51,422 bases of DNA from Acidobacteriaceae bacterium (GTDB lineage: Bacteria; Acidobacteriota; Terriglobia; Terriglobales; Acidobacteriaceae): NCBI GenBank assembly GCA_003134435.1, contig PLBE01000231.1, positions 1 through 51,422 on the forward strand, written 5' to 3'. Shown piece by piece: positions 1 through 51,422 of this stretch (the stretch's first letter is position 1; each line of letters opens with the position of its first letter). The notes under the pieces were generated by a model that was not told the origin of the DNA, searched no databases, and saw only the letters and a list, made by a program, of their open reading frames with translations. Both the position numbers and the translations under genes were made by a program.

Positions 1-1972
1 CCACCGTGATGTTCTGCACCGGTTGCATGAACAGTTGGATTCCCTGCACCTGGCTGACTCTGGAATTGAGCCGGCGGATGAGGTCGGAGGCGCTGATATG
101 GCGCTGTTCGATCGGCTTCAGATTGATCGACATACGGCCGCTGTTGGTGGTGGTATTGGTTCCGTCCGCGCCGATGAACGACGACACGCTGTCCACCGCC
201 GGATCGGCGAGAACCGCCTTGGTGAGCTCTAGCTGCTTCTCGGCCATGGCCCGGGAGCCAATCGTCTGCGGCGCCTGCGAGATGGCCTGAATCACGCCGG
301 TGTCCTGCACCGGGAAAAACCCCTTGGGGATGATGATGTACAGAAAGACGGTAAGCAGCAAAGTGGCCACGGCGACGAACAGCGTAATCGTCTGGTAGCC
401 GAGGACAAACTTGAGGGTGCGGCCATAGAAGGCGATCATGCTCTCGAAGGCGCGCTCCGAGGCCTGATAGAAGCGCCCCTGCTGCTCTTTGGGTTGGTGG
501 CGCAGAATGCGCGCACTCATCATGGGCGTGAGGGTTAACGAGACCACGGCGGAAACCACGATGGTAACGGCGAGGGTGACGGCAAATTCGCGGAACAGGC
601 GCCCCACAACGTCGCCCATGAACAAGAGAGGAATCAGGACCGCGATGAGCGAGACGGTGAGCGAGAGAATGGTGAATCCGATTTGCTCGGCGCCCTTGAG
701 CGCAGCGTCCATGGGACGATCGCCGTCTTCGATATAGCGGGCGATGTTTTCGATCATCACGATGGCATCGTCGACCACAAAGCCGGTGGAGATGGTAAGC
801 GCCATCAGCGACAGGTTGTCGAGGCTGTAGCCGAGCAGGTACATGGCGGCGAAAGTGCCGACGAGCGAGAGCGGCACGGCCACGGCCGGGATGATGGTGG
901 CGTAGACGCTGCGCAAGAAAAGGAAGATCACCAGCACGACGAGGCCGATGGTCAAGTACAACTCGAACTCGACATCGGAAACTGAGGCTTCGATCGCTGT
1001 GGTGAGATCGGTGAGCGTGGTTACCTGAATGCCGGTGGGCAGATTGGCCTTAAGCTGGGGCAGGAGTTGCTTGATGCTCTTGACCACGTTGATGGTGTTG
1101 GCTCCAGGCTGCCGTTGCACATTCAGGATGACCGCCGGGGTCTGATTCATCCATGCCGCCTGGTTGTTATTTTCGACGCCGTTGACGATGTTGGCGACGT
1201 CGGTGAGCATGACCGGCGCGCCATTGCGGTAGGCGACGACGACCTGCCGATAATCGTCGCTGGTAATCAGTTGATCGTTGGCGTCGATCTGGTAGTCCTG
1301 GCGCGGTCCATCGAAGTTTCCTTTGGCGGCGTTCACGCTGGCATTGGTGAGCGCGGTGCGCAGGTCTTCCAGGTTCATGCCGTAGGAGGAGAGCGCCGTC
1401 GGGTTGGCTTGAATGCGCACGGCGGGTTTTTGACCGCCGCTGATGGTGACGAGACCGACGCCGCTGATCTGAGAAATCTTGGGGGCAAGGCGCGTGTCGA
1501 CCAGGTCTTCGACCTGCGAGAGAGGCATCGCATTGGAAGTGATCGCCAGAGTAAGAACCGGCGCATCGGCTGGGTTGGTTTTGCTGTAGACGGGTGGCGA
1601 GGGTAGGATCGAGGGCAGCAGACTCTGCGACGCGTTAATCGCAGACTGGACCTCCTCCTCGGCCACATCGATATTCAGGCTGAGGGCGAACTGCAGCACG
1701 ATGACGGAAGTGCCGCCGGAACTGGTGGAGGTCATCTGGCTCAGGCCCTGCAGTTGGCCGAAGTTGCGCTCCAGTGGCGCCGTCACCGTCGTCGCCATTA
1801 CCGTAGGGCTGGCTCCCGGATAAAAAGTGAGCACCTGAATGGTGGGATAGTCGACTTCCGGCAAGGCGGATACAGGAAGCTGGGTATAGCCCACCAGACC
1901 GACGAGCAGGATGGCAGCCATGAGCAACGAAGTCGCAACGGGCCGCAAAATAAAAGGGCGAGAAGGACTCAC
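1..1972 (-). CDS. RND efflux transporter, HAE1/MdtB-like inner-membrane pump (3' end outside window)
   Basis: Proton-driven inner-membrane pump of a tripartite RND efflux system exporting drugs or lipophilic compounds to an outer-membrane channel. The visible 657 residues hold the first transmembrane helix (about 11-30), the first porter domain, and the first helix bundle with the paired acidic residues of the proton relay in the motif [11 protein letters not shown] (the two Asp are near residues 400-401). A second large periplasmic loop starts before the window edge, so roughly the last third is missing. The start is GTG at 1972, overlapping the TGA of the adaptor gene by four bases (GTGA), which implies translational coupling. 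The single-pump sequence style resembles the multidrug MdtB/HAE1 type rather than heavy-metal CusA. The substrate cannot be told from sequence. The call is firm; the subfamily is less so. Confidence 0.95.
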
Positions 1973-3213
1973 GGGGCGCTGCTCCGGGTGGCGCCGTGCT
2001 GGGTCGAATCCTTCGTCAGAACGGTGACCGCGGTATTGTCCTGCAGCTTATCGAAGCTGCTGGTGGCGACCATGTCTCCCGGATTGACGCCGTCGGCTTG
2101 CGTGAGGCCGCCGTTCGTGACTCCGGGCTTGATGCTGCGCATGTGCGCGACGTTATTCTCAATCACGTAAACGAAAGATGCTTGCCCGTTTTGCTGGATG
2201 GCGGCGGCTGGAATCAGCGTCACGCCCTGCAGTGTATTCACCAGCAAACGCGTGTTGACGAACTGGTTGGGGAAAAGCGCGTTGTTCTTATTGTCGAAGA
2301 GGGCTCGCGCTTTGACGGTTCCCGTCGTGGTGTCAATCTGATTGTCGAGAGTGATCAGAGTGCCGCTGGTGATCTTGGTCTGGGCGGTGCGATCAAAGGC
2401 ATCGACGGTCAGTTTGGCTTTTCTGCGCAGTTGGGCTGCAACCGGGCCCAGACTGTCTTCCGGGATGGTGAAAATGACGGTAATGGGCGTCAACTGAGTA
2501 ATGACGGCAAGAGTGGAGGCGCCGGTAGACTGCACCACGTTGCCCGGATCCACCAGCCGTAATCCAACGCGACCGGCGATCGGCGCGGTGATGTGGCAAT
2601 AGTCCACCTGAACCTGGTCGTATTGCACCGCTCCTTCATCGTTCTTTACCGTGCCCTGGTCCTGCAGGACCAGTTTTTCCTGGTCATCGACAATCTGCTT
2701 GGCAATCGCGTTCCGCGCGACGGCGGCGCGATAGCGTTCCAGATCCATCTGTGCCTGGGCGAGCAGATTCTGGTCGCGTTCAAGCAGCCCTTGCGCCTGC
2801 AACAGGGTTGCGCTGTAGGTGCGCGAGTCGATATCAATCAGCGGGTCGCCCTTGCTTACCAGTTGACCTTCCTTAAAATGCACGGCGAGGACCAGGCCAT
2901 TCACCTGGCTGGTGATCGACGCGGTATAGACGGGAGTGACGGTGCCGATCGCGTCGAGGTAAACACCGATGTCGCCTTTCCTGGCGGACGCGGTCGTGAT
3001 GGTGACCTTCGGGGGCCGGGGCGCGACTTTTTTAGCCGCACCGGCGTGGCTCCACAGCAGTACCGCGGTAAGTACGATGGCGAGCAACAGCAGAATGCCA
3101 AGCACGACCCACAGCGTCTTATGCTGGTGAGATTCCGAACTGTGAGCCGTCAGTTGATGGCTGGGATCAATTCCAGAATTGACCGGGGGATGCTGACCTG
3201 CTTCAGCGCTCAA
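1969..3213 (-). CDS. RND efflux periplasmic adaptor (membrane fusion protein, MdtA-like)
   Basis: Membrane fusion protein that bridges the RND pump encoded just downstream and an outer-membrane factor not seen here. The 414-residue protein has a short cytoplasmic N-terminus, one membrane anchor at about residues 33-54, then the HlyD-type order: biotinyl-lipoyl half ([22 protein letters not shown]), an alpha-helical hairpin rich in Gln/Ala/Leu, the second lipoyl half ([20 protein letters not shown]), a beta-barrel and a membrane-proximal domain. The start is TTG at 3213, chosen because an AGAGGAG Shine-Dalgarno lies seven bases upstream and no ATG is better placed. The C-terminal Ser/Ala tail overlaps the pump start by four bases. 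A perfect TATAAT lies about 35 bases upstream. Length and domain order are normal for the family. Confidence 0.95.
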
Positions 3214-3248
3214 AAAGAATCTCCTCTTCCGACTCCGAATTTCCCAAA

Positions 3249-3254
3249 ATTATA
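3249..3254 (-). promoter_or_regulatory. Candidate -10 element of the RND efflux operon
   Basis: A perfect TATAAT reads on the minus strand about 35 bases before the TTG start of the adaptor gene. No good -35 hexamer is found 16 to 18 bases further upstream, so this may depend on an activator or may be fortuitous. Confidence 0.4.
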
Positions 3255-3452
3255 GTCGAGGGACGCGCTTCGCCATGGAGACAGGCGGACGACTTTGCTC
3301 ATGGGTGGAGTTGTCGATTGCCAACTCACGCCCATGATCGGCGTGGCACCGGTGTGAAAATCGCCCGCCGTTACTGGCTAAAGCCGTACAAAGTACAGAT
3401 GCAGGCTGGAGCAGTCGGGATGGTTGAACGAAAGCAATGCCACGCTGAGTGG

Positions 3453-5549
3453 TTACCAAACTTTACAAACGTTGGCGTCTGGTTTGACCATGGGTTGGCC
3501 CGGCTTGCAGTGGAAGGCAACGGCAAACTCGGGCATGTTCTCGACGACTCCGTTGATGCGGTAGCGGGCAGGAGAATGCGGATCGGTCATGGCGCGCACG
3601 CGCAAGTCTTCGGGACGTTCATTGGCGCAGTCCCACTGCGCGTATCCGATAAAGAAGCGCTGCTCGGGCGTGAAGCCGTCGATATCGATGGGCTGAAGTT
3701 TCCTGTCTTTGATCGCATTCTGCCACGCGATGTAAGCAAGAATCTCGCCGCCCAGGTCGGCGACGTTCTCGCCCAGTGTGAGCTTGCCGTTGACGTGCAC
3801 GTCGTCCAACGAAACGTAGCCTGAATATTGGTCCTCGACGCACTTGGTGCGGGCATCGAACTTCTCCCGGTCTTCTTTCGTCCACCAGTCTTTCAGATTT
3901 CCTTTGGCATCGAACTGGCTGCCTTCGTCGTCGAACCCGTGGGTGAGTTCGTGGCCGATGGTGCCTCCGGTGTTGCCATAGTTGGGAGCGTCGTCCATTT
4001 TCGGATCGTAGAGGGGTGGTTGCAGCACGCCGGCGGGAAAGTTGATGTCGTTCATCTGCGCGTTGTAGTAGGCATCGACGGTGGGAGCGGAAATCTCCCA
4101 TTCGCCATGGTCGACGGGTTTGCCGATTTTGCCGATGTCGCGGCGGCTTTCAAATTCGTGGGCGCGCTCGACGTTGCCGGCAAAATCGTCGCGCGCGATG
4201 TTGACCGAGCTGTAATCGCGCCAATGATCGGGATAGCCAATCTTATTGCGGATTCCCGCGAGCTTCGTCAGCGCCTGCTGTTTGGTCTCCGGGCTCATCC
4301 AATCCAAGGCCTTGATGCGCGCGCCCATTGCGTCTTCGATGCGCCGCACCATATCGAGCGTGCTCTGCTTGAGTTCAGGAGAGAAGACTTTGGCGACATA
4401 GACCTGGCCGAGCGCCTCGCCCAAATCGTAGTTGACGTACTGCACGCAGCGTTTCCACCGCGGCTGCATTTCTTTTGCGCCGCGCAAATACTGGCGATAG
4501 AAAGCGAAGTTTTCTTCGACGAATGGCGCAGAAAGATATGGCGAGGAAGTGTCGGCAACATGGAAGCGCAGGTACGATTTCCAGGCAGCGATCGATTCGG
4601 AGGCAAGGAGCGCGTTGAGTTCCTTGATAAATTCGGGCGCGTCGACGTTGAGAACGTCGAACTGCGGATAGTGCATCTCGCGGTAGTATGCGACCCAGTC
4701 GAAGTCGGGTGCGAGCTGGACGAGATCGGACACCTTCATTTTATGGACCAGGTTGTGGGGATCGCGGCGCGCGACGCGACTGAGAGAAGCTTTGGCCAGA
4801 GCCGTTTCCAGGCGTAGTACGGCCTCGGTATTTTCTTTGGCGGCCGAGGGGTTGTCACCGATCAGTTCAAAAACTCGTTGTACGTGTTGCCGGTAGTGTT
4901 CGCGCGTGTCTTTGGATTTGGCGTCATCCTTCAGGTAGTAGTCGCGATCGGGCAGAGCGAGGCCACCCTGATCCACATCGGCGATCACATGTTCGGAATC
5001 GTCGGGGTCCTGGGTTGAGCCCGCTGAAAAGAGCAGGGAAGTGTTGTAGGAATATCGCGAATAGGTCAGTTGCAACCGGGCCACGAGCGGCGTCAGTTCT
5101 TTCGCTGATTTGATCTGGGCAATGGCCGCGAGTTCCGGTTGGATCGGCCCTGAGCCGCGCTTCTCGACGGCCGATTCATCCATGCAGGCGGCATAGAAAT
5201 CGCCAATCTGACGGCTTACAGCATCGCGCTGCGCGTCCTGCCGGGCTGCCTGTTCAAGCATGGCGCGGAGAAAGGTAAGGTTGTCCTGATAGAGCTTGGA
5301 GTAGACCGACCATGAAGTCTGATCGGGCGGAATCGGGTTCTTCTTTTGCCAACCGCCGCAGGAGTAGCGATAGAGGTCCCGGCAAGGATCGACTGACCGA
5401 TCCATGGACGAAAGGTCGAGACTGGGGCTGTAGGGTAACGACGGTCCGGTCGGTCCATTCGACTGCGGCGTGGATGGCGCTTGAGCGTGGGCGAGCGCGA
5501 GAGATGCGCCCAGAAGGAACACGAGCGCGACCCACTTGCGCACATGCAT
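3453..5549 (-). CDS. Secreted M13-family zinc metallopeptidase (neprilysin/PepO-like)
   Basis: Exported zinc endopeptidase of family M13, expected to cleave oligopeptides in the periplasm or outside. The reading frame is open back to 5708, but I place the start at ATG 5549, because the following residues form a signal peptide (MHVRKWVALVFLLGASLALA, cut after AHA); the extra 53 upstream residues look non-coding and cross a palindromic repeat. The mature protein is near the usual 690 residues. The zinc motif HELTH is at about residues 533-537, the third ligand Glu lies in ENVADLGG at about 594, and the substrate-binding NAYY motif is present as DAYY at about 492. The C-terminus ends CKVW; this and the Cys pair near DPCRDLYRYSCGGW are family hallmarks. 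No strong ribosome site precedes 5549, so the start is moderately certain. It is a separate transcription unit from the efflux pair. Confidence 0.93.
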   Translation of the reverse strand: MHVRKWVALVFLLGASLALAHAQAPSTPQSNGPTGPSLPYSPSLDLSSMDRSVDPCRDLYRYSCGGWQKKNPIPPDQTSWSVYSKLYQDNLTFLRAMLEQAARQDAQRDAVSRQIGDFYAACMDESAVEKRGSGPIQPELAAIAQIKSAKELTPLVARLQLTYSRYSYNTSLLFSAGSTQDPDDSEHVIADVDQGGLALPDRDYYLKDDAKSKDTREHYRQHVQRVFELIGDNPSAAKENTEAVLRLETALAKASLSRVARRDPHNLVHKMKVSDLVQLAPDFDWVAYYREMHYPQFDVLNVDAPEFIKELNALLASESIAAWKSYLRFHVADTSSPYLSAPFVEENFAFYRQYLRGAKEMQPRWKRCVQYVNYDLGEALGQVYVAKVFSPELKQSTLDMVRRIEDAMGARIKALDWMSPETKQQALTKLAGIRNKIGYPDHWRDYSSVNIARDDFAGNVERAHEFESRRDIGKIGKPVDHGEWEISAPTVDAYYNAQMNDINFPAGVLQPPLYDPKMDDAPNYGNTGGTIGHELTHGFDDEGSQFDAKGNLKDWWTKEDREKFDARTKCVEDQYSGYVSLDDVHVNGKLTLGENVADLGGEILAYIAWQNAIKDRKLQPIDIDGFTPEQRFFIGYAQWDCANERPEDLRVRAMTDPHSPARYRINGVVENMPEFAVAFHCKPGQPMVKPDANVCKVW

Positions 5550-5589
5550 TCCAGTGGGATGAAAGTCGTTAAGGCATCTAAGATCAAGG

Positions 5590-5618
5590 GTGGCGCGGAC
5601 ACTCTTGTCCGCGAAAAG
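5590..5618. repeat. Dispersed palindromic repeat, copy 1 (REP-like)
   Basis: This 29-base element has the stem GCGGACA / TGTCCGC around a four-base loop. A near-identical copy lies at 36105-36133 in opposite orientation; the flanks GTGGC and GAAA are also shared. It occupies the 326-base gap (5550-5875) between the divergent M13 and isomerase genes. Apart from AT-rich -10-like hexamers near 5742-5749, I see nothing else in that gap. Confidence 0.7.
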
Positions 5619-5875
5619 TCCGCGCACTGATACTGCTGCCGGATCACGAGAGTACTTGTTAAGAAGGTCCTTGCATGAAGTCATGAGCTCGCCCATGATA
5701 TGGGACATTTTTGCCGAATAGCAAGCGCGGGAGAGCTGGAGAGTATAATCGCAGCCGTTTTCGAATTCAGGAAGCAGATTGCGCTTGCGAACGCGGTCGC
5801 CGCTCGCTGATCGTACAACGTCGCTGAGTCATATTTAGATGATTCGCGCGCAGTCAATGAACGCTTGAGAACACG

Positions 5876-6787
5876 ATGCCTCGGATTTCGAGAAGAACAT
5901 TTTTGAAGACCGCTTCGGCCGCCACGGCCGTCGCGGGACTTTCGAGGGGCGCGCCACTGCTGATGGGTAATCCTCTCGGTCTACCCCTGGCGCTACAACT
6001 GTACTCGGTGCGGGATTTGCTGCCGAAGGACTACGTGGGCACGTTGCGGCGTTTGGCCGCATTGGGTTATCGCGAAGTGGAAGCGGCAGGTTTTTTTGGC
6101 CACGGCCCGAACGATGTAAAGCGGGCGATGAACGACGCCGGGTTGCAATGCGTGAGCGCCCACTATCCCCTGAAAGAGTTGCTGCCAAGAGTGGATGACG
6201 TGATTCAGTTCGGCAAGGATTTGGGCCTGAAGTACATTGTCTGTTCGGCTCCCTGGCTCAAGGACCCGTCGCGCGTGCCGGACCCCGGGTCGCAAGCCGC
6301 GAGAGACGCGATGACGCTCGGCGACTGGCGATGGAATGCGGAACAGTTTAATCGTATCGGAGAGCGCGTTCGTACGGCCGGGATCCGCTTCGCGTACCAC
6401 AACCATACCGAGGAGTTCCGCTCAGAAAGAGGCGTGGTGTTCTACGATGAGATCCTGCGCGCGACCGATGCGGCGAACGTAACCATGGAGATGGATTGCG
6501 GCTGGGTGGTAGTGGGCGGCAAGAACCCCGCAGACTATCTTTCCCGTTACCCCACGCGCTTTGCAATGCTGCATGTCAAGGACTTCAAGATGAGCGGCGC
6601 TTCCGCCGCTTCCGCGCCTCCACCTTCCACGGAGATGGGGCACGGCACGATTGACTATCGTCCGATTTTTGAAGCGGCCAGGAAAACCGGGATCGAGCAC
6701 GCCTTTGTGGAACAGGAAGAGTTTGACATGCCCGTGCTGGAGGCGTTGAAGATCGACGCCGACTACATGCGCAAGTTGAAGGTGTAG
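5876..6787 (+). CDS. Tat-exported sugar phosphate isomerase/epimerase-like TIM-barrel protein
   Basis: Member of the xylose isomerase-like TIM-barrel superfamily (AP endonuclease 2 fold), which covers sugar isomerases, epimerases and inosose-type enzymes. The N-terminus is a twin-arginine signal (SRRTFLKTASAATAVAGL), so the folded enzyme is probably exported with its metal. Typical barrel motifs follow: LQLYSVRD at the first strand, YHNHTEEF and MEMDCGWV with the acidic and His metal ligands, MLHVKDFK, GHGTIDYRPIF and VEQEEFD. Length (303 residues) is normal. The reaction and substrate cannot be assigned; close relatives in Acidobacteria and Planctomycetes sit in glycan loci, as here. It converges with the ADP-ribosylglycohydrolase-fold gene, 43 bases away, and is the only plus-strand gene left of the divergent control region. 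The ATG at 5876 has only a weak upstream GAG. Confidence 0.88.
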   Translation: MPRISRRTFLKTASAATAVAGLSRGAPLLMGNPLGLPLALQLYSVRDLLPKDYVGTLRRLAALGYREVEAAGFFGHGPNDVKRAMNDAGLQCVSAHYPLKELLPRVDDVIQFGKDLGLKYIVCSAPWLKDPSRVPDPGSQAARDAMTLGDWRWNAEQFNRIGERVRTAGIRFAYHNHTEEFRSERGVVFYDEILRATDAANVTMEMDCGWVVVGGKNPADYLSRYPTRFAMLHVKDFKMSGASAASAPPPSTEMGHGTIDYRPIFEAARKTGIEHAFVEQEEFDMPVLEALKIDADYMRKLKV

Positions 6788-6830
6788 CGTCCGTGTCCGG
6801 CGCCTAGTCTTCCAGTCGCTCCAGGACCCG

Positions 6831-8555
6831 TCACTCCAGGACCAGTTGGCGCCAGTAGGCGTTTCCAGCTTCGTGATGCGGAATCAGGACCAACTGATAC
6901 AGCCGGAGGACGACCTCCTGTTGCGCGTATTTCGATAAATTCAAGCGAAACGTTTTCCAGCGGCGTTGGGGCAGCGTTCCGAGCACGAGAGTATCGAGGA
7001 CCCTCTCGTCGTTTACGTAGACCTGCAATTGCCAGGCTCGCCCGGGATCGACTCCAGCTTGAAATGCGAGCGTGGGATGGGAGTTCAACTTCGCCGAGCG
7101 GCGCAACATGGTGCCGCGGATTTCATCTCGCGGATAGGTGGCGAGCACATCTCCATCGAGGAATGTTATGCCACGAATGCCGGGCAAGCCGCCTCCCGCG
7201 CCGCCAAACCCCGCGCGCTCGAGGGTCCATTGGGGATTCCAGTAGCGCATGAGATCGGCCAGTTCGAACAGTTCGGCGGGTTGGGTGACGGGTTGTTGGG
7301 AGGGGATGCGAAGCGTGTCATTCTGGAGCGAGGCGCCGTGGGAGACCAGGATCGCCTCTCCGATCGCGGCGGTGCGGCGGGCCAACGAGGAAATACTCTC
7401 GTCCACCGGTGGAGTCAACCGCAAGTCACCCATCTGGGCGCCAAGAATCCGGTCGTGAAGTTCGGCGACTTGTTCCGCGGGAAGCGCCTTCATGCCATAC
7501 ATGGCCGCTACCACGGACGCTGAATTCGCCGCATTGCAATCGGCATCGGAAAAGTCGGCGGCGTGTACCGCAAGTTGCAGTGTTTTCTGGAAGTCGCCCT
7601 CGCCGAACCATACCGCCACCGCCACGATTCCGCCGTTGAGAACGGCGTTGTTGGTGGCGGGATACTCAATCCCCCATCGGCGGGCGAGGGCGCGACAAAT
7701 CTGCTCAGGCCCGTTGCCTCTCTCCGCCAGGGAAATCACCATGTCGATGGATTGACGGTAAGGCGACTGCGGCGCGATCAGGCTGGCCGCCTGGCGGACG
7801 ATCTGGTGCGGGTCGCGCTCCGCGAATGCGATGCTGATCATCCCAGCGATAAATACGCCACCGTCCGTTCCTTCGGCATAACCGTTGATATGACCGAGTT
7901 CGCGCGCCAGGCTGCCCGCCAGGTTGGGCATGCCCGGTGCTAATATGCCGTAAAGGTCGCTGCTGAATTCCGGCCCAATGGTCCACCATAATTTGTTGTA
8001 GCGCGGGTGGCCGGTGTCGGGCGGCTTGATTCCGCGCTTGAGCAGCAGCAGTGCCTGTTCGCTCGATCCCCAGGAGCCCGCGTTGTTTTTGAGCCACTGC
8101 TCGCCGAGTTGGGCGACGGTGAGCCCGGGCCCGTATTTTTCGAACGCACGCACGGCCACCATCTCGTAGTAATAGTCGTCGTCCACGGGAGCGTAGCCAG
8201 GGGGGTGGCTGATGGGAGTAACCGGTACAGCGGACGCGACTTTGTGTTCGAAGCGGAGGCCCGTGAGTTGAGCGATCATCTGTGCCGTCCAGATGGCTTG
8301 GACGCGGTCGAGATAATCCGCGCTCGAGAGTTCAAGTAAGGCGTGGGGTGGAACGCTGGCCGAAGAGTTAGCGTCAAGGTTAGTCCGAACGTCAGTCTGG
8401 GCGTTGCTTTGAACGTTAGTCTGGTTCTGAATCTGAGGGGCGGCGGCCAGGCTGCTTCCTGCGACTGCGAACCACAGCAAGCAGAGGACCGCCGCGAATC
8501 GCTTCGCATGCTTGAATCCAAAGACCTCGATTTGGCTCGGCGCAGTAAGTGCCAT
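6831..8555 (-). CDS. Exported ADP-ribosylglycohydrolase-fold protein with C-terminal beta domain
   Basis: This protein has the all-helical ADP-ribosylglycohydrolase (ARH/DraG) fold behind a signal peptide (residues about 16-39, ending SSLAAA). Dinuclear-metal motifs are recognisable: VDDDYYYE (124-131, like the DDT motif), a SDLYGILAPG stretch (199-208) and DADCNAAN (337-344, the D-x-D motif). From about residue 425 a second region looks like a beta-sandwich, perhaps carbohydrate binding (AFQAGVDPGRAWQLQVYVNDERV). A low-complexity Gln/Asn/Thr linker (41-66) follows the signal. Classical ARH enzymes remove ADP-ribose from proteins in the cytosol; an exported version as the last gene of a seven-gene glycosidase run more likely acts on glycans. 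That is inference from context. It starts 55 bases after the preceding stop. The specific substrate is unknown. Confidence 0.8.
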   Translation of the reverse strand: MALTAPSQIEVFGFKHAKRFAAVLCLLWFAVAGSSLAAAPQIQNQTNVQSNAQTDVRTNLDANSSASVPPHALLELSSADYLDRVQAIWTAQMIAQLTGLRFEHKVASAVPVTPISHPPGYAPVDDDYYYEMVAVRAFEKYGPGLTVAQLGEQWLKNNAGSWGSSEQALLLLKRGIKPPDTGHPRYNKLWWTIGPEFSSDLYGILAPGMPNLAGSLARELGHINGYAEGTDGGVFIAGMISIAFAERDPHQIVRQAASLIAPQSPYRQSIDMVISLAERGNGPEQICRALARRWGIEYPATNNAVLNGGIVAVAVWFGEGDFQKTLQLAVHAADFSDADCNAANSASVVAAMYGMKALPAEQVAELHDRILGAQMGDLRLTPPVDESISSLARRTAAIGEAILVSHGASLQNDTLRIPSQQPVTQPAELFELADLMRYWNPQWTLERAGFGGAGGGLPGIRGITFLDGDVLATYPRDEIRGTMLRRSAKLNSHPTLAFQAGVDPGRAWQLQVYVNDERVLDTLVLGTLPQRRWKTFRLNLSKYAQQEVVLRLYQLVLIPHHEAGNAYWRQLVLE

Positions 8556-8610
8556 GGGATGCTCGATACTGAAGTCACAATTCAGGGCGTGGACTTGCTC
8601 TTACTCCGCT

Positions 8611-10785
8611 TTACTTTGCATCCTGAACGCAACGAAAACCAATTCCACCCGAACGGTCCATGCCCGGCGCCATCAGCAGCAGTTTGCCGTGTTCGCTGAG
8701 TTTGTAGGTCTCGGGAAAATACCAGATCGAGCCCTGCGGTTGGTAGTATTCACCGCCACGCAGAATGGCGGCGCGCGTATGTTCGTCGGTGAACTCTTCC
8801 GTCCATTGCCAGACGTTACCAACCATATCCATCACTCCGAATGGACTCTTGCCTTGTGGATGCGAATCGACAGCATCCGGCCCGCGCATGGATCGGCTCC
8901 TATCCGGGACAGGAACCGCGCTGGCATTCCAGTCGTTTCCCCACGGATAGAGGCGGGCATCGGCGCCTTGTGCCGCATACTGCCACTCCCACTCATGCGG
9001 CAGACGCTTGCCCGCCCAAGCCGCGTAAGCCCGTGCATCTTCTAGAGAGACCCAGGTCACCGGCTTGTTGTCCCAGCCAGCGGGAAAAGTTCCGTACTTC
9101 CAATCACGCAGAAAATTCAAGTCATCCGGCGGACGATAGTGCGCGGTATCGAGAAACACTTTGAATTGGGCATTTGTAACTGGGTAGACGTCGATCCAGA
9201 ACGACTTCACCTGCAAAGGATGTGCATGAAATCTCCGTGGAGAATCTTCCCATGGATATTGCACATCCGTGCCCATGTCATTGGCCCCTTCGACCTCAAT
9301 ACCCTCAACCTTAAAGTGAAACTCGGCGCTTGGAATCTTCACCATGCCCGCCGGCGATGCCGAGGGCGGCTGAGTCGTAGTTAGAGGCAATATCTGCTGC
9401 GGTAACACTCTCCATTCGTGTGAATAACTCGCCAGCGGCGTGGCGCTCAGTTGCTTCATGCTTGACATGAGCGCCTGAATGCCGCCACTGGGAGCGGTTG
9501 TTGTAGCCAGCAGCGCTCCGAAGCCGTGTGCTTCAATGGCAAAACTGAGGACGGTCCTGCCGTCGGGCGTGCGGCCGGGTTCCAGTTCGGTTCCATGATA
9601 AAGATCGAAATACCGCAAGCCTTCCTCTGCTTTAAGTTCGATCTCGGGGCCGTCTACGTCATACTCGTTACGATTCACAATGGTCCAGAGGGTCTGGCGA
9701 TCCAAAGGCCAGCGGCTGGAAAAAACTCCGTAGCGCAGCATGGGCGCGAGCGGTTCCCACTGCGCGCTGCTCAAGAATGGCGCGACAGCCCGCTCGATGG
9801 TGGCGACGCGTCGAGTGGCCCCGGCGTCGCGGGGTGTGATTCCGTTCCAGATTCCCCAAACGTTTTCCCAGCTTTCCCAACCGACGCCGTTGAAGAACGC
9901 AAACTGCAGATCGTTGGTCTTGTCGCGATTCCAGCGATCGGAAATGTTCACCATGTGCCGCGGTTCGAGCCATTTATATTTGTCGACGAGCGGAACAAAC
10001 GGGAAGTTATATTGCCCCCATGTCATGAGATTCCACGCCAGGGCTTCATCGGAAGGACCGTTCTCCGGTTCAAAGACGAGAGGATGTCCGACTTTATCGG
10101 AAGCGGTTGAAAATGCGAGTGGAACTCCATCCTGGGTATCGCCGTTGATGCCGTCGGCTCCGAGTTCCGCCATCAGTTCGGCAATGGCCTGCGGCCAAGG
10201 CTCGCCCAGATCGCGCGTGCCCTGGTCCCACATCATCATGGGGAAGAGGACGCGCACACCGCGCTTGTGGAAATCGGCAATCGCCTCCCGCACGCCTGCC
10301 ACTCCACCTGGCATACTGCGAATCAAGTCATGCTGGTTGCGGTCGTCGACACCCATATTCGGATAAGTCGGCCAGATCAGCACGGCATCGATGCCGCCAT
10401 AGCGTTTCTCCAAATCATCGAGATAGCGAGCGACGGTGTAGCGGCGCGCAACCGGATCATAGAAATAGCGATCCTGCACCATCATCTGGGGTTGAAAAAA
10501 ACTGGATTGGGTCCACCGAAGCGCGGGCAGATCGTAACGCGATCCATCGTATCCCACGCGGATCAGGCGCTCCCGCCGCCAGTGCCGGAGGTCGTCGAGC
10601 CATGCTTGATGATCCTCCAAGGTGCAGGGTTTCCATCCGCCATCGTCCGCCGCTTTCAGCAACGAGCAATCGGGCGCGGGAATCTGCTGGTGGTCCGGTT
10701 CAAAGTGAGTGTCCTGGGCCCCGACGATGGTGGACCATGCCAGCACAAGCGACATCATAATAAGTGCGGAGAGGTTCAGTTTCAT
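8611..10785 (-). CDS. Exported glycosidase-like TIM barrel fused to an FGE-sulfatase (SUMF1) domain
   Basis: This 724-residue protein has two modules after a signal peptide (MKLNLSALIMMSLVLAWST). Residues about 70-430 look like a glycoside hydrolase TIM barrel plus beta-sandwich: GGIDAVLIWPTYPNMGVDDR, a strand with FPMMMWDQGT, the likely catalytic-strand motif GADGINGDTQDG, and later HMVNISDRWNRDK. Residues 480-724 are an FGE-sulfatase (formylglycine-generating enzyme) domain with DVYPVTNAQFKVFL, PVTWVSLEDARAYAAWAGKR, LPHEWEWQYAAQG and GNVWQWTEE. The two catalytic cysteines of true FGE, expected after the RGG motif, are missing; only the final GFRC Cys remains. So this is probably a binding or structural domain, not a sulfatase activator. 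It lies eight bases after the preceding gene in the operon. No exact GH family can be named. Confidence 0.75.
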   Translation of the reverse strand: MKLNLSALIMMSLVLAWSTIVGAQDTHFEPDHQQIPAPDCSLLKAADDGGWKPCTLEDHQAWLDDLRHWRRERLIRVGYDGSRYDLPALRWTQSSFFQPQMMVQDRYFYDPVARRYTVARYLDDLEKRYGGIDAVLIWPTYPNMGVDDRNQHDLIRSMPGGVAGVREAIADFHKRGVRVLFPMMMWDQGTRDLGEPWPQAIAELMAELGADGINGDTQDGVPLAFSTASDKVGHPLVFEPENGPSDEALAWNLMTWGQYNFPFVPLVDKYKWLEPRHMVNISDRWNRDKTNDLQFAFFNGVGWESWENVWGIWNGITPRDAGATRRVATIERAVAPFLSSAQWEPLAPMLRYGVFSSRWPLDRQTLWTIVNRNEYDVDGPEIELKAEEGLRYFDLYHGTELEPGRTPDGRTVLSFAIEAHGFGALLATTTAPSGGIQALMSSMKQLSATPLASYSHEWRVLPQQILPLTTTQPPSASPAGMVKIPSAEFHFKVEGIEVEGANDMGTDVQYPWEDSPRRFHAHPLQVKSFWIDVYPVTNAQFKVFLDTAHYRPPDDLNFLRDWKYGTFPAGWDNKPVTWVSLEDARAYAAWAGKRLPHEWEWQYAAQGADARLYPWGNDWNASAVPVPDRSRSMRGPDAVDSHPQGKSPFGVMDMVGNVWQWTEEFTDEHTRAAILRGGEYYQPQGSIWYFPETYKLSEHGKLLLMAPGMDRSGGIGFRCVQDAK

Positions 10786-10793
10786 GATTGTGT

Positions 10794-12986
10794 CTACCGT
10801 GCGCGAATATTGCCGCGAATCACCACTACCGATGCCGCCGGCAGTTCGTATGTGCTGTCGGCGGTAACGCTCGGCTCGGTATGAAGCGCCGGTCCATCGG
10901 GATCAGCCCAGCCGAAAGACTCTGCTACAACCGAGGGCTCACCCTGGTACTCAGCGTGTCCCACGTAGCGAGTATGTCCGGGATGCCACTGATACTGAGC
11001 CTTTCCGAAAGTAGAGATATTGACCGGCCCGACAAAAGTCGCCCGCGTGTCCTGGCCCTGAAACTCGATGCGCACGCCGTGCGCATTCTGTTGATCGCGA
11101 TTCACGACCAGCAAAGACCACTGCCCATCGGGACGTTTGAGGGCGTAAGCAGTCACCAATGCATGCCCCGCACCGTCGTCAACGTCGCTCTTGGCGGGAT
11201 AGACGTCGTGCTGCTTCTCGCCGGGCGCCACCCATTCCAGGTTAATAAGCTGCGCCACAAAAAACTGGGCCAGGGGCTGCTGAATCTTGTATTGGGCGTC
11301 GACGCTCAGCATGCCGTACGTTCCCGGAGAATCGTTACAACCGTGCTCCATGAGCAGCGGAAGATAGTGGAAGTAATAGACTCCATTTCCGCCCGCGGTC
11401 AGGAATGAACCTATGTAGTCAGCCAGCCAGAGGCCGGAGAAAATGTCCATATACGTTTCGCTGGCAGCAGAAGAGAGGTTGCCCTCGGTAATGAACATTG
11501 GCGTGCCCGCCGGCACTCCATCGTCACGCCAAGTCTGCAGAATATGAGTTACTAAGTCTGTTTCGTCATAGAGGCTGCCCCAGGGCATTCTGCAACCGTC
11601 ATACGGATAGTGCTCGAAGGAGAAGAAGGCCAGATCCCGTATGTGACCGTGCTGTGTGAGATAGTCGATGAAGCGGGTTACCCATGATGTCTTGCCATTC
11701 GCAGCGGGCCAGGCTTCGAGGTCTTCAATTCCGCCCCCGAGGCCTGGCCCGCCTAATTTCAGAGTGGGATCGAGGCGATGAAGTGCAGTGGCCCACTGAA
11801 TGTAGAGGGAACCGTAGTCTTCGGGGCTAAGAAATTGGCCCTCCATTTCTTCACCCATCTCGACATATGAAATTGGATACTTACGCTTTTCGAGGTAGGT
11901 AATCTCGGCAACGGCGTTTTCTGGAGTGTCATACACCAAGGCGACGGGGATCATTGCAGGTAGACCGCGCGTGACGCCGCTGGTGAAAAACAAGTCGAAG
12001 CCCGCCTGCGCTTGATGTGTCGTCCCGAGATCGGAGGCGTCGTGCCACGGATCGACGGAGGAACAATAAGTCGTAGTCTGCTCCTGGTCCTGGGTGTGCC
12101 TGAGAATGTCGTGAAACTCTCCGCCGGCTGAGGTTGTTCCCAGATAGATTTCGTCGATCGCATAACCAACGCAGGCCCGAGCATCGGAGGAGTCGTAGCC
12201 GGTTGCGCAGGTGTTGGAAGACTCGGTCATTAGAATTCGCAGGAATCGGATGGGAAGAGGCCGGGCCTGCAAGCGCAGTATCTCGGATCCGCCCCGACCG
12301 TGCTCAATCGCTCCTCCGGGAAAAGTTTGCCATACTCCATGGGTGGGGCTGTGCATCGGGTCTTCGCCGACCCAGTGTTGCACAGCGAATCGCGTGGCGT
12401 AGGGTTGAGCCCACTTAATGCGGATGCTGTCGACTGGCTGGGCCTGCGCCAGATCAAGCACGACCCACTGCGGATGCAGCGAATCGCTTTCGCCCGTGAA
12501 ACGCTGGGTAAGATAGGGGTTACTCTTCCAGTATGTGTTGTCGTCACCATCCGTGATACGCGAATACCCGGCGTTGGGCGTGCCATCGTTTCTGGTAAAG
12601 CCTCGATGGGGCAAGGAATATCCGTAGGAATGTTGAATGGGCTCGCCGAGATCTGTCGAACTGGTGAAATATCCTTTTTGGCCGGGCTCGCTCCATGAAC
12701 CCCTGGGATTCCAATGCCAGGCTTCGATGGAGAGTTCGGTATTGTTTCGATAGCTGACCGGCTGCCAGCCCGCAGCCATGGCTCTGCCTAGATTCGGCTG
12801 CGTCAATCCGCTGTCGATGGCTTCGGACGCGATCCGATCGACGCCGGCGCCCAGCGTTTGATTGGGGGAGAAGTGATTGGTCGCGTGGCTAGGCGCAATG
12901 TCGATTTGGATTGTCTGTGCGGGAGAGATCGACACGGAAATGACGCCTGCGAGAATCCATTTAGAATGTAGGAATATTGCTTTCAC
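10794..12986 (-). CDS. Exported clan-A-like glycoside hydrolase with inserted discoidin (F5/8 type C) domain
   Basis: Predicted extracellular glycosidase of 730 residues. A signal peptide (1-23) is followed by the first barrel strand (TLGAGVDRIASEAID). Residues about 105-285 form a discoidin-like carbohydrate-binding domain (YSRITDGDDNTYWKSNPYL, WVVLDLAQAQPVDSIRIKW). The barrel then resumes with AMIPVALVYDTPENAV, the candidate acid/base SYVEMGEEMEG (Glu 379 or 380), FFSFEHYPYDGC and the candidate nucleophile FITEGN (Glu 501). A beta-sandwich ends the chain (WSLLVVNRDQQNAHGVRIEF). This layout matches retaining clan GH-A enzymes related to GH39, GH51 or GH79, but I cannot fix the family. The start is GTG 12986 with AAGGAG seven bases upstream. 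It belongs to the seven-gene minus-strand run, 18 bases after the chitinase-like gene. Confidence 0.75.
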   Translation of the reverse strand: MKAIFLHSKWILAGVISVSISPAQTIQIDIAPSHATNHFSPNQTLGAGVDRIASEAIDSGLTQPNLGRAMAAGWQPVSYRNNTELSIEAWHWNPRGSWSEPGQKGYFTSSTDLGEPIQHSYGYSLPHRGFTRNDGTPNAGYSRITDGDDNTYWKSNPYLTQRFTGESDSLHPQWVVLDLAQAQPVDSIRIKWAQPYATRFAVQHWVGEDPMHSPTHGVWQTFPGGAIEHGRGGSEILRLQARPLPIRFLRILMTESSNTCATGYDSSDARACVGYAIDEIYLGTTSAGGEFHDILRHTQDQEQTTTYCSSVDPWHDASDLGTTHQAQAGFDLFFTSGVTRGLPAMIPVALVYDTPENAVAEITYLEKRKYPISYVEMGEEMEGQFLSPEDYGSLYIQWATALHRLDPTLKLGGPGLGGGIEDLEAWPAANGKTSWVTRFIDYLTQHGHIRDLAFFSFEHYPYDGCRMPWGSLYDETDLVTHILQTWRDDGVPAGTPMFITEGNLSSAASETYMDIFSGLWLADYIGSFLTAGGNGVYYFHYLPLLMEHGCNDSPGTYGMLSVDAQYKIQQPLAQFFVAQLINLEWVAPGEKQHDVYPAKSDVDDGAGHALVTAYALKRPDGQWSLLVVNRDQQNAHGVRIEFQGQDTRATFVGPVNISTFGKAQYQWHPGHTRYVGHAEYQGEPSVVAESFGWADPDGPALHTEPSVTADSTYELPAASVVVIRGNIRAR

Positions 12987-13004
12987 GACACTGCTCCTTG
13001 CGAC

Positions 13005-14267
13005 TTATTGCGTTTCGCGGTTTATCTCGTTATCGTCTTTGGGAGTCAGGGAACGGAGGTGCTCGGCAATGAGCTTGAGCAAGGTGCTATCCGAAGTATC
13101 TCCGCTCAACTCCCAGATCATCACTCCACCGAGTGCCTGACGCCTCGCATAGTTAAGCTTGGCGCGGATGGATATCTCGTCATCGTAAGTCCAGAAAGTG
13201 CTACCGTCGAAGAGCCATGGCGCCATCGACTTAGGGTCGCGATATGCCGTGAAATTGTTCAAGATGGAGACGATGTAGCGATACGGAGCATCGTCGCGCA
13301 CCGGCTCACCCGTCTGAAACAAACCGTGATTGTCCTGGGCTACCTGCTTCCATGAGTAGGCGTAGAAGGGCATGCCGAGCAGCATCTTTGACGCGGGTAC
13401 GCCAGCATTGATATAGCCGCGAATGGTGGAATCCACGTTGCTGTCTTTCTCTGGATCTCCTGGCGAACTGTAGAGCGGAGCGACGAGGCCAGTTCTCTTG
13501 CTCCATGGACCGGCGTAGTCGTAGTTCATGATACCGACCTGGTTGGCATAGAGGGCAACGGCTTCCATGTCCAGATGCTGATAAGTGATGCGACCGTCAC
13601 CCATGGCAACGGTGAGCAGAAGATTCGGGCCGGCGGTATTGAGTTGCCGGCGGAATTCTCCCAATAGGGCGATGAAGTTGAGTTTGTCTTCTTCCTTGGG
13701 GTACTCCCAGTCAATATCAATGCCGTCGAACAGTCCTGGCGCTTCGATCCCCTCGGCAAACTTACCCTTGATGAACCGTTGAATGCAGGAGGCAACAAAG
13801 GCATGGCGGTAAGCGGGTTGTGCCGCCTCGACAAAGCCATCAGCGGTTCCTTCGAGAGAAATCACGATCTTGAGTTCAGGGTAGAGTCGTTTCAGTTCCT
13901 GCAACTGATGAAAGTTTCCCCGCAGTGCGATCGCTGGCGTGTCGGCGGTTCCATCCACGCTATCATCCGCGGCGAACGCGTAACTGATGTCCACTTCCGG
14001 GTCAGCGAGCACGCACTCATGGTTGGCGATTTTTCCCTGCGAGTAATTAATCTGGTCGAGCTTGGAGATCGCGCCTTGCGAAATCAGGTTTTTGACGAAG
14101 AATTGCCGGCGAATTCCGTCTCCGCGAAGGTAGCCGACTACGATCGGACGTTTCGCAGGGATGCTGTCTTGCGCGGCGCAGAACGCTGCATAACAGCACA
14201 CAACAAGAATCATCCAGGATCTAAGTCGCGTGATTACATTCTTGTGCGAACGATTATTTTCCGGCAT
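13005..14267 (-). CDS. Exported GH18 family glycoside hydrolase (chitinase-like)
   Basis: GH18 enzymes hydrolyse beta-1,4-linked N-acetylglucosamine chains by substrate-assisted catalysis. The signature DGIDIDWEYP is complete, with the catalytic Glu near residue 188 of the chosen product. The substrate-strand motif KIVISLEGTADG replaces the usual SxGG. Later strands VGIMNYDYAGPW (the MxYD motif) and MIWELSGDTSDSTLL (the catalytic-cleft Trp) are intact. I start at ATG 14267, not the open frame's 14489, because GGAGG lies eight bases before it and a signal peptide follows (SWMILVVCCYAAFCAAQ); this gives 420 residues. The start overlaps the end of the upstream GH172 gene by 14 bases, indicating coupling. 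Some GH18 members are endo-beta-N-acetylglucosaminidases or inactive lectins, but the catalytic residues favour an active enzyme. Confidence 0.92.
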   Translation of the reverse strand: MPENNRSHKNVITRLRSWMILVVCCYAAFCAAQDSIPAKRPIVVGYLRGDGIRRQFFVKNLISQGAISKLDQINYSQGKIANHECVLADPEVDISYAFAADDSVDGTADTPAIALRGNFHQLQELKRLYPELKIVISLEGTADGFVEAAQPAYRHAFVASCIQRFIKGKFAEGIEAPGLFDGIDIDWEYPKEEDKLNFIALLGEFRRQLNTAGPNLLLTVAMGDGRITYQHLDMEAVALYANQVGIMNYDYAGPWSKRTGLVAPLYSSPGDPEKDSNVDSTIRGYINAGVPASKMLLGMPFYAYSWKQVAQDNHGLFQTGEPVRDDAPYRYIVSILNNFTAYRDPKSMAPWLFDGSTFWTYDDEISIRAKLNYARRQALGGVMIWELSGDTSDSTLLKLIAEHLRSLTPKDDNEINRETQ

Positions 14268-15420
14268 TTCCCGGACCTCCAACGGGATAAATTCTGGGCA
14301 GGCGCTGGTCAACGGGCGGCAGAGGGGGGAAAGCGGCGTGGGGTTCCTTCTGGTACCAATAGGCGACGGAGAAGAAATTGTCGGAGCGATGATTGGCGTG
14401 GCCATGTTCAATCGTTGCGCGCAAAGACTTGGTGAAAGGGATCGGCGAATCCAAATGAAAGCGATATATGGAAGAGCGGCTGCCGGCAAACTCCGTTCCT
14501 TTCACCGGCGCTCCGAATAGAGCGTAGGAGAATGGATGATCGCCAAAATCCCAGGCGCCGAGAAAATAGTCTTCCGAACCGGTGCCGTTGATGGAAGGCA
14601 GTTTTTCTCCATCCACAAAAAACATGTCGTCGCCTTCGCCCCACCATCCATCCTGATTCTGGAGAACAGACATGGTCACACCGACGAAGTGCCCTTGTCC
14701 AGCGGCCTCCAGCCATACATAATTGCCTTCTCCATCAAGATTCTTCCGGGCATTCACCGCGGCCGCGTCATTGCCTTCCCATTGATTGGTCCACCCTTTG
14801 GCGGGAGTCGCCTGACGATACTGGGCGTGAAAATACATGGTGTCGGCGGGAAGATCTTGATGCAGAGCCTGGTAATCAATGTTGAAATAGAAGGCGTCGA
14901 CATCTTCCTTGCCTTCATTGGCGACGGTAATTCGAGCTCTTTTGCGGAAGGGCATGGGGAAAAAGCAATTCAGCGCCTTGTCGGAAGCGACCGCCAGAGG
15001 TGTTGATTGAAAAAGGTAGTAGTCTCCCAACCCGAGGCCGAAGAAGTCGCCGACGGGAGTCTCGACGCTGGGCGTTGCTTCGCCGTCCCAATACATTCGC
15101 AGGACCAGTTTCTTTAAATGGTATCTCTCGGGAGAAGCGACGGTGATCCAGATGTGAGTGATGATGGCCGGGCCGGAATCATCGAGTAAGGTGAGTGTAT
15201 CTGCCGCCGCTATCTTGCGGAAGTCATCATTGCCACCGCTGTGGTCATAACTCGAAGCCCGCTTCTGTATGTAGTTATGAGGGAACGGCAGGCTGGATAA
15301 TTGCGCACTGCTGACATTCGCGGATTGCGCCGGGAGGCGTACGCCAATCGTCAGCGATATTGCGATGCAGGTCAGTACCCTTAGAGCCAGCAAAGTGACA
15401 GTGCTTTTCATCTTCCTCAT
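14254..15420 (-). CDS. Exported GH172 (DUF2961) family protein
   Basis: This 388-residue protein matches the DUF2961 family, now GH172, whose characterised members act on furanose linkages (difructose dianhydride I synthase/hydrolase, alpha-D-arabinofuranosidases). Visible family signatures are ITHIWITVASPERYHLKKLV with WDGEATPSVETPVGDFFG, EGNYVWLEAAGQGHFVGVTM, DDMFFVDGEKLPSINGTGSEDYFLGAWDFG, and FHLDSPIPFTKSLRATIEHG (the last with the conserved Glu). A signal peptide is present (residues 5-30). The ATG overlaps the stop of the GH13 gene by four bases (ATGA) and its 3' end overlaps the chitinase start, so three genes are tightly coupled. GH172 proteins usually assemble as trimers or hexamers. 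With GH51 on the other arm of the locus, a furanose-containing target is likely. Confidence 0.9.
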   Translation of the reverse strand: MRKMKSTVTLLALRVLTCIAISLTIGVRLPAQSANVSSAQLSSLPFPHNYIQKRASSYDHSGGNDDFRKIAAADTLTLLDDSGPAIITHIWITVASPERYHLKKLVLRMYWDGEATPSVETPVGDFFGLGLGDYYLFQSTPLAVASDKALNCFFPMPFRKRARITVANEGKEDVDAFYFNIDYQALHQDLPADTMYFHAQYRQATPAKGWTNQWEGNDAAAVNARKNLDGEGNYVWLEAAGQGHFVGVTMSVLQNQDGWWGEGDDMFFVDGEKLPSINGTGSEDYFLGAWDFGDHPFSYALFGAPVKGTEFAGSRSSIYRFHLDSPIPFTKSLRATIEHGHANHRSDNFFSVAYWYQKEPHAAFPPLPPVDQRLPRIYPVGGPGNAGK

Positions 15421-17123
15421 TGTGAGACTCGCGCGATGTAAACCGAGAAAGGCGCCAGCGCGACCTGATCTAACTGCCCACTGGGCGCCGGAACAGAAGT
15501 GGTGAGCAGCGCTGTAGCTTTGACGGAAGCAAAGCCTTGCGCGGAAATATCAAAAGTCACATGCTGCGTTGTCGCAGACATATTCAGCACGACTAAGATA
15601 CCCTCGTTCTTATAACGGCGAAGATAGGAAAGAACGTTGGGATTATCCTGATTCAATGCAATGTAGTCTCCCTCCAACAGAGCAGGCTCGTGGTGCCGCA
15701 GCGCCAACAGGTGCCGGTAAAATTGCAGAACCGAGTCAGGATCCTGGAGTTCGGTGGCCACATTGTGCGTCTTGTAACTGGCTGGAACCGGCAACCAGGG
15801 CGTGGCGGTGCTGAATCCAGCATTGGGAGAGTCATTCCACTGCATCGGCGTCCGTTCGCCATCGCGGCCTTTTTCGTTCGGCCAGCCAGCGATGCCAATC
15901 GGATCTTTCACGTCCTCTTTGCGTGTGGGATCATTATTCTCCATGCCCAACTCTTCCCCGTAGTACATGATTGGCGTACCTCGTAGAGTGAGATACATTC
16001 CAGCCATGAGTTTGGCGATCTGATCGTTATGCTGTCCGTCTCCATAGCGGTTGTAGGATCGCGTCATATCATGGTTGCCGATGACATAGACTGGCCAGCC
16101 TCCTGTAGATTCCGCGTTTGCAATCTGAGTGCGGAAGTCAGGGGGGGAAAGTTTGTTGACCTCGCAGAACATGAAATCCATCGGCATCTGGATTTCGTCA
16201 TTATGATCGCCGTAATACTCTTTGAGTTCTTCCCGATTTGAGGTGTAGGTTTCTCCAACCAGCACGGCGTTATGCTCGTCCGCAACCTTACGTAACTTCT
16301 TGAGTTCAGTGTGAACTTCGGGCAACTTATCGTTGTACTTATTCTCCATGTTGGGATCGCCCAGGTCGTTCTTACCGTCCAGGATGGGGTTGTCGTGGAG
16401 ATTTGGGTCTTCAAACAGAAGATCCACCGCATCGAGTCTGAATCCGGAGACGCCGCGCTTGTACCAGAATCGAGTTACATCGAACATGGCCTTTTCTACA
16501 GCGGGATTGCGCCAGTTGAGGTCGGGCTGGCCGACTGCAAAGAAATGGTAGTAATACTGGCCAGTCTTCGGATCGAATTGCCAAGCCGATCCACCGAATC
16601 CGGAGATCCAGTTGTTCGGAGGAACTCCTGGCGCCTTGCCATCGCGCCAGATGTACCAGTCACGATGCCTGGAAGTGCGCGACGACGCTGAATCGAGGAA
16701 CCACTTGTGCTGCGGAGACGTGTGGTTCAGAACAAAATCCATGATGATGCGGATGTCGTGCTTCTTCGCATCTTTCGCGAGATGCCGGAAGTCCTTGAGC
16801 GATCCGTACATGGGATCGATATTTTCGTAGTCCGAGACGTCATAGCCAAAATCTACTTGAGGTGACGGATAGCAAGGCGAAATCCAAATCGCATCGACGC
16901 CGAGGTCTTTCAGATAATCAAGTTTCGAGTCGATGCCCTTGAGGTCTCCGATCCCGTCGCCATTACTGTCAGCGAAGCTGCGGGGGTAGAGTTCGTAGAA
17001 GACTGCATGTTGCCACCACGCGTGACTTTCGGCGTCCACAGCGCGTCCCTGGGCTTGGGCGCGAGGCAGTGCGAAGCACACACTCACCGCCAGCAGAGTT
17101 AAGACTCTAAAGTTTTGCCGCAT
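15417..17123 (-). CDS. Exported GH13 alpha-glucosidase (oligo-1,6-glucosidase-like)
   Basis: Alpha-amylase superfamily enzyme acting on alpha-glucosides. After a signal peptide (MRQNFRVLTLLAVSVCFALP, cut after AQA) all GH13 regions are present: DVSDYENIDPMYGS, region I DFVLNHTS (129-136), region V QPDLNW (199-204), region II GFRLDAVDL with nucleophile Asp 231, region III LVGETY with acid/base Glu 291, and region IV VIGNHDMTR with Asp 352. The QPDLNW motif is typical of the oligo-1,6-glucosidase/alpha-glucosidase subfamilies, as opposed to endo-amylases (MPKLN or similar). Length (568) is normal. Most such enzymes are cytoplasmic; a secreted form suggests external or periplasmic oligosaccharide trimming. 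It follows the six-hairpin glycosidase gene by 69 bases and overlaps GH172 by four. Confidence 0.93.
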   Translation of the reverse strand: MRQNFRVLTLLAVSVCFALPRAQAQGRAVDAESHAWWQHAVFYELYPRSFADSNGDGIGDLKGIDSKLDYLKDLGVDAIWISPCYPSPQVDFGYDVSDYENIDPMYGSLKDFRHLAKDAKKHDIRIIMDFVLNHTSPQHKWFLDSASSRTSRHRDWYIWRDGKAPGVPPNNWISGFGGSAWQFDPKTGQYYYHFFAVGQPDLNWRNPAVEKAMFDVTRFWYKRGVSGFRLDAVDLLFEDPNLHDNPILDGKNDLGDPNMENKYNDKLPEVHTELKKLRKVADEHNAVLVGETYTSNREELKEYYGDHNDEIQMPMDFMFCEVNKLSPPDFRTQIANAESTGGWPVYVIGNHDMTRSYNRYGDGQHNDQIAKLMAGMYLTLRGTPIMYYGEELGMENNDPTRKEDVKDPIGIAGWPNEKGRDGERTPMQWNDSPNAGFSTATPWLPVPASYKTHNVATELQDPDSVLQFYRHLLALRHHEPALLEGDYIALNQDNPNVLSYLRRYKNEGILVVLNMSATTQHVTFDISAQGFASVKATALLTTSVPAPSGQLDQVALAPFSVYIARVSQ

Positions 17124-17192
17124 TGTTTGTCGGTCTCCGTGATATTCAAAGAGAAATGATATTCCAGGAACAATACCTGGAGTCTGGATTCA

Positions 17193-19787
17193 TTACCGCG
17201 GCGCAAAATGAAAGACGACGGTAACTTGGGGATCGACTCCGGGCGCGGCGGCCGGAAGCCGCAAATGAACCTTCGCTTGCTGAGCGTTGCCCAGTTCAAG
17301 TTCCGCCCCATCCACGGAGCGGATCTGCCCCGGGTTCCACGCCGTGAGTTCATAGATCTCACCGGCCGCGCCGGAGAGGCTCAAAGTCAAGGCATCCCGC
17401 GCCGGCGTCCACGATTCCGAGAGTACGCGCAAACCATGGCTTGTGCTCCCTAACTCCGGAGTCGCCAAGGCCGCGCTGATTTCGAAGTCGTTCTTAATCT
17501 CCAATTCAACGGTGCTCCGGCCGGCAAGCGTCGGGAGGTTCACAGTTATATGCTGATCCGATGGATTCGGCTCGACGCGAAACGTCGAGGGTCGGCCGTC
17601 CAGCCGAACCCGGGTAACCCGCGCGCGCAGGCTTACCGCCGGCGAAAATCTGAGAGAACACGGTGTCGCCGCCCCAGTGGATTGTACTTCTAGTCGAATG
17701 CTGCCCGGAGTTCGCTGGTAACTCAGACTCAACTCAACCGCCCCGACACGCACATGCTGGACGGAAAAGGAATGCCAATCTGCCGGAATGTGGGGAGCGA
17801 AATCCACCCGGCAAACGTTCGCGTCGGTTTGCAAGCCGAGCAATCCGCTAAGCACGGGATTCACGACCATCGCCGCCGACCAGATCTGATGAGGCGATGC
17901 GGTCGAGAGCGCCTGGTAATACTTGCCCGAAAGGACCTCGGTGACATGACCAAGCGATCCGTCCAGTGCAAGCAGGGCGTTGGCCTGCAAATTTGAATAG
18001 GCTGGCAGCGGGCGGTGGTAGCGATACTCGGCAACCGCGGCCCAACCGGTGAACAATGGCCAGACTGATCCGAAATGATATCCGCTGGGATCGTAGCTGG
18101 GATCGTGACTGGAAACGATTCGCATGCCCCAATCGGTCTGATGGTCGGGACCGGCGAGTTGCTGAATCGTACTGAGAGCTCGATCGTCATCAAGCTGTGA
18201 AAACCACATCGGGACTGTGGCTAACACGCTGACCTTGTCGACGCGTTTGTTGTTGGTATCAAGAGCGTAGCCGTAGAAGCGTTCTTCCGGAGACCAAAAA
18301 GTCTTCTCCAAAACCTGCTTCTGCTGTTCGAACGCTTGCGCGAGCTGCTGGCTGACATCTTCCTTACCCAAAAGATGCGCGAGGTGAGAAAGGGCGCGCA
18401 AGGCTTCCAATCCCAACGATGCCTGATAGAGCTCGACATTCGTGGGATAGAGCGGACCTCCTTCGACCCAGCCGTGTCCAATACCCACGTTCTGGGAAAG
18501 TCCCTGTGCATTGTATGTCGACTGAAGGAACTTATGAGCGCGCCATAAGTTGTCCCACTTCTGCCGGGCAAATTCAATGTCACCGCTGCGGGTCACGTAA
18601 TCGTTCATCGTAATAATGAACAAAGGCGTGGCGTCCGCCGAGGCAAAGGCGAATGGTCTTTTCTTGAACCAGTCGACGAAGCTGGCACTTTGTGACACTT
18701 CGTGTGGGATTTTACCGTCGTCCCGTTGATACTTACTGAGAAAGTCCATGGCACTGCGCGCCGTGGAGAAATCGCCCTCGGCATCCAGGGCCAGGGAAGT
18801 CCACTCCGCGTCACGACCAAAAAACCAGCCGAAGCCGGGGCGTTCGTCCGCATGGGAGGCGCCAAACCCGGCGACCAGACCTTCGCCCAAAAACGGATTC
18901 TGGACGATGCCCTGCAGCATGCTCACCCTCGCCCAGTCGTATGCTTTTTCGAGTTGCGCATCGGGCAGTTGAAGACTTACGGTGCGGGCCAGGTATTCTT
19001 CATAGTATTCGGCGGAGCCGCGCAGTAAGTCGAAATAGTCGCTGGCTAAGTGCTGGTAAAGAGCCGCCAGCGATGCATTGCCGGCAAAGGACGCGGCAAT
19101 CGCCACAACCTTGCTGTCCTTACCCTTCTCCGTTGAACCGAGAAAAAAAGAGTCCTGACGAGAGTCAAAATAATTACTTGAATATTCTTCGGCGCTCTTC
19201 GTGGCGGATGGAGAGCCGACCAGGGCGTCAAATTTTCCCGTTTCATCCCCGAAACGAAAGGCGCGCAGCGCCGGATCCCATTCTCCGCTGGCGTCAACGA
19301 TATTGCCCGGCCACTCCAGTTGAAAATCACGATTGAAGACGGCTTCAATTTCGAGCGGCCTGGTGGTATCCACTTCCAAAGCGATGACGGCGCCGTTCTC
19401 ATGGACAGGGACAAATAAAGTCTCGCGAACGGAAAAACTGTCGCCAACATAAACGATGGTGGTGGACTCGGGGCGAACGATCAAGTTTCGAGCCAGAGAT
19501 GCGGCAGGCAGCACGGCGCCGTCGACGTGAAAACGCAGGTGAAAATCGCTCAGGATCTTCAGAGGATAAACCCACGCCTCGAGATTCCCTTGTTCAGTCC
19601 CGAAGATTCCAGCACGGGTACCGAGGGCCGAGACAAATTCCCAAGATCGAATCGGTCGTGAGAGTTCGAGGGTTGGCGCGGTATGATCCGCGAAAGCCAG
19701 GGAGCACATAAAGATCACGCTGCAACGCAAAATGAGCGTCGCTGGAGTGCGCGATCTTCGCCGAGAAAAGCAGCGAAAACAATTCAT
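17193..19787 (-). CDS. Exported six-hairpin (alpha/alpha)6 glycosidase, amylo-alpha-1,6-glucosidase/GH63-like
   Basis: First gene of the minus-strand glycan operon. Residues about 35-270 form a beta-sandwich super-domain and 275-700 an (alpha/alpha)6 toroid, the plan shared by GH15, GH63, GH37 and debranching-type glycosidases. Catalytic-region motifs are GFGWFFGRDAEWTSLALD (acidic pair near 325-327), DGKIPHEVSQS (about 357-367), GIGHGWVEGGPL (435-445) and YHFGSVWPLFTG (570-580). A C-terminal beta domain follows. The N-terminus (RRRSRTPATLILRCSVIFMCSLAFA) resembles a signal peptide with a long basic n-region; ATG 19787 has no good ribosome site, so a slightly different start is possible. The sugar specificity is not deducible; family relatives hydrolyse alpha-glucosides or alpha-mannosides. 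Promoter and palindrome sites lie just upstream. Confidence 0.82.
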   Translation of the reverse strand: MNCFRCFSRRRSRTPATLILRCSVIFMCSLAFADHTAPTLELSRPIRSWEFVSALGTRAGIFGTEQGNLEAWVYPLKILSDFHLRFHVDGAVLPAASLARNLIVRPESTTIVYVGDSFSVRETLFVPVHENGAVIALEVDTTRPLEIEAVFNRDFQLEWPGNIVDASGEWDPALRAFRFGDETGKFDALVGSPSATKSAEEYSSNYFDSRQDSFFLGSTEKGKDSKVVAIAASFAGNASLAALYQHLASDYFDLLRGSAEYYEEYLARTVSLQLPDAQLEKAYDWARVSMLQGIVQNPFLGEGLVAGFGASHADERPGFGWFFGRDAEWTSLALDAEGDFSTARSAMDFLSKYQRDDGKIPHEVSQSASFVDWFKKRPFAFASADATPLFIITMNDYVTRSGDIEFARQKWDNLWRAHKFLQSTYNAQGLSQNVGIGHGWVEGGPLYPTNVELYQASLGLEALRALSHLAHLLGKEDVSQQLAQAFEQQKQVLEKTFWSPEERFYGYALDTNNKRVDKVSVLATVPMWFSQLDDDRALSTIQQLAGPDHQTDWGMRIVSSHDPSYDPSGYHFGSVWPLFTGWAAVAEYRYHRPLPAYSNLQANALLALDGSLGHVTEVLSGKYYQALSTASPHQIWSAAMVVNPVLSGLLGLQTDANVCRVDFAPHIPADWHSFSVQHVRVGAVELSLSYQRTPGSIRLEVQSTGAATPCSLRFSPAVSLRARVTRVRLDGRPSTFRVEPNPSDQHITVNLPTLAGRSTVELEIKNDFEISAALATPELGSTSHGLRVLSESWTPARDALTLSLSGAAGEIYELTAWNPGQIRSVDGAELELGNAQQAKVHLRLPAAAPGVDPQVTVVFHFAPR

Positions 19788-19828
19788 GGTTCAACTCATG
19801 GCCAACGTCATCTCTTGATTGCCCACCG

Positions 19829-19858
19829 AGTATAGACCGGTCGGCGCCTTTTTTGGAA
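19829..19858 (-). promoter_or_regulatory. Candidate promoter of the minus-strand glycan operon
   Basis: On the minus strand TTCCAA and TATACT are separated by 18 bases. The -10 matches the consensus at five of six positions; the -35 is weak. It ends about 40 bases before the ATG at 19787. A 14-base palindrome overlaps the -35, consistent with repression or activation at this point. Confidence 0.5.
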
Positions 19859-19866
19859 GCTTTCAA
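19853..19866. promoter_or_regulatory. Operator-like palindrome at the minus-strand promoter
   Basis: TTGGAAGCTTTCAA is symmetric at 12 of 14 bases and overlaps the candidate -35 element of the glycan operon. It shares the outer TTG...CAA arms with the palindrome at 20070-20083. Binding by the locus LacI-family regulator is a hypothesis. Confidence 0.4.
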
Positions 19867-20028
19867 TCGCGGCCCGTGCACGAAACAGACATTTTCCCCT
19901 GTGGCGGGCGCACGGATGGACCGGCCATGCCGTCTCTCGGGCGCCCTGCATCTGGCTAGGCGTCAACAGAAGTCAGACGACAAGAGGGTGGCACGGTGAA
20001 GGACAGACTGTGCCTAGCCATTTTTCAC

Positions 20029-20058
20029 TTGACAGTCGCCGCCCATTTGCACGACTAT
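20029..20058 (+). promoter_or_regulatory. Candidate promoter of the TonB receptor operon
   Basis: A consensus TTGACA is followed after 18 bases by GACTAT, a weaker -10 (three of six). It sits in the 432-base divergent region 19788-20219 and would give a leader of roughly 150 bases before ATG 20220. The rest of the gap shows no other recognisable element. Confidence 0.5.
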
Positions 20059-20069
20059 GACGGGTCGTT

Positions 20070-20083
20070 TTGAAGCGATTCAA
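20070..20083. promoter_or_regulatory. LacI-type operator-like palindrome downstream of the TonB receptor promoter
   Basis: TTGAAGCGATTCAA is symmetric at 12 of 14 bases around a central CG, the usual form of LacI-family operators. It begins about 12 bases after the candidate -10, close to the expected transcription start, the classic position for repression. A LacI-family gene is the fourth gene downstream. Confidence 0.5.
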
Positions 20084-20219
20084 TTGGTTGCATTTTCGCG
20101 GGCGGTGTTTCCGGGAATGACAGCCGGCGCAGTCCAACCGCAGTGTCGGAATCGCAGGTGCAAGTCTGAGGCGAATGCCTTTGCTGGCAGGATGTGGCGG
20201 GGCGACGAAGAGGTGAGTT

Positions 20220-23200
20220 ATGCGCTTAAGGTTTTGGTCAGCATGGGGTTTCTTTTGTGTCTGCACTCTTTCCGCCCGCCTTTTGGCGCAGTCTTCCGGG
20301 TCGTTCACCGGCACCGTAGTTGACGATACGGGCGCCGCTGTAGTCAAGGCTGAGGTTTCCGTAAGCGATCCCAATACCGGCTTCCGCCGCAGCGCGACAA
20401 CCAACGGTGACGGGAACTACTTCATCGGCGGCCTGGGCGCGGGGACCTATGACGTCACCATCACTGCTCCCGGATTTGAGAAATATGAAGCTCGAAAAGT
20501 GATTCTCCGCGTGGGAGAAAAGCTCCGGGTCGACACGAAGCTGGTGATTGGCAAAGTGACGAGCGAGATTGTTGTGGAAGGGAATGCGGCCGGCAAGGTT
20601 GAGACCCAGTCTTCTGAAATGGCCGGTACGATTACGGGCGACCAAATCAGCCAACTGGAGTTGAACGGGCGCGATTTCACCCAACTCATCAAACTGATCC
20701 CAGGGGTTAGCGACCAGACCGGACAAGATGGCGGTTCGGTCGGGCCGTCAGCGAGTGTGTCTTATGCGGTGAATGGCGGCCGCACCGAATTTAACAACTG
20801 GGAAATCGACGGTGGCGAAATCCTTGACTCGGGTAGCAACGCCAATGTCAACGTCCATCCCAATATCGACGCCCTGGCAGAAGTGCGGGTGCTCACTTCG
20901 ACTTACGGCGCGGAATACGGGCGCAATGGATCCGGAACCATAGAAGCAGTCACTAAGTCGGGCACCAATGTGTTTCACGGCGAAGCCTTCGAATTCATCC
21001 GTAATGCCGCCTTCAATGCCCACAATTACTTTGACCTGCCCGGAACGCGCAAGGCATATTACAACAAGAATGACTTCGGCTATGTCATTGGAGGACCGAT
21101 TAAGAAAGACAAACTGTTTTTCTTCTGGTCGCAAGAGTTCCGCAAAGAGAATCTACCGTATGTTTACAGTAATCCCGGGCAGTACGTACCGACCGCGGCC
21201 GAGCGGATGGGGGACTTCAACGATGTGTGTCCCACGGTCGGCACGCCGTTTGTGAGGGGAAACCCTCCGGCTGGGTCAGGCGAGATCGTGGCCGTTGACT
21301 GCCCGGCATATCGGAAACACGGCACCGATTCGAACGGAAATACCGAGTATCTGGGATTCCCAAACAACACGATACCCTCTAATTTGATTGATTCGGTCAA
21401 TGCAGACCCGATTATGTCGAACATTCCGCTGCCCAATGCGAATGGCGGCCATTCGATATTCGGAACCTATCCCTCGCCAACCTACTGGCACGAAGAGTTG
21501 ATTAAAGTCGACGACGATGTCAATTCGAAATTGCGGGCCAATATTCGTTTCATCCATGATTCCTGGACGCAAAAATACCCCATCTCGCCATGGTCTACAT
21601 CGAACGTCCCGTCAATCGGCGGAACCTTGCAGGGGCCGGGGATCAGTGTGGTGACGAGTTTGACTGCTACGATAACCCCCACCCTGCTGAATGAATTCGT
21701 GTTCAGTTATGCGGCCAACCACCTGCATCTTTTTAATACGGGAACCGCGTGGGAGCGCCCAGCGAGCATGACCATGACCGGGATTTTCGAAAACGGTTTT
21801 AACGGGACGCTGCCCGCTATTGGGGTGGGCGGTCCCGGCCACTTCAATTTTTCCGTGGATACAGGGTTTTTGCCGTTTGACAATTCCAATCCCACTTATA
21901 GCCTGCATGACAATTTGACTCGGACAGTTGGGAAGCACAATTGGCACTATGGAGTGTATCTTGCGATTGTGCAGAAAAACGAAGACGCGGAAGAAGAGCC
22001 AAACGGTAGCCTGGGTTATTACGATAATCCAAACACTTTCTATAAGGAGAAGAGCCCCTTCGGAGGACCCTTCAACAGCACGGGGAACGGGTTTGCCGAT
22101 CTTCTTACCGGGTATGTCAATTCTTTCGCTCAACCGAATCACAACGAAAAGTATTATAACCGCTATACCGTTGTCGAACCGTATGTACAGGATGACTGGC
22201 GCGTGACGAGGCGGCTAACCCTAAATCTCGGTCTGAGGTTAAGTCTCTACGGGAGTTATCACGAGAAGTATCTCAACGCTTACAACTTTGATCCGAATGC
22301 TTATGTAGCAGCGGATGCCCCCACCCTGAATGGAGATGGGTCGTTGAATTTTCCTCCGGGGCAAAGCGTCTACACGATTACGGGGATCGTGCGCTGCGGC
22401 TATAACGGCGTGCACGCCAGTTGCCAGTCGAACCACTTATTGAATCCAGCGCCGCGCATCGGTTTTGCATTCGATCCCAAGGGAGACGGGAAGATGGCGA
22501 TTCGCGGAGGGTACGGAATTTTCTTTGAACACGCCAATGGCAATGATGCTAATACGGAATCGCTGGAAGGCAATCCGCCCGGAATCATCGCGCCCGTGCA
22601 ATTTTTCATCAATGGCTACACGAACATAGGTGGCGCAGCCGCTAACGGAGGGCCGGAAGTATTTCCCCTGGGCGGAGGGACGAGCCAGTTGACTTCGATC
22701 ACTACGCTCACGCAATGGCCTTACGTCCAGCAATACCACCTCGACATTCAGCGTGAGTTGGCGCGCAATACGATCTTGACGGTAGCCTATGTAGGCAGCA
22801 AGGGTTCCCATCTGTCGCAGCAACTTGACCGGAATCAGATTCATTCCACTCCTGCTTCTCAGAATCCGTTTCCCAAAGGCCAGATTATTACGCAGGATAT
22901 CTGCGACAACGATGCGCTGCCCGATGGAACGCCCATCACGGGACAGGCTTTGCTCAACCTCAACATAGCATGCGGCAACGTAAACACAGACGCTTATCGT
23001 CCATACCTTGGTTATGACTCGATTTACGGAATCATCGGTGGCGCGAATTCCAGTTATAACGCGCTGCAGGTATCGGGCAGGCGAAATGCCGGCGGTCTTC
23101 AACTTACTCTCGCTTACACCTACAGTCACTCCATCGACAATTCTTCCGACCGTTATGACAGTGCATTTGTCGATTCATATAATCTGTCTTCTTATCGGGC

Positions 23201-23846
23201 GAGTTCGAGTTACGATCAGCGCCACATCTTTACGGTCAGCTACATCTACAACCTCCCGGTTTTTGCGCATTCCAGGGGTCTTAAGGGATCGCTGCTCGGA
23301 GGATGGCAGGTATCCGGTATCACGACGGCACAGTCGGGAGAGCCGTTTAGCATTGTGAATGGGGGGACCTACGACAATGCCGGGGTGGGGAACAGCGTGT
23401 CGGGATCGGGTTCGTTCGCCGACATCGTAGGTGACCCGCATGGGCCGATACCGCACTTCAATCCGGTGCCGGGCGTAACCTACGGTCCGTTGCTCTACAA
23501 CCCTGGCGCTTACTCGCAGCCAACGGGTTTGACGTTTGGCAATTCCGGGCGCAATTCGTTAGCCGGGCCAGGGCGTCTCAATTTCGACATGGGGTTGTTC
23601 AAGCACTTCAAGATACGGGAATCGATGGGATTGGAATTCCGCGCGGAGGGGTTCAATGTCTTCAATCATCCGCAATGGAACGGTGTGAACAACGGTTCGT
23701 GCGGTTACGAAGTCAACTCGGGAGCCCCCGACTGTATTAACGGAAGCAATGATCCTAATAATCCCGAGGTTCCGAGCGGCTTCCTGCATCCGAGCGGCGC
23801 CCACAACGGGCGTATCGGAGAGTTTGGCCTGAAGTTTATTTTCTGA
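20220..23846 (+). CDS. TonB-dependent receptor with carboxypeptidase-regulatory N-domain (Oar-like)
   Basis: Outer-membrane transporter that imports large ligands, here presumably glycan fragments, using TonB energy. The 1208-residue protein has a signal peptide (ending ARLLAQ), a carboxypeptidase-regulatory-like beta domain at about residues 27-100 (GSFTGTVVDDTGAAVVKAEV, GLGAGTYDVTITAPGFEKY), a plug (GDQISQLELNGRDFTQLIKL, SYAVNGGRTEFNNWEIDG, YGAEYGRNGSGTIEAVTKSG) and a long beta-barrel ending in FGLKFIF with the terminal Phe typical of outer-membrane proteins. This domain order is the expanded Acidobacteria type. The ATG follows a GAGGTGAG ribosome site. It is the first of five plus-strand genes, followed after 62 bases by an exported protein of unknown function. 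No SusD partner is encoded. Its ligand is unknown but context points to arabinose/rhamnose-containing saccharides. Confidence 0.94.
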   Translation: MRLRFWSAWGFFCVCTLSARLLAQSSGSFTGTVVDDTGAAVVKAEVSVSDPNTGFRRSATTNGDGNYFIGGLGAGTYDVTITAPGFEKYEARKVILRVGEKLRVDTKLVIGKVTSEIVVEGNAAGKVETQSSEMAGTITGDQISQLELNGRDFTQLIKLIPGVSDQTGQDGGSVGPSASVSYAVNGGRTEFNNWEIDGGEILDSGSNANVNVHPNIDALAEVRVLTSTYGAEYGRNGSGTIEAVTKSGTNVFHGEAFEFIRNAAFNAHNYFDLPGTRKAYYNKNDFGYVIGGPIKKDKLFFFWSQEFRKENLPYVYSNPGQYVPTAAERMGDFNDVCPTVGTPFVRGNPPAGSGEIVAVDCPAYRKHGTDSNGNTEYLGFPNNTIPSNLIDSVNADPIMSNIPLPNANGGHSIFGTYPSPTYWHEELIKVDDDVNSKLRANIRFIHDSWTQKYPISPWSTSNVPSIGGTLQGPGISVVTSLTATITPTLLNEFVFSYAANHLHLFNTGTAWERPASMTMTGIFENGFNGTLPAIGVGGPGHFNFSVDTGFLPFDNSNPTYSLHDNLTRTVGKHNWHYGVYLAIVQKNEDAEEEPNGSLGYYDNPNTFYKEKSPFGGPFNSTGNGFADLLTGYVNSFAQPNHNEKYYNRYTVVEPYVQDDWRVTRRLTLNLGLRLSLYGSYHEKYLNAYNFDPNAYVAADAPTLNGDGSLNFPPGQSVYTITGIVRCGYNGVHASCQSNHLLNPAPRIGFAFDPKGDGKMAIRGGYGIFFEHANGNDANTESLEGNPPGIIAPVQFFINGYTNIGGAAANGGPEVFPLGGGTSQLTSITTLTQWPYVQQYHLDIQRELARNTILTVAYVGSKGSHLSQQLDRNQIHSTPASQNPFPKGQIITQDICDNDALPDGTPITGQALLNLNIACGNVNTDAYRPYLGYDSIYGIIGGANSSYNALQVSGRRNAGGLQLTLAYTYSHSIDNSSDRYDSAFVDSYNLSSYRASSSYDQRHIFTVSYIYNLPVFAHSRGLKGSLLGGWQVSGITTAQSGEPFSIVNGGTYDNAGVGNSVSGSGSFADIVGDPHGPIPHFNPVPGVTYGPLLYNPGAYSQPTGLTFGNSGRNSLAGPGRLNFDMGLFKHFKIRESMGLEFRAEGFNVFNHPQWNGVNNGSCGYEVNSGAPDCINGSNDPNNPEVPSGFLHPSGAHNGRIGEFGLKFIF

Positions 23847-23908
23847 ATTCATCAGCTCTGAGTGCAAGTTAAAGGGCTAGGGGTGCGACGCTGATTTCAC
23901 GCATAACT

Positions 23909-24961
23909 GTGGCGTTCGGCGTGGTCTTATGGGGATTTGTCCTGCCGGGGTTCTCTTGTGCAGAGGAGTCGCAGTGGATTCGTCCCACAAAGTCGGGCGA
24001 TCCTTTGCTCTGGGGCCGCAAAGACGGGGTTGTATTCGGATTGCCTTGTGAGGGAGGCTTACCGGGGCCGCGGGGATTGATTCGGGTAGGAGTGATTTCC
24101 GGGAAGACCGGGACTCCTGAGCTTTTGAATTTCATTGCCATAGAGCCAGTAGTAGCCGGACGGGACAGCCGCGGCGACCGCATGGCGTTCAGCGAATTGG
24201 AGTCCAGTGAGATGGATGCGGGATCACAAGGCAAGCGGCTGTGGGTAGGCACGGAGTCATCTGGTCAATTGGCGGGCTCTTTGTCGGCGCGGGTGGAGGG
24301 CGGAAAATCAACGGAGTCACTTACCGTGCGCATCGAGGTCGAGCGCTTCAAGGCCAATGGAGCGCATGTATATCTGTTGGCTTCGATGGAAAGCGATCAC
24401 CCGGAAGAGATTCATTTTGCGGTTTTTCATTACGAAGACAGCCCTCAGATCGAAGAACTTACTCTAACTGCGACCATGGGAAACTACGAGCGGTTGCGCT
24501 GGCTATGGCTCAAGAATCAGGTGGTGGATAGTCGCAAACTGTATCGCTCTTATCGCGGAGAGGATTTCGCGGAACATGGCACTTATTCTCTGAGAAGGAT
24601 GTTGCGGACTGGCGACGGAGGGGCGATCGTGCTTTGTACGACCAATGAAGCTTCTCCCGATCTGAATCCCAACTTCAAAGCACCGGATCACTGGCACTAT
24701 CGATTGGGAAGGCTGACGCAGTATTGGAGAGTGGCGGAATCCGATATCGAGCCGAATCTGCGAGTCCGAGTGAATGGGCGACAGGTCTATTGGGCATCGC
24801 ATGCGCCGCTCGGAGGGGGAGTGGCTTTTGAGAATTTTGAAGTGAGGCAGAAGTACCGGCCCGGACAAACGTTTGTCTTTGGGGCCTTCGCCACGGAACC
24901 GTGGGAAATTCGGCCGGCAATTCGCTTCTTATCCGGTCCCAGAAAGCTCGAGGTCAACTGA
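23909..24961 (+). CDS. Exported protein of unknown function in glycan locus
   Basis: I do not recognise a family. The chain starts with a hydrophobic signal (VVLWGFVLPGFSCAEE) and is rich in beta-strand patterns (LTVRIEVERFKANGAHVYLL, EIHFAVFHYEDS), suggesting a beta-sandwich of about 350 residues. Aromatic stretches such as LRWLWLKNQVVDSRKLY and APDHWHYRLGRLTQYWRVAE could form a sugar-binding or hydrolytic face. The start is uncertain: GTG 23909 lacks a basic n-region and a spaced ribosome site, whereas the frame is open upstream and CTG 23891 lies seven bases after AGGGG and would add LISRIT, which supplies the Arg expected of a signal peptide. It lies between the TonB receptor and GH51 genes (gaps of 62 and 55 bases), so a role in glycan capture or cleavage is inferred from context only. 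Confidence 0.7.
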   Translation: MAFGVVLWGFVLPGFSCAEESQWIRPTKSGDPLLWGRKDGVVFGLPCEGGLPGPRGLIRVGVISGKTGTPELLNFIAIEPVVAGRDSRGDRMAFSELESSEMDAGSQGKRLWVGTESSGQLAGSLSARVEGGKSTESLTVRIEVERFKANGAHVYLLASMESDHPEEIHFAVFHYEDSPQIEELTLTATMGNYERLRWLWLKNQVVDSRKLYRSYRGEDFAEHGTYSLRRMLRTGDGGAIVLCTTNEASPDLNPNFKAPDHWHYRLGRLTQYWRVAESDIEPNLRVRVNGRQVYWASHAPLGGGVAFENFEVRQKYRPGQTFVFGAFATEPWEIRPAIRFLSGPRKLEVN

Positions 24962-25016
24962 AGTTGCGAATCGAATCTCGTGAGGGTGACGCGTCGGGAT
25001 CGGGGGAGGGACTGGC

Positions 25017-26681
25017 ATGAAGGGACGACGGAAGTTCATGCGCGACGCGGCCGTGGGGGCGGCCGGGCTGCTGCTGGCCAGGCCGGCGCGGTGGGCAAAC
25101 GCCTCCGTGTCGACCGCTCCCGAGGCCCGCATCGAGGTTTTGCTGGACGAGCCATTAGGGATAATCTCTCCCAACATCTACGGACACTTTCTGGAGCATC
25201 TCGGCGCTGTGATCTATGACGGCGTTTGGGTGGGCGAGAATTCAAGTGTTCCGAATGTCGGCGGCATCCGCAAAGATCTAGTCGAGGAAATGCGCAAGAT
25301 CAAGGCTCCGGTGGTTCGCTACCCGGGCGGTTGTTTTGCGGATAGTTATGACTGGCGCGACGGCGTGGGTTCAGCGGACAAGCGCCCGCGCAGGACCAAC
25401 TTTTGGAACAACGATGAACCTGGCGCCGCCCCTTCCAATCACCGCTATGAGACGAACCGCTTCGGCACGGACGAATTCATGCGTTTCTGCAAGGCAATTG
25501 GCTGTCAGCCCTATCTCGCGGCCAATGTAAGAAGCCTGCCGCCTGAGGCTTTCTATCGGTGGGTGGAATACTGTAACTCACCGGCGGGCAGTACGACACT
25601 CGCCGAGGCACGCGCCGCCTCCGGTTCGGCTGCTCCCTATGATGTGCGCTACTGGGGAGTGGGCAATGAGTCGTGGGGCTGCGGCGGAAATTTTACGGCC
25701 GCGGAGTATGCCGTCGAGTTTCGCAGGTATACCGCATGGTTGCCCGAGTATGGGGCGCCATTGTCGTTGATAGCCTCGGGTCCAAACTCTGACGACTGGC
25801 AGTGGACAAGGGGATTCTTTGAAGAGATCGCCCGGAAGGACAAAGGTCTGTTCAGTTCGATCTTTGGCTGGGCTCTGCACTACTATTCGTGGAACCTGAG
25901 CCGAGGACACACGGAGGATTGGGATCAAGCCAAGGGCGACGCGGTTCAGTTCGACGTTCAGGACTGGTATGAGATATTGCGCGAGGGGAACCGGCTGGAA
26001 TCGCTGATCGACGGTCACTGGCAGGCGATGCGCGAGTTTGATTCCGATCATAAGGTGAAGTTAGTGGTCGACGAGTGGGGGCCGTGGTATCGCCCCGGGA
26101 GTGAGCTAAGTCCGAATCACTATCTGGAACAGACTCCCACGCTGAGGGATGCTGTGTTCAGTGCCATGACGCTTGATATCTTCAACCGGCATCCAGAGAA
26201 AGTCGCTCTGGCAAGTCCGGCGCAACTGATCAATTGTCTCAATAGCCTTTACATAGCTCATGAGGACAAGTTTTGCGTAACTCCAGTGGGCCATATCTTC
26301 GGGATGTACAGCGCGCATCAGGGAGGTCAGGCGGCGCGGGCTATTATCTCCGCGCCGAACGTGCAGTATGTGCGCGATGGCAAACCGGCGTCTTTTTGGG
26401 GATTGCAGGGCTCCGCATCAGTGCGAGGCAAGGAGTTGACGCTTACAGTAGTGAACCCGAGCACGACCGAAATCCGAGAGACGGAAATCGCGGTTCGGGG
26501 CGGCTCCACGAAATCGGGAACGGCAACCGTGCTCACCCATGCCGATCTTCACGCTCACAACAGCTTCGATGAACGCCATGTAGTAACTCCGCAGGTGAGG
26601 GACCTGCCATCGACGGGGAAGGTGGTCACGGTCGAGCTTCCGCCGGCGTCTGTTTGTAAGCTGGCATTAAGCCTAGGGTAA
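25017..26681 (+). CDS. Exported GH51 alpha-L-arabinofuranosidase
   Basis: Removes alpha-L-arabinofuranosyl residues from arabinan, arabinoxylan or pectic side chains with retention. The N-terminus has a twin-arginine-like signal (RRKFMRDAAVGAAGLLLA), so a folded export route is likely. The barrel begins with ISPNIYGHFLEHLG and RYPGGCFADSYDWRDGVG. The acid/base is Glu 218 in GVGNESWGCGG and the nucleophile Glu 353 in VVDEWGPWYRPG, both in standard GH51 context. The final 100 residues form the usual beta-sandwich. Length (554) fits. ATG 25017 is preceded by GGGAGG with seven-base spacing. It lies in the plus-strand operon between the unknown exported gene and the LacI regulator. Most GH51 enzymes are intracellular; an exported form is common in this phylum's glycan loci by my recollection, not checked. 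Confidence 0.95.
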   Translation: MKGRRKFMRDAAVGAAGLLLARPARWANASVSTAPEARIEVLLDEPLGIISPNIYGHFLEHLGAVIYDGVWVGENSSVPNVGGIRKDLVEEMRKIKAPVVRYPGGCFADSYDWRDGVGSADKRPRRTNFWNNDEPGAAPSNHRYETNRFGTDEFMRFCKAIGCQPYLAANVRSLPPEAFYRWVEYCNSPAGSTTLAEARAASGSAAPYDVRYWGVGNESWGCGGNFTAAEYAVEFRRYTAWLPEYGAPLSLIASGPNSDDWQWTRGFFEEIARKDKGLFSSIFGWALHYYSWNLSRGHTEDWDQAKGDAVQFDVQDWYEILREGNRLESLIDGHWQAMREFDSDHKVKLVVDEWGPWYRPGSELSPNHYLEQTPTLRDAVFSAMTLDIFNRHPEKVALASPAQLINCLNSLYIAHEDKFCVTPVGHIFGMYSAHQGGQAARAIISAPNVQYVRDGKPASFWGLQGSASVRGKELTLTVVNPSTTEIRETEIAVRGGSTKSGTATVLTHADLHAHNSFDERHVVTPQVRDLPSTGKVVTVELPPASVCKLALSLG

Positions 26682-26760
26682 TAGCACTTCGAGGCAGTGA
26701 GGCAGAACCTGGGTAAGTAGTTAAGGACGAGACTCTTCGCAGGTCCACGATAGATCTAAG

Positions 26761-27834
26761 ATGGCAACGATTGCAGAGGTAGCAAAACGCGCTCGAGCAT
26801 CGACGGGAACCGTCTCCAATGTAATTCGGGGAACTGTCCGCGTTAGCCCGGGCTTGCGAGCTCGCGTAGAAGCTGCTATTCGCGATCTCGATTTTCATCC
26901 CAACGAGATTGCCCGCAGCTTGAAGGTGAACCAGACTTACATGCTGGGCCTGGTGCTCCCGGATGTGACCAATCCTTTTTTTCCGCAGATCATAAGAGGC
27001 GCGGAAGACCGGGCTATGGAACGAGGATTTCTTCTAGTAACTGCGAATACGGATGAACAAATGGAGCGCGAGCGGCGAATCGTGTCTGCTTTACGTTCCC
27101 GGCGAGTGGATGGGATTCTGCTGGCGCCCACGCGGGGAAAGGATGTCGATCACATTCGTCGAACCATCGAATCGGGAATTCCCATCGTGTGTCTGGATCG
27201 GGCTCCGGCCGGAATGAAAATCGACACGGTCATGTTGGACAACGTTCGCGGCGCGCAAGAGTGCGTGCGCCATCTGATACGAGCAGGCTACAACAGGATT
27301 GCCATCATTACCGGGCCGCTCGAACTGGGAGTAGCGCGAGAGCGTCTGCGCGGCTATGAAGAGGGACTGCGAGAGGCGGGAATTGAGGTCTCGAAAGAGC
27401 TGATTCTCGAAGGTGACTTTCGGGAGAATTCCGGCTACCGGCTTGCCAAGCAACTCCTCCTGCAGTTCACCAGGCCGTCCGCGATATTTGTCTCCAACGG
27501 CGTCATGGCGTTGGGAGTGTTGCAGGCGTTGGATGAACTTGGAGTGCGTTGTCCTGAGGACGTTGCGATCGCGAATTTCGACGACATTGCGGGGGATCGT
27601 TCCTTTCACCCGCAACTTACGGTCGTGTCTCAACCAGGGTACGAGATTGGCGCGCGCGGAGCCACGATGCTGATGGATCGTATTGAGGGCAAGGTAACAA
27701 GAAAGTCCACGGTCGTGCGGATGGCGCCTACTCTGATTGTCCGGGAGTCGACGCGAGCCCGGGCGGCACCGGAGAGAGCTTCTCTGGTTCAGTCACCGGA
27801 GCCTTATCCGAAAGACGCGGCCCCGAGTCTTTGA
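26761..27834 (+). CDS. LacI-family transcriptional regulator
   Basis: Sugar-responsive repressor of the LacI/GalR family. Residues 3-24 (TIAEVAKRARASTGTVSNVIRG) are the helix-turn-helix, followed by the hinge helix region (PNEIARSLKVNQTYMLGLVLP). Residues about 60-335 form the periplasmic-binding-protein-like effector domain (DVTNPFFPQIIRGAEDRAMERG, DGILLAPTRG, NVRGAQECVRHLIRAGY, FVSNGVMALGVLQALDELG, NFDDIAG). Length (357) is standard. Its gene is inside the plus-strand glycan operon and overlaps the next gene by four bases, so it probably controls the locus; the two palindromes in the divergent region are its candidate targets. The inducer is likely a mono- or oligosaccharide from the pathway, not identifiable here. 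Confidence 0.95.
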   Translation: MATIAEVAKRARASTGTVSNVIRGTVRVSPGLRARVEAAIRDLDFHPNEIARSLKVNQTYMLGLVLPDVTNPFFPQIIRGAEDRAMERGFLLVTANTDEQMERERRIVSALRSRRVDGILLAPTRGKDVDHIRRTIESGIPIVCLDRAPAGMKIDTVMLDNVRGAQECVRHLIRAGYNRIAIITGPLELGVARERLRGYEEGLREAGIEVSKELILEGDFRENSGYRLAKQLLLQFTRPSAIFVSNGVMALGVLQALDELGVRCPEDVAIANFDDIAGDRSFHPQLTVVSQPGYEIGARGATMLMDRIEGKVTRKSTVVRMAPTLIVRESTRARAAPERASLVQSPEPYPKDAAPSL

Positions 27835-30800
27835 GAAACAAGAAGCGGATGACAAGCAATGAGAGACAAATGAAAATGTTTCGCCTTGCGCGCGCAAACT
27901 ATTCTTCCGCGCTGGCCTGGTTGGCGTGCTCGTGGTGCCTGGCTTTGTGCTCCTTCGCTCAGCTGGGACCGTCGAACCGCGAAGCTTCATGGGATCGCCT
28001 GCGAACCAACTTCGAGGATCCTCCCGCAGCGGCTCGTCCCATGGTGCGGTGGTGGTGGCCGGGGGGCGACGTCAGTAACGAAGAGATCGCCCGAGAACTG
28101 CGAATCATCAAAGATGCTGGTTTGGGTGGAGTAGAAATTCAATCGTTCAAGGATGGGCTGAATCCCAATGCTGACGGCGAGGTGGCGCGTCGCGTCAACA
28201 GCTTCCTTACCCCGGACTGGTTCAATCATGTGAAGTTTGCCATTGAAGAGGGCAGTCGCCTAGGTCTTGATGTGGATTTGACGTTTGGTTCGGGATGGCC
28301 CTTCGGCGGTCCCTACATTCCAATGGAGCTTGCCTCCAAGCAACTTAGTGTTCACGAGATCGCCATTAGTGGCCCATCGGCTTTTGCGGGCCGGTTTCCG
28401 GGAGCGCCGTTAGGAGCGGGTGAGAAACTGGTGGCCATCGTGGCCGTGCGCGGATCGATGCCCGTCTTCGGCAAGAAGAAGCAGCAGGAGTTTTCTGAAG
28501 CCGCGCCGGTCGAAGCGGTGATTGCATCCGGGAAGGTCGATATTGAGTCCGCGATTGTGCTGACCCCGGAGATCACCGATGGCAATATTCTCAAGTGGGA
28601 TGTGCCAGCCGGGCAGTGGGTACTGTTCAGCTTTATTCAGGTTCCAACCTTGCAAAATGTCGAAGGGGGAGCCGGGGTTGGTACGCAATGGGTTCTCGAT
28701 CACTTGAAACGGCAAGCGCTGGACAAGCACATCGAGGCGGTTGGCGAGGCGGGGAAGAAATACTTTGGCGCGGAGTTTGGCAAGGGCTTGCGCGCAATTT
28801 TTTGCGACAGTCTGGAAGTAAGCGCGGAAAGCATGTACTGGACGGACGATTTCCTGGCAGAGTTTCAAAAACGCCGCGGTTACGATCTCACCCCATATCT
28901 GCCTTTGGTAAAGCATCCCGGGGAAAGCGATCCGGGCGAGGAGTATCCATCCCTTCCCTTGTTCGACGCTCCCGAAATCGGGGAGCGCGTGCGCTATGAC
29001 TATTGGCGCACGGTTTCAGACCTGATGATTGAGAATTTCTACCTGCCGCTTATCGACTGGGCGCACAACAATCACCTTAAGGCCCGCATTCAGGCTCACG
29101 GAGCTCCCGCCGACTTACTAAGAATTTATGGTCAGGCGGACTTTCCCGAGACGGAGATGCTGTATGCCGACGGACGTTACGACTTCCTCAAGCTGGCCTC
29201 TTCCGGAGGCCATCTTTTTGGCAGAAACGCCATCTCGAGCGAGTCTTTTGTTTGGCAAAACCATCCTTACGAGACCACGCCCGAATTAATGAAGACGGCT
29301 GCGGATGATCTGTTCGCAGCAGGCATTAATCGCGTCATCTATCACGGCTTCCCTTACGAGTATATGGATCGGCCCGATCCGGGCTGGTTTCCATTCTCGT
29401 CTCAGTACGAGCTTACTTATACGTTCGCGTCGCATTTGAATTTTCATAATCCTTTCTGGCCCTATCTAAAACCTCTGAATAATTATATGGCGCGGGTGCA
29501 GACGCTTTCGCAGGCGGGACACAGCGTCGCTCGCGTGGCTCTTTACTCCCACCGCTATTATTACCCCAGCTGGATGCCGACCGACGAAGACTACCCGCTG
29601 GAATATTCGCTGATGGCGAGCGGTTACAACTTTGACTTCATCAATGAAGACACTTTGTTGCACCACGCCACCGTCGAGAATCACGAACTGCACACGCCGG
29701 GCAGCGTGTATCCGTCGTTAGTGTTGCGCAACGAGACGCGTATTACTTTGGAATTGGCCGAGAAGTTGAAGGAGTTTGCCCACGCTGGATTACCCATCGT
29801 GTTCGCGGAGCACCTGCCCGCGGAGGAAATCTCTTTCACGGACTATGCGAACCACGGACGACGCATTCAGCAGATCATGCAGGAAGTCGCAGGCGATCAC
29901 GGGCGCGGCAGTGTTCGCTTCGTGGAAGACGCAACCGCCGTGCCTTCTGTTTTGCAAAATGACCTGAAGGTCCGTCCGAATCTGCGCTTCGCTACTCCGG
30001 AACCGAGCATTTTCTTTCAACAGTTTGATGCGGGGTCGGCGAGCTTCTTCTTCTTTCGCAATCCTAAGGCACAGTCTCAGGATGCGCGAGTCACGCTTGC
30101 TGCAAGGGGGCGAATTCCCCAGATTTGGAACCCGTGGACGGGTGAAGTCACAGAAGCAGCGGCGTACCGCTCCGAGAACGGTAGCGTCACCATCAATCTC
30201 CATCTCGATCCTTACGGTAGCGAACTTGTGGGTCTGGTCGAAGGTCCGGCGGGGTGGGAAGGAAAGCATATCGTGCGCACTGGCTTCCGCCGTGTCGAGC
30301 GCACCGGGGACGGACTGTTCGGAGTTGCGGTTGAACCGGGAACCTATCAGTCGGAATCCAACGACGGAAAAGAGTCGACTTCGGTGGTTACGGAAAACGA
30401 AATTCCCCCTGCTTTGATACTCGGGCCGAGCTGGGATCTCAAGCTGGTGGGCAACGATAAAGAGGGAAAGGAATGGACTGAGCAAATTCACGCCGGCCCC
30501 TTGCGGGATTGGAGCCTTTCGCAGAACCTGCGTTATTTTTCCGGACGCGGGCACTACAGCCTTGACGTGCAGATCGAAGAGCGCTACCTGCGCCCGGGTT
30601 TGGCGCTGGAACTGGATCTGGGTGAGGTTCACGATGTGGCTGAGGTCTGGATTAACGGCAAGAAAGTCGATACCTTGCTCATGCGGCCGTATCGAGTGAA
30701 CGTAGCCCCCTACCTGAAAGCTGGCAGCAACCATTTTGAAGTCGTAGTGATCAACACACTGCGGAATCGGCTGGTAGGCGACGGATTGAGCGGAGATCCG

Positions 30801-30896
30801 CACTTCGTAATGTTCCAGCGCCGCATCTTCTTTATGCCGTCGGGAATGATCGGACCGGTGCGACTGCTGCCGGAGGCCCGAATCAAGCTGCCGTAG
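27831..30896 (+). CDS. Exported GH106-like alpha-L-rhamnosidase family protein
   Basis: Large predicted glycosidase of the GH106/alpha-L-rhamnosidase-like family, whose members release terminal rhamnose from pectic or other plant glycans. The family opening is clear: PMVRWWWPGGDVSNEEIARE then LRIIKDAGLGGVEIQSF. Later motifs include DLTFGSGWPFGGPYIP, FCDSLEVSAESMYWTDDFL with acidic residues, RIQAHGAPADLLRIYGQADF and the acidic PETEMLY. The last 150 residues form a galactose-binding-like domain (VAEVWINGKKVDTLLMRPYR). A signal peptide follows a charged n-region (ALAWLACSWCLALCSFAQ). The frame can start at TTG 27831, overlapping the LacI stop (TTGA); ATG 27849 or 27870 are alternatives and 27870 best fits a signal peptide. 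Length, about 1010 residues, is typical. It is the last gene of the operon. Confidence 0.85.
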   Translation: MRNKKRMTSNERQMKMFRLARANYSSALAWLACSWCLALCSFAQLGPSNREASWDRLRTNFEDPPAAARPMVRWWWPGGDVSNEEIARELRIIKDAGLGGVEIQSFKDGLNPNADGEVARRVNSFLTPDWFNHVKFAIEEGSRLGLDVDLTFGSGWPFGGPYIPMELASKQLSVHEIAISGPSAFAGRFPGAPLGAGEKLVAIVAVRGSMPVFGKKKQQEFSEAAPVEAVIASGKVDIESAIVLTPEITDGNILKWDVPAGQWVLFSFIQVPTLQNVEGGAGVGTQWVLDHLKRQALDKHIEAVGEAGKKYFGAEFGKGLRAIFCDSLEVSAESMYWTDDFLAEFQKRRGYDLTPYLPLVKHPGESDPGEEYPSLPLFDAPEIGERVRYDYWRTVSDLMIENFYLPLIDWAHNNHLKARIQAHGAPADLLRIYGQADFPETEMLYADGRYDFLKLASSGGHLFGRNAISSESFVWQNHPYETTPELMKTAADDLFAAGINRVIYHGFPYEYMDRPDPGWFPFSSQYELTYTFASHLNFHNPFWPYLKPLNNYMARVQTLSQAGHSVARVALYSHRYYYPSWMPTDEDYPLEYSLMASGYNFDFINEDTLLHHATVENHELHTPGSVYPSLVLRNETRITLELAEKLKEFAHAGLPIVFAEHLPAEEISFTDYANHGRRIQQIMQEVAGDHGRGSVRFVEDATAVPSVLQNDLKVRPNLRFATPEPSIFFQQFDAGSASFFFFRNPKAQSQDARVTLAARGRIPQIWNPWTGEVTEAAAYRSENGSVTINLHLDPYGSELVGLVEGPAGWEGKHIVRTGFRRVERTGDGLFGVAVEPGTYQSESNDGKESTSVVTENEIPPALILGPSWDLKLVGNDKEGKEWTEQIHAGPLRDWSLSQNLRYFSGRGHYSLDVQIEERYLRPGLALELDLGEVHDVAEVWINGKKVDTLLMRPYRVNVAPYLKAGSNHFEVVVINTLRNRLVGDGLSGDPHFVMFQRRIFFMPSGMIGPVRLLPEARIKLP

Positions 30897-30976
30897 CCGA
30901 AGGTAGCGTGTCAGCTTCGCGCGGCAGCCACAACACCATAAACCACGAGCGCTGCGGGCGAAGGGTGTTCTTCATT

Positions 30977-31585
30977 CTAAGCGTTTGCCTGTTTGCAGGA
31001 CTGAGCCCGGAGGAAGAGATGGCGATGGCTGGTGCCGGCTTCGACCACGGTCTGGTTCTTGCCAACAGTGATCTTGCGGGCCTGTCCGAGGTTGGAGATG
31101 TTTGCGTTGCGCAGTTGAATTTCGTTCCCTTTGGCGATGGGGCTGGCGCCGGTAACACGAGCCATTCGCCGCAAGATGAGCTGCTGTTGCTCCCCGAACC
31201 CGGGTGCTCTTACTGCCGCAACCTGAAGCGGACCCCGCAACTTACTCACGACGAGTGTGGCTAGCGCTTCGTCCCCAACATCCTCCGCGATGATGAGCAG
31301 GGGGCTGCCGATCTGCGTGAGGCGCTCAAGCAGCGGGAGCAAGTCATTCCGGGAACGGATTTTCCCCTCGTGGATCAGAACGTAGGCGTCCTGGAAGGCG
31401 ACTTCCATACGCTCGGGGTCGGTGATGAAGTAGGGTGAGAGGTATCCGCAGTCGAAGTGGATGCAGCTCGGCTGCGCTTTGTCGCTGGCGGTGTGGGAAA
31501 CAATGCCGTCGAACATGGCGTAAGGAGTTTCCGCGCGGGCCAGAATGCGGTTATCCACCGTAGCAGGTGTCGCAGCCATACTCAT
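30977..31585 (-). CDS. Stand-alone GroEL apical-domain protein (natural minichaperone-like)
   Basis: This 202-residue protein contains only the apical domain of chaperonin GroEL. Residues about 41-184 align with E. coli GroEL from about 190 to 340: FDCGYLSPYFITDPERM, LLPLLERLTQIGSPLLIIAE, DEALATLVVSKLRG, VAAVRAPGFG, GQARKITVGKNQT. Equatorial and intermediate domains, and with them the ATP site, are absent. The substrate-binding residues (Tyr, Tyr and Phe of GYLSPYF, the Leu of LLPLL, and the Leu-Val-Val helix) are kept. The first 40 residues and last 18 match nothing I know. The start ATG 31585 has AGGG seven bases upstream and the frame is unbroken, so it looks like a real gene, not debris. 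It is isolated, convergent with the GH106 gene 80 bases away. Function as a folding helper or holdase is inference. Confidence 0.85.
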   Translation of the reverse strand: MSMAATPATVDNRILARAETPYAMFDGIVSHTASDKAQPSCIHFDCGYLSPYFITDPERMEVAFQDAYVLIHEGKIRSRNDLLPLLERLTQIGSPLLIIAEDVGDEALATLVVSKLRGPLQVAAVRAPGFGEQQQLILRRMARVTGASPIAKGNEIQLRNANISNLGQARKITVGKNQTVVEAGTSHRHLFLRAQSCKQANA

Positions 31586-31873
31586 CTCTTTTCCCTAGAC
31601 TGTGTTTAACCTCGCTGAGTATGGCCGATCTGAGCTTGGCAGGATGGTCAGTTTTGTACACCATCCGGAATATTGCTGTAGTGCTCGGCAACAATTAAAG
31701 ATGGGTCTCGGATCGCCAACCCACCGCCGGGCAGTGAAATTTTCAGGAAATCGCGGCAGATTGGTAGTTCATACAAACCCTTCCCCCGTCGCGCTATCTT
31801 TCCGAAGTGTTCCATTCTGCACAGTATTGTGAAAGAGATTGAGCGAATCTGGGTAACGATCAGGGAGGGCACT

Positions 31874-32335
31874 ATGGCGAAAACAGCGGTTGGTTTATTT
31901 GAGAATCCAGGTTCGGCCGATGACGTTGTGCGCGAGCTTGAGGCTAGCGGTTTTGCTCGGAATGACGTCCGTGTTCTAGGTGAGCCGCGGGAGATGGCGG
32001 GCAGCGGAGTCATGAGCACTCCGCACACCGACTTTGAAGTGGATCTGATCCGGGATCTCAGGGCGTTCGGGGCCAACGAATCCCGCGCGGAAGCTTACGT
32101 CCAAGGAGTGCGGCGGGGCGGCGTCATGGTTTTCGCAACCGGTTCGGGCACGATGGCGGACAACGCCGCTGCCATCATGAATCAACATTGCGCGGTAGAG
32201 ATTGAAGAAGTGAAAGGCTCGCAAACGTACCTTCCGGGAACAGTCAATGACGAGGTCACTCAAGATCGTGATGTCTCGTCCCAGGCGGGGAGGGTCCGCA
32301 GTTCGGGTTCCGGCGCCCGGCTGTTCGTTTGGTAG
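31874..32335 (+). CDS. General stress protein 17M-like domain protein
   Basis: Small protein whose N-terminus (AVGLFENPGSADDVVRELEASGF followed by NDVRVLGEP) matches the YflT/17M general-stress fold, an alpha/beta ferredoxin-like unit. The second half (AYVQGVRRGGVMVFATGSG, AAAIMNQHCAVEIEEV) is the returning beta-alpha-beta portion. Unlike the related gene at 34779, there is no Gly-rich membrane segment. I choose ATG 31874 over 31829 because GGGAGG lies just before it and conserved sequence begins there, giving 153 residues. The 288-base gap before it (31586-31873) shows no gene. Its biochemical role is unknown; relatives respond to heat, salt or ethanol stress. Confidence 0.75.
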   Translation: MAKTAVGLFENPGSADDVVRELEASGFARNDVRVLGEPREMAGSGVMSTPHTDFEVDLIRDLRAFGANESRAEAYVQGVRRGGVMVFATGSGTMADNAAAIMNQHCAVEIEEVKGSQTYLPGTVNDEVTQDRDVSSQAGRVRSSGSGARLFVW

Positions 32336-32377
32336 CGATTTCATGAGACACGAATTGCCCGGAGTTGTGGCCAAGCC

Positions 32378-33571
32378 ATGAAGACGCAGAGGAGACTCAA
32401 GAACATGGAAACTTTCGGATGTGATGTAGGGTTCTCAAAGCCTCGGTGGAAGCGGAGTTTGATATCTCTGTTGTCGATGGCTCTGTTGTTCGCGATCGGA
32501 CCGCAAAGACTGTCGGCCACTCAAGATGCACCCGCCGCGACGCAAGGCGCGCAAGCGCCGCCGTACGCACAGCAGACTTCCGGGCAGTTGCAGCGCCTGG
32601 TAGCGCCGATTGCGCTCTATCCGGATTCGCTGGTGGCGCAGATTCTGGCGGCGTCCACTTTTCCGGAGCAGGTCGTCGAGGCCGACCGATGGGTGCAGGC
32701 GAATCCCGATTTGAAGGGCGATGCGCTCGGGAAAGCTGTCGACCAGCAACCTTGGGACCCGAGCGTCAAAGCGCTCGCCGCTTTTCCCTCCGTGCTTGGA
32801 AATATGGACAAGAACCTCTCCTGGGCCTCATCGCTCGGGGATGCCTATTTCAATCAGCAGGCGGACGTGATGGACGCCGTGCAGGTAATGCGCCGTAGGG
32901 CGCAAGCGGCTGGCGATCTCAAGACCACGTCGCAGCAAAACGTGAGCACGCAAGGTTCGACGATCGTGGTTGAGCCTTCGAACCCTGAGATGGTTTACGT
33001 CCCCGCCTATGATCCCTGGTCGGTTTACGGAGATCCCATCATGGCGTGGCCGGGGTGGTATCCATACCCCGGAATCTGGTTTGGCGGCCCTTACCTGTCA
33101 TGGGGCGGTGGCTTCGGCATCGGGTGGTTCGGCGGTTATGGATGGGGCTGGAATCATTGGGGATTCAATTGGGGCGGCGGATACGCGATGTATGGTGGCG
33201 GCCGGTACTACTCGCGGAGCAATACATTTTATAACCGCGGCAATTTCTATCGCGCGGGAAGCGCCCGCGGACTTAACGGGAACCGCGGCGGAGTTGGCGC
33301 GCGCAACGAGGGCGCCAGAGCTGGCGGCGGACGCGGCGAAGTCAACAACCGGTCCGGTGCAACCAACCGGGCTTTCAACGGAAATACCAAGGCGGCCCGA
33401 GGCTACGCTGAGCCCCGTGGACAAAGCGGCACCCGCACGGGCGCATTCAGTGGCTACGGAAAAGGCGGGCAGGCGCGAAGCGCTTCGTCACGCGGAGCCG
33501 CCAGCATGGGCGGCGGAATGCGCAGCGGTGGTGGCGGTGGAGGAGCTCACGGTGGTGGCGGAAGGCACTAA
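32378..33571 (+). CDS. DUF3300 domain-containing exported protein
   Basis: Family of unknown function found in Proteobacteria and Acidobacteria. A signal peptide (SLISLLSMALLFAIGPQRLSA) is followed by the DUF3300 core: LQRLVAPIALYPDSLVAQIL, ASTFPEQVVEADRWVQANPD, QPWDPSVKALAAFPSVLGNM, then VVEPSNPEMVYVPAYDPWSV. The C-terminal 170 residues are Gly/Trp/Tyr-rich then Gly/Arg/Asn/Ala-rich and unstructured, ending in a poly-Gly-His tail. The start may be ATG 32378 or ATG 32405; the latter has AGGAG ten bases upstream. The DUF2950 gene follows after 57 bases; these two families are often neighbours. Probably cell-envelope associated, function unknown. Confidence 0.9.
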   Translation: MKTQRRLKNMETFGCDVGFSKPRWKRSLISLLSMALLFAIGPQRLSATQDAPAATQGAQAPPYAQQTSGQLQRLVAPIALYPDSLVAQILAASTFPEQVVEADRWVQANPDLKGDALGKAVDQQPWDPSVKALAAFPSVLGNMDKNLSWASSLGDAYFNQQADVMDAVQVMRRRAQAAGDLKTTSQQNVSTQGSTIVVEPSNPEMVYVPAYDPWSVYGDPIMAWPGWYPYPGIWFGGPYLSWGGGFGIGWFGGYGWGWNHWGFNWGGGYAMYGGGRYYSRSNTFYNRGNFYRAGSARGLNGNRGGVGARNEGARAGGGRGEVNNRSGATNRAFNGNTKAARGYAEPRGQSGTRTGAFSGYGKGGQARSASSRGAASMGGGMRSGGGGGGAHGGGGRH

Positions 33572-33628
33572 CTGGCGAGCGGTCATGTTCCTGGCAGCTA
33601 CTAAAACTTGCAAATGGAGAGAAGCTAT

Positions 33629-34612
33629 ATGCGGCGAGCAAACGCGAATTCCGGCAAATGCCCTTGGGCGAATCTTTCTCAGTTAGCGGTGGCGGCCATC
33701 CTCTTGACGGGATCCCTTTCCATAAGCTCCATGGCGCAACAACCCGGCCAGCAAACATTCTCATCGCCGGAAGACGCGAGCACCGCGCTGGTGACAGCCA
33801 CGCGGAATAACGATGAAAAAGCGATGCTCGATATCCTCGGGCCAGACGGGAAGCAAATCGTTTCGTCGGGAGATGAAGCCGAGGATGCGCAGAGCCGCGC
33901 CAATTTCGTGCAGCGGTACCAGGAAATGCACCGTTTGGCGACGGAGCCGGACGGCACCACCACCCTATATATCGGTCCAGAAAACTGGCCCACGCCGATT
34001 CCGCTCGTGAACAAAGGAAATACATGGTATTTCGATACCGATGCCGGCAAGCAAGAAATTTTGTACCGGCGAATTGGTCAGAATGAAACGTCGGCGATTA
34101 GCATTTGTCGGGAGCTGGTTGCGGCGCAAAAAGAATACCGCGCCGCGCCACACGATGAGTATGCGCAGAAGATTTTCAGCGATGAAGGGCAGCACAACGG
34201 CCTTTATTGGAAGGCTGCCAATGGCGAACCGCAGAGCCCTATCGGTCCGCTGGTAGCATCGGCCGTCGCCGATGGCTATGCCAAGAGCCTGGATGGAACC
34301 CCGACTCCCTACCGCGGCTATTACTTCCGCAATCTGACGCGGCAAAAGAAAGCTGCCGCCAGCGGTGCAAAAAGTTACCTGGTCAATGGCAAGATGACCG
34401 GAGGCTTCGGGTTCGTGGCCTATCCCGCGGAATATAGATCGTCCGGCGTGATGACATTCGTGGTCAACGAAGAGGGAGTCGTGTATGAAAAGGATCTCGG
34501 CAGGAAAACGGACGCTCTGGCCAAGGCGATGAAGGAATACAACCCTAATTCCAGTTGGCAAAGGGCGGAAGAGCAGTACGACGAAACCGTCGACGCGCAG
34601 GAAACCAAATAA
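33629..34612 (+). CDS. DUF2950 family exported protein
   Basis: DUF2950 proteins are exported, of unknown function, and commonly paired with DUF3300 as here. After a signal peptide (LSQLAVAAILLTGSLSISSMAQ) come the family features FSSPEDASTALVTATRNNDE, MLDILGPDGKQIVSSGDEAED, TWYFDTDAGKQEILYRRIGQNE, and the C-terminal block PYRGYYFRNLTRQ, GFGFVAYPAEYRSSGVMTFV and VVYEKDLG. ATG 33629 is preceded by GGAGAG with seven-base spacing, giving 327 residues; the frame is open from TTG 33608 but that start has no ribosome site. Likely co-transcribed with DUF3300. An inverted repeat follows the stop. Confidence 0.9.
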   Translation: MRRANANSGKCPWANLSQLAVAAILLTGSLSISSMAQQPGQQTFSSPEDASTALVTATRNNDEKAMLDILGPDGKQIVSSGDEAEDAQSRANFVQRYQEMHRLATEPDGTTTLYIGPENWPTPIPLVNKGNTWYFDTDAGKQEILYRRIGQNETSAISICRELVAAQKEYRAAPHDEYAQKIFSDEGQHNGLYWKAANGEPQSPIGPLVASAVADGYAKSLDGTPTPYRGYYFRNLTRQKKAAASGAKSYLVNGKMTGGFGFVAYPAEYRSSGVMTFVVNEEGVVYEKDLGRKTDALAKAMKEYNPNSSWQRAEEQYDETVDAQETK

Positions 34613-34622
34613 CAGGCAAAGG

Positions 34623-34653
34623 CGAGAACACTTTGTGCCATCCGCTGTTCTCG
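34623..34653. terminator. Inverted repeat after DUF2950 gene
   Basis: CGAGAACA and TGTTCTCG form a perfect eight-base stem around a 15-base loop starting 10 bases after the stop. There is no T-run, so termination is uncertain; a protein-binding site for the next gene is an alternative. Confidence 0.3.
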
Positions 34654-34778
34654 AACTGGGGAATGTTCCACGGCGCTGAGCAATAGCGAACAGTATTCCA
34701 TCTGGTGCGCTGAAATAGTTCGGGTAAGACTGGTTAGACGTTCTAAGAATGACGGCAATTTGCCGGGGAGAAGAACAA

Positions 34779-35309
34779 ATGTCCATGGAGAATTCAGTGG
34801 TAGCGGTTTATCGCCAACACAGCGACGCCGATCTGGCAATTCAGGAACTGCAGCGCGGTGGAGTCGATATGCGCAAACTGTCGATTGTCGGAAAAGGCTA
34901 CCACACCGATGAACAAGTGGTCGGCTATTACAACACCGGCGACCGCATGAAATATTGGGGTAAGGTTGGTGCTTTCTGGGGAGGTTTTTGGGGCCTTCTG
35001 TTCGGGTCCGCATTCTTCATGATTCCGGGGCTGGGGCCAATCTTAGCGGCGGGACCGGTTGTGGCGTGGATTGTGGCGGGGTTGGAAGGCGCGGTAGAGG
35101 TCGGAGCGTTGGGTGCTCTCGGAGCTGGCTTATACAGCATCGGCATCCCTAAGGACAGCATTGTGAAATACGAAGCAGCGCTCAAGACCGATCAATTTCT
35201 GGTAATTGCGCACGGGACCGCGGCAGAAGTGGCCACAGCCAAGAAGATTATCGACAACACGCATCCTCTTTACTGCACGCTGCACAGCGCCGAACTGGTA
35301 GCGGCATAG
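34779..35309 (+). CDS. General stress protein 17M-like protein with membrane segment
   Basis: The N-terminus (SVVAVYRQHSDADLAIQELQ, VDMRKLSIVGKGYHTDEQVV) is the YflT/17M-type stress domain. Residues about 60-120 are strongly hydrophobic and Gly-rich (FWGGFWGLLFGSAFFMIPG, GPILAAGPVVAWIVAGLEGA, GALGALGAGLYSIGIP), consistent with two glycine-zipper membrane helices. The C-terminus returns to a soluble strand-helix unit (KYEAALKTDQFLVIAHGTAAE, ATAKKIIDNT). ATG 34779 lies eight bases after GGGAG; the frame extends to 34749 without support. Product 176 residues. It shares its soluble domain with the protein at 31874. Probably a membrane-associated stress protein; mechanism unknown. Confidence 0.8.
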   Translation: MSMENSVVAVYRQHSDADLAIQELQRGGVDMRKLSIVGKGYHTDEQVVGYYNTGDRMKYWGKVGAFWGGFWGLLFGSAFFMIPGLGPILAAGPVVAWIVAGLEGAVEVGALGALGAGLYSIGIPKDSIVKYEAALKTDQFLVIAHGTAAEVATAKKIIDNTHPLYCTLHSAELVAA

Positions 35310-35381
35310 TAGTGGCATTGCTCGAAAAGTCCTGCGTCCATTATTGAAGGAGCGCGTCTAACCTTTCATGCCCAGCGGCGG

Positions 35382-35410
35382 AAGCTCTGACGCTCTTAAA
35401 GTCAGAGCTT
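35382..35410. terminator. Strong hairpin between stress genes
   Basis: AAGCTCTGAC and GTCAGAGCTT form a perfect ten-base stem with a nine-base loop, 73 bases after the stop at 35309. The following bases are TGCCGG, with no T-run, so it may be a factor-assisted terminator or a regulatory site for the gene at 35483. Confidence 0.4.
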
Positions 35411-35482
35411 TGCCGGTTGCGGTTGAGCCCGGGTGAATGAGGGCAGGCGTATAGAACATCAGTGTGAACGGAGCGGCCGATT

Positions 35483-35737
35483 ATGCGTGAGCGAGATAAA
35501 CTGCATCAGGATGAACTCGGACCAGATTCTGCCGGGCAGTCTGGCGACCTTCAGGGAATATCGGACCTGGCCGACGCGGATTCTGAAAGCGTGAAGGAAT
35601 TAATCGGGCAGGGAAACGCGTTCGAAGCCGATGCCGTCGAGGGTGTGGAGAACGCCAAAGATCCGGATGTGTCGGAGGTCACCACGCGGGAAGTGCCAGA
35701 AGATGACGTGCCCGAAGAATATCGGGACGCCAGCTAG
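35483..35737 (+). CDS. Small acidic hypothetical protein
   Basis: I recognise no family. The 84-residue product is very acidic (over a quarter Asp and Glu), with no hydrophobic segment and no Cys, so it is likely soluble and partly disordered. The central part (DLADADSESVKELIGQGNAFEADAVEG) could form a helix. A GGAG lies nine bases before the ATG. It sits between stress-linked genes and is followed after 77 bases by a His/Ala-rich small protein gene. Real coding status is likely but not certain. Confidence 0.55.
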   Translation: MRERDKLHQDELGPDSAGQSGDLQGISDLADADSESVKELIGQGNAFEADAVEGVENAKDPDVSEVTTREVPEDDVPEEYRDAS

Positions 35738-35814
35738 GGCGGTGGTGACGACGACGAGACGAATCGCGTCCTGAAAAGGCGCCATCGTCAAGCAAGCTGG
35801 CGGAGGAGAACGCT

Positions 35815-36015
35815 ATGCCACAGAGTCCTCACAATCAACTCGCGGAAATGCACAACTCCGCTGCCCATGCTCACGCCGCGGCTGCGGTCGCACACGGTAA
35901 AGGGGATCACCTGGCCGCGCACGAACTTAGCCAACAGGCGCACGAGCAATCCATGAACGTACACAGGCTGGCCGAGGAGCTGGCCGCGAAGAAGGCTAAT
36001 TCCAACAAAGCCTGA
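35815..36015 (+). CDS. Small His/Ala-rich helical hypothetical protein
   Basis: A 66-residue product, almost entirely predicted helical, with 11 His and many Ala (AEMHNSAAHAHAAAAVAHG, ELSQQAHEQSMNVHRLAEEL). The His spacing could bind metals, but no known motif is present. An ideal GGAGGAG site precedes the ATG by six bases, which strongly supports translation. It lies last in a plus-strand group and converges on the gene at 36223. Function unknown; related short sequences appear common in Acidobacteria stress regions, from memory. Confidence 0.65.
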   Translation: MPQSPHNQLAEMHNSAAHAHAAAAVAHGKGDHLAAHELSQQAHEQSMNVHRLAEELAAKKANSNKA

Positions 36016-36072
36016 AATGGGCGGGATCACTGCGACGGTGTCTGCTTAGGGAACCTCTGAACACGTCCTCGC

Positions 36073-36088
36073 CTGCTGGGGCCAGCAG
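36073..36088. repeat. Short hairpin in convergent gap
   Basis: CTGCTGG and CCAGCAG form a perfect seven-base stem with a two-base loop, between convergent genes 35815-36015 and 36223-36543. Together with the next palindrome it may end transcription from both sides. Confidence 0.4.
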
Positions 36089-36104
36089 TATCGGCGTCGC
36101 GTGC

Positions 36105-36133
36105 CTTTCGCGGACAAAGAGTGTCCGCGCCAC
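36105..36133. repeat. Dispersed palindromic repeat, copy 2 (REP-like)
   Basis: This is the inverted copy of the element at 5590-5618: stem GCGGACA / TGTCCGC with a five-base loop and the same flanks. The copies differ by about one inserted and one deleted base. Both lie between genes. Confidence 0.7.
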
Positions 36134-36222
36134 ACTTGATCAGTGACGTTTGGCCGCCCCGTAGATCGCCAATCTGCGTGCAACACAAGTGGCGTGATGT
36201 CATGACTGACGGCCTAAATGGC

Positions 36223-36543
36223 TCACTCCGGTTCGGTCGCCGGAACGGAAGATATTTTTTTGAGCCGCGGCTGGTGAGTTCGGATGCGGCCATCATCATC
36301 CCATTTCACAACCGCATCCTCGTCGTTTGTTCGCTCGACTGTGCCGAATTCTCCGGTGGGCCTGCCGAAGTCGCCGAGACCCTCGACGCGATCTCCGGGG
36401 TTCAGTTGCTCCCCGGTGGCAATGGGGTCGGCCAGCGCAGGCTTTCTGGCTCGATCTGAGTCGGGCGTCGCGCCCCGATATGCCAGCGGAGCTTGAGGAG
36501 CCTTGCGCAACCTTCGCGGCAGAGGATTGATGACATCGGTCAT
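36223..36543 (-). CDS. Small SH3-like beta-barrel hypothetical protein
   Basis: The C-terminal half (LNPGDRVEGLGDFGRPTGEF, then GTVERTNDEDAVVKWDDDGR and HQPRLKKI) has the pattern of a small SH3/KOW-like beta-barrel: alternating hydrophobic strands with Gly turns, ending in a Lys-rich strand. The N-terminal 45 residues are Arg/Pro-rich and probably unstructured, so the true start may be internal; no good ribosome site marks ATG 36543. The gene follows the Crp/Fnr gene on the same strand after 166 bases. Function unknown, possibly nucleic-acid binding; that is a guess from the fold. Confidence 0.6.
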   Translation of the reverse strand: MTDVINPLPRRLRKAPQAPLAYRGATPDSDRARKPALADPIATGEQLNPGDRVEGLGDFGRPTGEFGTVERTNDEDAVVKWDDDGRIRTHQPRLKKISSVPATEPE

Positions 36544-36709
36544 AGCGGATGCTTTGTTCTAGAGTCCCGTGAGAGTGTCGATAGATGCAGCATAGGCTCG
36601 CTGCGCATAAGCAGACTGGTCTAGAGTGCACAGTTTTGACAATTAACTTTCGCGAGGCGCACGGTCTGCGCCGAGTCAGGTTTTCGGAGACGCGTTTTCA
36701 AGTGTGACG

Positions 36710-37381
36710 TTAGTCGTGAAGAACGACGTTGAGCAGGGAACTATGAACCTGCAGGCCACCTTCGCCATAGTCGACGAAGCCCAATTTTCTGAACCGGTTC
36801 ATAAAGAAACTGACCCGGGACCGGGTGGTGCCGATCATATCGGCGAGAGTCTCCTGGCTTATTCTGGGGATCACCGTCTCGGGCACTCCCTCCTTGCCGA
36901 AATGTGCCAGCAAGAGCAGAATCCGCGCCAGCCGTTTTTCGCTGGAATTAAAGAGTTGGTCGACTAAGTCCTCTTCATAGCGAATGTTCCGCGCCAGCAG
37001 ATAGGCGACGAAGATATCGGAAAATTCGTGGCGCCGGCGCAGCGCTTCCATCATGGCTTTCTTGTCGATACGCAAGAGTCCGCAATCCGTCATGGCGGTG
37101 GCCGACCCCATTCGTACAGTCTGTCCTGCGAGGCTGCCTTCTCCGAAGAACTCTCCTTCGCTTAGCAGGCCCAGGGTAGCCTCCTTGCCGGCCTTGGAAA
37201 CGACCGTGAGTCGGACCTTGCCTTCCTGAACGTAGAAGACGGAGTCCGCGGCATCTCCCTGCGTGTAGATTGTCTGCTTCTTGACAAAGACCATGAGCTG
37301 TCTGCCAACACCGATCGTGGCAAGGAAACTCATGGGGTCAATCTCGCGTGTCTTTCTCACCAATGCGGTTGGAGATGTCAT
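36710..37381 (-). CDS. Crp/Fnr-family transcriptional regulator
   Basis: Residues about 25-130 form the cyclic-nucleotide-binding-like beta-roll (KKQTIYTQGDAADSVFYVQE, GKVRLTVVSKAGKEATLGLL, GEFFGEGSLAGQ with the FGE phosphate-loop motif), then a long dimer helix (FVAYLLARNIRYEEDLVDQL). The winged helix-turn-helix is at about 165-215 (RISQETLADMIGTTRSRVSF, FMNRFRKLGFVDYG). No N-terminal Cys cluster is present, so it is not an Fnr-type iron-sulfur sensor; Crp-like nucleotide sensing is possible, though the Arg-Ser pair of the cAMP pocket is not evident in this loop (GEGSLAG). Length 223 is normal. It may regulate the surrounding stress and envelope genes. Confidence 0.93.
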   Translation of the reverse strand: MTSPTALVRKTREIDPMSFLATIGVGRQLMVFVKKQTIYTQGDAADSVFYVQEGKVRLTVVSKAGKEATLGLLSEGEFFGEGSLAGQTVRMGSATAMTDCGLLRIDKKAMMEALRRRHEFSDIFVAYLLARNIRYEEDLVDQLFNSSEKRLARILLLLAHFGKEGVPETVIPRISQETLADMIGTTRSRVSFFMNRFRKLGFVDYGEGGLQVHSSLLNVVLHD

Positions 37382-37444
37382 AAAAGGGGCCCTGGAGCTG
37401 AAATTACACTTCCAAAAAGCTTGCCATGATTGAAACCAGGAAGC

Positions 37445-37461
37445 TGGTCACTTTTGCTCAG
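37445..37461. repeat. 17-bp direct repeat, left copy
   Basis: TGGTCACTTTTGCTCAG is repeated exactly at 37847-37863, 402 bases away, with the small gene at 37508-37741 between. Bases outside the 17-mer differ. No transposase is nearby. Confidence 0.6.
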
Positions 37462-37507
37462 TATCCGGAGAAACTAAGGAGGCCCGTGGGGTGCGAACCG
37501 GAGGAGA

Positions 37508-37741
37508 GTGAGCAATATTGAGCATCTTTACCACTACCGAGCGATGCACGATGAGACCGTGAAGGCCAAAGATCTCACAGCAAAGCAAACATTGGCTGTG
37601 CCCTGCACTACCTGTGGTGCAGCGATTGGGGAAGAGTGTGAACTGAACACAGGCGCCCCGCGCACCGAACCCCACCGGGACCGAAAACTCGAGGCCGCCG
37701 AGGCCGCCGAGGCCGCCGAAAAGGGAATCAGCCCACGATAG
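37508..37741 (+). CDS. Small Cys/His zinc-finger-like protein
   Basis: The core PCTTCGAAIGEECELNTG followed by PRTEPHRDR has a CxxC pair, a third Cys and a His in the order expected of a small zinc-binding site. Similar short proteins (Cys pair, GExCEL, PHxDR) occur widely in soil bacteria by my recollection; function unknown. The C-terminus holds an AEA repeat encoded by three exact nine-base units. The frame can start at GTG 37508 right after GGAGGA, but spacing is too tight; the true start may be slightly downstream, for example ATG 37544. It is framed by two 17-bp direct repeats. Confidence 0.6.
   Translation: MSNIEHLYHYRAMHDETVKAKDLTAKQTLAVPCTTCGAAIGEECELNTGAPRTEPHRDRKLEAAEAAEAAEKGISPR
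37691..37717 (+). repeat. Nine-base tandem repeat in coding sequence
   Basis: GAGGCCGCC occurs three times in exact tandem, encoding repeated Glu-Ala-Ala near the C-terminus of the zinc-finger-like protein. Such repeats change copy number without shifting frame. Confidence 0.8.
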
Positions 37742-37846
37742 GTTTTCCTGGGCGCTAGACCGTTCGCTTTCTTCCAAGCGCAGATTTCCCGGCGCGCCTC
37801 CCCGATCCGCTTACACAGTCAAAATCCAGATTGGCCAAACCCACCT

Positions 37847-37863
37847 TGGTCACTTTTGCTCAG
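37847..37863. repeat. 17-bp direct repeat, right copy
   Basis: Exact copy of 37445-37461, in the 251-base gap before the PRC-barrel gene. The rest of that gap contains only a short inverted repeat AGGCCA/TGGCCT near 37939-37960. Confidence 0.6.
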
Positions 37864-37992
37864 AAAAATCTCGGCGTGGCTGCTACCGTCGAAACTCAGA
37901 AACAATTGAAAGCCGAATGATCGAAATGATCGACAGCAAGGCCATTCGCTGGTCTGGCCTCTAGGAACAGACTGCCCCGGAGGGCAAATCTT

Positions 37993-38793
37993 ATGTTAAT
38001 CAACGCTGCGCATCTCAAAGGTCTTGTGATTCAAGCAACTGACGGTAAGATCGGAACCGTGGATCAGTTCTATTTCGACGACGAGACTTGGGCTATTCGC
38101 TATCTCACGGTAGGAACCGACGGCTGGCTGGGCGAACGGCAGGTGTTGATCTCCCCGTTTTCCATCGTGCATACCGACTGGCAAGCCAAGCGCCTCGATG
38201 TGTCGCTTACGAAAATGCAAGTGGAGAACAGCCCCAACATTGACACTCACCAACCGGTCTCCCGGCAGCACGAGAGCGTGTACATGGGGTATTACGGCTA
38301 TCCCTACTATTGGACAGGTCCTAACATGTGGGGTCCGGCGCTTTACCCGTCGGGCTTGCCGGTCCCTGCAACTGTGTTTAACGATGCGCACAAGCGCAGC
38401 GTTCACAAAGCGTCGATGGATTCGCATCTGCGCAGCAACCAGGCGGTGACGGGCTATCACATTGAGGCGGCCGATGGGGAGATCGGTCATGTGGATGGCT
38501 TCATTATGGACGATCAATCCTGGGCGATTCGCTACATGGAAGTGGGAACGCGGAATTGGTGGCCAGGCAAGAAGGTACTGGTTTCGCCGGCGTGGATCCA
38601 GAGCGTCAGTTGGGAGCACTCCAAAGTCAACGTTGGCCTTTCTCGAGAAGCGATCAAGAGCGGCCCCGAGTTCGTCGAGTCCGCGCCCATCACCCGTGAA
38701 TACGAGGCCCGGCTCTTTCATCACTATGGGCAAGCGCCCTATTGGCTGCACGAAAACGAAGAGAAGGATCCGGTCGCGATGGTGGGTGTATAA
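37993..38793 (+). CDS. Protein with two PRC-barrel domains
   Basis: PRC-barrel domains are small beta-barrels found in photosynthetic reaction centre H subunits, RimM and many stress proteins. Two copies are clear: residues about 3-80 (LKGLVIQATDGKIGTVDQFY, FDDETWAIRYLTVGTDGW, GERQVLISPFSI) and 150-225 (VTGYHIEAADGEIGHVDGFI, MDDQSWAIRYMEVGTRNWWP, GKKVLVSPAWIQSVSW). The linker is Tyr/Pro/Gly-rich (MGYYGYPYYWTGPNMWGPAL). No signal peptide or membrane helix is visible, so it is cytoplasmic or peripheral. ATG 37993 is preceded by GGAGGG at about nine bases. The duplicated halves probably arose by tandem gene duplication. Exact role unknown. Confidence 0.9.
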   Translation: MLINAAHLKGLVIQATDGKIGTVDQFYFDDETWAIRYLTVGTDGWLGERQVLISPFSIVHTDWQAKRLDVSLTKMQVENSPNIDTHQPVSRQHESVYMGYYGYPYYWTGPNMWGPALYPSGLPVPATVFNDAHKRSVHKASMDSHLRSNQAVTGYHIEAADGEIGHVDGFIMDDQSWAIRYMEVGTRNWWPGKKVLVSPAWIQSVSWEHSKVNVGLSREAIKSGPEFVESAPITREYEARLFHHYGQAPYWLHENEEKDPVAMVGV

Positions 38794-38848
38794 CTCCAGA
38801 TCGGTGAGGTTTCAATCGATGTCGAATGATGTCTAAATCGAGGGCGTC

Positions 38849-38871
38849 GTGGGCGTCCTGCGGATGCCCAC
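38849..38871. terminator. Hairpin after PRC-barrel gene
   Basis: GTGGGCGTC pairs with GATGCCCAC (nine pairs, one G-U) around a five-base loop, 56 bases after the stop. Only TTT follows some bases later, so it is a weak terminator candidate. Confidence 0.35.
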
Positions 38872-38928
38872 AACCGTTTCTTGCGCTGTCATTGCATGCC
38901 GATTCTGCCCTCTGGACTGGAGATCACC

Positions 38929-39135
38929 TTGAACAACACTGAACACCCGCACGCGATGGGCGAGAGCCATCATGGCCACATTCCGTATTGGAAGCGCGCG
39001 CACCACGACTGGCGCTTTTGGATCGGTCTGGTTCTGATGCTTACGGCCATGGCCGTCTATGTCGGGAGCGACGACTTAGTGTGGGTGCCGTGGGGACGCC
39101 CCAAGGTTCCGGCGGCAGTTCACGGGACTCCGTAA
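38929..39135 (+). CDS. Small single-pass membrane protein
   Basis: The product (68 residues from TTG 38929) has a His-rich N-terminus (NNTEHPHAMGESHHGHIPYW), basic KRAHHDWR, one membrane helix (FWIGLVLMLTAMAVYVG) and a short polar tail. By the positive-inside rule the N-terminus faces the cytoplasm. GGAG lies six bases before the TTG, while the ATG at 38881 and at 38956 have no such site. No function is known. The frame's downstream neighbour on the opposite strand is a start-less coding-like stretch. Confidence 0.65.
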   Translation: MNNTEHPHAMGESHHGHIPYWKRAHHDWRFWIGLVLMLTAMAVYVGSDDLVWVPWGRPKVPAAVHGTP

Positions 39136-39263
39136 AGTTGGTAGAACTCGTCGAGTTGCTCGATGAGGAACGAGTGCAGGCTGGGGTGTTCCTGGATGGC
39201 TTGCGGTAATTGCGAGGTTTCCGGAACGGCGCAGGCCCGAAAGTGGACTTGCGCCGACCGTGG
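39120..39263 (-). pseudogene. Start-less coding-like fragment
   Basis: On the minus strand an open stretch of 47 codons ends in TGA and reads like a soluble helical C-terminus (ETSQLPQAIQEHPSLHSF, LIEQLDEFYQLYGVP). It has no ATG, GTG or TTG and a stop just upstream, and its end overlaps the small membrane protein gene. It may be the remnant of a decayed small gene. I do not recognise the family. Confidence 0.25.
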
Positions 39264-39295
39264 TTAGGCTGGTTGATCCCGTTGGAAACTGATCA

Positions 39296-39868
39296 CTATA
39301 GCGTGAAACTCAACGCGAGGTTGATGCCAGGAAACGACGCATTACACAGGTAATAGACGCCGTTGATTTCGATGACATAAACATTTTGCGTGTAGAGCCA
39401 ATTGCTGGGCCACGGGTCGGAGAATCCGAACCAATACCCGCCGTATTGGAAGCGGTGATTGCTGTAATCGGATTGGCTGACACGAAACGTGTGTTGCTGT
39501 CCAAAATGGGCTTTGAAGTTGGCTTCCGGAATGCGGCCGCCACCGTTATTACCGGCGCGTTGTTGCTGCTGTGGCACGTTCCGCTCCGCCGGTTGGATGT
39601 TCTTTTCCGCTTGCTTTGCGTTCTTTTCCGCGGGCCGGTTGTTTTCTTCGTGTTTCGCGCTTCCGGCTTCTGGCTTGGCGTTCTTTTCCGGCTGCGCGGC
39701 GGGTCTTTCTTCTTGCCTGGCAGACTTTTCCGGTTGCGTTTTCTTGTCTTCCTGGGCAGGCTTGGCTTTCTGTTCTTCCTGTTCGTGTTGTTCCTGGGCG
39801 AACGCCGGAACGGCAGCGACCAGCGTCAAAGACAGAACTGCTGTGGTCATCAATCTTGTTAGTTTCAT
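39296..39868 (-). CDS. Exported Lys/Glu/Gln-rich hypothetical protein
   Basis: A signal peptide (MKLTRLMTTAVLSLTLVAAV, cut after AFA) leads to a 75-residue charged, repetitive region of Glu, Lys, Gln, Pro and Ala (EKNAKPEAGSAKHEEN, PAEKNAKQAEKNIQPAERN), likely extended or coiled. The last 80 residues form a compact aromatic domain (NFKAHFGQQHTFRVSQSDY, RFQYGGYWFGFSDPWPSNW, NVYVIEINGVYYLCNASFPG), seen in small exported proteins of soil bacteria. ATG 39868 is chosen because GGAGG lies eight bases upstream; the frame opens at 39883. Product 190 residues. It follows the OmpA-family gene by 41 bases on the same strand and may share its transcript. Function unknown. Confidence 0.75.
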   Translation of the reverse strand: MKLTRLMTTAVLSLTLVAAVPAFAQEQHEQEEQKAKPAQEDKKTQPEKSARQEERPAAQPEKNAKPEAGSAKHEENNRPAEKNAKQAEKNIQPAERNVPQQQQRAGNNGGGRIPEANFKAHFGQQHTFRVSQSDYSNHRFQYGGYWFGFSDPWPSNWLYTQNVYVIEINGVYYLCNASFPGINLALSFTL

Positions 39869-39909
39869 GAGTGTTGCCTCCATTAATCGATTCGTTCCGC
39901 GCGCCTGCG

Positions 39910-41535
39910 CTAGCGCAAGCTCCCGGTCGTCTTGTTTACCGGACTGCCGATGGCTTCGCCGGACACGAGAAGTTCAACTCTCCGGTTCTGCTGACGGCCG
40001 GTAGAGTTGTCGTTGGAGGCGACCGGCAAGGTGTTGCCGAAGCCTCGGGATGAAACTGAGTTTGTGGCGACGCCTTCCTGCACCAGGTAATCGCGTACCG
40101 AACCGGCGCGGTTCTCGGACAGCGTCTGGTTCATGGAATCGCCGCCCACGTTGTCGGTATAGCCGCCGACTTCAATGTTGAGTCCGGGGTAAGCGAGTAG
40201 AATGCCGGCCACTTTCGCCAGTTTCTCCCGTGCGCCCGACTTCAGCGAGTATTTCCCGGTGTCAAACAGAACATCCGACATGCTGACGATCAGCCCGCGA
40301 GCGCTGTCACGAGTCTGAAGAATGGCATTCAATTGTTCGGACAACTTCGTGCGCATGGCCGCTTTGTCGGTTTCTGCCGCTTGGGCGCTTGCCTGGGCTG
40401 TCTGAGCGGCTAAGCGCGATTGTTCCGCATCCGCCTGCGCGGCCGAGAGCGCGGTGGCTGACGCGGCCAGGCTGTTGGCCAGATCCGCTTGAGCTTGCGC
40501 GGTTGTGGACTGTGCACTGGCAGCATCGGCGCGGGCCTGGGCGGCGTCCGATTGGGCCTGCGTGTTGGCCGCTTGCGCTCTCGCCGCGTCCGACTGGGCT
40601 TGGTCTTTCTGTCGCATCGCGGTGTCGGTTTGCGCCTGCGCCTGCACCTGTGCATCGCTCGATGCCTGACGTTCGTTGGCCAGGCGTATCTCGACCAGTT
40701 TCTTGATTGCGATTTCGCGGGCGTCCTCGGCGGTCTGCACGGCATCGCGAGACACCGCGATCAGGGGCTTACTTTCGAGGTGCTTTCTGGTGGCGTACTC
40801 ATCGGCATTGTTCATAAGCTGGACGGCGTGTTCATAGCTGGCGGTGGCATACTGCTCGGCCCCTTCGGATTGCGCGATACGCAGGGCATTCCGCGCCTCG
40901 AAGAACTCCAAAGGCAAGCGGGCATTTAAGACCACCGGGTCGAAAGTGTAGCCGGTAGGAATGTAACCGCCGCGTTCCATCAGTTCATACTTTGCATTCA
41001 CGGCTTCGCTGGTTCCCTTGGTGTTCTTGAGCACAACATTCTCGAGGACGACCACATTGCTGGGTTGACGGACCGCATAATACGGCTCCGCGGTAACAAT
41101 CATGGCGAAGGACTGAAGGTCGGTGGTCACGTGCAATTTGCTGCGGTCGTTGCCGCCGACTAATACTTCGCCCAGATTCACGGCCCGGCCTTCGGGAGAG
41201 ATGGCCCACAAAATGTAGGTCAGATACTCGTTGCCGAAAGTTTTGGGCGATTGCAGGTTGCCAAATTCCGCTTCGATCTCAATCGATCCTTTCTTGCTGT
41301 TCACCCTGGCTTCGCCGAACGCCGATGGCATCAAGTCTGTTCCCGAGAAATCGACTTTAGAGCTGCCGCTGCGATATTGATAATTGACCGCCTGCACGGT
41401 GCGGCTGACCACGACCACCCGAAAAACAGTCGTTGCTTTCGCGGGCTCGACCGCAACCGTGCTTTGAGAATTGTTCTGAGCCACAACCGGCAAACTCAGG
41501 GCGAATACAACGGTTAACAACAGCTTTGTGTTCAC
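39910..41535 (-). CDS. OmpA-family protein with long Ala/Gln coiled coil
   Basis: Outer-membrane or periplasmic protein that anchors to peptidoglycan. The start is GTG 41535 with AAGGAG five bases upstream and a signal peptide (NTKLLLTVVFALSLPVVAQ), giving 541 residues; the frame opens artificially at 41727. Residues about 20-290 form a beta-rich N-terminal region without the eight-stranded OmpA barrel. About 300-420 is a coiled coil dominated by Ala, Gln, Asp and Ser heptads (QAQSDAARAQAANTQAQSD). The C-terminal OmpA domain is complete (VLFDTGKYSLKSGAREKLAK, NIEVGGYTDNVGGD, NQTLSENRAGSVRDYLVQEG, GFGNTLPVASND, RQQNRRVELLV), including the Asp and Arg that contact diaminopimelate. It resembles Pal/OmpA-like spacer proteins. 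The small membrane protein gene upstream is 50 bases away. Confidence 0.9.
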   Translation of the reverse strand: MNTKLLLTVVFALSLPVVAQNNSQSTVAVEPAKATTVFRVVVVSRTVQAVNYQYRSGSSKVDFSGTDLMPSAFGEARVNSKKGSIEIEAEFGNLQSPKTFGNEYLTYILWAISPEGRAVNLGEVLVGGNDRSKLHVTTDLQSFAMIVTAEPYYAVRQPSNVVVLENVVLKNTKGTSEAVNAKYELMERGGYIPTGYTFDPVVLNARLPLEFFEARNALRIAQSEGAEQYATASYEHAVQLMNNADEYATRKHLESKPLIAVSRDAVQTAEDAREIAIKKLVEIRLANERQASSDAQVQAQAQTDTAMRQKDQAQSDAARAQAANTQAQSDAAQARADAASAQSTTAQAQADLANSLAASATALSAAQADAEQSRLAAQTAQASAQAAETDKAAMRTKLSEQLNAILQTRDSARGLIVSMSDVLFDTGKYSLKSGAREKLAKVAGILLAYPGLNIEVGGYTDNVGGDSMNQTLSENRAGSVRDYLVQEGVATNSVSSRGFGNTLPVASNDNSTGRQQNRRVELLVSGEAIGSPVNKTTGSLR

Positions 41536-41585
41536 ACGATCTCCTTCAGGCAGTTGTCTGCCGTGTTGCTGGTGGCGAGCCTGGG

Positions 41586-41777
41586 TTAGCCGCCAACGTG
41601 AATACGGGACAGGGAGTGAAACAGTCCAAAAATATTCAGCAGCCACAGAACGACGGCGATGACTACCACGCCGTTCAAGATGGACTTGATTTGTCCCTGC
41701 ATGGGGATGAAGCGATTCACCAGCCACAAGAGGACACCTACTACGATCAGAACTTCGAGGAGTTGAATTAGAGGCAT
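41586..41777 (-). CDS. Small two-helix membrane protein (Thivi_2564-like)
   Basis: About 63 residues with two membrane helices (PLIQLLEVLIVVGVLLWLVN and ILNGVVVIAVVLWLLNIFGL) joined by a short polar loop (RFIPMQGQIK). The pattern matches the Thivi_2564 family of unknown function. ATG 41777 lies nine bases after AAAGG; ATG 41783 is the alternative. It is first in a minus-strand group with the OmpA-family gene. Both termini probably face the same side. Confidence 0.75.
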   Translation of the reverse strand: MPLIQLLEVLIVVGVLLWLVNRFIPMQGQIKSILNGVVVIAVVLWLLNIFGLFHSLSRIHVGG

Positions 41778-41991
41778 AATCATTGACCTTTCATGTTTCT
41801 TCGGCTCACGCCTCTTTTCGATCGGAGGGCGTGGCTCGAGCTTGGTGCCGGGCGAAGCGCGGCGTAGCTTTCAGAGTCGAATTGTTACCGCAAGTCTCCG
41901 CGGCCTACACACGGATGAAGAATGCCGATGGGCTGGATGTGGTCGCTTGCGCGGCTACGGAAGGCAATATACCCGGCAGCGACCTTGGAAT

Positions 41992-42021
41992 CGGAGCTGC
42001 GAATCGGCGTTCGCGGCTCCG
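41992..42021. repeat. Imperfect inverted repeat in a 350-base gap
   Basis: CGGAGCTGCGAA and TTCGCGGCTCCG pair at 11 of 12 positions (the other is G-U) with a six-base loop. The gap 41778-42127 otherwise shows no gene I can support. It lies upstream of the Thivi_2564-like gene and downstream of the gene at 42128, so a terminator for the latter or a REP-like element are both possible. Confidence 0.45.
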
Positions 42022-42127
42022 TCTACACACTCAACGGAAGTCAACAATGACAGGTGCGGACTCTCGCGTCTGAGCAAGATAGCTCATATTGCCCAGATTG
42101 AGGCGGCAACGCTCGCACGGCAATCGG

Positions 42128-42349
42128 TCATCGCACCGGCGCTTGGTTTGATGTAGCTTCGTTCAGCGTCACGTGCGGGCCGCCAGCGCCCGGCGACCGG
42201 ACAGCGTGCATCAATGCCCACGAGTATTCGAATTCCCGTCCGCATTTCAAGCAGACCTGGTAGGTGCGTCTCTTAATCGTGAACACACTGCTGCGCTGCC
42301 GGTGATGGCATCCGATGGCAAACTCAAACAGTGAGACCAGGGGATTCAT
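42128..42349 (-). CDS. Small Cys/His-containing hypothetical protein
   Basis: A 73-residue product from ATG 42349, 14 bases after the GH130 stop. The core GCHHRQRSSVFTIKRRTY with QVCLKCGREFEYSWALM has a Cys-His-His cluster and a CxxC pair that could hold zinc. Short proteins with the pattern CxH...FTI...TYxVCxxCG recur in Acidobacteria by my recollection. GAGGG lies eleven bases upstream. The frame is open to 42520 inside the GH130 gene but that extension is antiparallel-frame shadow. Function unknown. Confidence 0.6.
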   Translation of the reverse strand: MNPLVSLFEFAIGCHHRQRSSVFTIKRRTYQVCLKCGREFEYSWALMHAVRSPGAGGPHVTLNEATSNQAPVR

Positions 42350-42363
42350 GCGTCGCTGATCCC

Positions 42364-43368
42364 TCAATCGTCCGAGCGCTTCCGGCGCTCGTAACTTCCA
42401 TTCGCATCCAGCCACTCCAGGAGCGAGCGCACGCTGGCCCGAGCCAGGGCAATTGAGCAATCGGCTGCTCCGTAGTAGATGTTGATGGTGTCGCCATCGG
42501 GGTCCATGGTGTATCCACACGGGAACACAACATCGTCAACATCGCCGTGGCACTCATAGTCCGCTTCCGGACCGAAGATCCAAGAATCGCCCCGCAGCAG
42601 GCACTTTTCGGGAGTCTCGATGTCGAAAAGGGCCAATCCCAATCGATACAGACAACCCGAAGGCGTATGCCGTACACCGTGGTAGAAGACCAGCCATCCT
42701 CGGGCAGTCTCAATCGGTGGAGGCGATAAGCCAATCTTGTTGGCATCCCACCATGCGCCGCGTCGGGCTTCGAGCATGAGCCTGTGTCTGCCCCAATAAC
42801 GCAGGTCGGGAGAATAAGAAATCCACATATGCGCTCCGAGGTTGGTCATCGGACGATGAATCAGCGCCCAGTATCCTCCGATTCTTCGGGGCAGAAGCGC
42901 TGAGTCCTTGTCGTCCGGAGGCATGATGACGCCGTAGCGCTCAAAGCTGCGAAAGTCTTTGGTCAAGGCCAGCGAAACTCCCGGGCCCCCGCGTGAGTAA
43001 GAGGTATACGTGACCACGTATTGCTGCAATTCGGGCACGAACGTGATGCGCGGATCCTCAATACCCCAGATCTCCTCCGGATAACGTTTTTCATCGGGCA
43101 TCAGCGTCGGCTCGCGGTCAATTTGCCATCCATCGACTCCGTTCGTAGACCGCGCGGCGCAAAGATGCGACAAGCCACGCCGGTCTTCGACCCGGCACAG
43201 CAGCAACGTGGTCCCATCCGGCAACAGGGTCGCTCCGGCATTGAAAACACTGTTGATGGAGTACGGCCAATCCTTTCGTGTCAGAATGGGGTTGCCGGGG
43301 TGACGCACAAGCAACGCCGGGTAGTGCGCGCTTTCGATGTGGACCAGGGCGGTTTCGGGAATCGTCAT
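42364..43368 (-). CDS. GH130 family glycoside phosphorylase/hydrolase
   Basis: GH130 enzymes are inverting phosphorylases or hydrolases for beta-mannosides (1,2- or 1,4-linked). The five-bladed propeller signatures are visible: NSVFNAGATLLPDGTTLLLC then RVEDRRG, GIEDPRIT with the catalytic Asp (about residue 105), HRPMTNLGAHMWISYSPDL, WWDANKIGLSPPPI and HGDVDDVVFPCG. No signal peptide is present, so it works in the cytoplasm. Its ATG overlaps the stop of the GT4 gene by four bases (ATGA), so the two are translated together. Phosphorylase versus hydrolase depends on phosphate-binding Arg/His/Lys residues I cannot place with confidence. Length 334 is normal. Confidence 0.92.
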   Translation of the reverse strand: MTIPETALVHIESAHYPALLVRHPGNPILTRKDWPYSINSVFNAGATLLPDGTTLLLCRVEDRRGLSHLCAARSTNGVDGWQIDREPTLMPDEKRYPEEIWGIEDPRITFVPELQQYVVTYTSYSRGGPGVSLALTKDFRSFERYGVIMPPDDKDSALLPRRIGGYWALIHRPMTNLGAHMWISYSPDLRYWGRHRLMLEARRGAWWDANKIGLSPPPIETARGWLVFYHGVRHTPSGCLYRLGLALFDIETPEKCLLRGDSWIFGPEADYECHGDVDDVVFPCGYTMDPDGDTINIYYGAADCSIALARASVRSLLEWLDANGSYERRKRSDD

Positions 43369-45911
43369 GAATTATCTTTCGGCCTTTCGGGCGGACGCTT
43401 TTCAGTTGGATGTTCGGAGTTGTGGACGGCGCGCATTTCGAGCAGCGCCATCAGAAACGAAAGGGTCGATTCCGCTCCCTGATTCTGATTGGCGCGCTCC
43501 GGATGTAAACCGTCGCGACAGCCGCCCGTAACGGAATCATAAAGAGGAAGCTGGAGATCGTTGTCGCCCAGGAACCAGTTCAAGGCCGACCATGCTTCGC
43601 GGCGCCAGCGATCTTCGCCCGTGACGCGGAACGCTTGGAGGCAAGCAGACACCGCGCCTGCCGCCTCAATGGGTTGCTGATCGAAACGCGCCTTGTCTCC
43701 ATTCTGGCGATAAAAGCCTTGCGATCCGATGGGTACGAAATGGCCATTGTCCTCAGACTGCTGCGCCTTCATCAGCCAATCCAGCGCTTCCAGGCCGTCC
43801 GCGATCATACGCTCATCCGCGCTGGCGGAGCCCGCGACCAGCAAGGCCTGCGGCAATCTCGCGTTACCATAAGCGGCGACATCTTCGAACCACTTCCAAT
43901 CCGGTCTGCGAATCGACTCATACATGTCAAGCAAGCGCCGACTAAGTGTGGATCTTATCTTCTGCGCGTCGCGGTCACCGGGATAAGCATTGAGATATTC
44001 CTGAATTCCCAGAAGTGTGTAAGCCGAGGCCCGGGGACTATAAAACTCAATGGCAGCGGGAAGCGCAGACTCAAATAGACGCCCGGCAGCTCTCCTCAAT
44101 CCCTGATTCTGGGATTGCCCCAGAACCGTTCCCAGGCTCCACAACGCGCGGCCATGGCAGTCTTCCGATCCCATAAGTTCGTTCCACCGGCGATCGTATC
44201 CCAGGAAGTTTCGGAAGCGGCCGTTCGCCGAATCGAACGCATGTTCGAGAAAAGACAAATAGCGGGCGGCGAAATCCGACATCGGCAAATGCGCTTTCTC
44301 CGGTTCGCCCCTGTCTTTGCCATTCGCACTGAGATTCGCTTTGGTCATGCCCTCCAGCATCACCGTGAAAATCAGCGCGCGCGCGTTGTCGTCGGTGGTA
44401 TGACCCTCGCCTCGATTGGGAATGGTGAAAATCGCATGTTGCAGTATTCCCGTGTCGTCGGTCAGGGCGTTGACATGATCCAGTTTCAACTCCGGCAGCT
44501 GATCGAGCGCTTTGGGAGTGGCGCGCGCCGAAAACTGAACCCGCGGATTCCGCATGCGGTCGCTGCGAACTCGCGCAAAACTTTCCATGTATCCTTGCGC
44601 GACACTTTTCCAGACCATGTCTCGCGCAAACAAATAGCCGCGCTTCCGCATGGCATGGCGGGTTGCGGGAGTATCCAGCAGTTCGATCGTCTTGTGCGCA
44701 ATCGCTTCGGGATTCTGGAACGGCACCAGCGCCCCCCGGCGGTCGTCCAATAACTCAATCGCGTGCCAATAGGGGGTCGAAATGATCGCCTTGCCGGCGC
44801 CGAGCGCGTAGGCCAGGGTTCCGGAAACGACTTGCGCTTCGAAACGATAGGGAGTGATATAAATATCCGCCGCTCCGATGAAGGCGGCCATTTCTTCGGG
44901 GCTGACGAACCGGTTGAAGAAGATCACTTGTGATTCCACGCCTACTTGTTTCGCCAAGGCCTGCAGACTCTCTCGATAGCGGTCCCCATCGCGGCGCAGG
45001 ACGTGGGGGTGAGTCGCGCCGGCGACGATGTACATGACGTTCCGGTGCTTGGACAAAATCTGCGGCAGCGCCTGAATGACGTTTTCGATCCCCTTGTTCG
45101 GGGAGAGCAGGCCGAAGGTAAGGAGTACGGCTTTCCCTTCCACACCAAAGCGATCCTTGTAAAAATTGGGGTCGAGAAAAGGGAAGTCGGGAACGCCGTG
45201 CGGTACCATGTCGATCTTGCTCCCCGGCACCTTGAAAATCTCCTGCAGGAACTGGGACGACAGTTGGCTCATCACGATCAGTCGATCGGAAAGCTCGGCG
45301 ATTTCTTCCATGACCATGAGCTGATCGGGATTTGGCTCGCGCAAAACGGTGTGCAGCGTCGTGACCACCGGCATCTTCAAGCCGCGCAGCAACTGCAGAA
45401 TATGGCTTCCCGCCGGACCGCCGAAAATTCCGTATTCGTGCTGCAGGCAAACCATGTCGATATTGTTGAAGTTCAGGAACGCCGCCGCGTCTTGATACGA
45501 TGCGATGTCGTCCTGGGCCAGCGACCATCGCACCCGATCGGGATAGTCATATTCCTGACCCGTGTCGTTCACCGGGAGCGCCATGAGCCGAACCGATCCG
45601 TACTCCGCGGTCAGGGCCGCGCACAGGTCGGTGGTGAACGTGGCAATTCCACATTGGCGGGGAAGGTAATTCCCGATCACCGCGATTCGACTGGGCAGAG
45701 ATAAAGATAAGGATAACGAGGGAGACGGCTTCGTTCGCGACTCTGGGCGAGGTGCCGGAATCGCCGGTACAGCGGAGAGCACGGGGGCGACTTGCAATGG
45801 TCCGTTCCGAAGCGCAGCGCTTGGTCGTGCCACTCGTCCCTCTCTTTCCTGGCTGGAAGTGTCGACAGAGGCTGTGTTGACAGACGAAGCCGACCGGTTT
45901 CCAGTCCACAA
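43365..45911 (-). CDS. GT4 glycosyltransferase with C-terminal helical-barrel domain
   Basis: The first 75 residues are Pro/Ser-rich; a short hexanucleotide repeat near 45699-45716 encodes Ser-Leu repeats. Residues about 75-440 are a GT-B fold family 4 glycosyltransferase: NYLPRQCGIATFTTDL, VVTTLHTVLREPNPDQL, PHGVPDF, LLTFGLLSPNKGIENVIQAL, and the nucleotide-sugar motif FEAQVVSGTLAYALGAGKAI ending at ELLDD. Residues about 470-820 are an (alpha/alpha) helical domain (EGHTTDDNARALIFTVMLEG, SLGTVLGQSQNQGLRRAAG, DQQPIEAAGAVSACLQAFRV) like those in mannan-related fusion enzymes. The coupled GH130 gene supports a role in mannoside synthesis or recycling. TTG 45911 has a poor ribosome site, so the start could be further in. 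Confidence 0.85.
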   Translation of the reverse strand: MWTGNRSASSVNTASVDTSSQEREGRVARPSAALRNGPLQVAPVLSAVPAIPAPRPESRTKPSPSLSLSLSLPSRIAVIGNYLPRQCGIATFTTDLCAALTAEYGSVRLMALPVNDTGQEYDYPDRVRWSLAQDDIASYQDAAAFLNFNNIDMVCLQHEYGIFGGPAGSHILQLLRGLKMPVVTTLHTVLREPNPDQLMVMEEIAELSDRLIVMSQLSSQFLQEIFKVPGSKIDMVPHGVPDFPFLDPNFYKDRFGVEGKAVLLTFGLLSPNKGIENVIQALPQILSKHRNVMYIVAGATHPHVLRRDGDRYRESLQALAKQVGVESQVIFFNRFVSPEEMAAFIGAADIYITPYRFEAQVVSGTLAYALGAGKAIISTPYWHAIELLDDRRGALVPFQNPEAIAHKTIELLDTPATRHAMRKRGYLFARDMVWKSVAQGYMESFARVRSDRMRNPRVQFSARATPKALDQLPELKLDHVNALTDDTGILQHAIFTIPNRGEGHTTDDNARALIFTVMLEGMTKANLSANGKDRGEPEKAHLPMSDFAARYLSFLEHAFDSANGRFRNFLGYDRRWNELMGSEDCHGRALWSLGTVLGQSQNQGLRRAAGRLFESALPAAIEFYSPRASAYTLLGIQEYLNAYPGDRDAQKIRSTLSRRLLDMYESIRRPDWKWFEDVAAYGNARLPQALLVAGSASADERMIADGLEALDWLMKAQQSEDNGHFVPIGSQGFYRQNGDKARFDQQPIEAAGAVSACLQAFRVTGEDRWRREAWSALNWFLGDNDLQLPLYDSVTGGCRDGLHPERANQNQGAESTLSFLMALLEMRAVHNSEHPTEKRPPERPKDNS

Positions 45912-45969
45912 GCTCGTCCGAGTTAGGATTTGCTAGGGTTTAGTATCGAGCGAAAGCGAACTTGAGTAC

Positions 45970-45985
45970 TGGTCAAAATTGACCA
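45970..45985. promoter_or_regulatory. Operator-like palindrome upstream of GT4 gene
   Basis: TGGTCAA and TTGACCA flank two bases, a perfect seven-base dyad 59 bases upstream of the GT4 start and in the 243-base divergent gap before 46155. A second dyad AATTGCC/GGCAATT lies at 46061-46079. Either could bind a regulator; none is assigned. Confidence 0.4.
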
Positions 45986-46154
45986 AGTGGGGAAACCCGC
46001 GCTCCTTTGGCAGCGCTCCTCTAGCAGCGCTACATCGGTACTGGCGCAAAATTGTCCCGGAATTGCCTCCATGGCAATTTTCGACCGCTACTCTGGTCGG
46101 CACTGAGCGGTTTTGAACAGATTTGCCCATCGTCTGCCTGTATCAATAGGCCCT

Positions 46155-46685
46155 ATGGCTAGCAATCGCACTCTGCTGTGCATCCACCGTGATCCAGCCC
46201 AGCTGAGTTTGCTGACGGAACATTGCTACGAGTTGGCATCCGCTACCAGCGGCTCCGATGGCCTGCGGCTTTTCAGGTCGCAACTTGTGGATGCGGTGGT
46301 TATCGAATACCACTTAGGCTTCATGAATGGTGCAGCCGTTGCCCCTGAGATCAAGCGCATCCGCCCCGTTCCCATTGTCATGGTTGCCGATCACGTGGAA
46401 TTGCCCGCCGACGCTCTCAGGTCGGTGGATGCGCTCGTGGTGGAGTCGGACGGACCTGGCTTTCTGTTGGCAACGGTTCACTTCGTACTGAATGTGAGAC
46501 CGGCGCAGCAGATCGAAATTAGACTAAGATCTGAAACGCCGACACACGTGCGGCGGCCGGGCAGGGCACGCAAAGCAGCAACTCAGAGCCCGCCTGACCG
46601 TACCGAACTGGCGCTGGATGAGAAGCTGGCGCCTTTTTCGCCAGAGGTCTGGCGCGCCGTTCGAGAGGGCAAGATGCAATTCTGA
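46155..46685 (+). CDS. Degenerate response-regulator receiver-like protein
   Basis: The chain follows the receiver-domain order (LLCIHRDPAQLSLLTEHCYE, ATSGSDGLRLFRSQLVDAVV, IEYHLGFMNGAAVAPEIKRI, VPIVMVADHVELPADALRSV, DALVVESDGPGF). The phosphoacceptor Asp is replaced by Glu in VVIEYHLG, the N-terminal acidic pair is HRD, and the conserved Lys near the end is missing. It therefore probably cannot be phosphorylated normally; Glu may mimic the active state. No output domain follows, only a basic tail (RRPGRARKAATQSP) and a short helix (FSPEVWRAVREGKMQF). ATG 46155 is chosen because the conserved part begins there; the frame opens at 46113. Partner unknown. Confidence 0.75.
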   Translation: MASNRTLLCIHRDPAQLSLLTEHCYELASATSGSDGLRLFRSQLVDAVVIEYHLGFMNGAAVAPEIKRIRPVPIVMVADHVELPADALRSVDALVVESDGPGFLLATVHFVLNVRPAQQIEIRLRSETPTHVRRPGRARKAATQSPPDRTELALDEKLAPFSPEVWRAVREGKMQF

Positions 46686-46949
46686 GCGGATCGCGCCCAT
46701 CGCCAAGCCCCGTCGTCGCCCGGTTCAGCCGTGAAACAGTTGCAGCACATACTGGCGCATTTTCGGATCCGGTCAAGTTTCTGCGATGATCCTTCGAAAG
46801 TGAGCAATCTAGATCAGCTATTCGACCGTCCCTTGGACGATCATGATCCTGGCGAGAGCATCTCCTCTCTCTCTTTCAGGTCATCTGAGCTAAGGCAGCG
46901 CATCTGAAGTCTTCTCCTCTTAGTTCCGTAGCCCCTAAAGGAAAATTTC

Positions 46950-47654
46950 ATGAAAAAAGTAACGACACTGTTGTTGATGAGTCTGATCGGCTTGGTTGGA
47001 ACCTTCGCCTGGGCGGGTTCATCCCGCGAAGACACGGTCGACCGCCTGCAATCGTCTGTCGATGTTCTGCACAGTATCATGGCGACTCCCGACAAAGGCA
47101 TCCCGGAAGAAGTGTTGAACGGCGCGAAGTGCATTGTCGTGGTGCCCAACCTGGTTAAGGGCGGCTTTGTTTTTGGCGCCAAGCACGGGCGTGGTGTGGC
47201 GACTTGCCGCACGGCTGCCGGCTGGAGCGCTCCCGCATTCGTCACCATTGGCGGCGGAAGTTGGGGCTTGCAGATTGGAATCGAAGAAGTGGATCTGGTC
47301 ATGCTCGTCATGAACGACCGCGGCTTGCAACATTTGCTCTCCAGCAAGTTCGAGCTGAGTGGTGACGGGTCGGTGGCCGCTGGCCCAGTAGGCCGTCAAG
47401 CCACGGCGGGGACGGACTGGAAGTTGAATACGGAAGTCCTGAGCTACTCGCGCTCCAAAGGCGTGTTTGGAGGCTTGACCCTAGAAGGAGCCGTGGTGGA
47501 GCAGGACAACGACTCGACCCGCGCGATTTACGGCGAGCACATGAAGTTCCGCAACATCCTTTCGGGCAGGGTGCCCACTCCCGCAAGCGCGGACGCGTTT
47601 CTACAGGCGGTAGCCGACGCCGGCCACCAGGCACATATCGCAGAAGCCAAATAG
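46950..47654 (+). CDS. YSC84/SYLF-domain lipid-binding protein
   Basis: The SYLF (YSC84) domain binds phosphoinositides in eukaryotes; bacterial versions are exported and of unclear function. A signal peptide (MKKVTTLLLMSLIGLVGTFA, cut after AWA) is followed by a full SYLF domain: DVLHSIMATPDKGIPEEVLN, AKCIVVVPNLVKGGFVFGAK, GRGVATCRTAAGWSAPAFVT, GGGSWGLQIGIEEVDLVMLV, LSYSRSKGVFGGLTLEGAVV and AIYGEHMKFRNIL. Length 234 is typical. ATG 46950 has AAGGA eight bases upstream. It is a single-gene unit closed by the terminator at 47712. Upstream, 46686-46949 contains no gene I can support. Confidence 0.93.
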   Translation: MKKVTTLLLMSLIGLVGTFAWAGSSREDTVDRLQSSVDVLHSIMATPDKGIPEEVLNGAKCIVVVPNLVKGGFVFGAKHGRGVATCRTAAGWSAPAFVTIGGGSWGLQIGIEEVDLVMLVMNDRGLQHLLSSKFELSGDGSVAAGPVGRQATAGTDWKLNTEVLSYSRSKGVFGGLTLEGAVVEQDNDSTRAIYGEHMKFRNILSGRVPTPASADAFLQAVADAGHQAHIAEAK

Positions 47655-47711
47655 GACGAGATCGATCACTCCGCAATCAAGACCTAGGGGGCGCCTGATG
47701 TAGCTTCCCGC

Positions 47712-47747
47712 TGACCGAGACCGTGTACCGGTTTCGGTCATTTTTTT
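47712..47747 (+). terminator. Intrinsic terminator of the YSC84 gene
   Basis: TGACCGAGACC and GGTTTCGGTCA pair at 10 of 11 positions (one G-U) around a seven-base loop and are followed immediately by seven T. It lies 58 bases after the stop at 47654. This is the clearest rho-independent terminator in the window. Confidence 0.9.
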
Positions 47748-47839
47748 CGAGTCACCTGAGCGCGGAGCGACACTACACTATTCTGCGACACGGACACGCC
47801 CACCGCTATTCGGGGTCCAACCGAAGTGGGAAATGTGAG

Positions 47840-48330
47840 AAACTGCCAGCAACTGAGTTGCCTCGCAGGCATTGGTCAACGAGAGATCGAGCGTGCCGCT
47901 GTTGCCACCGCCCATCAGCCCGCTACCGCTCGCCGTGACCGCGCCCGCGATGCCTCCGCCACTCCCGGCAAAAACAATGTCTAAATCGGGCGCATGGCTT
48001 GTCGCGGTATTCTCTTTAGCTGTCGAACCTCGCGTTCACCATACTGCTACCGACGAGCGCGATCCCATCGTTGGGTACGCTTCCGTGGGCACGCTTCCGT
48101 TCAGCCACGCCTGCACCTCCGAACGGATGTTCACCAGTTTGTACTGGTACTTATCAGCGGGGGTGAGCGCGATTCCGGTCGCTATCGGAGTTTTTGACGG
48201 GGGCGCATTGCTGGCGTCGATTGTGCCTTCCGACCATGCTCCTTTGATGTAGTCCACATCGAAGTCTCCTGCTGTGGTCACGGTGTTGACATGGAGTTTC
48301 AGCGTTCCAAGCCCGGTTCTCGCATGGAAC
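47840..48330 (-). pseudogene. DNRLRE-domain surface protein remnant (frameshifted)
   Basis: Reading the minus strand in three successive frames gives a continuous DNRLRE-type sequence: GLGTLKLHVNTVTTAGDFDV with YIKGAWSEGTIDASNAPP and YKLVNIRSEVQAWLNGS in the first frame, PNDGIALVGSSMVNARFDS in the second, and KENTATSHAPDLDIVFAGSG then SGTLDLSLTNACEATQLL in the third. DNRLRE domains occur in large extracellular adhesin-like proteins. The first shift is explained by a 14-base tandem duplication (48073-48100) and the second by one extra base near 48018. The N-terminal part of the domain is also missing. No intact start exists, so the gene is dead unless recoded. It occupies the 1069-base gap 47655-48723. 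Confidence 0.7.
48073..48100. repeat. 14-base tandem duplication in DNRLRE pseudogene
   Basis: GGGTACGCTTCCGT is followed directly by GGGCACGCTTCCGT, one mismatch. Removing one copy restores the minus-strand reading AWLNGSVPNDGIALV, the expected DNRLRE sequence, which identifies this duplication as a frame-breaking lesion. Confidence 0.85.
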
Positions 48331-48507
48331 TCCCAATGCTTATCGAAAAGCCAGGACGAAAGACAAAATTCCAGGAAGTGTAGGGAAGCGTGTAAAGCGG
48401 ACGGACCCCAGACTGTCGAGCATTGTTTTTTACGGTGGACGCAGTGTCAAGCTGCAATGAGCTGCTGTCGTTAGCAGATCTGCTAGCGAAATTTTCTGTC
48501 TTTTTTC

Positions 48508-48536
48508 TTGACAGTCATCTAGACCAGTGGTAGGGT
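48508..48536 (+). promoter_or_regulatory. Candidate promoter of the Ig-like surface protein gene
   Basis: A consensus TTGACA and TAGGGT are spaced by 17 bases. The -10 matches at three of six positions. It predicts a leader of about 180 bases before ATG 48724; I see no recognised riboswitch in it. Confidence 0.45.
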
Positions 48537-48723
48537 CGCGCCCAAGTACTTTGGGGGCAATTCCCGTCACACTCTTTTGTGGATGCGCGGCTCGTTACCT
48601 TCCCGTCGAGCTTCGTCTCCGGCACGGCGTATTTAGCTTTAGCTGTTGCACGCGCTACTGTCCGACTCAGTAGCGATTAGATTTCGCAAGACAATATAGC
48701 GACGATACCTGAAGGAGATTACC

Positions 48724-51422
48724 ATGGCCTCCCCATCCCTGATCGCGGCTTCGCGCGCATGTTTCGCCCTGTCGGCTTCTTTTTTTTCCTACCAAACGGT
48801 GCCCAACCCGGAGACGCGGCAACGAGTTGGAAACGAGGCGGGGAGGATCGGCGGCAGCGACGTATTGCTGCTGGAACGGGCGATTTCGGGGCGGCGGTTT
48901 CGGGCATGGGCGGCGGGAGTGTCGCTGTTAGCGCTGTTGCTTTGCCTTGGTGCACAGGCATTCTCTCAGACTTGTTCGACCAGTTGTACGGGGCTGTGTT
49001 TGCAGCAGACGACTTGCGGGGGCAGCGGTACGACGTCCGTCAGCGGAACGGTCTACGCCCCGAATGGCACCACGCCGCTGCCGAACGTGCTGGTCTACGT
49101 CCCGAACGGAGGACCGACTCCAAGCTACGGCGTGACCGCCTTTCCCGCGGGAGTGTCTTGCGGAGTTACAGCCTCCGGCTGTCCGATGGTGAGCGCGGTT
49201 ACCGCCACCAACGGCACTTTCACGCTTACGAACATGCCGGTCGGTACAGACATTCCGCTGGTCATCCAGGCGGGCAAGTGGCGTAGAAAGATTAGCATCC
49301 CGAATGTAACCGCCTGTGCCAACACGGTCCTGACCGCGGCGCAAACCAGTCTTCCCACAGTCGAAGGGCAAGGCGATGTAGCCGATAACATTCCGTATAT
49401 CGCCGTGGTGACGGGCGAGGTAGACGCAGCCGAGTGTGTGCTGCTCAAAATGGGCGTCGCCCAATCGCAATTTACTAATCCCTCGGGTGGCGGTCGTATC
49501 AACTTTTATCTTGGCGCCGCCGATGGCGGCGGCGAAGAAATCGACGCCAGCACGCCGGGTGAAGCTGCTCTGTTTGCCTCGCAGGCATCCGTGGATGCAT
49601 ACGACTTGCTTATGTTTCCCTGTCAGGGCAGCCCGACGGATGCCGTAGCGGAGAGTTCAACAAACCTGGCCTACCTGGGTAACTACGCAAATGCCGGCGG
49701 GCATATTTATGCGACTCACTACAGCTACCAGTGGCTGTACACGAACCCGGCATTTGCGAACACCGTGAATTGGTCGGTTGGGCAGACGCCCCCGAGTCCC
49801 GATCCCCAAACCGGCTACGTCAACACCAGCTACCCGCAGGGAGCGCAGCTTGCCCAATGGCTCAAAGATGTCGGCGCTTCCACCGTGCTCGGACAGATTC
49901 CGCTTAGTACCCTGCGCAAGGACCAGAATGGAGTACTCGGGTCGACGCTATCCGTGCTAACCATCGATTACCCTTCGGCAGCGGACCCAACGGTGATGCA
50001 GTTGACATTCAACACGCCGCTAACCGCAGCCCCGGCCAATCAATGCGGACAGGTTTTGTACAACGAATACCATGTGTTTGAGGAAGGTGATGACCATGGG
50101 GATGTATTTCCGGCCGCGTGCACGACTGGGCCGTTAAGCCCGCAGGAGCAATTGCTCGCATTCAGCTTGTTCGGTCTATCCACCGTGGTATCAGCCGAGC
50201 CCAGTCCCACGGTCGCCGTCTCTATCACCAACAGTCCAGCTGAATTTGTGCAAGGCGATCCCGCCGACACCTTCACCATCAATGTAAGCAATACCAGCAC
50301 CACCAGTCCCACCAACCCATCGCTCACCCTGACGGCCGTGCTGCCCGCGGGCCTCACGGTCGCTAATATGGTGGGATCGACTCCCACCTCGGGTTGGACT
50401 TGCAACACGGGCACGCTGACCTGTACCCGGACCACCGGATTAAGCGCCAGCACCAGCGATGCGATTACTTTGACGGTTAGCGTCGCAGGGAATCTTGCGG
50501 CAGGCTCGCTCGAGACCGTCTCCGCAACTGCTTCCGGCGGAGGCATTGCGAGCAGTGCGACAGGCCAGGACAAAGTTCTCATCGCGGGGCAGACCGCAAT
50601 CGCCGTGACCAATGTGAACCCGGCGTCGGAGGATTATGGCAACACCGCGCCGGTTACGATCACGGCGGTGCTGACGTGGGCGGGCAGCGGCCCAGCTCCC
50701 ACGGGAACGGTGAGTATTGGTGGGAGCGGGTTCAGCGGCATCTTTGGCGCGACGACCTGCGGCTCAGCCAGCGGTAATACCATCACTTGCGCCAGCACTT
50801 ACACTCCTTCTGGCACGGATTTACCAGGCTCCTACACCGTGGCGGCGTCGTTCACCGGCGACAGCAATTACACCGGGTCGAACAGCCCGCAGACCGGAAA
50901 CTTCACCATCGCGCCGGCCACCACCACCACCACGGTTACTTCCGGCACGAATCCGTCAGTCTTCGGTCAGTCGGTAATTTTGACGGCGAGCATCGCGGGC
51001 GAGTTCGGCATGGCTCGTCAGGGTAGTCCAGCACTGGCCGGGGAGAGGCTGACCAAAGGCCGGTTGGCCAAAGGCGCGCGGACGAAAGGTGCGATAGCCA
51101 GAGGTGAGTTGACCAAAGGCGAATCGTCGAGGAGTGGCGCGATTGCAGGAATGCAACTGGACGTAAGCGGATCGGTGACATGGAGCGCGAATACAGGATG
51201 CGGCACTACGCCGGCGACGTCGGGCAATCCGGCGATCGCAACGTGCACCACCTCCAGCCTCTTGGTAGGGGACGATGCGATTACGGCAACCTATTTGGGC
51301 GATAGCGATCACGGTGGGAGCTCGGGAACGTTGAGCAACCAGGTGGTGAGTCCGCCGAGTGCAGCGGCGACGGCGAGTTCGAGTTTGAATCCGTCGACGT
51401 ATGGGCAAGCGGTGAGCTTCGG
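48724..51422 (+). CDS. Large exported Ig-like-repeat surface protein (3' end outside window)
   Basis: The open frame runs from ATG 48724, preceded by AAGGAG, through the window end (899 codons seen). A hydrophobic export segment lies unusually deep, at residues about 60-80 (AWAAGVSLLALLLCLGAQAF), after a 59-residue polar extension; a shorter internal start is possible but the ribosome site favours 48724. Next comes a Cys-rich stretch and a carboxypeptidase-regulatory-like beta domain (TSVSGTVYAPNGTTPLPNVL), a central alpha/beta region (SVDAYDLLMFPCQGSPTDAV, GHIYATHYSYQWLY), a DUF11-like repeat (SNTSTTSPTNPSLTLTAVLP) and at least two Ig-like Big_3_5-type repeats (GSYTVAASFTGDSNYTGS, DDAITATYLGDSDHGGS). 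One Ig-like unit is interrupted by a basic 15-base-repeat insertion. Probably an adhesin or matrix protein; ligand unknown. Confidence 0.85.
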   Translation, partial: MASPSLIAASRACFALSASFFSYQTVPNPETRQRVGNEAGRIGGSDVLLLERAISGRRFRAWAAGVSLLALLLCLGAQAFSQTCSTSCTGLCLQQTTCGGSGTTSVSGTVYAPNGTTPLPNVLVYVPNGGPTPSYGVTAFPAGVSCGVTASGCPMVSAVTATNGTFTLTNMPVGTDIPLVIQAGKWRRKISIPNVTACANTVLTAAQTSLPTVEGQGDVADNIPYIAVVTGEVDAAECVLLKMGVAQSQFTNPSGGGRINFYLGAADGGGEEIDASTPGEAALFASQASVDAYDLLMFPCQGSPTDAVAESSTNLAYLGNYANAGGHIYATHYSYQWLYTNPAFANTVNWSVGQTPPSPDPQTGYVNTSYPQGAQLAQWLKDVGASTVLGQIPLSTLRKDQNGVLGSTLSVLTIDYPSAADPTVMQLTFNTPLTAAPANQCGQVLYNEYHVFEEGDDHGDVFPAACTTGPLSPQEQLLAFSLFGLSTVVSAEPSPTVAVSITNSPAEFVQGDPADTFTINVSNTSTTSPTNPSLTLTAVLPAGLTVANMVGSTPTSGWTCNTGTLTCTRTTGLSASTSDAITLTVSVAGNLAAGSLETVSATASGGGIASSATGQDKVLIAGQTAIAVTNVNPASEDYGNTAPVTITAVLTWAGSGPAPTGTVSIGGSGFSGIFGATTCGSASGNTITCASTYTPSGTDLPGSYTVAASFTGDSNYTGSNSPQTGNFTIAPATTTTTVTSGTNPSVFGQSVILTASIAGEFGMARQGSPALAGERLTKGRLAKGARTKGAIARGELTKGESSRSGAIAGMQLDVSGSVTWSANTGCGTTPATSGNPAIATCTTSSLLVGDDAITATYLGDSDHGGSSGTLSNQVVSPPSAAATASSSLNPSTYGQAVSF
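51049..51138 (+). repeat. In-frame 15-base minisatellite inside an Ig-like domain
   Basis: Six consecutive 15-base units, the last degenerate, encode LTKGR, LAKGA, RTKGA, IARGE, LTKGE and SSRSG. The units keep the protein frame and insert a basic segment between ILTASIAGEFG and VSGSVTWSANTGCG, which together look like one normal Ig-like unit. Confidence 0.8.

Follow-up and report, generated by a model that had tools for sequence, protein, structure and literature searches.

The short gene described here lies on contig C75 of a 5.75 Mb Acidobacteriaceae assembly, a stretch of 51,422 nucleotides referred to as the window. As judged by profile comparison, the gene is an in-frame fusion of groES codons 1 to about 41 with groEL codons from about 191 onward. 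Across its family, selection keeps the apical domain together with the hydrophobic groove between helices H and I, and keeps neither R197, whose contact is needed only in the ring, nor the GroES-derived leader sequence. The favoured reading, to which a probability of about 0.5 was assigned, is that a deletion fusion in groESL became a family of its own, whose product would act as a monomeric, ATP-independent and ring-free holdase. The complete proposition may hold, at somewhat short of even odds: a natural minichaperone family would have arisen by in-frame groES–groEL deletion fusion, would work free of ring and ATP with only the client groove under selection, and would have multiplied and crossed genera, with a further short form in another genome (G010) arising separately by internal groEL deletion. 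The label 'minichaperone' for the window protein is what we infer from its anatomy and selection.

The features of the gene and its surroundings are given in Table 1. The preliminary description of this DNA had proposed an intact frame with a ribosome site. The frame was indeed open, but the ribosome site was weak in the window copy, where only a purine run was present and GGAGG, GAGG and GGAG were absent from the 19 bases scanned. GGAGG preceded 18 of the 34 starts compared, and GAGG or GGAG preceded 13 more (31 of 34 in all); the copies with none of these motifs were those of the window, G160b and G005. The start homologous to that of the relatives was the second Met, at 31579, and not the first ATG of the ORF.

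Table 1. Positions of the fusion gene, its parts and its neighbours in the window.
Feature	Position	Strand	Remarks
Whole ORF, 202 aa + stop	30977..31585	-	Open from ATG to stop
GroES-derived N-terminal segment	31463..31579	-	ORF residues 3-41 = GroES 1 to ~41, including degenerate mobile-loop region
GroEL apical domain	31028..31462	-	ORF residues 42-186 = E. coli GroEL 193-337
C-terminal tail	30980..31027	-	ORF residues 187-202, not GroEL-like; near-neutral evolution across the family
Upstream block common to other gene copies	31616..31672	-	Flank comparison
Polypeptide-binding positions	Y48, Y52, F53, L83, L86, L108, V112, V113		GroEL 199, 203, 204, 234, 237, 259, 263, 264
YflT (weak, below cut-off), DUF3300 and DUF2950 genes adjoining the fusion gene	31829-34609	+	

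Pfam Cpn60_TCP1 (PF00118) matched over profile positions 237–332 of 490 with an E value of 3.6e-5 and 23.1 bits, a score below the gathering score of 34.3. Against solved structures, the apical part aligned to E. coli GroEL with an E value of about 5e-35 (GroEL position = ORF position + 151), and its extent came close to that of engineered minichaperones (about 191–345). It was 56–58% identical to the two GroELs of its own genome. The equatorial ATPase domain and the intermediate domain were absent from the 202 residues and from the window outside the gene, which bears out the earlier proposal that the gene encodes the GroEL apical domain alone. The AlphaFold2 model, computed from an alignment of the window protein with five GroEL apical segments, had a mean pLDDT of 69.8, with residues 1–38 below 50 and ten-residue means of 78–89 for 51–150, 63 for 151–160 and 86 for 161–180. 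All of the best 50 Foldseek matches listed for this predicted model were chaperonins; the model fitted 1srv (T. thermophilus 192–336) with a TM score of 0.94 by target and an rmsd of 1.4 Å, and the TM scores were 0.92 for 1jon and 0.91 for 1dk7. The predicted fold is not independent evidence because the alignment contains GroELs.

The N-terminal 40 residues had been described as unlike GroEL; a leader foreign to the chaperonin was not supported, as they correspond to the start of its lid protein GroES. An hhalign comparison of 29 N-termini, trimmed to exclude the GroEL part, with 46 GroES sequences gave a probability of 97.5 over 39 columns, Met1 to Met1, with an E value of 8.5e-12 that holds for one single comparison. 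A profile built from four N-termini found, in addition to the fusion genes, frames that lie immediately before groEL in genomes of the genus, with per-genome E values of 1e-5 to 1e-3; the frame matched on C71 of the own genome was groES. The 29-N-terminus profile was also searched with hmmsearch against 9176 frames from fetched, partly overlapping loci; 84 matches were counted as fusion genes, 61 as groES, and 14 were left unsorted by a simple filter. Among the eight of these 14 that were listed, two were the gapped G150b fusion and one (L154) lay upstream of a groEL. Pfam gave no family in six N-terminal pieces of 54–55 residues at E values up to 10. The GroES likeness ended at about residue 41, the complete heptameric-lid barrel was absent, and the loop motif was degenerate. 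A diverged GroEL intermediate domain, as suggested by a first MAFFT alignment, was ruled out because the profiles match GroES at its start.

The fusion anatomy is shown, and from it we infer a deletion in a duplicated groESL operon. One operon copy would have lost, in frame, the stretch from groES codon ~41 to groEL codon ~191 as well as what follows groEL codon ~340, and a small gene with a GroES-like start and an isolated apical domain would have been left. In the own genome, groEL was present at two further loci, each with a groES match: the one on C71 is intact, and the one on C120, which contains an unread base, came out split in the search. A tblastn search with the own-genome GroEL and GroES (E ≤ 1) found no groEL or groES remnant in the window outside the short gene. 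As far as the flanks of 36 loci reach, a clear groEL or groES match outside the short gene was found in G231 only, where a complete groESL operon (L154:11219-13333) lies ~3.5 kb from the fusion gene; two further flank matches were weak (tblastn E 0.26 and 0.75).

Relatives, which the preliminary description had suggested looking for, were found as fusion genes in three genera. The own genus (g1) had 15 fusion loci in 11 of 24 genomes, a second genus (g7) had 16 in 10 of 45 genomes, and a third (g45) had one locus in one genome, with up to three copies per genome. No fusion was detected in 13 of the 24 g1 genomes and 35 of the 45 g7 genomes, several of them incomplete; this patchiness was counted against the holdase reading. 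Across 398 family and 298 order genomes, fusion-type matches (E ≤ 1e-10) occurred in g1, g7 and g45 only, and among 396 genomes sampled from the phylum the window alone matched at E ≤ 1e-11; about 16–22 first-look candidates were scored per genome in these searches. The genome G005 (g6) carried a diverged gene whose N-terminus was missed by the profile and whose fusion nature is unsure. As for the suggested presence of the short form beside a full groEL, 10 of the 11 fusion-bearing g1 genomes had a further groEL match, and the eleventh, G151, had a groES match only.

Altogether 34 copies were compared, comprising the 32 fusion loci, G005 and a remnant in G006. The frame read through intact in 28 copies; four were cut or gapped by the assembly (G150b and G357 by unread bases, both G082 copies by contig ends), and two were broken (G257c by a frameshift, G006 through the lack of the N-terminal part). 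The frameshifted copy (L157:8059-8289, G257:C2) occurs in a genome that also has two intact copies, showing turnover. One further fragment is carried by G096, and the frame of G159b runs on to 338 codons. In a tree of 86 apical sequences, from which three rows (two cut, one gapped) had been dropped beforehand, 28 fusion-type rows fell on one side of a branch and were separated from 52 GroEL and 5 outgroup rows; the SH-aLRT of this branch was 94, slightly short of the customary 95. Several rows had long branches, including that of the window, whose copy was among the more diverged (Q at 284–286). The cut and broken copies, this divergence, the weak ribosome site and the tree support were likewise counted against the holdase reading.

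A separate 221-residue ORF was found in G010 (L043:5012-5674, C83); roughly its first 50 residues are those of the N-terminus of GroEL, and the apical domain follows directly. Its end falls close to the GroEL position at which the fusion genes stop, and like them it has C at 197, but it differs in having H at 203. Like the fusion genes it is a separate apical-domain gene; unlike them it starts with the GroEL N-terminus and not with GroES. This short form, seen in one genome, probably had a second, independent origin.

The selection acting on each part of the gene was evaluated with a codon model for 27 of 31 sequences (G005, G150b and both G082 rows were left out); the tree shape and the relative lengths of its branches were taken unchanged from FastTree, which makes the statistics approximate. 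The dN/dS of the apical part was 0.238 (2dlnL 513 against 1). The values for the GroES part, 0.88 (2dlnL 1.3), and the tail, 0.84 (2dlnL 2.0), were not different from 1. On the window branch, the apical dN/dS was 0.24 (2dlnL 17.5 against 1), and the GroES-part value of 2.4 was not different from 1 (2dlnL 2.0). A dN/dS near 1, which had been named earlier as the sign of a decaying groEL fragment, was thus rejected for the apical part of the family and of the window branch. Moreover, all 28 closest pairs had an apical dN/dS below 1 with a 2dlnL of at least 4.2, although the pairs share sequences. GroEL itself had values near 0.02–0.08 (bad G157 rows apart); the fusion protein is freer than GroEL and far from neutral. 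The synonymous distance to the own GroEL was at least 2 in seven of seven genomes, one of which, G157, has a partial, badly aligned GroEL frame that was disregarded. At such a distance, the constraint is not accounted for by gene conversion from groEL.

The constraint within the apical domain was then resolved by residue. The polypeptide-binding positions of GroEL reportedly go back to Fenton 1994, and V263 is taken by us as the eighth of them. All eight were kept in the window copy, and each was kept in 26–28 of 28 copies (Y199 28, Y203 26, F204 28, L234 27, L237 27, L259 28, V263 28, V264 27), which supports the earlier statement on retained substrate-binding residues. Among the 52 distinct GroEL apical sequences, 111 positions were at least 95% conserved; 50 of these were kept in at least 90% of the fusion copies and 21 were changed in more than half. 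The chance that all eight binding positions fall among the 50 was 0.0012, for a test chosen afterwards. Seven of the eight stand on a list of functionally reported GroEL residues, according to an excerpt of that source (PMC2741606). A241, on the same excerpted list, was T in 21 of 28 copies and was counted against the holdase reading. The residues lost in the fusion proteins included R197 (26 of 28), R284 (26 of 28) and E255 (21 of 28). R197–E386 and E255–K207 are given as inter-subunit contacts of the apo GroEL ring in the excerpt available from PMC3326522. Position 207 was D in the GroELs compared, and for this reason the E255–K207 pair may not exist here.

In the holdase reading, the groove of the monomeric, ATP-independent protein would bind hydrophobic segments that become exposed when proteins are unfolded or under stress. 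Aggregation would be suppressed, and clients would be released passively or to the full GroEL/ES machine. The gene would have become its own family, with one to three copies per genome where present and some transfer between genera. Client binding by a ring-free protein in the absence of ATP is proposed by analogy with engineered apical fragments: in the excerpted text of PMC9138447 such a fragment aids the refolding of rhodanese and cyclophilin A without ATP, and in that of PMC4973282 the apical domain is used for fibril suppression. Counted in favour of the holdase were the ends of the apical part, the retained binding positions set against the loss of R197, R284 and E255, the low apical dN/dS in the family, on the window branch and in the closest pairs, the single group in the tree, and the lack of any sign of conversion by groEL.

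The main rival is a regulator or decoy of the chaperonin, in which the free apical domain would bind the GroES mobile loop or compete for GroEL clients and thereby tune GroEL/ES capacity. GroES binds the same apical groove as clients; this makes the decoy the main rival, and conservation there does not point to unfolded clients in particular. The conserved part of the fusion protein is this very groove, and the further groEL match in most fusion-bearing g1 genomes, together with the two groEL loci and their groES matches in the own genome, was counted for the decoy. However, a lone apical domain has only weak affinity for the mobile loop, since the avidity of the ring is missing, and the leader, which contains the protein's remnant of a mobile loop, shows no more conservation than expected under neutrality. 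A function for that remnant was likewise set low because the segment is near-neutral. The decoy was considered unlikely.

The surroundings of the gene bear on whether the domain may instead be a dedicated adaptor, recruited for one or a few partners, such as those of stress operons. Homologues of DUF3300 and DUF2950 occurred near the fusion gene in five other loci in two orientations, which makes six loci in all; Pfam was run on the window pair only, and the other five loci were assigned by BLAST clustering, a crude grouping of the longest non-overlapping frames. Other fusion loci lay near Crp/Fnr regulators. These neighbours, and the family-wide substitutions M230 to K/R, T270 to P, D328 to N and E310 to K/R, speak for an adaptor, but the neighbourhoods vary widely between copies and the groove keeps general-purpose hydrophobic residues. 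An adaptor role appeared slightly less probable than the decoy. A small same-strand frame (L153:5214-5741, with homologues in L041, L083 and L093) was present upstream of the fusion gene, at 130–290 bases in three loci and 2.9 kb in L083. By eye it resembles proteins of the ElaB/YqjD type, which are small, stress-related and anchored in the membrane. For this reason, a transposase link suggested by a weak Pfam Tnp_DNA_bind match below cut-off was dropped, and the passenger reading discussed below was rated slightly lower.

The copies have homologous flanks, ~280 bp upstream and in some ~145 bp downstream, and otherwise lie in different places. Nowhere else in the own genome is the motif TGTACAAAACTGACCA of the upstream block (31645-31660) matched without a mismatch. 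A second site differs at one position, and the sequence beyond it, judged by eye, was unlike the upstream block. The upstream motif TGTACAAAANTGACCA was rejected as a regulon mark, since the own genome has just these two sites and the match at one is inexact. A small frame, ORF0, was found upstream in six copies; it has about 48–62 codons or more (62 in L148, L150, L083 and L087) and ends 24–27 bases before the gene. Relatives of ORF0 are also present where there is no fusion gene, as at C85:341-484 of the own genome. The window and G160b are without ORF0, and there the upstream block lies about 20–100 bases before the start. Downstream, ORF2 overlaps the end of the fusion gene in some copies, among them G127, G151b, G194 and G045, and was noted at the loci L040, L092, L149 and L041. 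It has a C-x4-C ... C-x2-H pattern that looks zinc-binding, and it is interrupted in G160a and G150b. ORF2 was also present in genomes with no detected fusion gene (G165, G166 and G154) and elsewhere in the genus (L165, L168, L170, L171 and L173).

Movement between genera was examined through synonymous distances. For GroEL, 16 g1 × g7 pairs had dS values of 0.72–1.42 (median 0.96). For the fusion genes, 168 such pairs had a minimum of 0.23 and a median of 0.86, with 11 below 0.4; the minimum of 168 pairs is favoured over the minimum of 16. The fusion genes of G045 and G194 differed by a dS of 0.42, compared with 0.82–1.50 in six GroEL pairs with G045, and the apical tree contained cross-genus sisters. 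Some transfers between genera are likely and a wholesale transfer is not. A cross-genus transfer from G127 versus G231 (short-gene dS 0.30, GroEL 2.45) was rejected, because EL_L154 groups with EL_L082 in the tree and the GroEL comparison mixes paralogues.

Several copies in different loci with homologous flanks, and sisters from different genera, would also be expected of a passenger with no host role in a spreading unit of ~1.1 kb (upstream block, sometimes ORF0, the fusion gene and sometimes ORF2). Inspection of the unit, with its ends viewed by eye, revealed neither a transposase nor a terminal repeat, and a low dN/dS confined to the apical part calls for protein function; the passenger was judged quite improbable. 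A decaying groEL fragment, the null of the preliminary description, could account for the two broken copies and the further fragment, but is scarcely credible given relatives in at least three genera, mostly intact copies, an apical dN/dS significantly below 1 on the window branch too, and the absence of groEL remnants from the rest of the window (tblastn, E ≤ 1).

Among the matches listed, the open-access literature on natural or stand-alone minichaperones and on GroES–GroEL fusions or chimeras, including an excerpt of PMC5904260, contained no description of such a gene. The same was true of the matches listed for truncated GroEL, GroEL paralogues and acidobacterial groEL in the open-access literature, with subscription papers mostly outside it. 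Ever since minichaperones were first engineered, it has been a matter of debate whether the apical domain alone does useful work as a chaperone in cells. A family that keeps the groove and loses a ring contact offers some thirty evolutionary replicates for that debate and would be a source of small folding aids for laboratory use. It also appears to be a case of a new protein that arose when part of an operon was deleted. Nature may have its own version of the laboratory 'minichaperone'.

Compared with known systems, the window protein matches the first ~41 residues of GroES (Cpn10), Met1 to Met1; unlike GroES, it is missing the remainder, and its mobile-loop region is degenerate and near-neutral. 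It has the apical domain in common with the group I chaperonin GroEL; unlike GroEL, it is without the equatorial and intermediate domains and the ATP site, and the R197 ring contact is lost. The solved apical fragments 1srv, 1jon and 1dk7 have ends close to those of its apical part. The engineered minichaperones span GroEL 191–345 and 190–333 in the excerpted text of PMC9138447. Those made from GroEL (191–345, 191–376; T. thermophilus 190–333) consist of the same domain with nearly the same ends and the same groove, and likewise have no ATPase. Unlike them, the window family is natural, carries a GroES-derived leader and a variable tail, occurs in at most three copies per genome, and has R197 and R284 replaced in most copies.
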